DNA from: an uncultured Verrucomicrobiales bacterium
Lineage (GTDB): Bacteria > Verrucomicrobiota > Verrucomicrobiia > Verrucomicrobiales > DEV007
DNA: 56,012 nucleotides
Reading direction: 5' to 3'
Assembly (NCBI GenBank): GCA_937891465.1
Contig: CALAHF010000175.1
Span: 1-56,012, forward strand
The position numbers and the translations under genes are program-made. This document shows, one piece after another, positions 1 to 56,012 of the stretch (its first letter is position 1; each line of letters opens with the position of its first letter). The notes beneath the pieces were generated by a model. The model did no database searches and was not told the DNA's origin. It saw nothing but the letters and a program-made list of their open reading frames with translations.

Positions 1-410
1 TACTGCGTTCCCTTTGAGCCATGAAACAACTTTCCACACCCAACAGTTTCGTAGCCGTTCGCTGAAAAATGACGGGGCAGCAGCAAATCGTGTTTAGCCA
101 TTCTTGAAGCCGAGAACACATGATTATTGTCGTAGCAACCCGTGGTCGATGGTCGCATTCCCGTCATCAAACTTGTTCGCGACGGCCCGCAGATGGGCGC
201 GTTGCAATGGGCGTTTGTGAACAGGACACCGCGTTCCGCGAGGCGATCCATGTTGGGAGTTCGCGCTTGGGGATGCCCGCCAAGACAGCCTATCCAGTCG
301 TTTAAGTCATCGATCGTGATGAGTAAAATGTTGGGACGCGATTCCTGAGCCCGTCCGATCGTGGTGAGCGAAAAAAGGGCAATCAGGCCGAAAAAGAAAC
401 GGTTTTTCAT
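1..410 (-). CDS. Sulfatase, N-terminal part (runs off the left edge)
   Basis: Reading the complement from the ATG at 410 gives 136 codons without a stop, so only the N-terminus is in the window. Residues 1-22 form a signal peptide ending in GRAQ, so the enzyme is exported. It then shows the alkaline-phosphatase-fold start RPNILLITIDDLNDW, with the metal-binding Asp pair at 35-36, and the sulfatase signature CGPSRTSLMTG, whose Cys74 is the residue converted to formylglycine. The later GKLFHGS segment resembles iduronate-2-sulfatase and choline-sulfatase relatives, so hydrolysis of a sulfate ester on a sugar is likely (family knowledge); the substrate cannot be read. It is divergent from the BlaI operon and the two share the 114-bp gap. 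Confidence 0.93.
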   Translation of the reverse strand, partial: MKNRFFFGLIALFSLTTIGRAQESRPNILLITIDDLNDWIGCLGGHPQARTPNMDRLAERGVLFTNAHCNAPICGPSRTSLMTGMRPSTTGCYDNNHVFSASRMAKHDLLLPRHFSANGYETVGCGKLFHGSKGTQ

Positions 411-482
411 GGTCGAATAATTGGATGGTTTGCCGGATTGAGCAATCACACAAAGTGGGTGGCGCAAAATAAAGTTAAAGAT

Positions 483-514
483 TACGCTTGTAATAGTTAA
501 GAGTTACAGTTGTA
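483..514 (+). promoter_or_regulatory. Two BlaI/MecI-type operators
   Basis: TACAGTTGTA at 505-514 matches the BlaI/MecI operator core TACA-N2-TGTA exactly. TACGCTTGTA at 483-492 matches with one change and lies within the perfect inverted repeat ATTAC-GCTT-GTAAT (481-494). The centres are 22 bp apart, about two helical turns, so two dimers could bind one face. The sites end 10 bp before the ATG of the repressor gene, which fits autoregulation. A possible -10 (TAGTAT, 513-518) overlaps the second site; the promoter assignment is weak. Confidence 0.75.
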
Positions 515-524
515 GTATTTAACG

Positions 525-935
525 ATGACAAGCTCAAAACGTAATGTCCCGCAAATTTCAGATGCCGAATGGTCGGTCATGCGGGTATTTTGGGAAGGCG
601 GGAATTGTTCGACCGGCGATGTCATTTCCGTTCTCGAAAAATCGACGAATTGGAGTTCGAAGACGATTCAGACATTGATTCGGCGACTCCACAAAAAAGG
701 GGCCATCGACGTGGTTTCCAAAAATGGCCGCGAGTTTGTTTACGGCTCAACTGTTGCTGAGCGCGAATGCGAACACGCCGCGACTTCTAATTTTCTGGGC
801 CGTGTTTTTGATGGTCAGCTGGCTCCGTTTTTGGCGAGCTTTGTCGAAAATGAAAATCTAAGTGCGGATCAAATTGCGGAGCTGCGGAAGATTTTAGACG
901 AGAACGAAACGAAACCTAAAACCCAAAATTCATGA
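525..935 (+). CDS. BlaI/MecI/CopY-family winged-helix repressor
   Basis: A 136-aa protein with the usual family length and pattern: ISDAEWSVMRVFWE as the first helix, then CSTGDVISVL and WSSKTIQTLIRRLHKKG as the recognition part of a winged helix, and a C-terminal dimerisation helix after residue 90. Family members repress their own operon and are cleaved when a partner M56/BlaR1 protease senses a signal. That partner lies two genes downstream in the same operon and consensus operators lie just upstream. Its stop overlaps the next start (ATGA, 932-935). What signal is sensed is unknown; no beta-lactamase gene is present. Confidence 0.93.
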   Translation: MTSSKRNVPQISDAEWSVMRVFWEGGNCSTGDVISVLEKSTNWSSKTIQTLIRRLHKKGAIDVVSKNGREFVYGSTVAERECEHAATSNFLGRVFDGQLAPFLASFVENENLSADQIAELRKILDENETKPKTQNS

Positions 936-1414
936 AGAAAATCATTACATTGTTAGTGGCGGCGACATTTGCTGCGGGATCAGCGGTGGCTGATGACAAG
1001 CGAGACAATCCTGAAAAGAAAGCAGGTCCACGAGACAATCCGGAACGCAAAGAAGGACCGCGCGATAACCCTGAAGCGAAAAAAGACGGTCGTCGTGATG
1101 TTAAAAAACCCGGCGCTGCGGTGAACCGTGAATTGCAAAAAGAAGCCAGGATTTTTGTGGCCTACGACAAAGATAAATCGGGAACGGTGACGGAAGATGA
1201 GATGGCGGCGATGCGCGAAGGCAAACTTGATTCCGACCAAAAGCGGCAGATGCGGGAAGAAATTAAAAAAGCGGATCGCAACGATGATGGGGTCCTCGAT
1301 CTCGCCGAATGGCACGTGCTGATGAGTAATCGGCGGGCTCCAAACGCTCGTGAAGGTGATGCACGCCGTGGTGGTGACAGTGACAGAAAACGTGATCAAC
1401 CTGAGCGCCGCTAA
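932..1414 (+). CDS. Secreted EF-hand protein with charged repeats
   Basis: A 160-aa protein with a signal peptide (residues 1-20, cleavage near AVADDK). Residues 22-50 hold three near-repeats of the type RDNPE-K/R-K/R followed by a charged tail. Two EF-hand loops follow: DKDKSGTVTEDE and DRNDDGVLDLAE, both with Asp/Ser/Gly/acidic residues at calcium-binding positions. The C-terminus is again rich in Arg, Asp and Gly. It overlaps the repressor gene by 4 bp (ATGA) and is 19 bp before the M56 gene, so it is co-transcribed and probably translationally coupled. An exported calcium-binding protein between the two parts of a BlaI/BlaR1 pair is unusual; it could be a sensor input or target of the protease (inference). 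Confidence 0.88.
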   Translation: MKKIITLLVAATFAAGSAVADDKRDNPEKKAGPRDNPERKEGPRDNPEAKKDGRRDVKKPGAAVNRELQKEARIFVAYDKDKSGTVTEDEMAAMREGKLDSDQKRQMREEIKKADRNDDGVLDLAEWHVLMSNRRAPNAREGDARRGGDSDRKRDQPERR

Positions 1415-1433
1415 ATTATTCTAGAGCAACAAA

Positions 1434-2954
1434 ATGAGTTCGTTATTTTCAGCTTCGGTTTTGGAATCTTTGTTTGCCACGGTTTGGCAGACATCGCTTC
1501 GGGCCAGTGTGCTGATCGGACTCGTTTTGGGACTGCTCTTCGTGTTTCGAAAACTTGGTCCTGGCTGGAAAATCCTCCTCACCGCGATTGTTTTTGTGCG
1601 CTTGTTAGTTCCGTTTGCACCGGAGAGCCGATTCTCGATTTTTAATCTGTGGGAGGAAAAAACGACTTTTACGAAGCAACAGGGTATGTTCGACGAACCA
1701 ACCCTATTGGTTCGATTCAAAGAGGTCGCGAAGCTCCAGCCGCTAACCCGGCAAGCCGGGCACGGCGCGATCGAACAGGGTACGCTCGATGAACCAACCC
1801 TATTGGTTCGCGAAAACCCCATTGTGGAAAAGCCGCGTTTTGAAATTTCATGGCCGGTCGTGGGATCGGTCGTTTGGTTGGGCGGTGTGTTTTTGATTCT
1901 CGGTGTGGCAGTGATTCGTCAGGTTCGATTAAATCGTGGCCTGAAAATATCCGCTGAAAGTTGGAATGAGGAGCAGGTGTTGTGTTTTGAGCAGCTGGGC
2001 ATGCGGCGGCGGAATCCGCTTCCGGCGTATGCTTCTTCAATGATGAGTGGTCCTGCGATTGCTGGTTTGCTCCGACCACGACTGATTTTGCCTTCGAATT
2101 TTGCGAGCGCCTATTCACGGTCAGAGCGCCATGCGATTTTGCTTCACGAATTGGCTCACTTGAAACGGGGTGATCTTTTGTGGAGCGGGCTGACGTTTTT
2201 TGTCACGGCATTGCACTGGATGAATCCACTGGTTTGGATCGTCGCCCGTGGTTTTCGGCAAGACTTGGAATTGGCCTGCGACGCGACGGTTCTGAGAAAA
2301 ATGAAATCCGAAGAGCGGCCGAATTATGGGCGTGCGTTGTTGCGGGTGGCCGAGATGGTAACAAATCCTGCGGGACGAATGACGGTGTTGGTGGCTCCTT
2401 TTTTTAATGAAAATTCAAACTTAAAAGATCGAATTCAAATGATTGTAAATCCAAAGAAAACTTCAAAATTAGGAATGCTGGCGATGGCTGGTGTGGTGGC
2501 AACTTTATGCTTGGGAACATTTACGTCGGCGACGGCGGATGATGAAACGGATAAAAAGCCGGAGCGGGCGCAAGTGAAGTCCGAGCGGGTGACGGTGACT
2601 TCAGGAACGAAACGGTTATTGGAGACGGCTGAACGTCTTGAAAAACTGGGGCTGACTCGCGAAGCGGCGGAGTATCGCGCAAAGGCTGGCGGAAAAGTGG
2701 CGTTGAAGGAACGCGATGGGGATCGCCCCGAACAGCGGCGCGATGTTCCGCAGGACCGTCCGGAAATGGACCGAGAAGTCGATCGTGATCGGCCGGCGGA
2801 AAGAACTGCAGTCGAGAACCGGGGGCGGCGAGACGTTGCGCCTGAGCGAGGGCGCGATGGTGACAAAGAATTTTTGGAGCGCCTGCGACGTTTGGAAGCG
2901 GAGAATAGAGAGCTTCGTGCCTTAGTGGAGCGGTTGCTGAAGGGGCGGGATTGA
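1434..2954 (+). CDS. M56-family (BlaR1-type) membrane metalloprotease
   Basis: A 506-aa protein. Hydrophobic segments near residues 20-38 and 43-60 precede a loop, then another segment around 137-160. The zinc motif HELAH (His238, Glu239, His242) sits in LLHELAHLKRGDLLW, the M56 signature. A further hydrophobic segment lies near 345-365. The tail from about 385 is very rich in Arg, Asp and Glu and ends in a heptad-like coiled coil (FLERLRRLEAENRELRALVERLL). No penicillin-binding sensor domain is seen. It probably senses an envelope signal and inactivates the co-encoded repressor (family knowledge plus inference). Residues 80-126 are encoded by an inserted mosaic repeat (1672-1810), which gives the peptide DEPTLLVR twice in the loop before the third hydrophobic segment. 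Confidence 0.9.
   Translation: MSSLFSASVLESLFATVWQTSLRASVLIGLVLGLLFVFRKLGPGWKILLTAIVFVRLLVPFAPESRFSIFNLWEEKTTFTKQQGMFDEPTLLVRFKEVAKLQPLTRQAGHGAIEQGTLDEPTLLVRENPIVEKPRFEISWPVVGSVVWLGGVFLILGVAVIRQVRLNRGLKISAESWNEEQVLCFEQLGMRRRNPLPAYASSMMSGPAIAGLLRPRLILPSNFASAYSRSERHAILLHELAHLKRGDLLWSGLTFFVTALHWMNPLVWIVARGFRQDLELACDATVLRKMKSEERPNYGRALLRVAEMVTNPAGRMTVLVAPFFNENSNLKDRIQMIVNPKKTSKLGMLAMAGVVATLCLGTFTSATADDETDKKPERAQVKSERVTVTSGTKRLLETAERLEKLGLTREAAEYRAKAGGKVALKERDGDRPEQRRDVPQDRPEMDREVDRDRPAERTAVENRGRRDVAPERGRDGDKEFLERLRRLEAENRELRALVERLLKGRD
1672..1810. repeat. Mosaic repeat: two 43-bp units around a core, inside the M56 gene
   Basis: Unit 1 (1672-1714) and unit 2 (1768-1810) are members of the 43-bp family. 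Unit 1 holds the perfect hairpin CGAACCAA-CCCTA-TTGGTTCG (1694-1714). Between them, 1725-1761 is the complement of the core found at 21418-21451. The reading frame of the protease stays open through the whole element, which adds about 46 codons. Confidence 0.85.
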
Positions 2955-3014
2955 GTTGAAGTTGCGAAATATAGGACGTTGCAAGCAGGGGTGCTTCGTG
3001 GTACCCGATTTGTA

Positions 3015-4277
3015 ATGCTGGAGAATACTTTTTACTGCGATTTTGACCGCGATCAGTTGGGGGGGGTGCCTGCCCGTGGGGATGACTACCGAACGCCGTT
3101 TCAGGTGGATCGGGATCGGATCATTCACACGTCTGCTTTTCGGCGGATGCAGAGTAAAACTCAGGTGTTTCTCTCGGGCGAATATGATTTTTACCGGACG
3201 CGGCTGACGCACTCGATTGAGGTGTCGCAGATCGGACGGGGGATTTGTGATCGCCTGAAGCACACCAGCCCGCTATTGGGGGATGATTTTTATGTGGATC
3301 CGGAATTGGTGGAGGCGGCGTGTCTTTCTCACGACATCGGGCATCCGCCCTTTGGGCATACGGGGGAGCGAACCTTGCATCGGTTGATGCGGGAGTGGGG
3401 TGGCTTTGAAGGGAATGGGCAGACGCTGCGAATGCTGACGGAGACGATTTTTTCGGAAACTCGGGGAATGTTGCCGACGCGGGCGCTGATGGACGGGGTG
3501 CTGAAATACAAGACGCTGTATGGAGAGACGCCGGACGCGGAGCATCATTTTATCTACAATGATCAGGCGAAGTATTTGGATTTCGTACTGGATGGGCGCG
3601 ATTTTCCAGCGGAGCTGACGCCGGGTGATGAGCGAAATAGTTTTAAAGCGATCGAGTGTCAGATCATGGATTGGGCGGATGACACGGCTTATTCGCTGAA
3701 CGATGTGGCGGACGGGGTTCATGCGGGTTTTTTGACCGTGGAAAAAATAGAGCGGTGGGCAGCTGACAATTCGTGGGCCGAGGGCGAGCATTTGGACGCG
3801 CTGTTGAATGCGATTCGGCGGGGGAGGGTGGAGTCGTTGATGGGCCGGAAAATCGGAACGTTTATCGCAGCGGCGAGTTTGGTGAAGGAAGAGGGATTTA
3901 TGTCGGACCTGACGAACCGGCATGGTTTCCGACTGGTGATTGAAGAGGATGTGCTGGCGGAATGTAAGCTTTACAAAAAGCTGCTGTATCAACTGGTATT
4001 TCGGAGTCATCAGCTGCAGCAGTTGGATCGAAAGGCTGATTTTGTGCTGACGCGGTTGTTTGAGGTGTTGGCTGACAATTATGTGACGTCTTCGAAAACT
4101 GGAAAATTTAGGCTGTTGCCGGAGGCGCAAGAGGAGCGAATTTTAGCAGCGGAATTTGAATCAGAAAAGGCGCGGATCGTGTGCGATGGGATTGCGCGGA
4201 TGACGGATGGGGTGGCGAACCGGACCTACAAACGGCTATTCGATGCGGATTATGGATCGATCAGCGATTTAATTTAA
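3015..4277 (+). CDS. dgt: Deoxyguanosinetriphosphate triphosphohydrolase (dGTPase)
   Basis: An HD-domain enzyme of about 420 aa that cuts dGTP (or other dNTPs) to the nucleoside and triphosphate. Visible signatures are RIIHTSAFRRMQSKTQVF near the N-terminus, TRLTHSIEVSQIGR with the first metal His, SHDIGHPPFGHTGE with the HD pair, and WADDTAYSLNDVADG with the last metal Asp. I chose the ATG at 3015 (MLENTFYCDF); the frame is open from 2979, but the 12 extra residues have no family counterpart. It follows the M56 gene by 60 bp and is one base from the methyltransferase start, so it probably shares its mRNA with the latter. It acts in the cytoplasm on nucleotide pools. Confidence 0.92.
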   Translation: MLENTFYCDFDRDQLGGVPARGDDYRTPFQVDRDRIIHTSAFRRMQSKTQVFLSGEYDFYRTRLTHSIEVSQIGRGICDRLKHTSPLLGDDFYVDPELVEAACLSHDIGHPPFGHTGERTLHRLMREWGGFEGNGQTLRMLTETIFSETRGMLPTRALMDGVLKYKTLYGETPDAEHHFIYNDQAKYLDFVLDGRDFPAELTPGDERNSFKAIECQIMDWADDTAYSLNDVADGVHAGFLTVEKIERWAADNSWAEGEHLDALLNAIRRGRVESLMGRKIGTFIAAASLVKEEGFMSDLTNRHGFRLVIEEDVLAECKLYKKLLYQLVFRSHQLQQLDRKADFVLTRLFEVLADNYVTSSKTGKFRLLPEAQEERILAAEFESEKARIVCDGIARMTDGVANRTYKRLFDADYGSISDLI

Positions 4278-4278
4278 G

Positions 4279-4920
4279 ATGAAATCTGAAGAACGTTTAA
4301 AAACCGACATGCGACGGTTGCGGGGCCTTTTAAAGAAGGTGCTCGCTGATGATGAGGGCGCACGCAGAGCTTTGCAATCGGGAGATGAAGCGCGGATTTT
4401 GGACGTGGCGTGCGGAGCGTGTATCGAGGCGGAGACGTTGTCGGATGTGCTGGCGGAACTCAAGAATGGTGATGCTCCAGTGGATGTCGACTCGGCGGGG
4501 CCAGCGGTGAAGCTCACTGGAATTGATGTGCGAGCGCGTGAAATTGCGGATGCGCAGCTGCGTTTCGACAAGATGAAAGATGGGCGCGAGTTCGAGTTTT
4601 TAACGGGAGACGCCACAAAGCTAGAGGGGCATCGGGAGTTGGGAGAGGATTTTGATGTGGTTTTTATGCGGCATCAAAATTACTGGAATGGGCAGCGGAC
4701 GTGGGAAGAGATTTTTGATCAGGGGATGAAGAAGTTGGCGGATAACGGCAGGCTGGTGATCACGAGTTACTTTGATAAAGAGCACGAGTTGGCACTGGAG
4801 GCGATTCAGCGTTTGGGCGGAAAATTGATTGTAACTGAGGAGAATGCGGAATCGCGCGAATTGTCGACGGTCGGGAAATCGATTGATCGCCATATCGCGG
4901 TTTTTGAGAAGAAAAAGTAG
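4279..4920 (+). CDS. Class I SAM-dependent methyltransferase
   Basis: A 213-aa cytoplasmic protein with a Rossmann methyltransferase core. Motif I is ILDVACGACIEAETL (around residues 36-50). An acidic strand end GIDVRAREIADAQ follows (motif II), then FLTGDATKL and DVVFMRHQNYW (motif IV region) and NGRLVITSYF (post-I strand). The start is one base after the dGTPase stop, so the pair is translationally coupled. The substrate cannot be told from sequence; small-molecule and RNA acceptors are both possible. Confidence 0.85.
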   Translation: MKSEERLKTDMRRLRGLLKKVLADDEGARRALQSGDEARILDVACGACIEAETLSDVLAELKNGDAPVDVDSAGPAVKLTGIDVRAREIADAQLRFDKMKDGREFEFLTGDATKLEGHRELGEDFDVVFMRHQNYWNGQRTWEEIFDQGMKKLADNGRLVITSYFDKEHELALEAIQRLGGKLIVTEENAESRELSTVGKSIDRHIAVFEKKK

Positions 4921-4987
4921 TCTGGGTGACACGATTTTCCTGAACGGAAGGCTGTAATTCTTTTGAATATTGAGCGACTGTAGCAAG

Positions 4988-7252
4988 ATGCGACCTCTGT
5001 CTATCTTCACGGCTCTGTTTCTCTGTTTCGCTATTTCGGCGAACGCCCAGTTTGGAGCGCCTGAAACGGAGTCGTCGCTGGTCGTGGGAGTGACGTCGGT
5101 TGCGCCTGGCGAAACGTTCACGGTGGCGGTTGAGTTAACGCATGCTCCAGAGTGGCACTCATACTATAAGAATCCGGGTGGGGTTGGAATGCCGCTTTCG
5201 TTGACATGGAAGTTGCCGGAAGGGTTCGGCGGAGGAGATGTGATTTTTCCAACGCCTCATAAAGCCTCTGTGCCGGGTGCTGAGGGCGACGTGACCTTTT
5301 ATGGATACGAGGGCCGGAACGTATTTTTGGCGGACGTGACGGTGCCTGAGAATGCGGAAATCGGCTCGGAGATCGATTTCGAAGTGGGAGCCATGTGGTT
5401 GGTCTGCAATGATCGCGGCTGTAACCAGGAGCGAGTGACTTTTAATGATTCGATCACCATTTCTGAAAAGACGGTGCCAAATCCAGATGGCGTGGTTTTG
5501 ATTGAAGAAGCTCGGGAGCATCTTCCGAAAGCGGGAAAGGATATCCCGTTATCGATTTCCGAAACGGATGCGGGGATTATCGTAACTGCCGATCTTCCAG
5601 CGGAAGTTGAAAATCCGAAGACTGCCTATTTTTATTCGTCAGACCGGCAGATTGATGCTCAGCAGAAACAATCAGTATCTTTCAAAGACGGCAAAGCGGT
5701 ATTCTCCTTGAAGCGGAATTTAGGGGATGAGGCGAATTTTATCGAGGCCGGTCCCAAATTAGCGAGTCTCGATGGAATTGTGGTTATTAAGGCAGGCGGA
5801 AGCGAATTTGCTTATCAAGTGAGCGGAGCGTTTGACGGGGGTGAAGAAATCGCTGTTTCGGAAGAGCCACAAACAGAGGAGGAAGTTGCCGAACCCGAAG
5901 CTAAGGGTTTTTCAAGCCAGTGGACGGAAGAGGAAATTGCGGAAGGGGCGGCGCTATACAGTACGGATGATCGTCCGAAGTTTGAGCTACTGGATGGAAG
6001 TGAAGAGAAGAAATTGACGTTGCTGCCGGCTTTGGGGCTGGTTTTTGTTGGTGGACTGCTGCTGAACTTGATGCCGTGTGTGTTTCCGGTTCTGGGATTG
6101 AAAATCATGAGCTTTGTCCAGCAAGCTGGTGAAGACGAAAGTAAGGTGAAGAAGCACGGGATGGTGTTTGGATTGGGAGTGTTGGTTTCGATGTGGATTT
6201 TGTCGGGACTGATTATCGCTGCGGGTGAAACCTGGGGAGCTCAGCTGACATCACCGATTTTCGTGGCGGGAATCATCATTCTACTCTTTCTGATGGGATT
6301 GAATTTGGCGGGCGTATTTGAGTTCGGGACAGCGATGACGTCCGTCGGTGGAGAACTACAGTCCAAGAAGGGGTATTCAGGGTCATTCTTTTCCGGAGTT
6401 CTGACGACTTTGATTGCGACCCCTTGTTCTGGCCCGTTTCTCGGCGCTGTGATGGGGTTTGCACTGGCTGAGAAGGCTCCAATCGCGCTGTTGGTCTTTA
6501 CGATGTTCGCATTGGGAATTGCTTCACCTTACATTGTGCTTTCGTTTTTCCCGAAGTTGATCAACAAGCTGCCTCGGCCAGGCGCATGGATGGAGCACTT
6601 TAAAAAGGGAATGTCGTTCGCTCTATTCGCGACGGTGGCATTTTTCCTGAGATCATTCGCTAATCAAACGGGATACGATGGCCTTTCGTGGCTGCTGTTT
6701 GCGTTGGTTGTGATTGCATTTGCCGCGTGGATTTACGGAACGTGGTCAACGCCGATGCAGTCAAAGAAAATCCGCATGGGGATTGGATACGGGCTGACCA
6801 TATTGGTCGCCTTGCTCGGAATCAAAATGACCAGTATCGCGGTGAAGAAAGAGGCGCCGATTCTTGCGGGGGGAGATGATTGGAAGCAATGGTTTCCCGG
6901 AGCAATGGAGCTCTCGCGATCGAAGAAACGGATCGCCTGGATTGATTATACGGCTGAGTGGTGACTAACTTGCAAAACAAATGAGAAGCGTGTCTTCTCA
7001 AATCAGAAGGTAGTCGACAAATTAAAAGAGCTGAATGTGGTCTTGATCAAGGCGGACGCCACCAAACCGAGCGAGGCAATCGATTATGATCTCTTTCGGT
7101 TTAACCGGAGTAATTTGCCCGTGAACGTGATTGTTCCAGCAGATCCTGATCAACCGTTGATCATGATGCCGGAATTGATCAGCCCGAAGCAGGCGCTCAA
7201 AGCATTGGAGATTGCTGCGGAAGGTAGGAAGCCAAAGTCATCTTCGTTGTGA
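4988..7252 (+). CDS. dsbD: DsbD-like thiol:disulfide reductase, probable selenoprotein (in-frame TGA)
   Basis: Read through one TGA, the product is 754 aa. Residues 1-20 are a signal peptide (ANAQ). An N-terminal DsbD-alpha-like domain carries WLVCNDRGC (Cys140, Cys145). The membrane domain has about eight segments with both redox Cys: LMPCVFPVLG (Cys364) and ATPCSGPFLG (Cys480). The C-terminal thioredoxin-like domain reads TAEW-(TGA)-LTCKTNEKRVF: codon 659 (6962-6964) stands exactly where DsbD proteins have the first, nucleophilic Cys of CxxC, and Cys662 is kept. The same frame stays open for 95 more codons and matches the family to the end (PVNVIVPADPDQ, MPELISPKQALKAL). A SECIS-like hairpin follows. 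I infer selenocysteine. Electrons would pass from cytoplasmic thioredoxin to periplasmic partners. The ATG at 4988 was chosen over a TTG at 4970. A nonsense mutation is the alternative. Confidence 0.85.
6963..7015 (+). promoter_or_regulatory. Predicted bacterial SECIS element after the TGA
   Basis: Immediately 3' of the TGA a two-part stem-loop can form. The outer stem pairs GACTAACTT (6963-6971) with AAGGTAGTC (7007-7015), eight pairs and one A.G mismatch. The apical stem pairs TGAGAAG (6982-6988) with CTTCTCA (6994-7000), seven perfect pairs, closing the 5-nt loop CGTGT (6989-6993). The loop starts 25 nt after the TGA and its second base is G. This fits the published bacterial SECIS consensus as I know it: a loop 16-37 nt from the UGA and a G in the first two loop positions. 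Confidence 0.75.
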
Positions 7253-7272
7253 ACTGAAGGTGAGGTAGCTCC

Positions 7273-7291
7273 GCGCCTTTAATTGAGGCGC
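7273..7291. terminator. Short hairpin between the dsbD-like and CDGSH genes
   Basis: GCGCCT (7273-7278) and AGGCGC (7286-7291) form a 6-bp stem with a 7-nt loop, 20 bp after the dsbD-like stop and in front of the convergent CDGSH gene end. There is no clear T-run on either side, so intrinsic termination is only a possibility. Confidence 0.35.
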
Positions 7292-7353
7292 CAGTAGGTC
7301 CCTCTATTGAAAAGGAGTCTTTCTTTGTTTGGATGGTCAGAACTACAGACCGT

Positions 7354-7599
7354 CTATTCGCCTTTTTCAGCGCTGTGTGAGCCATCGCAAAACGGCTGAC
7401 TTTTTGAAGCCCTGCATTGGCAAAACGCCAAGGTCTTTTTCTCGTCCACGATGAATTTCTGCGGAGCGAAATTCGTGCCCTTGTGAGATCCGTCACAAAA
7501 GGGTTGATTGTTTGAGAGGCCACAGGCACACCACCAATACTCGCCTGCTTCGACTTCCATTACTTTTGGTTTAAAGGCGGTGGCTTTCGGCTTGTCCAT
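7354..7599 (-). CDS. CDGSH iron-sulfur domain protein (two motifs)
   Basis: An 81-aa protein with two copies of the CDGSH [2Fe-2S] site: WCACGLSNNQPFCDGSH and FCQCRASKSQPFCDGSH, each with the three Cys and one His that hold a cluster. The short size and tandem arrangement are typical of bacterial two-motif CDGSH proteins, which act in electron transfer or Fe-S/redox sensing; the exact role is unknown. The frame is open back to 7701, but that would overlap the secretin gene by 62 bp. The ATG at 7599 gives the natural start MDKPKATAFKPK. It lies 40 bp after the secretin stop on the same strand and converges with the dsbD-like gene. Confidence 0.9.
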   Translation of the reverse strand: MDKPKATAFKPKVMEVEAGEYWWCACGLSNNQPFCDGSHKGTNFAPQKFIVDEKKTLAFCQCRASKSQPFCDGSHSAEKGE

Positions 7600-7639
7600 T
7601 AAATTGATGAAACGAATAAAGTTTAGGAAAAAACGGAAA

Positions 7640-10150
7640 TTACTGATTAGGAAGTTGGTTTGTTCCAACCGCCTGATTAACTGGCAAGCCAGACGGATCA
7701 AGAATACGAACGGTTACGAACATGACCATTCCTCTTTTCTTCCTGTCAGTAACCTTTGAGCGAAATGCGCGCCCAATAAGCGGGATATCGCCTAAGAAGG
7801 GAACTTTGTCTTCAATCTCATCGATATCATCCTGAACCAGTCCACCGATTGCAATGGTTTGACTGTCCCAAACGGTGACGTTGGTGTTCTCCTTCACGGC
7901 GTCAAATACTGGCATTAAGATCCGGTTCTCGGTGATTACCACCGCTTCAGGTCCAAGTGCACCAACACCAATTGTCGAAATTGGGGTTCCGTAATTCACA
8001 AATCCTACAAAATCTGAGATCTCTGTCGCTATATTCAGGCTGACGGTCTGATTATCAGGCCCGACAACGGGTTCCACTTCAATTATTTTACCCAGTTCAC
8101 GGGTTTCAAACGCAGTTGGTGTGGCCGGGGTTACAGGGAAGGAATTTCCAACTCCCGTATCAATGCCACCTTGTTGCCCATTGACGTTGGCCTGGACGAT
8201 TCCAACGGAGTTAGGAAGTTCCGGTGGATCGTATTCAGTTGGATAAATGAACTCGCGAATTTGACGAATGCTGGCGCGTTCACCCGGGCGAACTACGACA
8301 CTGGCTTCACAGAGTCGGTCGGTCGCCTTGGATTGATTCAACGCCCTGATAACTGTCTGAAACTGAGGATCAGTGAACACTCCCGAAATGCCGAATACCG
8401 CGGGTGCAGGAGGAACGGGCCGCGTTGGGTCTGTCGGAGCCGCACGAGCGATGACGTCATCAATGGAGAGATTTCCGCGAGTATTGCCACTTCGCAGACC
8501 TGCTGTAATCGGATTTCCACCTATTGGGAGTCCAGTTGATGGATCAACGAATGGGAAGTCACTTGCGTTTCGGTTCTGGCTTGCATTCGATGCCGTTCCT
8601 CCACTGGTAAATAATTTAGGAGTGCTCCCGACGTTTGACGGACCGAGCAACCAATTGAATCCCAGTTCAGTGGCCCCGGAAGTGGAAATTGAGATCATCC
8701 TGAAATCGATTTGGATGATTTTTGGAACCGACTCTCGCGAAGAAGCGACCAGGGCTTCTACAATTTCCAACTGGCTGGGGCGATTGCGAACCGTGAGGAC
8801 ACTGGTTCGTGGGTTAAAACTAGCGGACGATCCGGTATCAAAGTTGACTCCAGACTGCTCTAAAAACTCCTGTGCGGAAAGGCGGGAAACAGGAGTTGCT
8901 CCTCCTCCTGCTGGTGAGGGATCTGCAAAGGGATCATCGGCTACACCTGCACCTGCGCCATCACCACTGCCACTGCTCAGAAAGTCCGGCGGCACCGTGT
9001 AAGTTCGGTTCACCATGGCTTCGTCTTCCGTCGAATTAATTGGAATCAGTGTCACCGCAAATTCATCCACACGATATTTCATGCCCACTTTTTGGCCAAT
9101 GTAGGTCAGGGCTGCTCCGAGTGGGATATTGGATAATTGAATCGTCACAAGGCGTTCGTCTGCGTCCTCCGCTCCGTTCACGATGAAATTCACGCCTCTT
9201 TTTCCAGGATCACGCTCTGATACATCGAGCTCTTGAGATTTTTGGGTCAGGAAAGTTAAGACATCAGCCAGCCTCGCCTCTTGAAATTCCACTCTGGGAA
9301 TATCGAGGTTTTTCAATTTCACCTCAATACTGGCTTTGTTTGACCCCAAAAGCGCGTCTGAGTATTTAAACGAATCAACTCCTTCAGAAAGGTCCACCGG
9401 GACGGGCAAAACCCATCCTTTGGAGACTTCGCCAAGCATTTTTGAACGGGTGTAATCCCTCGATGCGTCATGATACTTCAATCGAAGGCGTTCGACAGTT
9501 TCAAGTCCGCGTCGCGATGCCGAGTTATACGGATCAGTTGCCAAAACTTGATTGAAGAGAGTTTCGGCTTTGTCGTAGTCGCCCAGATCAATGGCCCCTT
9601 GTGCTGTTTTGAGTAACCTTTCCACGTCTGAAACCCGTTTTAGGTGTCCGGGAGTCATTGCACGATTGAAGTGGTCGTCCTTTAGCTTTTTGAGCAATGA
9701 AGAAACTTCACCGCTGATCGCGGTTGGAGGAATGTCGCTCGTTTGACCCGCGGAACGATAAACATTCGTCAAAACGGTCTGTGCTTTCTCATACTCCGCT
9801 TGATCCACCAGCGTTTGCGCATATGCCGCAGATGCACTTTGGTAGCGTTGAAAGTAAGCAAGGCGGCGCTGCTCGGTAGCGGGAACCCCCGGGATTATTT
9901 CGAAAGCCTGTTGGTAGGCCTCCATGGCCTCCTTGTTCATTCCATTGGTTTGGAGCTGGGCGCCTTGTGTTGCAAGGGTATCTGCCTTTTTGACAGTCTC
10001 TTGCATCCGCAGGACCGCACGCGAAGCGACACCTGCGACGCCGCCGCTTTCCGCCTGAGCATCCTGGGCAAACGCAAACGACCCGCTCAACAAAGTGGCG
10101 GTAATTGCGCATGCAGCGATAAAGATGCTGTGGTGACGGTTATTTCGCAT
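7640..10150 (-). CDS. Secretin-family outer-membrane channel with N-terminal TPR region
   Basis: An 836-aa protein. Residues 1-29 are a signal peptide (FAFAQ). Residues 60-225 contain TPR-like helices (EAMEAYQQAFEI, DLGDYDKAETLFNQVLATDP). A secretin N-domain lies around 270-380 (LADVLTFLTQKS, LSNIPLGAALTYIGQKVGM). The secretin core fills the C-terminal third and ends with VWDSQTIAIGGLVQDD and VPFLGDIPLIGRAFRS, the classical VPxLGDIPxxGxLF signature. A Gly/Ser/Asp/Pro-rich loop lies near 395-425. This layout resembles the secretins of Verrucomicrobiota such as those near type IV pilus genes in Akkermansia (family knowledge). It would form a ring in the outer membrane. No pilin or ATPase gene is nearby; instead it follows the TPR and ExbB/ExbD genes, separated by about 240 bp with a 43-bp repeat. 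Confidence 0.9.
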   Translation of the reverse strand: MRNNRHHSIFIAACAITATLLSGSFAFAQDAQAESGGVAGVASRAVLRMQETVKKADTLATQGAQLQTNGMNKEAMEAYQQAFEIIPGVPATEQRRLAYFQRYQSASAAYAQTLVDQAEYEKAQTVLTNVYRSAGQTSDIPPTAISGEVSSLLKKLKDDHFNRAMTPGHLKRVSDVERLLKTAQGAIDLGDYDKAETLFNQVLATDPYNSASRRGLETVERLRLKYHDASRDYTRSKMLGEVSKGWVLPVPVDLSEGVDSFKYSDALLGSNKASIEVKLKNLDIPRVEFQEARLADVLTFLTQKSQELDVSERDPGKRGVNFIVNGAEDADERLVTIQLSNIPLGAALTYIGQKVGMKYRVDEFAVTLIPINSTEDEAMVNRTYTVPPDFLSSGSGDGAGAGVADDPFADPSPAGGGATPVSRLSAQEFLEQSGVNFDTGSSASFNPRTSVLTVRNRPSQLEIVEALVASSRESVPKIIQIDFRMISISTSGATELGFNWLLGPSNVGSTPKLFTSGGTASNASQNRNASDFPFVDPSTGLPIGGNPITAGLRSGNTRGNLSIDDVIARAAPTDPTRPVPPAPAVFGISGVFTDPQFQTVIRALNQSKATDRLCEASVVVRPGERASIRQIREFIYPTEYDPPELPNSVGIVQANVNGQQGGIDTGVGNSFPVTPATPTAFETRELGKIIEVEPVVGPDNQTVSLNIATEISDFVGFVNYGTPISTIGVGALGPEAVVITENRILMPVFDAVKENTNVTVWDSQTIAIGGLVQDDIDEIEDKVPFLGDIPLIGRAFRSKVTDRKKRGMVMFVTVRILDPSGLPVNQAVGTNQLPNQ

Positions 10151-10357
10151 ACCTTAATTATTAATATATGAGTCTCATTGTTGAGACATATTAATGGAAT
10201 GGGCGCTATCCTATCAGTAAACTACCGCGAATGGCAACTCTGATTCCGGCTTTTTTTCCCTGCGATTTAACAGCAGAAAACGTCCGGTAGACGCCTGTTT
10301 GGTCCCCATCAATTCGCGAAAACATTATCACTGACATTCAACGACTTAGCCCTGACG
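10151..10357. other. Intergenic space upstream of the secretin gene
   Basis: About 207 bp with no open frame that looks real. It should carry the secretin promoter on the minus strand; the stretch next to the start (10151-10190) is AT-rich. It ends at the 43-bp repeat at 10358. Confidence 0.5.
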
Positions 10358-10400
10358 CGATTTGGTAGGGTTAGATCGATGAACGGACCCTGTTCATTCG
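10358..10400. repeat. 43-bp repeat, divergent palindromic copy
   Basis: Starts CGATTTGGTAGGGTTAGATC and ends GAACGGACCCTGTTCATTCG, aligning over the full 43 bp with the copy at 16870-16912. It overlaps the 3' end of the TPR/discoidin gene (10394-11824): its last seven bases hold the stop codon and most of the last two codons. A 6-bp hairpin (ATGAAC/GTTCAT on the minus strand) remains. Confidence 0.75.
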
Positions 10401-11824
10401 TCTTTTTCTGGTTTTTCTGCGTCGGCTTCTGCTGCCGGTTTTACTGATTTTCCTGCCGCTTTCTTTTGTTCCTCGAGGACTTTGGCTTCGTTAAGGATGA
10501 ATTCTGTTTTACGAGCCACCTTTTTGTTGTCCCGTTTTTCAAAAATTGTTTCTTTTCGGCCTTCGCTGAAAACCATGATATCGAATCCTTCCAAAATGCC
10601 TTTTGCATTTTTGCCTTCACGACCCCAGACAACGATTTTATCAATAATGGCGGATTCTTTCAGATCCAGTTCCCACCACAGCTTCTGACTGTCTGATTCA
10701 GCAGGGTTGGTCATGGTGTAGCTCTTTCCGTCTGCAGCTCCATCTGTATTTCCATCAATTGCGCGGTCAGGTCCCATTCCGGCTTTTGCGTTGATTTGAG
10801 TGGGCGTTCCTTTACTCGCGATGTTTTTGCCATCGGCAAACACTTCCACTTCAACAAGAGAAAGTGGCTTTCCGAGAAGTTCGATCCGAACAAAGCGACC
10901 GCGGGCGATTTTATTTGTGTTCTTATTTTTACCAGGTCCGCTGATGCCGAGCATTTCGATTTCCTTACTCAAAACAGCAACGATGTCGTCAGGAGCATCG
11001 TCCCAAACTTTCCCATCCCCATACATTCCGGCATACATGTGAATCACCGCGTTCATTTCTTCTTTCCGATCCGGGTATTGCGAAAGAATCGTCACGGCCT
11101 GCTTCATGGCGTCGGCCGAGAGGGAGGGATCAACGCCGGGGTAAGCACCATAGGCCTCACCAAATGCAACTGCTGCCAAAGGCTCGTCACCCATGCGTTT
11201 GTGGACGATCGCCCGAATGTAAGCCAACTCGCCCCTAAGTGGATCGGTCCAATCGAGTTTTTTTGATTCGGCTTCAATCATGTTGAGTGCCCCTTCGTGA
11301 TCATCTGATCCGGCGACTCCCCAACAGGCGACAACACCTCCGATTTTCCGTTCGCTCGATGAAATCTTATCCCACTCGATTTTTGAACGCAGAAGGTTGA
11401 TGTCCTCCGCATTACGGAGGCGGCGATAGCAGTCGATTAACCTCCGTTGTGCGAGATTCGTAAAATTTCCCGGTGCAGGATAATAAGTGGAAGGTCCTTT
11501 GGTGAGTGACAGCTTCTTAAATTTTTCAGCCGCGTCTTTGTAATTCCCCCCGTCGAAATCAGCTATGGCTGCTGCCCATGCCTCGGTAGGAGGAAATTCG
11601 ATGCCGTCAATCTCTTTGAAGGGAAGCTTGGAAACGTTTCCGCCGCCCGCATACCGCCAATTGATGTGATCTCCGCCGAGAGAAACAATCACAACTTCAA
11701 TGAGTTGGCCGTTTTTAAGGGTCACGGGAACCGTTTGCTGCGCATTTGCAGTGGTGCTGCAAAGGCCTGCAATCAGACCAACAAGAGCAAGGAGTGCGCT
11801 GACCGGGATGTTTGGTGTTTTCAC
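10394..11824 (-). CDS. Exported TPR-type protein with discoidin-like C-terminal domain
   Basis: A 476-aa protein with a signal peptide (residues 1-28, TTANAQ). Residues 30-80 form a small beta domain (VPVTLKNGQLIEVVIVSLGGDHINWRY) of the kind seen in PVC proteins that precede TPR units. Helical TPR-like repeats follow to about 290 (FDGGNYKDAAEKFKKL, EDINLLRSKIEW). Residues 305-440 look like an F5/8 type C (discoidin) fold: SLVEVEVFADGKN, GPDRAIDGNTDGA, KLWWELDLKESAIIDKIVVWGR, which usually binds carbohydrate or surface ligands. The tail is Lys/Glu-rich. It sits 31 bp after the 974-aa TPR gene on the same strand and is probably part of the same envelope cluster. Its stop lies inside a 43-bp repeat. 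Confidence 0.82.
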   Translation of the reverse strand: MKTPNIPVSALLALVGLIAGLCSTTANAQQTVPVTLKNGQLIEVVIVSLGGDHINWRYAGGGNVSKLPFKEIDGIEFPPTEAWAAAIADFDGGNYKDAAEKFKKLSLTKGPSTYYPAPGNFTNLAQRRLIDCYRRLRNAEDINLLRSKIEWDKISSSERKIGGVVACWGVAGSDDHEGALNMIEAESKKLDWTDPLRGELAYIRAIVHKRMGDEPLAAVAFGEAYGAYPGVDPSLSADAMKQAVTILSQYPDRKEEMNAVIHMYAGMYGDGKVWDDAPDDIVAVLSKEIEMLGISGPGKNKNTNKIARGRFVRIELLGKPLSLVEVEVFADGKNIASKGTPTQINAKAGMGPDRAIDGNTDGAADGKSYTMTNPAESDSQKLWWELDLKESAIIDKIVVWGREGKNAKGILEGFDIMVFSEGRKETIFEKRDNKKVARKTEFILNEAKVLEEQKKAAGKSVKPAAEADAEKPEKDE

Positions 11825-11855
11825 GTTTTGAAAAGTTTAAATTAAACAGGAGGTC

Positions 11856-14780
11856 TTATTTTGCCGGATTTTTTGCGACGTATTCAGCACGCCACTTTTG
11901 GAAGTTTACATTGGCTTCCACTACACCGGGGTGTTCGAGGTGGCCCATGCGCTTAAGCATGTCCTGGAGCACTTTAAGAGAATCGAGCTCTGAACCCCGA
12001 TCTCTCATGATTTGAGCGGTTCGAAGATAAGCTTGAGTAGACCAGTCCAGATGGCCCGGGAAATTCGCGTAAACATTGACGTATGCTTTGAGGGCTTCCG
12101 CCTGTTTGCCGCGTTTTTCGAGACCATTTGCATAGCCAAAATTCGCTTCAGGGCGAGCAATTCGCCATCCGCCGTTTTCGAGATATTTCTCCCATTCAGC
12201 TTGGGCTTCATCCCATTTTTCCTGCTTTTCGTAAATGCGAGCGATGCCTAGGACGGCTTCTTCAAACATCTTGGGATTGTCGATTTCATTGAGGACCCGG
12301 TTGAATTTTGTGAGAGCCCCTTGCCACGCTTGCGCGGTGTCGGCTTCTGCGTCCATTTTCGCGGTATCAATCAAAGCGTAGGCAATAGCATCACCGATCG
12401 GACGTTCGTTGAGAATGAAATCGTAAACTTTTCGAGCTTCGGCTTTCTTGCCAAGTTCTTTGAGGTTGAAGCGAGCGAGGCGAACCAGAGTGTAGTTGCT
12501 CAGATCGTTTCCATTGCTGTTGTAGAGTGCATTCAGGCGGAAAAATGCCTGCTTGATATCATCTGCAAATCCTTTGGGATCGGAACCTTCCATCGCTTCG
12601 ATTTCTCCCATGATGAGCCAGGCGCGAAGCGCTGGAGGCGGTGGCGTGATCGTTGAAGGAAACGCTTGAAATGCCTTCCGGGTCTCTTCGATCGTGTAAT
12701 TGTCCCCAAGAAAAGAAGCATAGGCACCGAACATTTCGTCCAGTTCCGTAGTGCCTGGATTTGCGCCGAACTCATTTACAAATTGCTCCAAAATCGCTTT
12801 GGCTTCGTCTTTCCGACCAACTTCAGAAAGCGGTTTCACGGCAGCGATATTCACATCAACCTTCCACGAGGTGTCATCGTAATTGGCCTTGAAGTGATCA
12901 AAATATTTTGCGGCGTCCTCCCATTTTTCAGCCCCTGAATTCTCGGTTACCAGTTGTCGGTGGGCGTACCCGGCAACCTCTTTGTCGCCACGTTTTACTT
13001 CTTCCCACATGCGATTGGCTTCGATGTAGCAGGCGACAATTTTATCAAAGTCTTCTTCCTGACCTGACAAAATATCACCTTTCACGTTCCATGAAGCCGG
13101 AACTTCCTCAGCCTGGGGATGTTTTGCCTGAAGCTCGGCAATCCGCGCATAGGCATGGTTGTAATCTTCAAGCACCAAGTGACTTAAACCGGCAAGGTAG
13201 AGTGCTGTTGGTCTGAGCGAGGAATTTGGGAACTCCTCCAAAAATGCATCCAGACTGACGGCTGCTTCCCCCCATTTCTGCAAATTTACTTTGGTCCCGC
13301 CGATGTAAAACATGGCAGGTTCTTTGCGCTGAGGAGCGGGGTAGTTTTTGAGATAGGCCTCGAGTTCAAATTCAGCCTCCTCAAATCTACCCAAATGATA
13401 CAGCGAGCCACCGGTGACAAAATCAGGGATGTCGCGATCTTTGTCGCCAACCGGCATGTCTTCCCTGACGTCGACTGAAATATCATAAGCTTCCTGATAC
13501 TCGGCCTGAAGGAAAATTACCTCTACGAGGACTCGGGCCACGGATCCCTTCAATTCGTGATCGGGGAACTCGTCAAAAAAGCGAAGTCCGTATTTGTATC
13601 CCTCTTTCCAAAGGGAAAGGTTCACCGCCGTGATCACCAGGTTGTGAAGAATGACAGGGCGTTGCTTATGCTGAGGGAATTGTTCAGCAAGTTCCAGATA
13701 TGCGGAGCGAGCTCCTGAAAGACTGCCCATCACGTAATGAGCAGCACCGATACCCAGTAGCATATTGGAAAGCTGGGTGCGTTGGTTATCAATCTCCGGC
13801 TCGAGGTCTTTAATCTGTTTCTTTGTCTCCTCGATGTACTTTGGATTTCGATCTTTTTCTGGTTTCGCTTCTTCTGCCTTTACGCGGCCATCAAGCTCTA
13901 GAATCCGGTCTGAGTAATATTTGCTCACATCTCCCGGGTGAACCATCATACTATACCAAAGCAGGGAGCGAATCGGCTCTTCGTCTTCCATCGATTTCGA
14001 AGCAAGTCCGTGAAAAGCCCGATTGCGTTTGCGATAACGATCAATCACGGATTCCCGATACATCAGATCCCGATACTTATGGATGATGGGTCGGAGTTCT
14101 TCAAACTTCACTTTGATCGACCAGTCATTGGCTAAAATCATGAACAAGGACCGCTTCACTGAATCGGTCACCTTGTCGCCGTCTATAAGGGTAACGAGGA
14201 AATCCTTCCCTTTATCGACTTGATCTGAATTGATGTAACACTGCGCCAAATTGATCTGGCACTGCAGGCGTGGGATATAAGGCTCGAAGGCCTCGGTTTG
14301 CTTCAGGGTTTCATCAAACTTGTCTGCCGCCTCCTTGAATTTTTTCAGTGCCATCAGGGCATTTCCCCACTGGAACATGGCGTTTACCCTGAATCGGTTA
14401 GGCAAGAATGGAGCGTCTTCATTTGCGGCCTTTATTTTATCATTCTTGAACTTCTCAATACACGTCTTGAGAGGCGGAATCGCAGCCGCATACTGCTTGC
14501 TCTTAATGTGGAGCATCCCTTTCAGGTAATAGAAGTGACCAAAGACAGGACCAAAATCAGCCATACCACTCGACCCATAGGTAGAAATTACGTCATCGAC
14601 CGCTTGCAGGCCAATGTCATATTTGCCATTCTCCATCGCACGGACGCCCGTGTCATAAGCGGTCGCGATATCGAGCGCCCCTTCTTGAGCCTGAGAAAAA
14701 GGCTTTGGAATTCCGATGGCGAACAAAATAGACGCCACGAAAAACGAGAGAGTGCGCTGCCTCAATGTCATTTGAATCAT
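11856..14780 (-). CDS. Large exported TPR-repeat protein
   Basis: A 974-aa protein with a signal peptide (residues 1-31, FSQAQ) followed almost entirely by TPR-like helix pairs, for example NGKYDIGLQAVDDVISTYG, LYHLGRFEEAEFELEAYLKNYP and YEKQEKWDEAQAEWEKYLENGG. Such proteins are periplasmic scaffolds; its closest relatives in architecture are the TPR proteins in ExbB/ExbD clusters of PVC bacteria (family knowledge, from memory). The gene lies 24 bp downstream of the vWA gene and 31 bp upstream of the TPR/discoidin gene on the same strand. It has no enzymatic motif. It probably holds the energised inner-membrane complex together with outer-membrane or cargo proteins (inference). Confidence 0.85.
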   Translation of the reverse strand: MIQMTLRQRTLSFFVASILFAIGIPKPFSQAQEGALDIATAYDTGVRAMENGKYDIGLQAVDDVISTYGSSGMADFGPVFGHFYYLKGMLHIKSKQYAAAIPPLKTCIEKFKNDKIKAANEDAPFLPNRFRVNAMFQWGNALMALKKFKEAADKFDETLKQTEAFEPYIPRLQCQINLAQCYINSDQVDKGKDFLVTLIDGDKVTDSVKRSLFMILANDWSIKVKFEELRPIIHKYRDLMYRESVIDRYRKRNRAFHGLASKSMEDEEPIRSLLWYSMMVHPGDVSKYYSDRILELDGRVKAEEAKPEKDRNPKYIEETKKQIKDLEPEIDNQRTQLSNMLLGIGAAHYVMGSLSGARSAYLELAEQFPQHKQRPVILHNLVITAVNLSLWKEGYKYGLRFFDEFPDHELKGSVARVLVEVIFLQAEYQEAYDISVDVREDMPVGDKDRDIPDFVTGGSLYHLGRFEEAEFELEAYLKNYPAPQRKEPAMFYIGGTKVNLQKWGEAAVSLDAFLEEFPNSSLRPTALYLAGLSHLVLEDYNHAYARIAELQAKHPQAEEVPASWNVKGDILSGQEEDFDKIVACYIEANRMWEEVKRGDKEVAGYAHRQLVTENSGAEKWEDAAKYFDHFKANYDDTSWKVDVNIAAVKPLSEVGRKDEAKAILEQFVNEFGANPGTTELDEMFGAYASFLGDNYTIEETRKAFQAFPSTITPPPPALRAWLIMGEIEAMEGSDPKGFADDIKQAFFRLNALYNSNGNDLSNYTLVRLARFNLKELGKKAEARKVYDFILNERPIGDAIAYALIDTAKMDAEADTAQAWQGALTKFNRVLNEIDNPKMFEEAVLGIARIYEKQEKWDEAQAEWEKYLENGGWRIARPEANFGYANGLEKRGKQAEALKAYVNVYANFPGHLDWSTQAYLRTAQIMRDRGSELDSLKVLQDMLKRMGHLEHPGVVEANVNFQKWRAEYVAKNPAK

Positions 14781-14804
14781 TGTGAAGAAAAAGAGTGGGG
14801 AGAA

Positions 14805-15890
14805 TTAAAGTTTTCCGGCAAATTTGCCCGGATCCTTCAAGTACTTTGCTCCGTCGATTGCGTCGCCATCTTTGGTGACGATCATAAATTTTCCGCCCGA
14901 CTTCTCAGCAATCTCGTTGAACTGCGCCGCGCCCTGTTTGGTCTGCATCGCAAACGTATTGATTTTTGCGCTCCCCATTTTCTTGTTGTAGCTCAAAATC
15001 GGGGCAGGAGAATTTCCGCCGGTTCCGTCACTCATGAAGAAGATGGTGTCCGGAGCGGGTTCGATATTCATCGCCGTCTTCAGGGCCAGCCCCCAGTCAG
15101 TTCCGAAGAATTTTTTGATGCCTTTGATGAATTCCATCGTGTGCTTCACATTCAGTTTTGTTGCAGGAAGCCACTTTGATTTAGGCAATCCTGAATCTGG
15201 TCCGTCGAATTCAAAATCACCAGCGCTCTTACCTTTGAACGGGTAACTTTTGTCGCCTGGTCCTGTGACCGAGTAATTCAATCCGCCGCCGCCATTGGTC
15301 AGTCCCCATCCTTTTTCCGCATACAGGCAGCCGCCTGCGAAAAGAATGACGTTGTATTGAACCGTCGCGGGAAGGGCCTTCAACGCTTTTTCCAACTCAC
15401 GGTCACGCAATTCGATCTGTTGACCGGACATTGATGCTGAATGGTCCAACACAAACATGAATCGTTTTCCGGACGTCTTCATTCCGAAAAATGACGCTCC
15501 GGATCCCATTCCGCCACTACCTGCGCCGAATCCGTCGCCGAAATCACCTTCACCCAAACCAAGTGGGCCATCGCTCACGCGGGTAACCTTTGGTGCTACA
15601 ATTCGTGCGGTGGTGTTGGCACGTAGCATTTTCGCAATTGGTGAGGCCGCCGAGGCCGCCGAAGCTTGCTTTACCTGCTTCATCACCGTCTTTTTCTTCA
15701 TCTTCGGCTGCTCTTCAGGGCCGATGGCGACCACCTTGGCAATCAACTCCGGTTCTTCTTCGGTATTAACGACGATTGCGATCAGTGCAAAAATGAGAAG
15801 CAATACGACATGAACAACCACGGCAACCGTGATTGCGACTGTCTTTTTGCTTCCGTTTTTTTCTTCTACGGTAGGGTCTGTGAGAAGCAT
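14805..15890 (-). CDS. TonB-like membrane anchor fused to a von Willebrand factor A domain
   Basis: A 361-aa protein. A short cytoplasmic N-terminus is followed by one membrane helix (about 17-41) carrying a central His27 (VAVVVHVVLLLIFALIAI), like the TonB anchor that contacts ExbB/ExbD. Residues 45-105 are charged and Ala/Lys-rich, a periplasm-spanning linker, then a Gly-rich stretch (108-137). The vWA domain starts at 142: FMFVLDHSASMSG holds the metal-ion-dependent adhesion motif DxSxS (Asp149, Ser151, Ser153), and FFMSDGTGG the later MIDAS Asp. Normal TonB has a small C-terminal beta domain instead. It sits directly after two exbD genes (60 bp), so I infer that proton-motive energy is passed to a vWA domain in the periplasm. 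Confidence 0.85.
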   Translation of the reverse strand: MLLTDPTVEEKNGSKKTVAITVAVVVHVVLLLIFALIAIVVNTEEEPELIAKVVAIGPEEQPKMKKKTVMKQVKQASAASAASPIAKMLRANTTARIVAPKVTRVSDGPLGLGEGDFGDGFGAGSGGMGSGASFFGMKTSGKRFMFVLDHSASMSGQQIELRDRELEKALKALPATVQYNVILFAGGCLYAEKGWGLTNGGGGLNYSVTGPGDKSYPFKGKSAGDFEFDGPDSGLPKSKWLPATKLNVKHTMEFIKGIKKFFGTDWGLALKTAMNIEPAPDTIFFMSDGTGGNSPAPILSYNKKMGSAKINTFAMQTKQGAAQFNEIAEKSGGKFMIVTKDGDAIDGAKYLKDPGKFAGKL

Positions 15891-15950
15891 GATATTTTTG
15901 GGTTATTGGATTTCGGGGGATTGAAAAAGAAAATTCTACTTATTAAGGCG

Positions 15951-16397
15951 TCACTCAGTGAGGCTGATGTTTTTTAATCCTGCTTTTGCGCAGGAATTTA
16001 AGACATCCACAAAACGTTGCTCAGGGGCTTCATCGGAGCAAGCAATCACAACCATCGCTTCAGAACCAGCGAGTTTTGCGGTGCCGGCGTAGCTCGCTAA
16101 GCGATCCGAAAGAGCTTTTAGCTCACGGTCTAGGGGATTCGAAGCCACCACTTCTTCATTTATGGAAATGGTCGAGTCACCCCCGATTTTGATCATCATC
16201 TGATCAACTTTAACCGGTTCACTTTCCACGCTGGCAACTCCCGGAAGGAGCAGGTTCAAATCGAGTTCCTGTTTGGAAAGGGTGGTTGTAACCAAAAAGT
16301 AAATCAATAGCAGGAAGCCGACGTCAATCAGCGGTGACATGCTGAGTTCAGGCTCAGATTCTTCGGCGAATGGATTGCTGGATTTGCGTCGTCCCAT
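15951..16397 (-). CDS. exbD: ExbD/TolR-family proton-channel subunit (second copy)
   Basis: A 148-aa protein with one membrane helix: ELSMSPLIDVGFLLLIYFLVTTTL, whose Asp in PLIDV is the protonatable residue of ExbD/TolR. A periplasmic domain follows with the pattern MMIKIGGDSTISINEEVV and VVIACSDEAPEQRFVDVLNSCAKAG, typical of the family. It is 18 bp downstream of the other exbD gene. Two different ExbD subunits may form a heterodimer in the ExbB ring (inference). Confidence 0.92.
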   Translation of the reverse strand: MGRRKSSNPFAEESEPELSMSPLIDVGFLLLIYFLVTTTLSKQELDLNLLLPGVASVESEPVKVDQMMIKIGGDSTISINEEVVASNPLDRELKALSDRLASYAGTAKLAGSEAMVVIACSDEAPEQRFVDVLNSCAKAGLKNISLTE

Positions 16398-16415
16398 GAA
16401 ATTATAAAATAGAAA

Positions 16416-16841
16416 TTAAGGCCTCACGTAAGTGGAGAAAATGACCTCACTCACTCCGCCGCGGGCTGAAGCTGCGATCACCTCCTTCACCGCCTTGTGC
16501 GGCACACGTTGGTCAGAGCGTAAATGCAGCTTGGTATCTGCGTGCTTGCCCTTCATTTGACTCATTCTCTGTTCGAGTTCATCCAACGTCATAGGATTAC
16601 TATTCACGTCGCCAATCGAACCGTCTTCGTAGACATTTACGATCACCCGGTGAAGAACCAACTTCGCCTTGATACTCGCTGATGCGATCGGGATGACGAT
16701 CTTCGGATCTTTTTTGAAGGTGATCATCGTCGACGCGATCATGAAAAAGATCAGCAACAGGAAAACCAAGTCAATCATGGGAGACATGTCGAGCTTGGGA
16801 TCTGCTGTTCCTATCACGCTTTTGCGAGCTTTTCGGGCCAT
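16416..16841 (-). CDS. exbD: ExbD/TolR-family proton-channel subunit (first copy)
   Basis: A 141-aa protein from the ATG at 16841 (MARKARKSV). The frame is open to 16877, but the 12 extra residues would be read partly from the 43-bp repeat, so I prefer the shorter form. The membrane helix LDMSPMIDLVFLLLIFFMIASTMI carries the conserved Asp. The periplasmic part shows VIVNVYEDGSIGDVNSNPM and LHLRSDQRVPHKAVKEVIAASARGGV, typical of ExbD. It follows exbB and precedes a second, distinct exbD. Confidence 0.92.
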   Translation of the reverse strand: MARKARKSVIGTADPKLDMSPMIDLVFLLLIFFMIASTMITFKKDPKIVIPIASASIKAKLVLHRVIVNVYEDGSIGDVNSNPMTLDELEQRMSQMKGKHADTKLHLRSDQRVPHKAVKEVIAASARGGVSEVIFSTYVRP

Positions 16842-16869
16842 AAATTTTAAAGGGTGATTTTTAGTTCCA

Positions 16870-16912
16870 CGATCCAACAGGGTTTGTTCGATGAACCAAC
16901 CCTATTGATTCG
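16870..16912. repeat. 43-bp repeat between exbB and exbD
   Basis: Left half CGATCCAACAGGGTTTGTTC, spacer GAT, right half GAACCAACCCTATTGATTCG: the halves are inverted repeats with few mismatches. It occupies about half of the 82-bp gap between exbB and the first exbD, so it is transcribed within the operon and could form a large RNA hairpin. Confidence 0.9.
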
Positions 16913-16923
16913 TAATTTTTGTT

Positions 16924-17775
16924 TTAGAGGGCTGGAGGAGCACCTGCTTCAGGGGCTTCTTCTTCACCTTCCATCTCAACCACTCGGCGACGGAGATGGT
17001 TGAGCATCCGGCTGAGGTTTTTCTCAACAGCTGCTACTTCACCAGTCAACTTGTCGCGGAAGAAAAAGTATCCAAAAATTGCCGGGATCGCGATCACCAG
17101 ACCACTGGCCGTTGTTACCAGGGCCTCCGAAATGTTACCTGCAAGAAGGGATGGATCACCCATACCGCCGCTCGCCAAAGTGCCGAACGCCTTAATCATA
17201 CCGGAAACGGTTCCGAGAAGTCCAACCATTGGAGCGGCCTGTGAAATAACTGAGAACCAGTTGATAACGGAAGCCCGCTTGCGGTTGAATTCCTGAGAGG
17301 CATCTGCCATCAGATCGAAGATGGTGTCACCATCGAGGGTTTCGTATCCACGGTCCCAGATGTACTCAACCGTAGCATGCGTTACCTGACCAAGGCAGGT
17401 TGGGCTGACCTCTGCCGTGGCCAAGGTGCCTTCTAAATCGGCTTCGGACATGCTTTGATCCAATCGGGCGACTAATTCCGGGGGATTGAAGTTTTTAGCG
17501 GAAATATCCATAAAGAGATACACAGCGAGGGCAATCACTGCAAAAAGCATCGCAAAGAGAGGGAACATCGCCCATCCGCCCTGCATGATGAGACCAATTA
17601 GATTTTGCTTTTTAGGAGCAGCATCTTCGTCAGTAGCAGTCGGTGCCGCAGTGGGAGTTTCGTCTCCGGGAAGGCTGATATCCTGGGCGATTGAATTTGC
17701 TTGAAACAGGCCCAGGAGCCCAATAGAAAGCAAAGAAATGAATTTCGGTGAAAGGAAACGTGATCGGGAGGGCAT
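16924..17775 (-). CDS. exbB: ExbB/TolQ/MotA-family proton channel
   Basis: A 283-aa protein from the ATG at 17775 (MPSRSRFLSPKF), which gives a clean signal peptide ending at SIAQ; the open frame to 17937 has no such logic. After a Pro/Thr/Ala linker comes a first helix (GGWAMFPLFAMLFAVIALAVYL), a cytoplasmic loop, then two helices: INWFSVISQAAPMVGLLGTVSGMIKAF and ISEALVTTASGLVIAIPAIFGYFFF, the ExbB/TolQ signature. It heads the minus-strand cluster and with ExbD forms a proton-driven motor in the inner membrane. Cleavable signal peptides on ExbB are seen in PVC and some proteobacterial versions (family knowledge). Confidence 0.93.
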   Translation of the reverse strand: MPSRSRFLSPKFISLLSIGLLGLFQANSIAQDISLPGDETPTAAPTATDEDAAPKKQNLIGLIMQGGWAMFPLFAMLFAVIALAVYLFMDISAKNFNPPELVARLDQSMSEADLEGTLATAEVSPTCLGQVTHATVEYIWDRGYETLDGDTIFDLMADASQEFNRKRASVINWFSVISQAAPMVGLLGTVSGMIKAFGTLASGGMGDPSLLAGNISEALVTTASGLVIAIPAIFGYFFFRDKLTGEVAAVEKNLSRMLNHLRRRVVEMEGEEEAPEAGAPPAL

Positions 17776-18251
17776 GGAGTTTTTAATTTTAAAAAGATGA
17801 ATGTGCCATTTTACGGGATTGCGTGATGACTGACGAGAAAAAAATGCCAAAAATGTGAGAATTCTGAAGGCGGTATATTTGCGAGTAAATTTGACACAAA
17901 AGCAAAGCAGAAAATTTGTCATATCCGCAAAACTCATAATTATTTTTTCGATTTTGAAGGTTGAGGGGAAGGGGCTGCGTTTTCTTCAGGCAAAAATTTC
18001 TGAAAATTTTCCCAGATCAGAATCGTGGTCATACGATGCTTCTTCAGAAGCGTCCGCGTATCGGATGTAGCGGTACCGGTTCCCTCATAGCGAGCGATTG
18101 TCTTTGCCGTGGGTTGTTGCGGCCGCCTGGCAAAATAGGAGTCCGATTATATTTCTCATCGCCGTAGATGCTGACAGACCTTATTTAGGAACGCCATTCA
18201 TATTCGCATTGCTTTTGGCGGATCTTGTTGCGAGTTTATTGCGTTTACGAA
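17776..18251. other. 476-bp divergent intergenic region
   Basis: Holds no convincing gene. It must carry the promoters of exbB (minus) and the zinc-binding lipoprotein (plus). Two inverted repeats are seen: AAAATTT-CTGA-AAATTTT (17993-18010) and GCTTCT-TC-AGAAGC (18038-18051), which extends to a 9-bp stem with one G.T pair. The first is an AT-rich palindrome and could be a metal-regulator site, but does not match a known Zur box well. The part from 18030 to 18200 is richer in GC and might be a leader or small RNA; no proof. Confidence 0.4.
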
Positions 18252-19244
18252 ATGAAAATTCAATCTGCCAGTCTCGCCCTTGTCGTTGCCATGTCTTTCA
18301 ATGGTTGCGGAGAAAAGGAGCATGCCGAGCACGGGCATGACCACGCCGAAAAGCCGCTCGTTGTAGTTCCCGTGCCGCCCTACACCGGTCTGGTCAAAAG
18401 AATCGCTGGGGATGCCGTTGAAATTGAAACGCTCGTTGGAGTCGGGAAAGATCCCCATTTTTTCTCACCCACTCCGAAACAAGTTGCCCGCATCAATCAA
18501 GCCGCTGTCTATTTTACTGTCGGAATGCCGTTTGAAGCCGACCTCATCGCCTCGCTGAAAACCAGTGCTCCGAATCTCAAGGTGATTGATTTGACCAAAG
18601 GTATTGAACTCCTCGAATTCAGTTGCGTCCATGACCATGGTGATCATGAAGGCCATGACCATGCGGCACATGAAGATGAAAAACCTGTCGTCGAAAAACC
18701 TGCCGCTGAGGAGTTAGATTCTCACGCCGATCACGAAGGTCACAACCACGCGCCCGGCGAGAGTGATCCCCACATTTGGCTTTCGCCTGAGCTATTGATG
18801 AATCAGGTGAAAATCTTTCACGCCGTTCTCGAGGGAGTTGCGGGGGAGGATCACTCCGGAGCCGTTCACAAAAATGCCGAAGCGCTCGAAACTGAAATTA
18901 CATTGCTCGACTACGATTTGGCCCTGAAACTCAAGCCGCTCAAAGGCCAGTCATTTTACGTGTATCACGGAGCATTTGGTTATTTCGCCAACGCTTACGG
19001 GCTCACCCAGGAGTCAATCCAGCTCGGCGGCAAGAGCCCCGAGCCAAAGCGACTCACCGAGATCATCGCAAAAGCGAAATCCGAAAACGTGAAGATGATA
19101 TTCGTCCAGCCGCAATTCGATCAAACTGCGGCCAAAGCAATTGCCGAAGCCATCGGCGGCACCGTCCTCAGCGTGGATCCGCTGAAGGAAGACGTGCTGG
19201 CAAACTTGCGTTCGATTGCCGATAGCATTGTGGAATCGAAGTAG
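18252..19244 (+). CDS. znuA: Zinc ABC transporter substrate-binding lipoprotein (ZnuA-like)
   Basis: A 330-aa protein from the ATG at 18252 (MKIQSASLALVVAMSFNGC), with a lipobox ending at Cys19. Three His/Asp-rich stretches are seen: HAEHGHDHAEK right after the lipid Cys, then HDHGDHEGHDHAAHED, then DSHADHEGHNHAPGESDPHIW. The cluster A-1 fold markers are PVPPYTGLVKRIAG, GKDPHFFSPTPKQV with its metal His, DPHIWLSPELL and VYHGAFGYFANAYG with further metal His, and IFVQPQFD. It binds Zn(II) (or Mn) and hands it to an ABC importer. No permease or ATPase gene is adjacent, so it is an orphan or works with a remote transporter. It converges with the sulfatase gene, 9 bp apart. Confidence 0.9.
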   Translation: MKIQSASLALVVAMSFNGCGEKEHAEHGHDHAEKPLVVVPVPPYTGLVKRIAGDAVEIETLVGVGKDPHFFSPTPKQVARINQAAVYFTVGMPFEADLIASLKTSAPNLKVIDLTKGIELLEFSCVHDHGDHEGHDHAAHEDEKPVVEKPAAEELDSHADHEGHNHAPGESDPHIWLSPELLMNQVKIFHAVLEGVAGEDHSGAVHKNAEALETEITLLDYDLALKLKPLKGQSFYVYHGAFGYFANAYGLTQESIQLGGKSPEPKRLTEIIAKAKSENVKMIFVQPQFDQTAAKAIAEAIGGTVLSVDPLKEDVLANLRSIADSIVESK

Positions 19245-19253
19245 GAAGCCGAT

Positions 19254-21293
19254 TCACTTCACCACCCGTCGAAAGGCTAAACTGCTCAGGCGCCATTTTC
19301 CGCCGACTTCCACCCCGTAGTGCGGACTTGAATCCAGTCTCAAAACGGTGCCCTTTTTCAGAACGCCGATATCACTCAAGACACCGCTTTGGTCTTTTTC
19401 GTCGATGTCGGCATCGGTGCAATAGATTGCCAATGGCGCACCTTTTTCTCCCACTCTGTAAAACCCGCCGCAAACGCCGATCCCTGCGGTGATGCCGACT
19501 GAATCCACTATTACATCCTGATCGAAGGAGATTAGAATCGCTTCGCCATCATCGACTTGATTGAATGTTCCGCCTTCAATTCCAAGGCCGCGTTCATTGG
19601 GAGAGAAATTTTTGCCCGTGCTCGATTCAATCGTCACTGTCACGCCGCCACGGTTGAATTTTGATTTCGAAATTCCCGAGAACTTTGTCGTCAGGCCGGT
19701 CTCGCCATCAAATCGGATCTCCTCTCGTTCATCACCCGAAATCGCCGTCATTCGGTGGCCGCCTGAATTTCGATGATGCAGCGCCGCTGCTTTTATTTTG
19801 GAAATCAATTCCGCTAATTTGGGATCGCTCACCCGATTATTTTCCTCCTTCGAATCGGTCGCCAAATCATAGAGTTCCATCACGTTTACCTTGCCGTGGC
19901 GAACGAGTGCCGCATCAAAAAATCCCTTCCATTTCCCGTTTTCGTCGTCCAACCGGAACGCCAAAACCGCAGGGTCTGTTTTCTTCGCTTCGTTGTGATC
20001 GCTGTAAAACTGCGGTCGCCCCGCGATCGTTTGACCTTTCCATGCAGCCAGCACCGAGCCGCTGTCTTCGCCGCCTTTTTTACCAGCTGATAAATCCGGC
20101 ATCTTCGACTCGGTCACCTCAGAAAGCGTCGCAAACATGTCGATCAGGCCAATCAGTGAATCGTTCGTTTTCCCCGCTGGAATCCCGCCATCGGGCCACG
20201 ACACAAGAAAAGGAACCCGATGCCCGCCTTCATAACACGAGCCTTTATGGCTGCGAAAGGGACCCGTCGCAAACTTGGCTTTGATCTCCGCTCCGTTGTC
20301 ACTTGTGAAAACAACAATCGTATTTGCAATCAGCTTCTTGCCATGATTTCGCGGGTCGTCTTCCGCTTCGAGAAAGTCCAGCAAGCGTCCGAGCGCGACA
20401 TCGTTTTCATAAATATAATCCGACCGAACATTCATCAAAACCCCCGCTTTATTCTTCGCCGCACCTGCGACGGGGACGCCGCCAATTTCGGAATCTGGCG
20501 TGTAGGGACCGTGATTTGAATTCGATGGATAATACAAAAAGAACGGCTTCGATTTCGCCACCGACTCTTTCAAAAACGCCATCGCATTGTCCGAATGCCG
20601 CCCACCCAGCTCGTTCAGATCATAAACATCCGGCCCCTCTGAAACGAGCTCCTTGCCATTTCCCGTTGCGCCGACGATTTTCCGACCATCAATGTGCCCT
20701 GGTCCCCGATTTTGCGTCGGCCCATTCTTCGATTTCCCTTTCAGTGAAGGTCCCGACGTCCCATGCGATCGCGACGTAAATTTCACCACTTCAAAACCGT
20801 GATCTGCCGGGGTATCGAACATGGGTTGCGTCAAATCCGCGTCTTCCCAGCCATCTGCTGGTTTTCCTTCGGAATTCCGATAGCGCAGCCCTACATGCCA
20901 TTTTCCGAACATCCCGGTGGCATATCCATTGTCCTGAAAAAGCGTTCCCAAAGTCGGGCGATCTCGCTCAATCATCGGGTCGCCTTGCACCCCAAAAAGC
21001 ACCCAGTATTTCAGTCGGTTACGCCACGGATAACGACCGGTCATCAATCCGTAGCGCGTCGGTGAGCAGCGTGAAGCAGGCGTGTGAGCATCCGTAAAGC
21101 GCATTCCCATCGCCGCGAGCCGTTCCATGCTTGGCGTCGCGATCTGCACGTCATCCGCATTCCCTGTGAAATCCTGATACGCGCTCGTATCTCCCATCCC
21201 CATGTCATCGGCCATGAAAAAGATGACATTTGGTTTGTCCGCAGCGAACACAAAAGCCGGAATCATCCCGAGTAAAAATAGAATCAAGCGCAT
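19254..21293 (-). CDS. Sulfatase (arylsulfatase A-like), exported
   Basis: A 679-aa protein with a signal peptide (residues 1-18, VFAAD). KPNVIFFMADDMGMGD carries the metal Asp pair (29-30). The signature CSPTRYGLMTGRY has Cys76, the formylglycine site, with Thr in place of Ser. GKWHVGLRY and HGPYTPDSE give further active-site Lys/His, and FTSDNGAE the metal Asp-Asn pair. The segment after about residue 520 (GGHRMTAISGDEREEIRFDG onwards) is an extra beta-rich domain of about 150 aa not needed for catalysis, perhaps carbohydrate binding. It hydrolyses sulfate esters in the periplasm; substrate unknown. Its promoter side holds a repeat mosaic (21306-21481). Confidence 0.93.
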   Translation of the reverse strand: MRLILFLLGMIPAFVFAADKPNVIFFMADDMGMGDTSAYQDFTGNADDVQIATPSMERLAAMGMRFTDAHTPASRCSPTRYGLMTGRYPWRNRLKYWVLFGVQGDPMIERDRPTLGTLFQDNGYATGMFGKWHVGLRYRNSEGKPADGWEDADLTQPMFDTPADHGFEVVKFTSRSHGTSGPSLKGKSKNGPTQNRGPGHIDGRKIVGATGNGKELVSEGPDVYDLNELGGRHSDNAMAFLKESVAKSKPFFLYYPSNSNHGPYTPDSEIGGVPVAGAAKNKAGVLMNVRSDYIYENDVALGRLLDFLEAEDDPRNHGKKLIANTIVVFTSDNGAEIKAKFATGPFRSHKGSCYEGGHRVPFLVSWPDGGIPAGKTNDSLIGLIDMFATLSEVTESKMPDLSAGKKGGEDSGSVLAAWKGQTIAGRPQFYSDHNEAKKTDPAVLAFRLDDENGKWKGFFDAALVRHGKVNVMELYDLATDSKEENNRVSDPKLAELISKIKAAALHHRNSGGHRMTAISGDEREEIRFDGETGLTTKFSGISKSKFNRGGVTVTIESSTGKNFSPNERGLGIEGGTFNQVDDGEAILISFDQDVIVDSVGITAGIGVCGGFYRVGEKGAPLAIYCTDADIDEKDQSGVLSDIGVLKKGTVLRLDSSPHYGVEVGGKWRLSSLAFRRVVK

Positions 21294-21305
21294 GTCCGAG
21301 TTTCA

Positions 21306-21481
21306 CGTTCCAATAGGGTTGAGTCAACGAATCAACAGGGTTTGATCGTGCGAGCTTCACGAACCAAACTGGAAAAACGAGTTTGCGAAGTTGTTCCCGA
21401 TTGATTCGTGGGCCTGTCCAGCTTGCTGGACGAAGGCCGGAGCTTGCGACCATTGCGGAACGAATCAATAGGGTATGTTCG
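21306..21481. repeat. Mosaic repeat between the sulfatase and DUF1854 genes
   Basis: From left: a 43-bp unit with its halves in direct order (21306-21348), a divergent unit with ends CGAACCAA and TTGATTCG (21360-21408), a core (21418-21451) and a half unit CGAATCAATAGGGTATGTTC (21461-21480). The core matches the complement of 1725-1761. In both cores a hairpin with loop CTTG is kept (CCAG/CTGG here, CCCGG/CCGGG there), followed by a shared GGAGCTT-GCGACC stretch. The element fills almost the whole divergent promoter region. Confidence 0.82.
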
Positions 21482-21494
21482 TGGCGACCGAAAA

Positions 21495-21965
21495 ATGATC
21501 ATACTTTCCCGCCAACAAGATTCCGTTTTTGCGACGGTCGATGATGCTGAACCCGTTGAGGTTCGGCTTGCGGATGCACGGCCGGTTTCCGCACGGGAGA
21601 GTGAAATCTCGATTCTCGATTTGAAATCTAAAGATGAAATCGGCTGGCTGAATTCAATTGAAGACCCCGCTCTTGATGACGCCTTGCGTGAGGTCGCTCG
21701 CGATGCCTTGGCGATGCGGTATCAGATCAATCCAATTGAAGCGGTCGACGATAGTTTTGTGAGCCATGGGCACCGTCATCTGAAGGTCAAAACGAATCGC
21801 GGAGACCGTTTCTTCAATCTCAAAGAGCCAGGTAAGAATGTGACCGTTCTGGACGGCGGAGATCGCCTCGTCATTCGCGACAGCATGGGCAATCGCTACG
21901 AAATCGATTCGATGGCAGCACTGGATTCAGAGTCTCGTGCCAGCCTTGAAAAAGTCATGTGGTGA
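21495..21965 (+). CDS. DUF1854 domain protein
   Basis: A 156-aa soluble protein from the ATG at 21495 (MIILSRQQDSVF); the open frame reaches back to 21408 but that part is repeat sequence. It matches DUF1854 in layout: ARPVSARESEISILDLKSKDEIGWL, a central ALAMRYQINPIEAVD, HRHLKVKTNRGDRFFNLKEPGKNVTVLDGGDRLVIRDSMGNRYEIDSMAALDSESR at the end. In other bacteria this domain is found with cyanophycin-related ABC transporters, but no such gene is near, so the role is open. It converges with the spermidine-synthase-like gene, 4 bp apart. Confidence 0.8.
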   Translation: MIILSRQQDSVFATVDDAEPVEVRLADARPVSARESEISILDLKSKDEIGWLNSIEDPALDDALREVARDALAMRYQINPIEAVDDSFVSHGHRHLKVKTNRGDRFFNLKEPGKNVTVLDGGDRLVIRDSMGNRYEIDSMAALDSESRASLEKVMW

Positions 21966-21969
21966 GAAT

Positions 21970-24141
21970 TTATTCTGCCGATGCTTTATCCCAACTGAAT
22001 ATTTTTTTGAAGGCGTCTCCGACTTCGCCCCACATGACGACCTGAGCCAGATTGCTGTAATCATCGGTCCAAAGAATTGGCTTCGGCTCTTCCCTATTCC
22101 ACTCGTAAAACAATCCCGCGACCATCGCGTTGGTGAGGAATTCCTGATTCTTTGAGATCAAAACCCACTCCGAATAGTTGGTGTGGAAGTCGCCTGAATC
22201 TTCTACGACGAGATGAGCTTCGTAGCCGAATTTTTCAGCCAACACCCGGACGGGATCACTGAGATCGAGGTGTAAATTCGTAATGTGAATGCCGAGGACG
22301 CCATCGGGTTTCAAGTGCTTAAAATAAAGCATGAAGGCTTCTTCCGTAAGCAGGTGGATGGGGACGGAATCACCGCTGAACGCATCGACAAACAGCGCAT
22401 CGTAATTTTGAATGTCGTCGTTGGCGAATTCCTGTTCCAACATAATTCGAGCATCACCGAGAACGACTTCCGGTGCTTTCCCAGTTCGTTTTTCGGTGTG
22501 GTCGAGGTAGAAAAAATGTTCCCGGGCGATGTCTTCCACCTGGGGATTGATTTCATAAACGCGGACCGTATCTCCCTTCTCCGCGAAGGCCGCCATCGTC
22601 CCGACGCCCAGTCCGACAAATCCAAATTTCATCGGCTCGGTCGGGGGTTTTGCTCGTGCCGGGTGAAATTTGAAAACCGTGTCCGGACCACTGCCTTTTG
22701 TGTAATAGGTGATGGGCCAATCGATCCAGGGCTCGTCCATGAACTGGCGCCCATGGCTGATTCTTCCGTGGTAAAGCTGCTTGTAGTGGTCAGTTTCGCT
22801 ATCTTCAGCGACACCGCCTTCGCCTACGGTAAGCACTCCGTAAAATCCACGTCGTGAATTAATGGTTCCCTCCTTCTGGATAATCACGTGTTTCGCCAAA
22901 CCTCCGGCGAGCAACAGCATCACAATGATCCAACCGGGTAGGAACCCGAGGTGCGTTTCTCGCGGCTCATTCGTCGATTTTTTACTTCGAAAAAGTACCC
23001 ACGCAAGCAGGCTGAAAATGAGGAGTAAAATGAAATGGAGTTCGTGGTAGGCATTAAAAATCGCCGGTGCGACGAAGCTGACGAAAAGGCCGCCAATGGC
23101 TCCGCCCAGCGCAACCGCCAGGTAAAATGCAGTCAGGTAATGTGGGTCTGGTTTTAGCCGCACCATCTCGCCGTGACAAACCATGCAACAGGTGAAAAGA
23201 GCAGCACAATAGATTCCGATTTGGAAAATCAAATGCACTTCTCCGTCGGCGTAGTCTTGATTGATCAGCCACACCAGGCCGCCCACGGCAATGATCATGG
23301 CAGGAATCCAGAATGGGCGCCAATACCAGCGCGAGGCGTCGAACGCGATGATGAAAGTGGTCAAATAAAGGCTCAACGGTAAGACCCATAGAAACGGAAT
23401 CACTGCCACGTCCTGGCACATTTGGTTCGTGATTGCGAGCAATGCGACGGATCCGCATGCAGCGAAGGCCGCCCATAAAAACCGATCCGAAAAAAGCGGC
23501 CTTTTCAATGGAGGCGGGTCTGATTTTTCGGCTGCTTTGACTTCCAGCGCCGGCACTTTTTTCCACAAAATCCAACCGCACAGTGCTGCCAATAATCCGT
23601 AAAACCCGTAGCCGATCGACCACGCGGTTGTTTGCTGAAACAGGCCCAGCAGGGGTTCAAAAAGAAACGGGTAGCTGATTAATCCCAGCAGCGACCCCAA
23701 GTTTGAAATGGCGTAAAGTCGATACGGAGACTTGCCGCCGCTCGCGAGGCCAAACCATGATTGAAGCAGCGGCCCTGATGCAGAAATCACCAAATACGGC
23801 AAACCAACCGTCGTTGCGACCAGCAAAACAATCCCGCCAATGGGGTTCCCGGAACCCGTTGGTTTGAGGGCTTCCGAGGGCGTGATCGGCAGCAGTAAAA
23901 ACGAAATAGCTAACAGAGAAAGGTGAATGATCACCTGTGTTTTGGGTTTGTCGCGGAATTTTGAAACCAGTAAATGCGCGTAACCATACCCTGCCAAAAG
24001 CCCGACTTGAAAACACAGCATGCATGTCGTCCACACTGCAGGAGAGCCGCCATACCAAGGCAAAATATAGCGTGCAATGATTGGCTGAACCTGAAAAAGC
24101 AGGAACGCACTGAGGAAGATGGCGAAGATGAAGGCGGGCAT
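21970..24141 (-). CDS. Membrane-anchored spermidine synthase-like protein
   Basis: A 723-aa protein. The first about 410 residues hold some ten to twelve membrane helices (FIFAIFLSAFLLFQVQPIIARYILPWYGG, a typical opening of this group). The C-terminal cytoplasmic part is a spermidine-synthase/methyltransferase-like Rossmann domain: FGFVGLGVGTMAAFAEKGDTVRVYEINPQV (nucleotide site with acidic strand end), VVLGDARIMLEQE, YDALFVDAFSGDSVPIHLLT and GVLGIHITNLHLDL. Fused proteins of this sort are common in PVC and proteobacteria; whether they make polyamines is unproved. The start follows the PVC haem gene by 88 bp on the same strand. Confidence 0.88.
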   Translation of the reverse strand: MPAFIFAIFLSAFLLFQVQPIIARYILPWYGGSPAVWTTCMLCFQVGLLAGYGYAHLLVSKFRDKPKTQVIIHLSLLAISFLLLPITPSEALKPTGSGNPIGGIVLLVATTVGLPYLVISASGPLLQSWFGLASGGKSPYRLYAISNLGSLLGLISYPFLFEPLLGLFQQTTAWSIGYGFYGLLAALCGWILWKKVPALEVKAAEKSDPPPLKRPLFSDRFLWAAFAACGSVALLAITNQMCQDVAVIPFLWVLPLSLYLTTFIIAFDASRWYWRPFWIPAMIIAVGGLVWLINQDYADGEVHLIFQIGIYCAALFTCCMVCHGEMVRLKPDPHYLTAFYLAVALGGAIGGLFVSFVAPAIFNAYHELHFILLLIFSLLAWVLFRSKKSTNEPRETHLGFLPGWIIVMLLLAGGLAKHVIIQKEGTINSRRGFYGVLTVGEGGVAEDSETDHYKQLYHGRISHGRQFMDEPWIDWPITYYTKGSGPDTVFKFHPARAKPPTEPMKFGFVGLGVGTMAAFAEKGDTVRVYEINPQVEDIAREHFFYLDHTEKRTGKAPEVVLGDARIMLEQEFANDDIQNYDALFVDAFSGDSVPIHLLTEEAFMLYFKHLKPDGVLGIHITNLHLDLSDPVRVLAEKFGYEAHLVVEDSGDFHTNYSEWVLISKNQEFLTNAMVAGLFYEWNREEPKPILWTDDYSNLAQVVMWGEVGDAFKKIFSWDKASAE

Positions 24142-24229
24142 TTTTGGGGAGAAATTTGTAATGGGCGATTGGCGATTAGAAAAGGTGCAAATAAAGGCCT
24201 TGTTTCATTTCACCAATCAATTGCCGCTA

Positions 24230-27229
24230 TTATTTCACCTGCGTCGGACTTGCTAAATAGGCCATCAACTCGCGGATTTCGTCCGTTGAAAGCACCGTTA
24301 GCAAACCTTCGGGCATGATTGAAACCCCGGAAACCGTGCGAGTTTTGATTTCATTTTGCGGAATGACGATTTTCTCGTTGATCGAACGGATCGTCACCGC
24401 TGTTTCATTCTCCGATTCCGCAAAACCCGAGACAAGCCGACCGTCCACTGTTTCGATTATCTGCATTTGAAAATCCTTCGAAACCGATGCACTTGGGTCG
24501 ATCAAATTTTCCAGCAAGTAATCCAGATTGTTCCGCTGCGATCCCGTCAATTCAGGTCCAACTTCACCACCTTCACCGAAAAGTTGGTGGCAGCTCGCGC
24601 ACAGTTTTTGAAAGTGCCCGCGCCCCGCTTTTGGATCAGACTTCTTAATCGATTCCGGTGTCAGCTTTTTCCGAAACGCCGCCATTTGTTTTTTCTTTTC
24701 AGCCGAAGACGATTTCAATTCACCCCAGAGTTTAGCGATCCGTTTCGTAAGCGTTTCATCTTTCAAATTCACGATTTGCCGCGCGGTGAAAGCAGTTAGA
24801 TCCGTGCGCGGTATGTCTCCCGATTCGACCGCGTCGAGCAGCTGCGAAGCCCAGTTCGCACGCGATGCCAGCGTCTGTAATGCATCCTGTTTCGATTTTA
24901 AAATCGGATAAATTTCGAGGATTTTGACAGGCGTGTCAGGATTTTTGAAATTTGCGAGCCCGCGAATGGCGGTGGCTTGAACTGCTGGATCTTCAATTAG
25001 CTCCAATAGCAATTGATCCAAATCGTCAGGTCGATTCTGAAGCAATAAATTCAAATCATCGATTCTGGATTCATCTGGAATTTCAGAATTGTTCACATTG
25101 GATTTTAGGCTTTTGAGCGCTTTAGGGTCATCAAAAATCAAAGCCAATTGAATAGCTTTCTTCATCACATCGGGATCAGGATCTCTCGATGCAAAGTCCT
25201 TAATCATTTCCCAATCTTCAGGGGCTTCCACATTCCGGACTCCTTCAAGGCCTTCCAAAATCCCTTCGAAAACGGCTTTTTGCTCCCCATATCCGCTTCT
25301 CATATGAAGGCGCAAAAGTTTGTTGAGCTCCGTGCGTAAACCGAGCTCGGACGCAACTCTCCGCGAAACGAATTGCCGAATCAACGGATTTGGAGAGGCT
25401 GCAAAATTGCTAAACGATTCGGGCGCTTCTTGGAACATGCCTTCAATCCCATACCACAGCATGAGCAACAGATTTTGATCTTCAGGATTCAACTCACGCC
25501 ATGCGAATTCTTCAAAAATCTCCCAACGATCGTCGATCGGCATTCTCATCGCTCCAGAAATTAGGCTGAGAATCACTCGGTCAGATTCTTCGTGTCCTGC
25601 AATCCAAAGTAATTGATTTCGAATTGCATTGTTGAGGTGTCCTTCATTCAGCGGCCCACGATCGTTCGTTTCGCACAAAAGTCGGATCGACCACGCTCTG
25701 ATCGAATCGAATTCGGATGAAAGAAGCGTAAATAAGAATTCATCATCCACACGGCCGCCGCAGCGTAACGCCCACAGTGCTCTGAGTTTTTCTGCCTCTG
25801 AATTTGCTGACTCAAATTTCGTTTTTAGCAATTCGACAGGATTGGTTCGGCGATCAGATTCTGTTTGATTGCCAAATCCTTCGGATCGTTCCCACAATAT
25901 TCTACGTGCGTGACGTTCGATGAACCGATTGTCAGAGACAGCCAACTTTGTAAGTATCGGCGTGGACCTGTCATTCAGTTCAAGCTGCGGCATCTCAGGT
26001 TTTCCGTAGCTAATTTTAAAAATCCGGCCGGTCGCTTTCTGCGTGTTTCGAGTGCTGTGACATTCTCCCGTGTCCGACCAATCGCTCACGTAAACGGAAC
26101 CATCTGGTGCGAGCTGAAGAGCGACACCCATGAACCACGGGTCTTTCGATTTCATTAAATCCGGACCGTGACTCGCGGTGTAGCCGCTGCCTTTTCGCGA
26201 TAACAGATCCACATTGATCCGATCACCGTGAATGTTATTCATGAAAACCGTGCCCCGAAACGGTTCGGGCCAGGGGCCGGTTTTCGGATAAACCAGAACA
26301 CCGCAGTGCGCATGACCGCCACCGAGGTCGCGGGTTTCATCGGAATCAAATTTCGCGTGGTTTTCTCCAGCGTAATGCAGATGATCCGCGATCGTCTCGA
26401 TTCGTTGGTAAGCGTGTTGGCTTGATTGTCTTCCACGCCACGGTTCGTAATGGGCGCCTTGAATGGCGTGAAACAAATGCGGGTTCACACAATTCGTCAT
26501 GAAAGCTTCGCCACTTTCATCCCAGTCGATTCCCCACGGGTTGGTTGTTCCATCACAAAAGGATTCCCATTCACGCGTTACCGGATCAAACCGCCACACG
26601 CCGCCATCAAATCGAGTTCGTTCTGATTCCGGTGTGCCGGGCTTTCCAATCATCGACCAATTGGTGCGGCCGTGAGTTCCGTAGAGCCAGCCGTCCGGCC
26701 CCCATTCGAAACCGTTTGCGAGATTGTGCGAATTGGCATGGTTTCCAAATCCATCGAGCACCACTTCCGGCTTGCCGTCGGGAATGTCATCGCCGTCTTT
26801 GTCGGGGATGAAATAAAAGTGAGGTGGCGACATGACCCACGCCCCGCCAAAGCCGACTTCAATGCCTGTCACGTAGTTCAGCTTATCGTAGAAAACGGTG
26901 CGCTTGTCGTGTTTTCCGTCATTGTCGGTGTCTTCAAAAATCGTGATCCGATCGCCGGCGGGTTGATCCGTGTGTTTTGGATAACTTAGAGCCTCACAGA
27001 CCCACAAACGTCCTCGGTCATCGATACAAAAATCGATCGGTTGGACAACATCCGGTTCTCCTGCGAACAGAGTTACGGAAAACCCTTCCGGAACGATCAT
27101 TGATGCGGCTGCTTCTTCGGGAGGTAGCGGCTTGTCGATGGTGTCTTCGGCGCAGGCTGCAATTGCCAGCAGGGGAAGCAGAAATCGGATGTTCATTGGT
27201 TTCACTGGCAAAGACATCGCGCGAGGCAT
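24230..27229 (-). CDS. PVC-type propeller, HEAT and CxxCH haem protein
   Basis: A 999-aa exported protein. After a signal peptide (ATG at 27229, or at 27196 for MNIRFLLPLL) comes a six-bladed propeller of the membrane-bound dehydrogenase type: FSVTLFAGEPDVVQPIDFCIDDRGRLWVCE, GPDGWLYGTHGRTNW, TTNPWGIDWDESGEAF, APDGSVYVSDWSDTGECH. Helical HEAT-like repeats follow from about 450 to 820. The C-terminus is a cytochrome c-type domain with CASCH (Cys877, Cys880, His881) and an axial Met candidate near VSIMPEGL. Family members are abundant in Planctomycetota and Verrucomicrobiota and are presumed sugar or alcohol dehydrogenases with haem. The first start overlaps the sulfatase stop (TAATG at 27227-27231), implying coupling. 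Confidence 0.9.
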   Translation of the reverse strand: MPRAMSLPVKPMNIRFLLPLLAIAACAEDTIDKPLPPEEAAASMIVPEGFSVTLFAGEPDVVQPIDFCIDDRGRLWVCEALSYPKHTDQPAGDRITIFEDTDNDGKHDKRTVFYDKLNYVTGIEVGFGGAWVMSPPHFYFIPDKDGDDIPDGKPEVVLDGFGNHANSHNLANGFEWGPDGWLYGTHGRTNWSMIGKPGTPESERTRFDGGVWRFDPVTREWESFCDGTTNPWGIDWDESGEAFMTNCVNPHLFHAIQGAHYEPWRGRQSSQHAYQRIETIADHLHYAGENHAKFDSDETRDLGGGHAHCGVLVYPKTGPWPEPFRGTVFMNNIHGDRINVDLLSRKGSGYTASHGPDLMKSKDPWFMGVALQLAPDGSVYVSDWSDTGECHSTRNTQKATGRIFKISYGKPEMPQLELNDRSTPILTKLAVSDNRFIERHARRILWERSEGFGNQTESDRRTNPVELLKTKFESANSEAEKLRALWALRCGGRVDDEFLFTLLSSEFDSIRAWSIRLLCETNDRGPLNEGHLNNAIRNQLLWIAGHEESDRVILSLISGAMRMPIDDRWEIFEEFAWRELNPEDQNLLLMLWYGIEGMFQEAPESFSNFAASPNPLIRQFVSRRVASELGLRTELNKLLRLHMRSGYGEQKAVFEGILEGLEGVRNVEAPEDWEMIKDFASRDPDPDVMKKAIQLALIFDDPKALKSLKSNVNNSEIPDESRIDDLNLLLQNRPDDLDQLLLELIEDPAVQATAIRGLANFKNPDTPVKILEIYPILKSKQDALQTLASRANWASQLLDAVESGDIPRTDLTAFTARQIVNLKDETLTKRIAKLWGELKSSSAEKKKQMAAFRKKLTPESIKKSDPKAGRGHFQKLCASCHQLFGEGGEVGPELTGSQRNNLDYLLENLIDPSASVSKDFQMQIIETVDGRLVSGFAESENETAVTIRSINEKIVIPQNEIKTRTVSGVSIMPEGLLTVLSTDEIRELMAYLASPTQVK

Positions 27230-28908
27230 TATTCGGCGAGTTGAGGAAATACTTCCATGATCGGTTTATCGAGAAACGGCCAGCCTTCGTTGGACTGATT
27301 TTCCCCCGGAGTGGTGCGACCATTTCGAAGAGCACCGGCCAGATCATTGACCAGCTCCTCTACTTTTTCAGGGTGCGTTTTCTCGAGGTTGTTTCGTTCT
27401 CCAACATCGTCTTTCAAATTGAAGAGTTGAACAAGGTCCGCAGGCGTTTTGAGAGATTTTTCATAGGGCAGTGCCCAGCCTCCGCCAGCATTTTTTGAAA
27501 GCAGCAGCTTCCAGTCGCCTTTTCGAATGGAGAATTTTCCGGAGATCGAATGATGAATCGTGAAGGGGCGGATGGCGCCCGTTTCACCTTTCATTGATGG
27601 AAAAAATGAAAACGAATCTTCTGCCGCATCTGCAGGGATTTCTTCAGAACGTCCGAGAATGTCGGCGAAGCTGGCGAAGAAATCAGTGGTGCAAATGGTC
27701 GTGTCGCATTCGCTACCTGCTTCAACTTTTGCAGGCCAGCGCACCAGAAATGGAACGCGATGGCCGCCTTCGTAGATTGTGGCTTTTGAACCACGGTAGG
27801 GGCCGGACGGTTTGTAGCCAGCGTCGAACATTTTGGGGATCTCGACATAAGGAGCAAAGCCGTTATCTGACGTGAAAATAACAAGCGTGTTCTCATCGAC
27901 TCCAGATGCTTTGAGCTGTTCCAAAACCTCGGCGACCACCCAGTCGGTCTCAGCCATGAAATCGGCATACCAGCTGTATTCCTTGTAACGATCCTTAAAT
28001 TTTTTGCCCGGAGTGATGGGCGTGTGTGGCGATGTTAGGGGGAGGTAGAGGAAAAATGGTTTGGCGGATTCTTCAGCAGCTTGTTTTTTGATATAGGCGC
28101 GCGATTCGGATGCCCAATCAGCGAGGCATTCGCTGGCATCAAAGTTTTCAGCAGCAGCGCCGATACGCTGGTAATCGTTGTATTCGTTGTGAGGAAAACC
28201 ACGGTCGATCGTCGGAATCGTTACCGTCTTGTTGTTCCGAAGATATGTGTAGGGAGGCATATCGAGAGAGGAAAGAATGAAGAAAGCTTCATCAAACCCG
28301 ACATCGAGAGGCCCGTTTTTGAAGGGCTTGGTATAGTCGACGCTCCACGATCCAAAGTCTTTTTTCTTTTTGTCTGAATCACTTTTCCTTTCTTTTGCGA
28401 CCCAGTCAGCACCGAGATGCCACTTGCCAATGCAGGCTGTGTTATAGCCGGAATCACGCATGAACTGAGGCAAGTTCAATCGATTGGGATCCATCAGTGC
28501 AGGTGCGTCTACGGAAATCAGAACGCTTTTTTTGAGCCTGCTTCGCCAGTTGTATCTTCCCGTGAGAATTCCGTAACGAGTTGGCGTACAAACGGATGAA
28601 CTCGTGTGAGCATCTGTAAAATTCATGCCTTCTTTAACCATGGAGTCCAGGGCGGGGGTTGGAACGAGTCCACCTGCGTAGCTGGGTTCTCCCGGCCCCA
28701 TGTCGTCCGCCAGAATTAAAATGATATTTGGTTTCTCAGCTGAACGAGCTTTTTCTGCTAAAGCCGTGAAAAGCATCACTGCGCCGGTCATCAGCAAAAG
28801 CGCGCGGCCGGAAATTTTCGATCCAATAGGGTAGGTTCGATGAACCAATAGGGTACGTTCGAAAAATCGATGAAACGTGGCCATCAATGGGGAACTTGAA
28901 TTTTTCAT
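27229..28908 (-). CDS. Sulfatase with repeat-encoded N-terminus
   Basis: A 559-aa enzyme from the ATG at 28908 (MKNSSSPLMATFHRFF). The frame is open to 28944, but that overlaps the propeller gene. Residues 16-30 (FERTLLVHRTYPIGS) are read from a 43-bp repeat, in front of the hydrophobic segment LLLMTGAVMLFTALAEKARSAE, a late signal peptide. KPNIILILADDMGPGEP gives the metal Asp pair; CTPTRYGILTGRY holds Cys107, the formylglycine site; GKWHLGADW and FTSDNGFAP give other active-site residues. A start at ATG 28791 after the repeat (MTGAVMLF) is possible. It sits between the propeller and PVC haem genes, so sulfate removal and oxidation may be linked. Confidence 0.9.
   Translation of the reverse strand: MKNSSSPLMATFHRFFERTLLVHRTYPIGSKISGRALLLMTGAVMLFTALAEKARSAEKPNIILILADDMGPGEPSYAGGLVPTPALDSMVKEGMNFTDAHTSSSVCTPTRYGILTGRYNWRSRLKKSVLISVDAPALMDPNRLNLPQFMRDSGYNTACIGKWHLGADWVAKERKSDSDKKKKDFGSWSVDYTKPFKNGPLDVGFDEAFFILSSLDMPPYTYLRNNKTVTIPTIDRGFPHNEYNDYQRIGAAAENFDASECLADWASESRAYIKKQAAEESAKPFFLYLPLTSPHTPITPGKKFKDRYKEYSWYADFMAETDWVVAEVLEQLKASGVDENTLVIFTSDNGFAPYVEIPKMFDAGYKPSGPYRGSKATIYEGGHRVPFLVRWPAKVEAGSECDTTICTTDFFASFADILGRSEEIPADAAEDSFSFFPSMKGETGAIRPFTIHHSISGKFSIRKGDWKLLLSKNAGGGWALPYEKSLKTPADLVQLFNLKDDVGERNNLEKTHPEKVEELVNDLAGALRNGRTTPGENQSNEGWPFLDKPIMEVFPQLAE
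28819..28861. repeat. 43-bp repeat inside the sulfatase coding start
   Basis: CGATCCAATAGGGTAGGTTC, then GAT, then GAACCAATAGGGTACGTTCG: here the second half has the same direction as the first instead of being inverted. It lies within the sulfatase frame (minus strand) and encodes part of the N-terminal extension. Confidence 0.88.
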
Positions 28909-28928
28909 AACGTTGAATAATGGGACTT

Positions 28929-30176
28929 CTATTTTCCGATGCAAAACAAGTTTTCTTCGCCGCGGATGAAGAGTTGGTTTCCGAAGATGGCTGGCGATGC
29001 ATAGACTTCCTCGCCGATCTGGCTTTGCGCTACGATTTCGAGTTCGGGTCCCGGCTTTACCACGGTGATGTAGCCTGAGTCTGCCGTGAAATAAGCGAGT
29101 CCATTTGCGGAAATCATCGAAGCGCTGTGTCCGGGGTCACCCGCTTCTTTCGGGAGGAGGCGTTCGCGCCAAAAGCGCTCGCCGGTTTTTGCATCAAAGC
29201 AACTCGCCACACCATTATCAGCCACTACGAGAAAATAGTCGCCAATCGCAATCGGGCTGGGAACGTAGCTGGCACCCGCGGTGTGACGCCATTTCACGTG
29301 CGTATCCGTTACGTTTCCGCTTCCGGACGGGTCAATCGCCAGCATGTGTTTCTCGGGAAAACCGCAAGTAAGAAAGAGCAGATTCAGCTGCTCATTGTAG
29401 ACCAGTGAGGCGACATACTGTTCGGTCGGGCCATCAATGACCCAATGCTGTTTCCCAGTGTCGGGATCGTAACTGGCAACGGACATGCTACCGGAAAGAA
29501 TCATCTGAGTGCGATCTCCGATTTTCCGAATAATGGGAGTGCAGTAACTTCGGGTTTTGTTAGGGCGATCGGTTTTCCAGATTTCGTCACCGGTTTTTTG
29601 ATCGAGCGCGACGATGTAGGCATCGCCGTCGTGATCGCCATTGATGATGACTTTTCCGTTCCACAAAATGGGACACGAGCAGTAGCCGTGTTTGCTCGAG
29701 AAAACTCCAGGGCGTTTCTCCCACAACTTTTTGCCCTCGAAATCAAAGGCGGCGACATACATCTCTGATTCATCGAGGAAGCTGACAAACACTGTTTTTC
29801 CATCCGTGACGGGGGTGCTGGAAGACCGGGAGTTCAAACGATGAATGCCCTCGAAGGGTGTTTTCAGAGCCACCTTTTCCCACAGTATTTTTCCGGATGT
29901 GCGTTCAAGGCAAATCAGTGAGCGCGTTTCTTTTTCTTCATTTGCGGACACGAGAAAAATCCGGTTTTCCCAAATGATTGGCGACGCGTGGCCAATTCCG
30001 TCGATGGGAGTTTTCCAAACCGTATCCGTCGTGATGTCGAAGGCGGTTGGTAGATTGGGAGCGTTTTCAACCGTCCCATCTCCGCGGGGCCCACGCCAGA
30101 CCGGCCAGTTTTCATCTGCCAGGCAGAACTGGCTGGAAACGATAGCGGCAAACAGAAAAGTACGAATGGGAGGCAT
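28929..30176 (-). CDS. PQQ-like beta-propeller protein, exported
   Basis: A 415-aa protein from the ATG at 30176 (MPPIRTFLFAAIVSSQFCLADE), which begins right at a signal peptide; the longer frame to 30209 lacks this. WPVWRGPRGDGT is the usual opening of PVC PQQ-like propeller proteins. Blades repeat the pattern of an aromatic strand and a Gly-Lys/Glu turn: LERTSGKILWEK, FDFEGKKLWEKRPG, LDQKTGDEIWKTDRP, YDPDTGKQHWVIDG, FDAKTGERFWRERL. It resembles BamB-type or quinoprotein propellers, but active-site residues of a real PQQ dehydrogenase cannot be confirmed. It heads the run propeller-sulfatase-PVC haem protein and is divergent from the aminotransferase gene. Confidence 0.88.
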   Translation of the reverse strand: MPPIRTFLFAAIVSSQFCLADENWPVWRGPRGDGTVENAPNLPTAFDITTDTVWKTPIDGIGHASPIIWENRIFLVSANEEKETRSLICLERTSGKILWEKVALKTPFEGIHRLNSRSSSTPVTDGKTVFVSFLDESEMYVAAFDFEGKKLWEKRPGVFSSKHGYCSCPILWNGKVIINGDHDGDAYIVALDQKTGDEIWKTDRPNKTRSYCTPIIRKIGDRTQMILSGSMSVASYDPDTGKQHWVIDGPTEQYVASLVYNEQLNLLFLTCGFPEKHMLAIDPSGSGNVTDTHVKWRHTAGASYVPSPIAIGDYFLVVADNGVASCFDAKTGERFWRERLLPKEAGDPGHSASMISANGLAYFTADSGYITVVKPGPELEIVAQSQIGEEVYASPAIFGNQLFIRGEENLFCIGK

Positions 30177-30290
30177 GTGGGAAACTATCGGATTTTCTTT
30201 CAAATCCAATGGCGGGAATCTGTCTTGTTGAAGCCTATTGCGTTGGGATTCGTAATTTGCAAACCATGACCACCCAGATCAGATTACCTC

Positions 30291-31415
30291 ATGCTCTCAT
30301 CTGAAAGTCGTCGCAAAGATTTTCCGTCGCTGGAAAACAAGGTCTATCTGAATTCCGCGGCTGAGAGTATTCCCCCCGTTGCGGTTCATGAAGCGCTGGA
30401 AACGTATTGGAGGGATAAATCGATGGGGATGAAAGGCCGCGATTTTCACTTTTCCGAGTTGGAGAAATGCCGGGAAGTGGCGGCCGGGATGTTGAAGCGG
30501 ACTCCGGAGGAGGTTGCGTTTTGTTCCTGTTCTTCGGAAGCCTACAATCTTCTGGCCTCTGCTCTTCAGCTCAACGCCGCAGATGAAGTGGTGATATCTG
30601 ATTTGGATTTCCCGGCAGGGGCAACGCCGTGGATCAGCTCCCCGGATGGTCCATCAGTTCGGCTGTGGGAGAACGACGATGGCGTTTTGGAATTGGATCG
30701 CCTGATCGGCTTACTATCGGAAAAAACGAAATTGGTTCAGGTGTCGTTGGTGAGTTTTCTAAATGGCTATCGAATTCCGTGGGCGTCTTTCCGGGATCGG
30801 GTTCGGGAACGGGCTCCAAATGCGATTCTCTCAGTGGATGTGACGCAGTGTTTTGGGCGAGTTGAGTTGGATTGTCTCGATGCTGATTGTCTGATTTCGA
30901 GCACTCACAAATGGATTCTTGGCATTCATGGGGGCTGTGTGGTGTCTGTTTCTGAGAAGTCGGCGGCACGGCTGACAACTCATGCGGGCGGATGGTTTCA
31001 TATCAAAAACGCGTTTGATAATGATCGTTTTGAAACTGCTGACCCGGTGTCGGGTGCGGCGAGTTTTGCGGTGGGAATGCCGAACTTTCCCGCGATCTAT
31101 GCGCTGCGAGCGGGGATGGATTATCTGAATGGCGTTGGGATCGATAAGATTGCCAGCCATGCGGATCCGATCGTCGCTGAACTTCATTCGCAATTAAAAG
31201 TACTAGGGATAAAAACGATGACTCCTTTTCAATCGGATAATCCTGCTGGCATCGTTGCTTTCCAACACGAGCGAGACGAGGAGATTAGCGAGGCTTTGCT
31301 CGCGGAGGATATTCACGTGATGCGCCAAGCCGGTCGTTTGCGCGTGGCGGTTCATGGATACAATCAAATGAGTGACATTGATAACCTCGTAACGATTCTG
31401 AAAAAATGGGCGTGA
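30291..31415 (+). CDS. Class V aminotransferase / cysteine desulfurase-like PLP enzyme
   Basis: A 374-aa cytoplasmic enzyme of fold type I. VYLNSAAESIPP is the usual N-terminal strand, FCSCSSEAYNLLASAL the phosphate-binding region, AILSVDVTQCFGR has the Asp that holds the pyridine nitrogen, and ISSTHKWILGIHGG carries Lys207, the Schiff-base residue. It could be a cysteine desulfurase, a kynureninase-like or an isopenicillin-epimerase-like enzyme; the mobile Cys of IscS-type proteins is not evident. The M20 peptidase gene overlaps its last 10 bp, so the two products are made together and may act in one amino-acid pathway (inference). Confidence 0.88.
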   Translation: MLSSESRRKDFPSLENKVYLNSAAESIPPVAVHEALETYWRDKSMGMKGRDFHFSELEKCREVAAGMLKRTPEEVAFCSCSSEAYNLLASALQLNAADEVVISDLDFPAGATPWISSPDGPSVRLWENDDGVLELDRLIGLLSEKTKLVQVSLVSFLNGYRIPWASFRDRVRERAPNAILSVDVTQCFGRVELDCLDADCLISSTHKWILGIHGGCVVSVSEKSAARLTTHAGGWFHIKNAFDNDRFETADPVSGAASFAVGMPNFPAIYALRAGMDYLNGVGIDKIASHADPIVAELHSQLKVLGIKTMTPFQSDNPAGIVAFQHERDEEISEALLAEDIHVMRQAGRLRVAVHGYNQMSDIDNLVTILKKWA

Positions 31416-32506
31416 TTGATATTCTTTCCGAATTGGTTCGGATCAATAGCGTCAATCCCGAGTGGGGTGGGCCGGGTGAAAGGGATGTCGCGACGTGGGT
31501 CCGGCGTTTTTTTGAAGAGCGGAATATCGACGTGTGGGAGAACGAAGTTTTACCGGGTCGGCCGAATGTGATTGCACGAATACCTGGCCAGAATCCCAAT
31601 CGAAGGATCGTGTTGGAAGCCCACATGGATACGGTGGCAACTGGGGGAATGACAGTAGAACCGTTTGATCCGGTTATTCGTGACGGCAAATTATTCGGCA
31701 GGGGAGCGGTCGATGTGAAGTGTGGCCTCGCGGCGATGATGGATGCGGTCTCGCGAATTGAGAACCCGCCGTGCGAAGTCTGGTTGGCGGCTGTTATTGA
31801 TGAGGAAAATGCCTATCGCGGGGTGCTAAGTTTGATCGATGAATTGCCGGAAGCCCACGCGGCGATTGTGGCCGAGCCAACAGAGAATCTAATTGTCCGG
31901 GCAAACAAAGGGGTCCTTCGATGGCGAATTACGACTCATGGAAAGGCGGCTCATAGCGCGAAGCCTCACTTGGGGGAAAGTGCGATTCATGAGATGGCGA
32001 GAGTGTTGGATTTGATTGAAAAAGATAACTTACGACTCGCTGAAAATAGTCATCCATTGGTAGGCCCGGCAACGTGTTGTGTCGGGACGATCGAGGGTGG
32101 AACTCAGGTCAATATTGTGCCGGACCGTTGTCAGATTACCCTCGACCGGCGAATGCAGCCGGGGGAAACGGGAGAAGCGGTTCTCGCTGAATATCGTGAG
32201 CTTTTTACAGGACTCGATGCTTCGATGGAGTCACCGGATTTGGTCGATGAAGGAATGGAAACGGCCGAAAGCGAAGCCATTGTCCAAGCGTCAAAAATGA
32301 CGTTGGGAGAGTTGGGAGGCAATCCCGAAACGGTTGGCGTTCCATTTGGCTGTGACGCCACGAAGCTGTCGCGCGCAGGAATCCCCAGTATCATTTTCGG
32401 ACCTGGCTCGATCGATCAAGCGCACGCTGCGATTGAATTTGTCGAGATCGATCAGGTCGAATTCGCGGCGGAATTCTATCGCGAAGTCGTCATGAATTTT
32501 CGATAA
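31406..32506 (+). CDS. M20-family metallopeptidase/deacylase (ArgE/DapE type)
   Basis: A 366-aa enzyme with the full set of M20 residues: LEAHMDTV (His73, Asp75), GRGAVDVKCGLAAM (Asp103), AVIDEENAYRG (catalytic Glu133 and metal Glu134), AEPTENLIVRANKG (metal acidic residue) and GPGSIDQAHAAIE (final His). The dimerisation domain lies around residues 170-275 (TTHGKAAHSAKPHLGESAIHEMARVL). Relatives remove acyl groups from ornithine or diaminopimelate precursors or cut small peptides; the substrate is not defined. It overlaps the aminotransferase gene by 10 bp. Its stop lies in the first of two tandem 17-bp repeats. Confidence 0.92.
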   Translation: MGVIDILSELVRINSVNPEWGGPGERDVATWVRRFFEERNIDVWENEVLPGRPNVIARIPGQNPNRRIVLEAHMDTVATGGMTVEPFDPVIRDGKLFGRGAVDVKCGLAAMMDAVSRIENPPCEVWLAAVIDEENAYRGVLSLIDELPEAHAAIVAEPTENLIVRANKGVLRWRITTHGKAAHSAKPHLGESAIHEMARVLDLIEKDNLRLAENSHPLVGPATCCVGTIEGGTQVNIVPDRCQITLDRRMQPGETGEAVLAEYRELFTGLDASMESPDLVDEGMETAESEAIVQASKMTLGELGGNPETVGVPFGCDATKLSRAGIPSIIFGPGSIDQAHAAIEFVEIDQVEFAAEFYREVVMNFR

Positions 32507-32534
32507 GCATTAAAAGACGATAAGCATTAAAAGA
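32501..32534. repeat. Tandem 17-bp repeat across two convergent stops
   Basis: CGATAAGCATTAAAAGA occurs at 32501-32517 and again, identical, at 32518-32534. The first copy holds the TAA stop of the M20 gene (32504-32506); the second holds the complement of the TAA stop of the amidohydrolase gene (32527-32529). Confidence 0.95.
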
Positions 32535-33444
32535 AAATGGATTCCGCAGTTTTGCGCAGCATCCATTCGCGATCTTCGGCGGTCAGGAAATCGAGACGAT
32601 CCCGAACGAGCGCGATGGCATTTTCGTAGGTATGCCCGCGGACCACTTGATACGGACAATCGCTTGCCCACATCAAACGGTTCGCTCCGTAGGCGTCTCG
32701 CAGCTGCTTGATCATCGGCCCTAAATCTTCGTAAGGAGCCGCTTTCTTTCCAAGGGCATAAAAGGCCGAGGTCTTGACGCTGACGTTTTCCTGATCGGAC
32801 AATTTGAGCAGCGCGTCCAAATCACTTTGTTCGATGGAGCCGCTGACGCCGATTCTCGCGCAATGATCAATCACGATTGGTGTTTCGGGAAACTTCCGGC
32901 TCATTTCGAGGACAGCGGGTAGAGAGTCCGGATCAGCAAGAAGGCACATCGATAGATTGTGCTCGGCTCCCGTTTCCCACATTTCGACCGTGCCTTTTGA
33001 GTCGGGCCAGGTTTCGGCACTGGCCCGGGTCGACCGAATTCGAAACCCGCGCACGCCCGACTTGGCAAGTTCCAGCATCGTCGCCTTAACATCGGGAGCA
33101 TTTTCATCGATCACAGCGACACCCCCAAACACTCCGGGATACGCCGCCATTGCGTCCAGCATGTAGGAATTATCGAACCCGTAAAAGCTCATTTGAATCA
33201 AAACGACTCGTGAAACTCCAGCAGGCTTCGAATGGGCAAACAACTCTTCCGGAGTGAAGCTCGGCGGCTTCATTTGCTCAACGGTGTATTTTTGAGCGAT
33301 CGGATATCGCTTGGTGTCCGGTGTCCACACGTGGACATGCGCATCAATGAATCCTGGTTCATCAGGCTTTTGGCAACCGGTTAAACCAAGCGCAGCGGCG
33401 GTGGTTGTTGTGGATGAAGCGAGGAATTGGCGGCGCGTTTTCAT
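32527..33444 (-). CDS. Amidohydrolase-2 family TIM-barrel enzyme, exported
   Basis: A 305-aa protein starting MKTRRQFLASSTTTTAAALGLTGC: a twin-Arg export signal with a possible lipobox ending at Cys24. The mature part shows GFIDAHVHVW (HxH metal site), FGGVAVIDEN, GVRGFRIRS, TPIVIDHCARIG (His) and MWASDCPYQV (final Asp), the set of amidohydrolase-2 proteins related to lactone hydrolases and decarboxylases such as ACMSD. A sugar-lactone or aromatic-acid substrate is possible. It converges with the M20 gene. Confidence 0.9.
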   Translation of the reverse strand: MKTRRQFLASSTTTTAAALGLTGCQKPDEPGFIDAHVHVWTPDTKRYPIAQKYTVEQMKPPSFTPEELFAHSKPAGVSRVVLIQMSFYGFDNSYMLDAMAAYPGVFGGVAVIDENAPDVKATMLELAKSGVRGFRIRSTRASAETWPDSKGTVEMWETGAEHNLSMCLLADPDSLPAVLEMSRKFPETPIVIDHCARIGVSGSIEQSDLDALLKLSDQENVSVKTSAFYALGKKAAPYEDLGPMIKQLRDAYGANRLMWASDCPYQVVRGHTYENAIALVRDRLDFLTAEDREWMLRKTAESIFF

Positions 33445-33722
33445 AGGCAGTTGAATGGGCTGATCGTTTCATTTTTGGAATCAGAAATCCAGCATCAATG
33501 CGAAACCATTGCAGTTTCGTTGTTGCCACACCAAGTCAATTTCTGCTTCAAACCCAGAATCCGGTTCGATCTTGAGCGATTGTTTCCGGACTGTGACAAA
33601 GAGGGTCGACTTTCTCGTCCAAGTTGATAAGAATCACCGCTTTCTCCTGTCACAAGCAGGGGAATTACGACAATTCACAACAGTAGCTCCCTGCGGGAAG
33701 GCGAGGTGCTGAAACACGAGAT

Positions 33723-36700
33723 ATGACACGAATTCGAATTTTGATCTTAGGGAGCATTGTAGCTGTTTTGGCTATTGCGATTGGCTGGGTATTTGTTGGG
33801 GGCGATCTGACGAAGACTGTTACTGCTCCCAATGGCGCTGATCAGCAGGCGACGGATATGTCTCAGGCAGATCAGAAACCTGATTTTGCAGGCGATACGA
33901 TGGTTAATTCCAGTGTGGGTTCAGCAAAGACACCGCGGGTTGAAGCGGGCAGGGAGTCGATCATTTTGCCAAAACAAGTTTCTTCCATCGAGGAGCTTTC
34001 GGAAAAGGCCGATAAAGCCGTTCCTGCGGGAGTTTTCCGTTTTGCCACGGGCGAGAGAGTCAATTTGTCGCCCAAAAATTCAGGAAAATGGGAAGACCTT
34101 GGGACGGTTCAAAAATGGAGGCTTCAGATCACATCCCCTGAAGCGGTTTCGCTGAACTTGGGATTCTCGAAGTATGTGATGCCGAATGGAGGTCAGTTGC
34201 GAATTTTTGCTCCTGAAAACGAGGCTACTCCGACGTATCGAGCCTTTACTTCTAGGGATAACAAAGCGCATCAGCAGCTCTGGACGCCAATCGTTCGAGG
34301 CGATGAGATCGTTATTGAGGCAATTATTCCGACAGAAGCGGTTGATGATTTAAAACTTGAGTTGGCTCAGGTGAGTCACGGATTTCGTGGATTCAGGCCA
34401 AAGTCCGCGAAGGATACCAAAATTGGCGGAGACACGTCAGCTTCTTGTAATATCGATGTGATTTGCGATGGCACGACGCTTCCAGGTGGAGTTGGAGCTT
34501 TGATTGATGGAATGCGGGATCAGATTCGGTCCGTTGGTGCATATACCTTGGGTGGAGTTGATGCGTGTTCCGGGACTTTGCTCAACAATGTGAACGGAGA
34601 CCTTGTTCCCTATTTCCTGACTGCGGCGCACTGTGATGTGACGGTCGCGAATGCTGCTTCCATGGTGGTCTACTGGAATTTTGAAAACAGCACCTGTCGA
34701 ACGCCGGGGTCTGCAGCGAGCGGCCAGGTTGGCGATGGCGATTTGAGTCAATTTAACACTGGAGCGATTTTTCGGGCAGCAGACGCGGCGACTGACTTCT
34801 GTCTTGTCGAATTAGATGACGATCCAGATCCAATCTACAATTTGCATTTCGCAGGATGGGATAATTCAATAGCGGTTCCAACGATGTCGACGGGAATTCA
34901 TCACCCGGCGGTCGCTGAAAAACGGATCAGTTTTGATCTGGATTCGCCTACGATTACTGATGCTGATTCGGCTGACGTGAATTCTAATGCAGGCTATTTT
35001 AGAATCATCGACTGGGACCACGGGACGACTGAAGGCGGTTCTTCCGGCTCAGGACTGTTCAATGAAAATGGCCGGGTTGTCGGGCAACTTTTCGGAGGAG
35101 ATTCTGCTTGTGGGAATGACTTAGCCGACTGGTACGGTCGTTTCTCGAGTTCATGGACCGGCGGTGGAACCGCAGAAACACAGCTTTCAAATTGGCTGGA
35201 TCCCAGTGGGGTTGGGTCCGTTACCGTGGATGGTATCGATCAGGACGATGTGCTTTCAATCGACGATGTCACGGTCACGGAAGGAGATTCGGGAACGGTT
35301 GCAGCTACGTTTACCGTGTCACTGATCCGTCGATCAAATGATACGGTGTCCGCTCAATGGAGTACTCAGGACGGAACGGCAACGTCAGCTGGAAATGATT
35401 TCACCGTGATTGATGGAAGCGTCAACTTTCTTCCCGAAGAGGATTCTAAAACCGTGACGGTGCAAGTGAATGGAGATGTTGCTCAGGAAGACAATGAAAC
35501 GTTTTCAGTTATTTTGAGTAATCCAAGTTCCGCCGAAATTGGAGACGGTGAGGGGACGGCAACAATCACCAATGACGACTTCTTTGCCCCGCCTGTAATT
35601 ACAAGCCCAGCTACTGCAGAGGGACTTCAGGATTCTTTGTTCACCTATCAAATTGAAGCTTCGAATTTTCCAAATGGCTTTGCTTTTGCGGCGACTCCCC
35701 CAGCTGGAATGACAGTCGATTCCAACGGGTTGGTTTCATGGACGCCATCAGTGTTTGGACCGTTTCAGTTTGAGGTGAGGGCAACGAGCCCCGCAGGAAT
35801 GGGAGATCAAACCGTAACCGTTACGATTGCAGAAAACAGTATCGGCAATGCCTTGGATAATACGGCGATTCCATTTTCAACTTCAGGAGCTCTGCCGTGG
35901 AACGCGCAAGCTGTCGTGACTAGCGATGGAGTGGATGCTGCTCAGAGCGGCGCTATTACTCATTTGGAGGAGTCAGTCATCCAGTTTACGGTGACGGGGC
36001 CAGATCATCTGGTCTTTGATTGGAAAGTTTCTTCGGAAGCAGGCTTTGATTTTTTCCAATTGCGGAAAACCGGAGAAACTCTTCGCGAGATCAGCGGTGA
36101 TGTTGATTGGACTCGCGAGGTGATAGAGGTTCCAGCTGGAACCGCGACTTACCAATTTCGATATCTGAAGGATTCCGACACATCTGAAGGCGCTGACGCA
36201 GGATACGTCGACAAGCTTTTTCTCGCTTCTTCGTCGACGAATCCGATTATTACCAGCAGCACGTCGGATCAAGCAATTGGAAATTCTAATTATTCCTACC
36301 AGATCGAAACCACCCAACCTGCAAGTTCGTTTACTGCGACAGGGTTGCCAGCGGGATTGAGTCTTAACCCCGGCACGGGCCTGATTTCAGGAATTCCGAC
36401 AGAGATTGGAAGTTTCACCGTCGCGCTCTCTGCAACCGAAGGTGGCGTCACCGAAACGTCTACGCTCGCTTTGGTAGTTTCAGCTGCTCTGCCCGGGATG
36501 ACGAATGCGGTTGGAAGCGACCTGAGTTGGGGGACTAGTGGTGATTCAAATTGGTTTATTCAAAACGCGATTAGTAGAGATGGTCAGGCCGTTCAAAGCG
36601 GTAACATAGGCGATTTAGAGGCGTCTTCGCTTTTCACTCGCGTGGAGGGGCCGTCAGACTTTATTTTCTATTGGAAAGTCAGTAGCGAAGCTCAAGACGA

Positions 36701-39700
36701 TTTGATCGTTTTTATCGATGGAGTCGAAAATAGCAGGATTAGCGGGATTCAGGATTGGGCTAGAAAGAATATTCTGCTCGGCGAAGGCTCTCATAGTGTG
36801 GAGTTTCGCTATGAAAAAGACTTGGGTACCGCCGAAAATGCAGACGCTGGATGGATTGATTCGGTCGAAGTAATACCATTTCCTTCAGCTGTTACCGGGA
36901 CATCAGCGACTGATGGCGATTTTGATCACTTCGTTACAGTCACGTGGACACCTCCAACAGAATCAGTTGATCAATACATCATTTACCGTGCGACGGTCGA
37001 TGATTCGGGACAAGCCACCGAAATTGGCACGTCAACACTTCCTGAATACGGCGATTCTACAGCGGTTCGAGGAACACAGTATTACTACTTTGTTCGTGCA
37101 GAAAATTCCGCAGGGCTGGGGCCAACCGATTCCGGGGACGACGGATTTGCAGCCCCGGATTTGCCAGCAGCCAGCACCCAAATATCTGCGACCAATGCGA
37201 CTCTCTCAGATCGTGTTGATATCCAGTGGAATTTTGTTCCCGGGCTCGTTGATCTGTATACGTTGTATCGCACTGACAACGTCAATACACCGCCGACAGT
37301 TCTTACGACTCGATCAAAAACTTCAAACTCGTTTTCTGACGCGACAGCGATCCCCGGCATCCTGTATTATTACACGGTAGTGGCTTCAAACATCGCTGGT
37401 GATGGACCTGCTTCAACGTCGGACGTCGGCGCGAGACGAGCGCCAGCTCCCACAGGGGTTACGGCTACGTCGAGTAACCCAAACCAAATTGACATCATAT
37501 GGGATCCGCCGGTATTTCCTGTCGACAACCATCGAGTTTACCGGAATGGCGCGTCCAATGATGTATCAGGAGCGATCCTTATCGCGGAATTAAATGGAAC
37601 GGAAACTTCATACACGGATATCAGCGTTAATCCGGGTCTTTCCTATGCCTACTTTATAACTGCAGTGAACGATCACGGCGGGGAGTCTGCCTTTTCGTCA
37701 TCTGTCTCTGGAACACGTTTGTATGTTCTTCCAGAAGGAGTGGTTCAGTCTGGTGCACCGACACCCGGTCCGGGAGAAACCAACGCCATTTATGCTGCCG
37801 AAGCTAAAGGCACGTTCACCGGATTGATCAACGATGATAGTGCGACCGGTGATGAGGTGAAACTGTTCGGCAATGGAAGAATTTCGATTTCGCATAGCAC
37901 GAAAACAGATTCAGGCACAGCGTCAACAACTCTGATATACCAGGGAGGCACCTACAAATTGAAGGCTCCATTCCTGGCTGATGGGAGCGCGACTATTGGC
38001 TTTACCAAGCGGGATGAAGCAAAAACGCCGATGACGTTGACCCTGCAATTGGTGGACTCTGATTTAGGATCAAAATTGATCGGAACGATCACAGGAGACG
38101 GTGAGACCGGAGTCCTGAATTTCTATAAACTCGTCTTTCATCGGACCAAAAATAAATCTGAAGACGCCGGGCGATACACCATGGTAATGCCTCATGATGA
38201 AGGTGCCGATCATTCACTCGTTCCGGGCGGAGATGGCGTTGGAGCGACAACTGTTGGCATCGATGGGCGGGTTCGAGCCGTAGGTGTGCTTGGAGATGGC
38301 GCTAAACTTTCGTTGTCTACGTTCCTAAGTGCAGACGGTGAAATCGCGGCTTACCGCAAACTATACAACCGGGACGCAACCGGTTGGGTCGGCGGAATGT
38401 TAAGGTTGAACGATGTCGATAATGTCAGCTCGGTGGACGGAATGTTTCAGTGGTTCAAAGGCGCTGATACCAGGCAGACCCGATACGCCGACGGATTTGA
38501 TCTTCAGCAAGGAGCTGTCGTTTCAACCTACACAGCACCTAATGCAAGAGCGCAGGAATTTCTGATCAGCGATCTTCGAGACGGAACTGGAAATGCGATT
38601 CTCTACCTCACTGGCGGAAACCTGAATTACAATATTGGAGCGCTCGGAGTTACTTGGAGCCGCAAAAATCGGATCACTCTCGATTCGCGAATCAGAAAAG
38701 AGGTTCTCAAGCCAAAAGTTAGGGCATCGACAGGCTTGGTTACTGGTTCATACGTCGATAAAGCGGCTGGAGTGACCGCAAAATTCTACGGGATTGCCTT
38801 TCAAGAACAGGATCGCGTCGTGGGCAATTTTCCAGGCACGGGTCGTACGGGATATTTTCAGATCACCCCGAACGGGGCGCCTGATCTCAACGTGACTCGA
38901 GCCACCCCGGCAGCCGCCGTCACCAATGGCGACTCATTTGCCTTCGGTGATACCGGCTTCGAGGGCGGCTTTGGTGAGATCGGATTTTTCATCCAGAACG
39001 ACGGAATCGGAAGTCTCCACCTTCGAAGTGTTCCTGAAATTGTGACCACTTCGCCTGAAGACTTTGCTGTTTCATTCAGCAATTCCGGTTTTCTTGCTCC
39101 GGGAGAGCGGACACTGATCCGCGTTCGATTCCAGCCACAGGCGATTGGAGCCGAGACAGCTACCTTAAAAATTCTTACCAACGACGAAACCGACAATCCG
39201 TTTGAGATTTTGCTAACAGGAAATGCGATTGCCGGAATAGGAGGGCTTGGGAAAGAAAGTCTGCCAGGTTCAAATGCGGTTTCTCCTGCAAATTCCCTGG
39301 AATTGACGAGTTCGACCGCGGCCGTGTACGACAGTCTTCAAAACGGAACCTTCAGAGGGCTGATCAATCAAAACATTGCAGGGAATCCAGTGAGTGGAAT
39401 TACGTCGCTTAAAATGAGTTCGAACAAAACCACAGGATTCGGTGTGTTGAGCGGAACGGTCATCGTCGATGGGAAGAGGCTTTCGCTGAAAGGGGAGATT
39501 ATCGCAGATGGAAGCTTCGCGGGTGATTTCTTGAAGTCTGCCGCGCCGATTTGGACGCCGACAATTCAAGTGCAGGAAACAGCGGGAGGAACGACCCAAA
39601 TCGTTGGTTTACTCACCAATGAAGACACTGGGGAAACCTACAATTTTGTCGCTGATCCAAATCGCTTTCACAAAACGAGAAATCCAGCTCCAATGGCCGG

Positions 39701-40361
39701 CCGTTACACGACTGTCCTGCCAGCGACGGCAGAAGTTTATCAGGTCTACCCCGGCGGGCATGGGTATGGTGGATTCGCCGTATCCACATCAGGAGCCACA
39801 AAAATGAACCTCGTTCTAGCGAATGGATCGAAACTTACGATCTCCGGATTTGTCTCCGAAGATGCTCAAATTCAGCTCTACGATGCGAGATTGAGCGGAG
39901 TGGTTACATTCCGGGACGAAGCTGGGATCAGCGACGTCGATGGTGATTTGATGTGGAATCGCCCGGCGAATTCGCGAGCCACTCGTTACTCGAAAGGATT
40001 TTCCGGTCCCGTCGCTTTTGTTGGAAGCGCCTACAATTCCGTTCCTGCCAGTGGTTGGCTTCTTCCAAGTATAGAAGCTGCAACCGGCGCCGCCTTTGTC
40101 AGTTTGGAGGGACTCGATTTGTCCGAGAACAAATCGATCACCTGGGCGCAGAACAATCGATTCACCTACGTTCGAGTTGGCAAAGAAATCCTCAGCGTGA
40201 AAGTTTCAAAAAACTCTGGATTTGTATCGGGGTTTTGGTGGGACCGAAACAACGGGAAGCCGAAACGAACCTTCGGGGGAGTGATTCACCAAAAACAGGA
40301 TGGAGTGTTCGGAACGGTGATCAATGGTCTGACAACTGGCCGTCTCGAAATCACAGACTGA
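33723..40361 (+). CDS. Giant secreted trypsin-like serine protease with multi-domain tail
   Basis: A 2212-aa protein with an N-terminal hydrophobic export segment (residues 4-26). A lysyl-endopeptidase-like S1 domain spans about 230-495, with the triad visible as LTAAHC (His303), TDFCLVEL (Asp358) and GGSSGSGLF (Ser441). A propeptide-like region precedes it. Then come a Calx-beta domain (about 505-620), a putative-Ig domain (625-705), two copies of a beta-sandwich domain (about 710-840 and 925-1050, each with FDWKVSSEA or FYWKVSSEA and ADAGY/WxD) separated by a second putative-Ig segment, three FN3-like domains (1053-1340), a long beta domain A (1356-1716), a choice-of-anchor-D-like domain (1717-1840) and a second long domain B (1863-2212) related to A. 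It probably is a surface or secreted adhesin-protease. The gene stands alone and ends 6 bp before a palindromic repeat. Confidence 0.9.
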   Translation: MTRIRILILGSIVAVLAIAIGWVFVGGDLTKTVTAPNGADQQATDMSQADQKPDFAGDTMVNSSVGSAKTPRVEAGRESIILPKQVSSIEELSEKADKAVPAGVFRFATGERVNLSPKNSGKWEDLGTVQKWRLQITSPEAVSLNLGFSKYVMPNGGQLRIFAPENEATPTYRAFTSRDNKAHQQLWTPIVRGDEIVIEAIIPTEAVDDLKLELAQVSHGFRGFRPKSAKDTKIGGDTSASCNIDVICDGTTLPGGVGALIDGMRDQIRSVGAYTLGGVDACSGTLLNNVNGDLVPYFLTAAHCDVTVANAASMVVYWNFENSTCRTPGSAASGQVGDGDLSQFNTGAIFRAADAATDFCLVELDDDPDPIYNLHFAGWDNSIAVPTMSTGIHHPAVAEKRISFDLDSPTITDADSADVNSNAGYFRIIDWDHGTTEGGSSGSGLFNENGRVVGQLFGGDSACGNDLADWYGRFSSSWTGGGTAETQLSNWLDPSGVGSVTVDGIDQDDVLSIDDVTVTEGDSGTVAATFTVSLIRRSNDTVSAQWSTQDGTATSAGNDFTVIDGSVNFLPEEDSKTVTVQVNGDVAQEDNETFSVILSNPSSAEIGDGEGTATITNDDFFAPPVITSPATAEGLQDSLFTYQIEASNFPNGFAFAATPPAGMTVDSNGLVSWTPSVFGPFQFEVRATSPAGMGDQTVTVTIAENSIGNALDNTAIPFSTSGALPWNAQAVVTSDGVDAAQSGAITHLEESVIQFTVTGPDHLVFDWKVSSEAGFDFFQLRKTGETLREISGDVDWTREVIEVPAGTATYQFRYLKDSDTSEGADAGYVDKLFLASSSTNPIITSSTSDQAIGNSNYSYQIETTQPASSFTATGLPAGLSLNPGTGLISGIPTEIGSFTVALSATEGGVTETSTLALVVSAALPGMTNAVGSDLSWGTSGDSNWFIQNAISRDGQAVQSGNIGDLEASSLFTRVEGPSDFIFYWKVSSEAQDDLIVFIDGVENSRISGIQDWARKNILLGEGSHSVEFRYEKDLGTAENADAGWIDSVEVIPFPSAVTGTSATDGDFDHFVTVTWTPPTESVDQYIIYRATVDDSGQATEIGTSTLPEYGDSTAVRGTQYYYFVRAENSAGLGPTDSGDDGFAAPDLPAASTQISATNATLSDRVDIQWNFVPGLVDLYTLYRTDNVNTPPTVLTTRSKTSNSFSDATAIPGILYYYTVVASNIAGDGPASTSDVGARRAPAPTGVTATSSNPNQIDIIWDPPVFPVDNHRVYRNGASNDVSGAILIAELNGTETSYTDISVNPGLSYAYFITAVNDHGGESAFSSSVSGTRLYVLPEGVVQSGAPTPGPGETNAIYAAEAKGTFTGLINDDSATGDEVKLFGNGRISISHSTKTDSGTASTTLIYQGGTYKLKAPFLADGSATIGFTKRDEAKTPMTLTLQLVDSDLGSKLIGTITGDGETGVLNFYKLVFHRTKNKSEDAGRYTMVMPHDEGADHSLVPGGDGVGATTVGIDGRVRAVGVLGDGAKLSLSTFLSADGEIAAYRKLYNRDATGWVGGMLRLNDVDNVSSVDGMFQWFKGADTRQTRYADGFDLQQGAVVSTYTAPNARAQEFLISDLRDGTGNAILYLTGGNLNYNIGALGVTWSRKNRITLDSRIRKEVLKPKVRASTGLVTGSYVDKAAGVTAKFYGIAFQEQDRVVGNFPGTGRTGYFQITPNGAPDLNVTRATPAAAVTNGDSFAFGDTGFEGGFGEIGFFIQNDGIGSLHLRSVPEIVTTSPEDFAVSFSNSGFLAPGERTLIRVRFQPQAIGAETATLKILTNDETDNPFEILLTGNAIAGIGGLGKESLPGSNAVSPANSLELTSSTAAVYDSLQNGTFRGLINQNIAGNPVSGITSLKMSSNKTTGFGVLSGTVIVDGKRLSLKGEIIADGSFAGDFLKSAAPIWTPTIQVQETAGGTTQIVGLLTNEDTGETYNFVADPNRFHKTRNPAPMAGRYTTVLPATAEVYQVYPGGHGYGGFAVSTSGATKMNLVLANGSKLTISGFVSEDAQIQLYDARLSGVVTFRDEAGISDVDGDLMWNRPANSRATRYSKGFSGPVAFVGSAYNSVPASGWLLPSIEAATGAAFVSLEGLDLSENKSITWAQNNRFTYVRVGKEILSVKVSKNSGFVSGFWWDRNNGKPKRTFGGVIHQKQDGVFGTVINGLTTGRLEITD

Positions 40362-40367
40362 GTTTCA

Positions 40368-40410
40368 CGAACCAACAGGGTTGGTTCATCGAACCCACCC
40401 TGTTGGTTCG
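40368..40410. repeat. 43-bp repeat, nearly perfect palindrome
   Basis: CGAACCAACAGGGTTGGTTC (40368-40387), spacer ATC, GAACCCACCCTGTTGGTTCG (40391-40410). The 20-bp arms are complementary except for one base, and smaller hairpins can form in each arm. It begins 6 bp after the protease stop, so it may act as terminator or mRNA 3'-end stabiliser. Confidence 0.92.
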
Positions 40411-40587
40411 TAGGGGTAATGGCTTAATCGAACGTTCTCCCGCGAAATTGGAATAACGTTCAGCATCGGCGGAGACTGCGCCTACCAGATCGTTGCCGCC
40501 CGCAAATCGGTAACTTGAGTTTGCTGTGCGGGCGAAGAAATTTCCGATAGAAGGGAACCGAACAGAAACTGTCCCCCATCCACTATA

Positions 40588-41952
40588 ATGAGCGAATCCC
40601 AATCTTCTAACGACCCAACCCGGCGTCGCTTTCTTTCTCAATCCGGAAAAATTGCCGCCGGTACTTCGGTGCTTGCGGGCGTCTCTATCCCGGCGGTGCA
40701 CGCAGCGGGAAGTGATAAAATTCAGCTCGCCCTGATCGGTTGTGGCGGACGTGGCAGCGGTGCGGTCGGGAATGCTATTGAAGCGGACGACGGTATTCAA
40801 CTCACGGCGATGGCGGATTTATTCGAGGACCGCCTGGATCGTTCGCGCCAAGTGTTGGAGAAAAATTTTAAAGGTCGCGTGGAGGTTCCTTCTGACCGGC
40901 GTTACCTCGGCTTCGAAGCCTTCAAACAGGCGATTGATTCGTTGCGCCCGAATTCAGGCGACGTTGCAATGATCACTGGCTACGCGGGCTTTCGTCCTCA
41001 GCAACTCAAGTACGCAGTCTCGCGCGGCATCAATGTATTTATGGAAAAGTCGTTCGCGGCGGATCCCCCAGGAGTGCGGCGAGTGATCGAAGCGTCGAGG
41101 AAGGCTGAACAAAATGGCGTCAAGATCGCTGCTGGTCTGATGTGTCGGCACTCGCGGAATCGGCAGGAGCTGATGAATCGTATCAATGATGGTGAGCTCG
41201 GTGACATCCAGAGTATTCGTGCTTATCGGATGGGACCGTCCGGGCCGCTTCGTCCAAAGCCTGAGGACAAGACGGATCTCGAGTGGCAGCTTCGCAATTT
41301 CACCAAATTTTTCTGGGTGTCGGGCGGACTTTGGTCGGAGATGGATATTCATCAGATCGATGAACTTTGCTGGTTGCAAGGTGACACCTATCCGGTCAAC
41401 GCTCATGGGGTCGGAGGTCGTGCTTTCAACAATACGGACCTCGGGCAGAACCTCGATTCCTATTCGGTGGAGTGGACTTTTCCCACAGGCGTGAAGGCAT
41501 ACGATGTCGTGCGCTACACACCGAAGTGTTACAATGAGTTTGCGACCTACGTCCACGGCACGAAATGCGCGGCTCAGTTCTCCGGCAATATCCATGCTGG
41601 CGACGTGAAGATTTTTAAGGATCAACGTTGTGAGCCGGACAACATTGCCTGGGAGGCACCGAAGGAAAAACTCACCGCCTGGCAGCAGCAGTGGATTGAT
41701 TTTACCAAAGCGATTCGCGAAGATACTCCTTTTAATCAGGGAGAGCGGGCGGCCAAGTCGAACCTGACAGCGATCATGGGCCGGGCCGCTGTTCACATGG
41801 GACGCAACATCAGTTGGGACGAAGCGATGGCTTCGGAGCATCAGTTCAACCCGGATACCGACACGCTGACGATGGACAGCAAAGCGCCCTTTACCGCCGA
41901 CGCGAACGGGCAGTATCCCGTTCCTGTTCCCGGGATCTGGTCGGAGATCTGA
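40588..41952 (+). CDS. Gfo/Idh/MocA-family oxidoreductase, Tat-exported
   Basis: A 454-aa protein with a twin-Arg signal (PTRRRFLSQSGKIAAGTSVLAG, cut near VHAAG). The Rossmann fold starts IQLALIGCGGRGSGAVGNAI, the GxGxxG nucleotide site, with Asp in LTAMADLFEDR. FMEKSFAADPPGVRRV is the EKP-like motif of the family (Ser in place of Pro). GGLWSEMDIHQIDELCWL has the His of the C-terminal domain. Exported members bind NAD(P) tightly and oxidise, epimerise or hydrolyse sugars (some are glycosidases); the substrate is not known. It is the first gene of the run with the cytochrome/PSD1, DUF1501 and sulfatase genes. Confidence 0.92.
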   Translation: MSESQSSNDPTRRRFLSQSGKIAAGTSVLAGVSIPAVHAAGSDKIQLALIGCGGRGSGAVGNAIEADDGIQLTAMADLFEDRLDRSRQVLEKNFKGRVEVPSDRRYLGFEAFKQAIDSLRPNSGDVAMITGYAGFRPQQLKYAVSRGINVFMEKSFAADPPGVRRVIEASRKAEQNGVKIAAGLMCRHSRNRQELMNRINDGELGDIQSIRAYRMGPSGPLRPKPEDKTDLEWQLRNFTKFFWVSGGLWSEMDIHQIDELCWLQGDTYPVNAHGVGGRAFNNTDLGQNLDSYSVEWTFPTGVKAYDVVRYTPKCYNEFATYVHGTKCAAQFSGNIHAGDVKIFKDQRCEPDNIAWEAPKEKLTAWQQQWIDFTKAIREDTPFNQGERAAKSNLTAIMGRAAVHMGRNISWDEAMASEHQFNPDTDTLTMDSKAPFTADANGQYPVPVPGIWSEI

Positions 41953-41972
41953 GTCGTCCTGTAAATTAAGCA

Positions 41973-44900
41973 TTGTATGAAACAACGAAAGTTAAGTGGA
42001 CGATCAATCGGACAGGCATAGTGAAATACTGTAGAAACATCGTCTGCGTTCTTTTCTTGAATGCGGTGGCGGTCGTCGCGGCTGACTCGCCGCTGGTGGC
42101 TCACTGGGATTTTGATGGCGATGACCCGATCGACCTCGTTACCCATGGCGGTGTGATAACCGGCGAAGTGGGGCCGATGGCACCGGAGTTTCCGGATCTG
42201 CCTAAGGGGAACAAAGCCATCCGATTGGATGGAAAAGGCGCTCGGCTGATGCTGGCCGATACGGGGAAGGACAGCCGTTTCAAATTCCGCAAGGGTGATC
42301 CTATCACGTTGGAAGCCTGGGTGAACCTCGATGGACATAAATCTGGGGCACCCATGTATATCATCGGCAAGGGGCGGACGGGGGATCCGAAATTCGACAA
42401 AGACAATCAGAACTGGTCGCTGCGGGTGATTTCCAGCGGCAGTGGACCGATGCAGTTGAGCTTTCTTTTTGCGACCGAGCCGGGCAGCAGTACAGCGCCG
42501 TGGCATCGGTGGACTTCGAACGCGGGGTTCGCCGGAGACGACGGCTGGCATCATATCGCGTTGGCTTTTCGTTTCGGGGATCCGAAATCGATCCGTGGAT
42601 GGATCGACGGCAAGCCGGGTGATGGACGATGGGATTTGGGGGGGGAGGCAGGTGCGAAGCCCATGGTCGACGATGATGCGGTGTGGATCGGCTCGGCGCT
42701 GAATGGATCGAGTGGTAACAGCTTTCAGGGATGGCTGGATGCGGTGGCGGTGCATCGGGCGGTGTTGGATGACAAGATGATGGCGGCGCGGTTCAAACGA
42801 GTGGGTGGTCCGCGAGTGGTCACGCCGAAACCACAGCCCAAGCTGGCTCCGGAAGTGATGCCTAAGATAGACGATGTCCCTGCTGATCGCGTGTTGTTCA
42901 CCATGGCGGAAGGATTTCCCTCGGAGACGCGGTGGATGAATGAAGGCGAGACTCATGACAAAGAGTTTATGCGCTGGGTCGGCGATGATTTTATGTTGCC
43001 ACGCATTCCTCTGCGACACGACGACTGGGGGATTCGCCAAAGCTGGAAAGTGCCCATGCTCGTGCGGATGGTCGCCGATGTGAAATTGCCGCCCGGAAAA
43101 CAGAAGATCATGCTGCGCGCGCGGGCGTTGGGGCGCTTGTGGATTGACGGCCAATTGGTAGCCCGAACCAAAGCGATCACGGTGCAGCCGCCGAATGGAG
43201 AAGAGCCGGTGACACCCGTTCGGGAGCCAACGCTGCCGGGACTGCGCCGCGCCGGGTATCACCAGCAGGAAGTATTTGGTGAAGTGACGATTGAAGAAGG
43301 AAAAACGTCGCGGGTGATTTTGGAATTAGTCGTCGGCGGAAAAAACTTACGACCCGAGACCGGTGAACTCTGCGTTGCGATTCAAACCGAGGACGGAGAA
43401 TCGTATTCGGTTCTGCAGGCGGGAGAGCGCGAAGGCTTTCCTTTAACAGACGAGGCAGTTGAACCCGTCCTGGCTGGCATTGAAGAATCAATTGCGGAGC
43501 TTGATGACCTGAATCGTCGCCGGGCGGCGTCCAGTCGAAAGGATTTCCGGGAAAAGCGACACGCCGCAGCGAAAGAATGGGCCAGTGCGAATCCGGCCCC
43601 GCCCGTTCCTAAAATCAAAGGCATCAGTCATCCGATCGATGCCTTTGTGCGGGCAAAGATTTTTCGAGCGGTGGCGGCAAGTGCGGGCACTGATCTAAAA
43701 CAGGCCGAGCATTTTCACGGAAAGATCCTGCCGCTCCTGAGCGAGAACTGCTTCCGCTGTCATGGCGAGAAGGAGAAAGGTGGATTGAAACTGGATTCCC
43801 GGGAACGCCTCCTGGAAGCGGTGACGCCCGGTGACCCAAAGGACAGTGAGCTGATTTACCGTCTCCACAGCGATGATGAGGACGAACGGATGCCGCCAAC
43901 GGGTGAACCGATCGCCAAAAACGAGATCGCATTATTGGAGAAATGGATCGAGCAAGGCACCGCGTGGCCGAGTCCGCCAGTCGATGCGGCTGAGATTGCT
44001 GAACGCCCTTTAATCAGTGATGCCGCGTTTCTGCGGCGGGTTTATTTGGATACGGTGGGAGTGCCGCCGACCTTTGCCGAAGCGGATGCGTTTCTCGCCG
44101 ACAAGAGCCAAAACAAACGCGAGCGCCTCATCAATCGTCTACTAAAAGACGAACGGGGCGCTGACAATTGGGTCGGCTATTGGCAGGATATGTTGGCGGA
44201 GAATCCTGCGCTGTTGAATCAATCTCAGGGATCGACCGGGCCGTTTCGCTTTTTTATTCACGACTCTCTCCGCGACAACAAACCGCTGGATCAGATGGTC
44301 ACGGAACTGATTCTGCTGAAGGGCGGAAAATATGAAGGCGGCAGTGCCGGGTTCGGAATGGCAGCAGAAAATGATGCTCCGTTCGCGGCGAAAGGCCACA
44401 TCGTGGCGTCTGCTTTTCTCGGAATCGAACTGCAATGTGCGCGCTGTCACGACTCGCCTTATCACAGCACCACGCAGCGTGATCTCTTTTCGTTGGCGGC
44501 AATGTTTGAACGCAAACCGGTCGGCGCGCCCAAGACCAGTCAGGTTCCGGCCGGCTTCTTTGAAAACCGCGATCGGAAGGCTCTCATCAAAGTGACGCTG
44601 AAACCCGGTGAAAAGGTTGAGCCAAAATGGCGCTTCGGCAAGATGACTGGGATGGCTGACGGAGGTGCGGTCGATCGTTTGATGGATGATCCGAAAGATT
44701 CCCGCGAGCGCATGGCGACCTTGATCACTGCTCCGGGGAATCAGCGCTTCGCTCAGGTGGTGGTTAATCGGATTTGGAAGCGGTTCATGGGTGTTGGCAT
44801 GGTGGAGCCCATTCATGACTGGGAAGGCAAAAAAGCCAGCCACCCCGAGTTGCTCGAATGGTTGGCTCATCAATTTGTCGCTAATGATTTTAATGCCAAT

Positions 44901-45728
44901 TACATTATCGGTTTGATCCTGACTTCGGATGCGTATCAGCGCCAGGCCATCGAAGGAAATCTGGCTGCATCGCCCGAACTTCGATTCTTCAGCGGGCCGG
45001 AACGTCGTCGCTTGACTGCTGAGCAAGTCGTCGACTCACTTTTTGCGGCGACGGGGAATCAGTTGGACATCGGCGAGCTAACGTTTGTTCACGACGGCAA
45101 GCGCCCACTCAGCAATCGCCAAACGTTAGGCTTTCCACGGCGGGCCTGGATGTTAGCGGATCTCAACAACGAACGGGATCGACCGAGCCTTGCGCTGCCT
45201 GCTGCGCGAACGATCACAGATGTCCTCGAGGCATTTGGATGGAAAGGTGCGCGCCAGCAACCGATCATGCAGCGCAACTTGGATCCGAACGTTCTTCAGC
45301 CCGGCATTCTCGCAAACGGCACGCTGGTGGCCGGACTGTCGCGTGCATCAAACCAAAGTGATTTGGCCGAATTGGCAGTGAACGCCGCCTCTCCAGACGA
45401 ATTGGTCGAGACCATGTTTCTGCGAGTTCTCGCCCGAAGACCGACCGCCGAAGAGCAGAAGCAGTTCTCGGCCGCTCTTGAAACCGGATTCGCCGACCGT
45501 GTAATTCCAGCCGTCGAGGTTCGGCCAATTGTGAATCCAGAACCGCTACCGCAAATTACCTGGTTCAATCATCAGCGACACGAAGCAACGAAAGTTCAGA
45601 ATGCGGTTGCACGCCGAGTGCAGAAAGGTTCGCCAGCCGACCCCCGATTACGCCCCGTATGGCGGGAGAAATTTGAAGACATGATATGGAGTTTAATCAA
45701 TCATCGGGAGTTCGTATGGATTCCGTAA
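41973..45728 (+). CDS. LamG, planctomycete cytochrome and PSD1 (DUF1549/DUF1553) protein
   Basis: A 1251-aa exported protein. The ATG at 41973 or GTG at 42021 ([23 protein letters not shown]) precedes the signal peptide; the latter would give a tidier N-region. A LamG-type domain spans about 40-270 ([43 protein letters not shown]). A second beta domain lies around 300-490. Then comes the cytochrome site CFRCH (Cys593, Cys596, His597) with [11 protein letters not shown] as ligand region, DUF1549 ([22 protein letters not shown]) and DUF1553 ([39 protein letters not shown]). Such PSD1 proteins pair with DUF1501 proteins, as here: the next gene overlaps by 13 bp. Function is undefined; sugar-directed redox work is assumed. 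Confidence 0.9.
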
Positions 45729-47002
45729 ATCTAAATCGTCGCCAGTTTATCAGCAGCGCAACCGCCGCCGCAGGAGGAGTTGCGCTTCCCGCTTTCGCCG
45801 ATCCGGCAGAGGCGTTGATTCAGGGCAAAGCCGAACACGTCATCTCGATTTGGCTGGGCGGAGGCATGGGACAGATCGATACCTTTGACCCGAAGCGAAA
45901 AGGTGATCCCAAAACGCGAAAGCCGGGTAGTTATTACGACTCGATTGATACAGCGGTTCCGGGTGTCCAGTTGAGCGAGCACTTCGCAAAACTTGCTCCG
46001 CTGATGGAACACGTCACAGCCGTTCGCACCGTGAACCACACCGTCATCGACGAGCACGCCGCCGCGACGAATCGGATGCACACGGGGCGCACCATTAGCG
46101 GAACCGTCACCTATCCCTCGATCGGATCGATCATTTCCCACGAGCGTGGCGCGGCCAGCGAAAATGCACCGCCCTACGTTTTGATTGGTTACCCCAATGT
46201 CACTAGGGGGCCGGGCTTCCTCGGGCCAAAGGCGGGATACCTGTATACGACCAATACCAGTCAAGGGCCTGCTGGATTGTCTCGCGCGGATGGCATCACC
46301 CCCGGCCGTCAATCGAGACGGGAACAGTTTCTCTCGGTCCTGCAGAAAAACGCGAGGCCGACGGAAGAATCTCGCTTGCTAAACTACGATGCAGCCATTG
46401 AAGAAAGCCTCCGACTCAGCGGTCCCGAGTTCAATCGTGCCTTCGAAGTCGGAGAAGAGCCAGCGGATCTGCGAAATCAGTATGGCGGCGAATTCGGTCA
46501 GCGTTGCCTGCTCAGTCGCCGTCTCGTCGAACGGGGCGTTCGATTTATCGAGGTGGCGCACAATCTGAACTTCATGAATGGAGCCGGCTGGGATGTCCAT
46601 CACGAAGGAATCCTTGATCAGCACGAACTAATCCGCGAACTGGACACTGCCGTCTCAGCGCTGATCACCGATCTGAAAGCGAAGAGCCTTCTCGACAAGA
46701 CGCTCATCGTGATTACGACCGAGTTCGGTCGACCACCTGAGTTCGACGCTCGCGGCGGTCGCGCTCATCAGGGCAAGGCATTCAGTTGCGTGTTAGCTGG
46801 CGGGGGTCTTTCCCACAAAGGTGCCTTTGGAGAGACCGACGAACTGTCCAAAAACCCAGTTTCAGATCCGGTCGGTGTGCCTGATTTCTTTGCCACGATC
46901 TGTGCCGCAGTGGGAGTGAACTATCGAAAAAATCTCTATGATGGTGATCGTCCCGTGCCGATCACCGATCGCGGGAATCCGATTGTTGCTTTGTTTAGTT
47001 AG
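45716..47002 (+). CDS. DUF1501 protein (alkaline-phosphatase fold), Tat-exported
   Basis: A 428-aa protein from the ATG at 45716 ([25 protein letters not shown]), with a twin-Arg signal right at the start; a longer frame from 45686 is less likely. [20 protein letters not shown] is the hallmark N-terminal strand of DUF1501, followed by [53 protein letters not shown] and [18 protein letters not shown]. The family belongs to the alkaline phosphatase/sulfatase fold, but the catalytic Cys/Ser of sulfatases is absent. It overlaps the PSD1 gene by 13 bp and its stop overlaps or abuts the sulfatase start region. Confidence 0.92.
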
Positions 47003-47013
47003 TGGAGCGCCGG

Positions 47014-48585
47014 ATGCTCGTTAACGCGATGAGATTGAATTATTTTACATTGGCCTGCTGGTTGGCGCTGGCTCTTACCTCGACACAGAAAAACATTTCG
47101 GCAGCGCCGAGTGAGAAGTCGCTCCGCCCGAACATCCTGATCATCCTCGCTGATGACATGGGTTATGGCGATGTCGGCATTCTCAACCGCGATAGTAGAA
47201 TCCCCACGCCCCACCTCGACCAACTCGCAGGAGAAGGCTTGGTTTTCACAGACGCGCATTCCTCGGGTTCCTATTGCGTTCCTTCCCGCTATGGTCTGTT
47301 GACGGGGCGTTACATGTGGCGCACGCGGTTGGGATCGGGAGGCAACCTCGCCAATCTTGCCGGCACTTTGATCGAGCCGGGACGAAAGACGCTCGCAGAT
47401 CTGCTGCGTGACTCGGGATATTTCACCGGATTGGTTGGAAAGTGGCATCAGGGAATCGATTGGCAGCTGCACGATGAAAGCGCGCGGGAAGACATCCGGG
47501 TGAATCCCAATTACCAGAATTTTCGAAACATCGACTTCGCTTCACCTGCTTTGAAAGGTCCAAAGGACTTCGGATTCGACCATTCATTTGGCACCGCCGG
47601 ATCGGCGGAGATGAACCCCGCCACCTTCATCGAAAACAATCGGGCCGCGGTTATCCCTACCTTCTCATCAGAAGAGGCAAAGGAGAAAAACGGCGAATGG
47701 TTTGGCCGGGATGACAACATTATTGCCAAAGGCTATACGATGGACCGCCTCGTCCCGACGCTGTCGGACAAGGCCTGCGAATTCGTCGAAACAGCAACCC
47801 GCACCAAGCCTAATCAGCCATTTTTTCTCTACTACGCGATGACGACTCCGCACAACCCGATCATCCCGAATCCGGAATTTGTCGGCACAAGCCGCGCCGG
47901 CACTTACGGAGATTTCGTTGTCGAGCTCGATCATCATGTTGGCAAGTTGATGGACAAGTTGGTCGAACTCGGAATCGAAAAGAACACAATCGTCTTTTTT
48001 ACTAGCGACAACGGACCAGTCAATCGTACCAAGGGGTATCACGAAAAGTGGGTCCGAGGTGACACCGGCATATACGGGCACGACAGCAACGGGCCGTTCA
48101 GTGGCTGGAAATCGGGCCTGGAGGAGGGCGGACATCGCGTGCCGTTTTTTGTCCGCTGGCCCGGGAAGATCAAACAGGGTGGGACCTGTTCAACAACGAT
48201 CGTGTTCAATGATGTCATCCCAACAATGGCGGAGATGTTGAATCTCGACCTGGACAACCACACCGCCGAAGACGGCGAGAGTTTCTACAAAGCGTTGACG
48301 GGAGAAGCGAGGCCTGAGTCATTTCACGAGGCGATCGTGCACAATCGCAGCAACGGCACTTTCGCCATCCGCAAGGGTGCGTTCAAGCTCACCGTCAACG
48401 GGCCGAAAACCGCCGCGCAGGTTTTGGATGACAAGTTTCCCGTATCTTCCTTCGTGCTTCATGACCTGAGCAATGACGTCGAAGAGACCGCCGATGTGTC
48501 TCGCGACCATCCGGAGATGGTGAAGGAAATGCATGCTTTGCTCAAAAAATATCTGAGGGAAGGCAGAAGCATCGGAAAGAGGTGA
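47014..48585 (+). CDS. Sulfatase in the PSD1/DUF1501 operon
   Basis: A 523-aa exported enzyme. I chose the ATG at 47014 because a GGAG ribosome site (47004-47007) lies 6 bp in front; a GTG at 47002 overlapping the preceding stop (TAGTG) is the alternative. A signal peptide covers about residues 1-31. RPNILIILADDMGYGDVG has the metal Asp pair, CVPSRYGLLTGRY holds Cys88 (formylglycine), GKWHQGIDW and FTSDNGPVN the other active-site residues. The last part, RSNGTFAIRKGAFKL, is usual for arylsulfatases of polysaccharide-degrading PVC bacteria. Co-expression with the oxidoreductase, PSD1 and DUF1501 genes suggests a shared sulfated-glycan substrate (inference). Confidence 0.93.
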   Translation: MLVNAMRLNYFTLACWLALALTSTQKNISAAPSEKSLRPNILIILADDMGYGDVGILNRDSRIPTPHLDQLAGEGLVFTDAHSSGSYCVPSRYGLLTGRYMWRTRLGSGGNLANLAGTLIEPGRKTLADLLRDSGYFTGLVGKWHQGIDWQLHDESAREDIRVNPNYQNFRNIDFASPALKGPKDFGFDHSFGTAGSAEMNPATFIENNRAAVIPTFSSEEAKEKNGEWFGRDDNIIAKGYTMDRLVPTLSDKACEFVETATRTKPNQPFFLYYAMTTPHNPIIPNPEFVGTSRAGTYGDFVVELDHHVGKLMDKLVELGIEKNTIVFFTSDNGPVNRTKGYHEKWVRGDTGIYGHDSNGPFSGWKSGLEEGGHRVPFFVRWPGKIKQGGTCSTTIVFNDVIPTMAEMLNLDLDNHTAEDGESFYKALTGEARPESFHEAIVHNRSNGTFAIRKGAFKLTVNGPKTAAQVLDDKFPVSSFVLHDLSNDVEETADVSRDHPEMVKEMHALLKKYLREGRSIGKR

Positions 48586-48598
48586 TCCTGAGTGACGC

Positions 48599-48614
48599 GG
48601 GTGGGAGCCCACCC
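48599..48614 (+). terminator. Strong GC hairpin after the sulfatase gene
   Basis: GGGTGGGAGCCCACCC is a perfect inverted repeat (six pairs with a GAGC loop, or seven with a 2-nt loop), 13 bp after the sulfatase stop. No T-run follows, so it is either a rho-dependent end or an mRNA-protecting hairpin of the operon 40588-48585. Confidence 0.5.
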
Positions 48615-48767
48615 CACAGGCCCCGCAGCATAGACAATGCGCCCTTCGTCGTCGTTGCCGACAGATTCGTCGGTAATATTTTTTACATTCCTCTGACACT
48701 TTCGTTATGATCCTTGGTAAACTCCAATGCTGACGACGAAAGATTTGTTTGTCTGTCTGTTAGCAAA

Positions 48768-49733
48768 ATGAGAACCCTGCCAATCATGAATGCATATTCG
48801 ACTCTTCTGATTTTAGCGCTTGTTCCCGTCTTGGGCCTTCAGGCTCAAGAGAACGCAAAGCGTCCCAAGCCTCCAGCTGAGTCATTTGAAAAATCACTCA
48901 TTGTTGAACCATCCAAGGGGAAAGAAAAGAAGGGTAAGAAAGTCAAGGCTCGTATGGTTCCGATTATTTATTACTCCCTGCTTTCGAAGTCTTCTGGGAA
49001 CGCCGTGGCTATCAGTTCGGCGGAAAAGACAAATGGATCGGTGGCAATTGAATGGACTTCAGAGCTTACCCATGAGCAGCAGTGGCAACTGAAGCCGGTC
49101 GATGGGGAGTGGTTTCAGCTGATTGCCCGCCACTCCGGCAGAGCGTTGACGGTTCGAGACGCTGCGCAGAACCCGATCATCCAGGGAGATTCTAGTCCTA
49201 AAAACGAAAGCACCCACTGGAACGTCGTTTCCGATAGCGATGGTTTTGTCCGACTTGTGAACCGAACCAGTAAGCTCTGGATGGGTGCTTCCAAAATCAA
49301 TGGCTCGCATGGTGACGGGTTGGTGCAATCAAAGAAAGCAGAGACGGATCGTCAAAAGTGGAAACTCCAAGTTGCCGAAATAGATCATGTGAAGGTGCTG
49401 CCGTTCAAAAAACTGGCACTTCCTGCTTCGGAGATCATTGGAAAAAAGCATCCCACGAGCATGGAGGAGTTAAGGGGATTTCTCCATGGGACAACTTGGA
49501 GTATTCGCTACGGCTCCACCGCCGGAGATGAAGAGTATCAGATGACTTTTGATAAAAAAGGGACCCTGACACTCCACTACGGGAGAGTTTCCAAACTGGA
49601 AATCCTTGGGCCCAAGACAATCAAACTTTGGGCCTACGATACCGCCGCCCTTTCCGATGCCTTCAACTATTTTCAAGCGGTAGACGCCAATGGGAAAGTC
49701 TACTTCGGGGTGTTACTCCCGAACGGAGATTAG
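48768..49733 (+). CDS. Exported ricin-type beta-trefoil lectin-like protein
   Basis: A 321-aa protein from the ATG at 48768 (MRTLPIMNAYSTLLILALVPVLGLQAQ), which gives a clean signal peptide; the frame is open from 48714. A Lys-rich stretch (SKGKEKKGKKVKAR) follows. Residues about 65-205 show the beta-trefoil pattern with Q-x-W-type repeats: LTHEQQWQLKPVDGEWFQLIARHSGRALTV, NESTHWNVVSDSDGFVRLVNRTSKLWMG, DRQKWKLQVAEI. The C-terminal about 90 residues (MEELRGFLHGTTWSIRYG onwards) form another small beta domain found with such lectins. It likely binds a sugar at the surface; no catalytic motif is seen. Confidence 0.78.
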   Translation: MRTLPIMNAYSTLLILALVPVLGLQAQENAKRPKPPAESFEKSLIVEPSKGKEKKGKKVKARMVPIIYYSLLSKSSGNAVAISSAEKTNGSVAIEWTSELTHEQQWQLKPVDGEWFQLIARHSGRALTVRDAAQNPIIQGDSSPKNESTHWNVVSDSDGFVRLVNRTSKLWMGASKINGSHGDGLVQSKKAETDRQKWKLQVAEIDHVKVLPFKKLALPASEIIGKKHPTSMEELRGFLHGTTWSIRYGSTAGDEEYQMTFDKKGTLTLHYGRVSKLEILGPKTIKLWAYDTAALSDAFNYFQAVDANGKVYFGVLLPNGD

Positions 49734-49793
49734 ATCGCGCCATCCCAAAAATGAGAGGGTCCTAAAGCGGAGCGATAGTCCGTTGTCGAAAAC

Positions 49794-50978
49794 TTAATTC
49801 TTCTCCATCTCCAGCATAGCTTCAGCAAGCGCCTTCCCAAACCGAACAAAGGTCTTGCCGCTGCCCAGGTAGTGGTATTCAGCATTCGATGCGCACCGAT
49901 CCCAGGTGCTCTGCTCCGCTGCGGTCAGTTCGCCGTCGCCAAAACCGTAGCGGGCGGATTCCTCTGTAAACTTCTCCGACGTCATCTCACCCTTTTCCAC
50001 ACGCCGCTTCCAGCCGCTGGTCATCCGCCGTTTCCAGTAAATATCGCTGAGCGGTAGTTCGTAATAAGGGCCGCTGTCGACTGCGATTACATTGCCGCGA
50101 TAGCGGGCCGGCGCCTTCTCATCATAGTGCTCTACTGCGGCGAACTGGGTCTTGCGAAAATCGGAGACCGGCAGCCCTTTGTCGAACAGCCGGCTGTCCG
50201 GGTCTGTGCCGTAGACTCCCAAAACGCCCACGATGAAGGGTAGATTCGGGGCATCGAGTTCCTTGCGAACATCGCTGATGAAATGGATCATGTTCCCGGT
50301 GTATTGCTCGATGTGGTGCCGGTTGCACATATCGTTCCATCCCTGAAACCAGACGAACCCGGCAAGTTCGTATCCCTGCGCTGCGTCGTAATCTGGAACT
50401 ACTTTCCTGATGCTCTCAGCGTCAGCCAGTGTCGTCTGAACGAACTGGATCATCTCGCGATAGTAGTGGCCGACCTGTTCCTTTTCAGGAACACGATCAC
50501 TCTCTTTTTCTTTCGCACTGGGGTTATAAGGCCCCGCACTCGGCGGGCGAAAGTCCACCGCTAGTGATTTTCCGCCCCATGCGGTCTTGATGATCAGGAC
50601 CGGTTCTTCAAGCGCCTTGTCCATCGTAATTCCAAACGCGAATTCGGGGCCAATGCGGTTTTCGTCAAAGCCGTATCCCACTTTCACCTTGCTGTGCAGA
50701 ACGGTATCGTCATCGCCGCGTCCTGTCAGGTAAGTGATCCAGGCGTTGTCGCAGACGACCGGGTTGCCGTTCTTATCGAGAATCTCGTTGAGAAGTGGCG
50801 CAGTTTTCGGGTCGTCGCCAATGGCCGCAAACGTGCTCTGATGCGCCGATCCCTGCATATTGGACTGTCCGGCCAGGATGTAAACCTTCAGGGGTTTGCC
50901 CTCAGCAGTGGCGGTGAATACGAGTCCAGCGATCGTCAGGGCGACTAAAGCGGATACGGTTTTAGATTGGTTGATCAT
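49794..50978 (-). CDS. SASA-type carbohydrate esterase (sialate O-acetylesterase-like)
   Basis: A 394-aa protein with a signal peptide (residues 1-25). KVYILAGQSNMQGSA carries the GQSNM block with the nucleophilic Ser of the SGNH-like SASA family; VLIIKTAWGGKSLAVDFRPPS has the conserved Gly and Lys block; FVWFQGWNDM is the QGxxD/N block; and AEYHYLGSGKTFVRFGKALAEAM supplies the His near the C-terminus. Members remove O-acetyl groups from sugars such as sialic acid or xylan (family knowledge). It converges with the lectin gene and shares its direction with the DMF-like fusion and a second SASA gene. Confidence 0.9.
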   Translation of the reverse strand: MINQSKTVSALVALTIAGLVFTATAEGKPLKVYILAGQSNMQGSAHQSTFAAIGDDPKTAPLLNEILDKNGNPVVCDNAWITYLTGRGDDDTVLHSKVKVGYGFDENRIGPEFAFGITMDKALEEPVLIIKTAWGGKSLAVDFRPPSAGPYNPSAKEKESDRVPEKEQVGHYYREMIQFVQTTLADAESIRKVVPDYDAAQGYELAGFVWFQGWNDMCNRHHIEQYTGNMIHFISDVRKELDAPNLPFIVGVLGVYGTDPDSRLFDKGLPVSDFRKTQFAAVEHYDEKAPARYRGNVIAVDSGPYYELPLSDIYWKRRMTSGWKRRVEKGEMTSEKFTEESARYGFGDGELTAAEQSTWDRCASNAEYHYLGSGKTFVRFGKALAEAMLEMEKN

Positions 50979-51078
50979 TTCTTGGAAACAGTAGCAGGTT
51001 TGGCCCTCTGCTGATCTTCGGATTGCCCAACTCCGGGAATTCCAAAACGCATTAGACTGAGGTGTAAAGCGATCCTTC

Positions 51079-54000
51079 TCATTTGCTTGGAGTCTTCTCT
51101 TCCACTCCGAAACGGTGCAGCACGTTCTTGACCAGCAGGCTCAATTTTTCGTCGTAATACATTCCCCAGGCAGTGGCGATCGACCCTGTATGAAACACGC
51201 GGCCGCCTTCGGGGCGTTCCCAGTAAATGATCTCCGCGATGGTCTGCTCATCGCCCGACCGCGCTTTGTGTGCCTCGGCGTTGAAGTCGAGAACGCCTCG
51301 CTTGTCGTGGCTGCGAGCCAAGGTGGTTATCCCCTCGGGCTCGACCAGGCCTTTCAGCGCCGGGTTTTCGGTCGCCCTCAGCAAGGTCGAGAGCCGCACA
51401 TCGTATTCGTGTCCGACCGCGCCCATCGTCTTGTTGGCGAACCCGAACGCCTCTCCCTTTTTCAGCTCTATCTTGTTGGGTTCGTTGAACAGGAAGTGAT
51501 CCGGCAAATCCATCTGGTAGTGAGCAAAGTTCCCGCCGCCCCATCCGATGCATTCCAAACCGACCAGCTTCCATGCAGGGTATCCGCAAAAGCGCATCAG
51601 GCTGCCGCGCTTGAAATCGTGGCTATGGTAAAGTTCGCCTACTTTGGCACGCCCCCGACCGCCGATACTTTTGCCGAACTTGCGGCACTCCATCACCTCA
51701 CCGGTCTCGTCGAAGCTCACCCGCCAGAACATCGTGTTTCCAGACATCACCACGGCCGCGCCACCGGCTTTAAGATAGTTGTCGAGTCCGTCGTAGGCGC
51801 GGGCCGACCAATACTCGCTGTGCCCGTTCATGCAGACCGCCTTGTAGCCCTTCAACACTTCAGGATTTCGATCCAGATCGTGGTCGGTGATGACGTCGTA
51901 ATCGTATCCGTGCTTGTCCAACCACAGGTGCAAAAAGCGCTCGCCGCGCAGCAGATGGCTATAGCCTCCACCGATGTAAGTCTTGTTTGGCCCAGCGGCC
52001 GGCCAGGGCACCTTCATTCCTATTTTGTAGGTTGGCTGACCGTTGTGGTGATCGCTGTAACAGCTGTATCTGGGAGCGCCCGGATGACTGCTGCCCAATC
52101 CTCCCGTGCCCATGTTGATCAGCCCGGGGCCGTGGTTGACCGGGAACGGGGTCGAGTTGTAGGCCAGCCAGGTATTGGAGGAAACGAGGACGAGCAATGG
52201 TGCCTTGGGTCGCGATTCGGGGCGGCGCACGATGAACGTGGTGTGGTAGCGCATCGGATTGCCGTTGATCTTGAAATCGAAACGTCCCGCGTAAACCCCG
52301 GACTTGGTATTGACCGGAACGCGGAACCGATGGTTGACCTCCCAACGGGCGTTGTAGAGTTCGTCCGCAGCCAGTCTCAGCCCGTGTCCGCGTTGCGGAT
52401 CTGTAGTCGGATCGTATTTCATATCGTGTCGACCCACAGCCGCAGCATCAAAGCTCGGGCCGCCGATCATCCAGGTTCCACGGTTGATCATCTGCCCGTC
52501 GCGTCCGTCCGATCCTGCATCGGCGACGCGCGTGCCGTGTTCCTCGTTGAACGGCCAGCAGCCGAGGACGGTTTCCCCTTCTGGGACTGTCAGACCACGA
52601 TCGGCGACGCGTTTCTGGATCTGCGCTTCATCGAGCGCCCGTCCGTGCATGGCACACATCGCGATGTCGCCGTTGTAAAAATTCGCCGCCACACCATCGC
52701 TTCCGTAAGCGCCGATTCGTATCGCGGTCTTCCCAGGTCGCACCACGCCGGCAAATGGGAATTCGGCCGCCAGTTTCCCGTCGATATAAATGCGTTTTTT
52801 CTTCCCGTCCCAGCTCGCTGCGATGTGGTGCCAACGTTGTGCTTCAATTAGCCCGGGCTTGGTTTGGTGAAGCGAGGCCGGATCGTGGGCACCGCCAGTT
52901 CCAGTCATGAAAGCGATCCGGTCGCCGCTAAGAAACAAGCCGACTCCGCAACGGTCCGGATAGTCATGCTGGGTGATCAAGCCCTGCCAGCCCGCCAAGT
53001 TGAACGGGCGGATCCAGCATTCCAAGGTGAGTTGGCTCAGCCGCCTCTCATCGGGCAGGCCGTTGTTCACGTGCACGTACGAACCCGGATGGATTGGTTG
53101 TGACTTCGGCTTCTCGACGCGGAACGTTTCCAGCACCGGATCCTTATCCCGGTTCTCAGGATCCTCCCCCAGTTGCACGACGCTCAAATCGTAGGGGACG
53201 CTGCTGCTGACCCGGAATTCGATCTCCTCGCCCGCGGCGATACTCTTTTGCGCGTAAGCGTGCAGACCGGGCAAGTCCACCGGTTGATGGGCGGGGATCT
53301 CTTGTGGCCCGGATGGGGTGCCCGCGTCGGGAGTAGTCGTGCCCGGTAGTTTTACTGATAGCAAGTAGGCCACCAGATCGGCAATTTCTCCTGGCTTCAA
53401 CAAGGCGTCGAAAACCTCGGGCATCAGCGAGACGTTGGAATATTTTGCGGATTTGATTTCTTTAATAGGGATCGCCTGCTCCATTCCCGGAGCCGATGAG
53501 AGCACCATTTGATCGACCGTATCCCGAATAATCAGGCCTGCGGTCTCCCCTTTCTGAGTCTGCATCATCACCAACTCGTGGTATCGGGCAATGGACGAAC
53601 TGGGATAGACGATGGCCTCCAGTAAATCCTGCGCGCTGCGGATGGAGCCGATGCCAGTTAGGTCGGGTCCAAATTTCACTCCCTGATCACCCATGACATG
53701 ACAGGTGATGCACAAGGACTTGGCAGCATTGTGGAAAAGCTTTTTACCGCGTTCAGGATCTCCCTCGGGCAACAAGGCGGTAAGCGCTTTCAGGCGGATC
53801 TTTTGTTGGGCCAGCTTTTCAGCGTCCGGCACTACCGCATCCGCCAGTTGGATCTCGGGCATGGCGTGCGGTGGCGCGTTGCGCTGGGCCACCTCGTGCA
53901 TTAGGCGAACCTGTTTTCCCAGTGGACCGTTCTCGGAAAGGTTCTGGGTGTCGCCAATCTCATACAGCGCATAGATGATGGCGTGCCTCAAAAACGCATC

Positions 54001-55596
54001 CACTTTTTCCGACCCCGCTTCCAGCAGTGGCTTCACCGCTCTGCGATCACCGATTCTCCCCAGCGCCATGGCCGCCAGTCGATTTTGCTGCTCGTCATCA
54101 GCAGAGAGCAGTTTGATCAACGGTTCCACCGCGTCTGGATCGCGCCACAGGCCGACGCTGTGGATTGTCGCTGCGCGAACATCCGCACTTTCATCGCTTA
54201 GAAAACCTCGTGTCGCCGAGCGAGACGCGTCCCCCGGGATACGATGGAGCGCCCACAGCGCGGGGACGCGGGCCTTGGCCGAGCGGAGCGCCGCTATGTT
54301 ATCTTCTTCCGCGAGGGCGTCGATCGCTCGCTTGACCACTGCGGGTCGCGCATCGGACAGCCAATTGATTTTGGCCGCTCCCCAATCAAGATCGAGGCCG
54401 CGAGGATCGTTGCTTACCGGCGGATCCGCTTTTTGAATCCGATAAATGGCGCCAAGAATATGGGGCTTGGCGACCTTTGAGGTCGGACAACAAATCATGT
54501 ACCAGCTGCCCGTATCCGCCACCAGCAGGCTGCCGTCAGCATCTTCGATCACATCGGTGGGATGAAAATCACTCTGATCGCTTTCGAGAAAGCTGCTCGT
54601 CACCGCGCTGTAACTCGACCCGTTCCGGCTTAGCTGGTGTCTCGAGATGCGCCGCAGGTTGAAGTCGGAGCAAAACAGATCGCCGCGAAGTCCGTGCGCA
54701 TCGTTCCTGGGCATCACGATCCCTGAAGGAGCAGCGGGTCCCATCTGGGTCAGGATCGGCAGCAGACCGCCAGTGGTTGGGTGCGGCGCCAGAACGCGGT
54801 CGTTCTTCTTGCCGTACATCCCGCCATAAATGGCATGCAGAATCCCATCCCGTTTACCGGGCCCGGAGAGATCAAAAAAAGTCCCGCTCAAAAATCGCTC
54901 CCCCGTGTCGCTAAATGTGAGTCCGACGGGATTGTTCATCCCCCCGGTGATCACCACTTCCAGCTCGCTGCCGTCGGGCCTGGCGCGGTAGATATGAGCA
55001 GCGTTCGACTTAAACGTCTCCCCAGTGCCGAGCACGTGGCTCTGTGGTGCGAATGCCCCCTTGCACCAGTAGATGTATCCGTCTGTGCCGATGTAGGGAC
55101 CGTGCATGTCATTGCCGCAACCCTCGATCGAGCCGCCGTCGAACCAGACCGTCCGTTCATCGGCCACGTGATCGCCATCGGTATCGCGGAGTTTCCAAAT
55201 GTGCGGTGGGGCTCCCACATAGACGGCTCCCTCGTGTATGAGAATGCCTTCCGGAAAAGGCAGGCCTTCGGCGAAGACCGTTGAGGCATCAAAGACGCCA
55301 TCCCCGTCGCGGTCGACCAACCTCAACACGCGGTGCTTTGGGTCTTTGAGTTGAGCCGGCGCCTTGTCGGTGTTCCCGGAGCTGTCGGTGACATAGAGCA
55401 CACCCTCCTCATCGAAACTCATGTGGATCGGCCGCTGCACGAGTGGCGGCGCGGCGACACGCTTCAGGACATAGCCGTCAGGAATCGTAAACGTATGCGG
55501 GGGCAACGTGACTTTCTCGGCACCTTGCGCATGCCAACAGAGAACGAAGACCTGCAGAATCATGCAGGTCGATAAGGAAACGCTGAAAGGCCTCAT
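51079..55596 (-). CDS. Fusion: PVC propeller, HEAT, cytochrome c, LamG and dimethylformamidase-like domain
   Basis: About 1505 aa from the ATG at 55596 (MRPFSVSLSTCMILQVFVLCWHAQGAEK), with GGAG 9 bp upstream; a GTG at 55617 is less likely. A propeller of the PVC type (about 30-400: YVLKRVAAPPLVQRPIHMSFDEEGVLYVTD) is followed by HEAT repeats (about 410-560: DVRAATIHSVGLWRDPDAVEPLIKLL). The haem site CITCH has Cys629, Cys632 and His633. A LamG domain (about 830-960: LTLECWIRPFNLAGWQGL, RWHHIAASWDGKKKRIYIDGK) comes next. The last about 470 residues (HRFRVPVNTKSGVYAGRF, LLVLVSSNTWLAYNS, FLHLWLDKHGYDYDVITDHDLD, CMNGHSEYWSARAYDGLDNYLKAGG) match the large subunit type of N,N-dimethylformamidase. Such a chain would join redox, sugar-binding and amidase-like domains in the periplasm. 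Confidence 0.88.
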   Translation of the reverse strand: MRPFSVSLSTCMILQVFVLCWHAQGAEKVTLPPHTFTIPDGYVLKRVAAPPLVQRPIHMSFDEEGVLYVTDSSGNTDKAPAQLKDPKHRVLRLVDRDGDGVFDASTVFAEGLPFPEGILIHEGAVYVGAPPHIWKLRDTDGDHVADERTVWFDGGSIEGCGNDMHGPYIGTDGYIYWCKGAFAPQSHVLGTGETFKSNAAHIYRARPDGSELEVVITGGMNNPVGLTFSDTGERFLSGTFFDLSGPGKRDGILHAIYGGMYGKKNDRVLAPHPTTGGLLPILTQMGPAAPSGIVMPRNDAHGLRGDLFCSDFNLRRISRHQLSRNGSSYSAVTSSFLESDQSDFHPTDVIEDADGSLLVADTGSWYMICCPTSKVAKPHILGAIYRIQKADPPVSNDPRGLDLDWGAAKINWLSDARPAVVKRAIDALAEEDNIAALRSAKARVPALWALHRIPGDASRSATRGFLSDESADVRAATIHSVGLWRDPDAVEPLIKLLSADDEQQNRLAAMALGRIGDRRAVKPLLEAGSEKVDAFLRHAIIYALYEIGDTQNLSENGPLGKQVRLMHEVAQRNAPPHAMPEIQLADAVVPDAEKLAQQKIRLKALTALLPEGDPERGKKLFHNAAKSLCITCHVMGDQGVKFGPDLTGIGSIRSAQDLLEAIVYPSSSIARYHELVMMQTQKGETAGLIIRDTVDQMVLSSAPGMEQAIPIKEIKSAKYSNVSLMPEVFDALLKPGEIADLVAYLLSVKLPGTTTPDAGTPSGPQEIPAHQPVDLPGLHAYAQKSIAAGEEIEFRVSSSVPYDLSVVQLGEDPENRDKDPVLETFRVEKPKSQPIHPGSYVHVNNGLPDERRLSQLTLECWIRPFNLAGWQGLITQHDYPDRCGVGLFLSGDRIAFMTGTGGAHDPASLHQTKPGLIEAQRWHHIAASWDGKKKRIYIDGKLAAEFPFAGVVRPGKTAIRIGAYGSDGVAANFYNGDIAMCAMHGRALDEAQIQKRVADRGLTVPEGETVLGCWPFNEEHGTRVADAGSDGRDGQMINRGTWMIGGPSFDAAAVGRHDMKYDPTTDPQRGHGLRLAADELYNARWEVNHRFRVPVNTKSGVYAGRFDFKINGNPMRYHTTFIVRRPESRPKAPLLVLVSSNTWLAYNSTPFPVNHGPGLINMGTGGLGSSHPGAPRYSCYSDHHNGQPTYKIGMKVPWPAAGPNKTYIGGGYSHLLRGERFLHLWLDKHGYDYDVITDHDLDRNPEVLKGYKAVCMNGHSEYWSARAYDGLDNYLKAGGAAVVMSGNTMFWRVSFDETGEVMECRKFGKSIGGRGRAKVGELYHSHDFKRGSLMRFCGYPAWKLVGLECIGWGGGNFAHYQMDLPDHFLFNEPNKIELKKGEAFGFANKTMGAVGHEYDVRLSTLLRATENPALKGLVEPEGITTLARSHDKRGVLDFNAEAHKARSGDEQTIAEIIYWERPEGGRVFHTGSIATAWGMYYDEKLSLLVKNVLHRFGVEEKTPSK

Positions 55597-55659
55597 AATG
55601 AAATACTCCGGGGACACTTCCCCAATTCTGTCGAGCGTGCCCGAACCAATAAATTAATT

Positions 55660-56012
55660 CTACTCGCCCGTTCCGCCGGTCCAGTTGTTGCTCTGAAATG
55701 GAGCAGCAGGAAGGCCGGCTCCATTGACAAGATTAGGGTTGGTAAGTTTGTGCCAACCGAACTGAACCGTCACCGGTGTCACACCTTCGGCTTTGACGAT
55801 TACGGTTTCGCCATCAATCTCGGCGGTGGCTTCGACGAACGTGCCGTCGGCACCGGCGACTTTGAATTCGCTCAAGGGTTTGCCGTCCCTTGATTTGAGG
55901 CCGCTGGCATGAGCGAAGGTCACCCGGGCAGTGTTGCTTTCTATCGCGACGCTTTTCAAAAGAGGGCCGGAATACGGCAGGTCTTTTCCGTAATCTTTCG
56001 CCAATGCCCACA
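55660..56012 (-). CDS. Sialate O-acetylesterase-like protein, C-terminal part (runs off the right edge)
   Basis: The open frame reads from beyond the window end (WALAKDYGKDLPYSGPLLKSV) to the stop at 55660. This is the usual tail of SASA esterases: a DYGKDLPYSGPL-type strand with the end of the catalytic domain, then a beta-sandwich ending VTVQFGWHKLTNPNLVNGAGLPAAPFQSNNW. About 116 residues are present; catalytic residues lie outside. It would be transcribed ahead of the fusion gene, 63 bp apart, and probably works with it on the same substrate. Confidence 0.85.
   Translation of the reverse strand, partial: WALAKDYGKDLPYSGPLLKSVAIESNTARVTFAHASGLKSRDGKPLSEFKVAGADGTFVEATAEIDGETVIVKAEGVTPVTVQFGWHKLTNPNLVNGAGLPAAPFQSNNWTGGTGE

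Follow-up and report, generated by a model that had tools for sequence, protein, structure and literature searches.

A probable selenocysteine in the gamma-domain UxxC motif of a DsbD/ScsB-type thiol reductase from an uncultured Verrucomicrobiales bacterium

The forward strand of the window (the whole stretch of 56,012 nucleotides analyzed here) carries a 754-codon gene, at 4988-7249, in which an in-frame TGA takes the place of the first Cys of the CxxC motif in a C-terminal thioredoxin domain (Table 1). The frame stays open for 95 codons beyond this TGA and ends at the real stop, a second TGA. Translation with TGA read as U gives ...RIAWIDYTAEW-U-LTCKTNEKRVFS..., where TAEW-U-LTCK corresponds to residues 655-663 of a 754-residue product numbered from ATG 4988, and it confirmed the reading frame and the open codons on which the original prediction was built. 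The product has Cys at positions 13, 140, 145, 364, 480 and 662 in addition to the putative Sec at 659; the four other redox cysteines that had been predicted (140, 145, 364 and 480) are therefore present and were correctly numbered.

Table 1. Position of the predicted selenoprotein gene, its domains and its key residues in the window.
Feature	Position	Strand	Remarks
DsbD/ScsB-type reductase gene with predicted Sec, 754 codons	4988..7252	+	ATG 4988, UGA 6962 as Sec, stop TGA 7250-7252
Alternative start, in-frame TTG	4970	+	upstream of ATG 4988
N-terminal periplasmic region, residues 24-284	5057..5839	+	DsbD_N PF11412 (1.6e-9); 6c29-like fold (Z 8.9, 209 residues)
Cys140, Cys145	5405-5407, 5420-5422	+	N-terminal periplasmic region; conserved in 72/76 full-length Sec rows
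Transmembrane beta domain, residues 345-619	6020..6844	+	PF02683 at residues 349-554; helices in structural model
Cys364, Cys480	6077-6079, 6425-6427	+	transmembrane beta domain; both invariant, 81 full-length rows
C-terminal gamma thioredoxin domain, residues 629-749	6872..7234	+	PF13899; DsbDgamma 2fwf Z 11.5, 119 residues; DsbDgamma structures by sequence
Gamma-domain key residues: Sec659 (predicted), Cys662, Asp653, Glu666, Lys688, Pro711	within 6872..7234	+	
UGA predicted to encode Sec, codon 659	6962..6964	+	first Cys of CxxC, E. coli Cys461 position
Glu666 codon (E. coli Glu468 position)	6983..6985	+	also base of hairpin; Glu in 73/76 full-length Sec rows
Bacterial SECIS-like hairpin UGAGAAG-CGUGU-CUUCUCA	6982..7000	+	7 bp (6982-6988 with 6994-7000), loop 6989-6993

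Pfam recognizes DsbD_N, DsbD_TM (PF02683, 56 bits) and Thioredoxin_7 in the window protein, and when the E. coli DsbDgamma structures are aligned with its C-terminal domain, the TGA falls on Cys461. An AlphaFold2 model of moderate confidence (mean pLDDT 67) places residues 629-749 close to E. coli DsbDgamma (Z 11.5). In the same model, which is of low confidence in parts, residues 24-284 resemble the N-terminal domain of ScsB (6c29, Z 8.9), with a marginal match at the sequence level (E 0.99). Foldseek also returned antibody domains; these hits stem from Ig-like strands of the N-terminal region and were set aside. The features of the DsbD/ScsB family are all found in the window protein, i.e., the N-terminal Cys pair, DsbD_TM with two Cys and the gamma domain, here with UxxC, and it is best called a DsbD/ScsB-type transmembrane thiol reductase, with a predicted Sec variant of the gamma CxxC. 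The DsbD/ScsB-type name is more precise than the earlier label "DsbD-like" because the N-terminal region resembles ScsB. A query made of the membrane and gamma parts had a single match in the window genome, so this is apparently the sole transporter of its kind there.

DsbD homologues were found in 270 of the 289 genomes of the order. Of the best 30 loci of the order, 23 carry TGA at the site and the other 7 a Cys codon (TGC or TGT), and TGA at the same column was confirmed in 16 further genomes of the order; the site is TGA in 39 of the 289 genomes. Aligning homologues, as the original prediction had proposed, thus recovered TGA at the exact codon in some and Cys codons in others. More widely, GTDB contigs were scanned with a degenerate DNA pattern that has TGA at this codon; it matched 97 stretches, against an estimate of about one expected by chance. 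All but one of the 95 readable matches (94) are in-frame DsbD-like genes, from Verrucomicrobiota and Planctomycetota, and the carriers include the isolate Persicirhabdus sediminis (Verrucomicrobiota) and the complete chromosome CP036526 (Planctomycetota). Because the pattern was built from the present DsbD/ScsB family, it would not detect Sec forms whose flanking motifs differ. The match in Litorilituus (L070), a frame of 31+36 codons, was rejected as a chance hit.

The window genome is an assembly of 229 contigs and, like most of its relatives, a draft, which could raise the suspicion that a TGC was misread or misassembled as TGA, or that this is a pseudogene with a premature stop. However, the TGA stands at the same codon in dozens of genomes of two phyla, including the isolate and the complete planctomycete chromosome, and both frame and domain are intact. 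An error is refuted because the TGA recurs across independent assemblies, which makes the read-error alternative foreseen in the original prediction untenable, and we regard error and pseudogene together as having a practically negligible probability.

Other TGAs were also considered. Those flagged in the selA-less genomes G117, G146, G103, G094, G120, G041 and G077 (another family) turned out to end their genes, and the site itself is Cys there. One genome, G159, has three DsbD-like copies, one with Sec and two with Cys (contigs C86, C182 and C296). Elsewhere in the window, in-frame TGAs followed by long continuations showed no convincing hairpin or Cys context; at 2952-2979, for example, a 506-aa frame ends in TGA and the next long ORF (start 2979) lies in the same frame, but there is only a weak hairpin and the two look like ordinary neighbors.

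The Sec machinery whose search had been suggested is present in the genome. Its selA (496 bits), selB (283 bits, in a 649-aa frame) and selD (278 bits) all score above the curated cut-offs, and a tRNA-Sec with a UCA anticodon reaches 51 bits against a gathering score of 47, even though its 3′ part is cut off by the contig end. This tRNA-Sec, at L010:1-84, lies at the start of contig C113, with its 3′ part beyond the contig, and completes the Sec machinery of the window genome. The selD match is contained in a 749-aa open frame (L018, contig C43), much longer than SelD alone, which suggests a fusion. ARAGORN reported no tRNA within the window and also missed the truncated tRNA-Sec on L010. In the relatives G156, G159, G132 and G249, full tRNA-Sec genes above the gathering score accompany selB. 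Across the order, selA occurs in 37 of the 39 Sec genomes versus 95 of the 289 genomes overall (Fisher p about 2e-18, uncorrected for kinship); the two Sec genomes lacking it are G249, which has selB and a full tRNA-Sec, and G229, which is 54% complete. It was also found in 26 of the 28 GTDB pattern-match genomes checked.

The loop of the window hairpin, CGUGU (5 nt), starts 24 nt after the UGA and has G as its second base. Hairpins were scored as the best of the published bacterial type and compared with recodings that keep the amino acids; phylogenetic relatedness among sequences was left in both the synonymous-recoding and the shuffle tests. Plain dinucleotide shuffles give the window hairpin a z of about -1.4 to -1.6, which is nothing unusual, whereas the comparison with synonymous recodings of its codons gives p = 0.0066. 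Over 90 distinct Sec genes, the mean best-hairpin energy is -5.64 kcal/mol versus -1.07 for synonymous recodings, with p<=0.05 in 68 of them, while the 29 Cys homologues average -0.15 versus -0.07 when recoded, with p<=0.05 in a single case (1/29). Almost every Sec gene has the loop start 23-25 nt past the UGA, with a G in loop position 1 or 2. The stems differ by clade (GAGAAG-CGUGU-CUUCUC, GAGRGC-CGUGU-GUUCUC, GAGGC-GGUC-GCCUU and GAACA-GUU-UGUUC), and at pair 27-33 of the first register 21 of 42 sequences have G-C and 20 have C-G, a compensatory change. In a 16-row subset, none of 500 shuffles attained the observed covariation score (0.344), and pairing fell from 95.5% to 36-62% when the partner was shifted by 1-3 columns.

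This conservation is confined to part of the structure. Pairing in the upper stem holds in 35-42 of the 43 relatives, depending on the pair, whereas some lower-stem pairs form in only 5 or 8 of them. Of the two-part hairpin that had been predicted, then, the upper stem-loop stood, being kept across Sec homologues with compensatory changes and with G at loop position 1 or 2, and absent from Cys homologues, and the lower half (nt 2-10 with 46-54) proved not to be conserved. The upper hairpin alone has an energy of -6.3 to -7.1, and the 54-nt stretch reaches -10.8, partly through the non-conserved lower stem; the published criterion for bSECIS elements is an MFE of -7.5 kcal/mol or lower (PMC13188914). 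An Rfam search of 6700-7300 gave no match at E<=10, which is expected because bacterial SECIS elements vary. The stem covers the codon of Glu666, a residue kept as Glu in 73 of the 76 full-length Sec proteins; therefore, RNA and protein constraints may coincide here. In a few Sec genes, such as L042, L045, L099 and L134, the standard model gives only a weak or disrupted hairpin after the UGA, and their SECIS may have another shape.

An open frame after a TGA cannot, by itself, tell Sec from another amino acid, such as Trp or Cys, read through genome-wide or suppressor-based recoding. However, TGA also stops this same gene (7250) and other homologues, the recoding always falls on the catalytic Cys, and the Sec genes occur preferentially in genomes with selA and are followed by a SECIS-type hairpin. 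We consider such recoding very improbable; as far as comparative sequence evidence goes, a Sec reading of UGA 6962 is strongly supported.

It is highly probable, in our view, that the gene encodes a full-length DsbD/ScsB-type reductase in which Sec replaces the nucleophilic first Cys of the gamma CxxC (UxxC), with SelB-mediated insertion and a DsbD/ScsB-like electron path. SelB, together with Sec-tRNA, would bind the short hairpin located 24 nt past the UGA, and Sec would be inserted; if SelB did not act, translation would end at codon 658, and the product would lack most of the gamma domain. By analogy with DsbD and ScsB, electrons would pass from cytoplasmic thioredoxin to the membrane pair Cys364/Cys480, probably from there to the Sec659-Cys662 selenenylsulfide, and then probably through Cys140/Cys145 of the N-terminal domain to periplasmic partners.

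Bacterial Sec insertion competes with termination, and this counts for a different view of the UGA as mainly a regulated stop, with the 658-residue N-terminal and membrane part as the functional product and Sec read-through as a minor, selenium-dependent event. Such a truncated product would retain the N-terminal and membrane Cys pairs. The gamma residues after the UGA are nevertheless kept, Cys662 and Pro711 being invariant in 81 of 81 full-length rows, and therefore the full-length protein is under selection. A regulatory truncated form is still compatible with this, and we judge a mainly terminating UGA improbable next to a full-length selenoprotein.

On a 121-sequence tree, five switches between Sec and Cys are required, of which the starred branches force no fewer than four; the root and the exact change counts are unsure because this is a quick tree in which several long branches meet. 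Besides a separate planctomycete Sec clade, a Pirellulaceae group (Mariniblastus, K23_9; L116, L124, L128, L068, L076 and relatives) is nested in the verrucomicrobial Sec clade, and this placement suggests horizontal transfer of Sec-DsbD between phyla. Near the Sec clades there are also Cys forms (L041, L046 and L050, from genomes G267, G284 and G285) in small genomes, with no selA hit and no hairpin. They are consistent with, and likely represent, reversions from Sec upon loss of the machinery.

DsbD-type proteins are the main route of reducing equivalents to the bacterial envelope. We lean towards the idea that the genes mapped here form a widespread, undescribed class of full-length Sec DsbD/ScsB electron transporters in Verrucomicrobiota and Planctomycetota, with a selenol nucleophile, in which selenium would gate the envelope reducing supply wherever the protein is the sole transporter. 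If this is true, envelope redox supply is tied to selenium in two phyla rich in uncultured members. Dozens of genes are likely mis-annotated as truncated, the Sec trait being normally hidden because gene finders end the protein at the UGA. The repeated Sec/Cys switches and the existence of a cultured isolate make the question testable. Literature searches on Sec and DsbD, covering main texts, brought up only the reviews and surveys cited here, and in these we found no full-length Sec DsbD/ScsB described in Verrucomicrobiota or Planctomycetota; priority is uncertain. The literature searched likewise yielded no characterized Sec-DsbD/ScsB, and the original prediction had known of none; the domain class, on the other hand, already had a Sec prediction from ocean reads.

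We take cd02953 to be the DsbDgamma domain. In main-text passages of the 2008 GOS survey it appears as "Trx-like 2 (thiol disulfide interchange protein)", with UxxC and 22 Sec sequences, and Sec in the gamma-domain class is in this sense already predicted at the domain level (PMC2398784). The UxxC motif is common to the GOS reads and the window protein; the difference is that the former represent a domain family of ocean survey reads, for which those same passages give neither membrane architecture nor host phyla (PMC2398784). A second, older "thiol:disulfide interchange protein" selenoprotein, from Geobacter and Syntrophus (PF13098, WP_011366075.1), also has UxxC in a thioredoxin-fold disulfide reductase and differs, by its description, in its Thioredoxin_2 assignment and its reported deltaproteobacterial hosts (PMC1794560, PMC13188914). 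The 2026 inventory includes this PF13098 family together with the rhodanese/DsbD fusion TsoB (PMC13188914). TsoB (NF045694) aligns with the DsbD-like membrane and C-terminal parts (residues 337-702) but differs by a rhodanese part and by carrying two Sec (UxxxxU) (PMC13188914); at 169.7 bits, far below the family cut-off of 805, the window protein was rejected as a TsoB.

Like ScsB of Proteus mirabilis (6c29), the window protein has a large N-terminal periplasmic region, which in the structural model resembles the 6c29 fold, ahead of a DsbD-like membrane part. To our knowledge, known ScsB proteins use Cys, in contrast to the predicted Sec of the window protein. The Caulobacter pathway runs from ScsB to TlpA and the peroxiredoxin PprX (PMC5403849); the window protein is compared with its ScsB component, with no ScsC, TlpA or PprX partner assigned.

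E. coli DsbD (gamma Cys461-Cys464; 2fwf, 4ip1) has the same DsbD_N, DsbD_TM and gamma thioredoxin domains and three redox pairs; in the window protein Cys461 is replaced by the predicted Sec and the N-terminal region is longer. The positions of Asp455 and Glu468 are kept as Asp653 and Glu666. A selenol is normally ionised at neutral pH, and at the gamma nucleophile it would bypass a pKa control of the E. coli type. Sec at the Cys461 equivalent is striking because E. coli Cys461 is tuned to be unusually unreactive, its pKa of 10.6 being held high by Asp455 and Glu468 (PMC3961690). In E. coli DsbD, the Q488A change lowers this pKa, and the variant is reoxidized more readily and retains only about 75% of function (PMC3961690); position 488 corresponds to Lys688 in the window protein and is variable among Sec forms. 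A Sec with both acidic residues retained raises a direct question, namely whether the unreactive nucleophile of E. coli DsbD is truly required.
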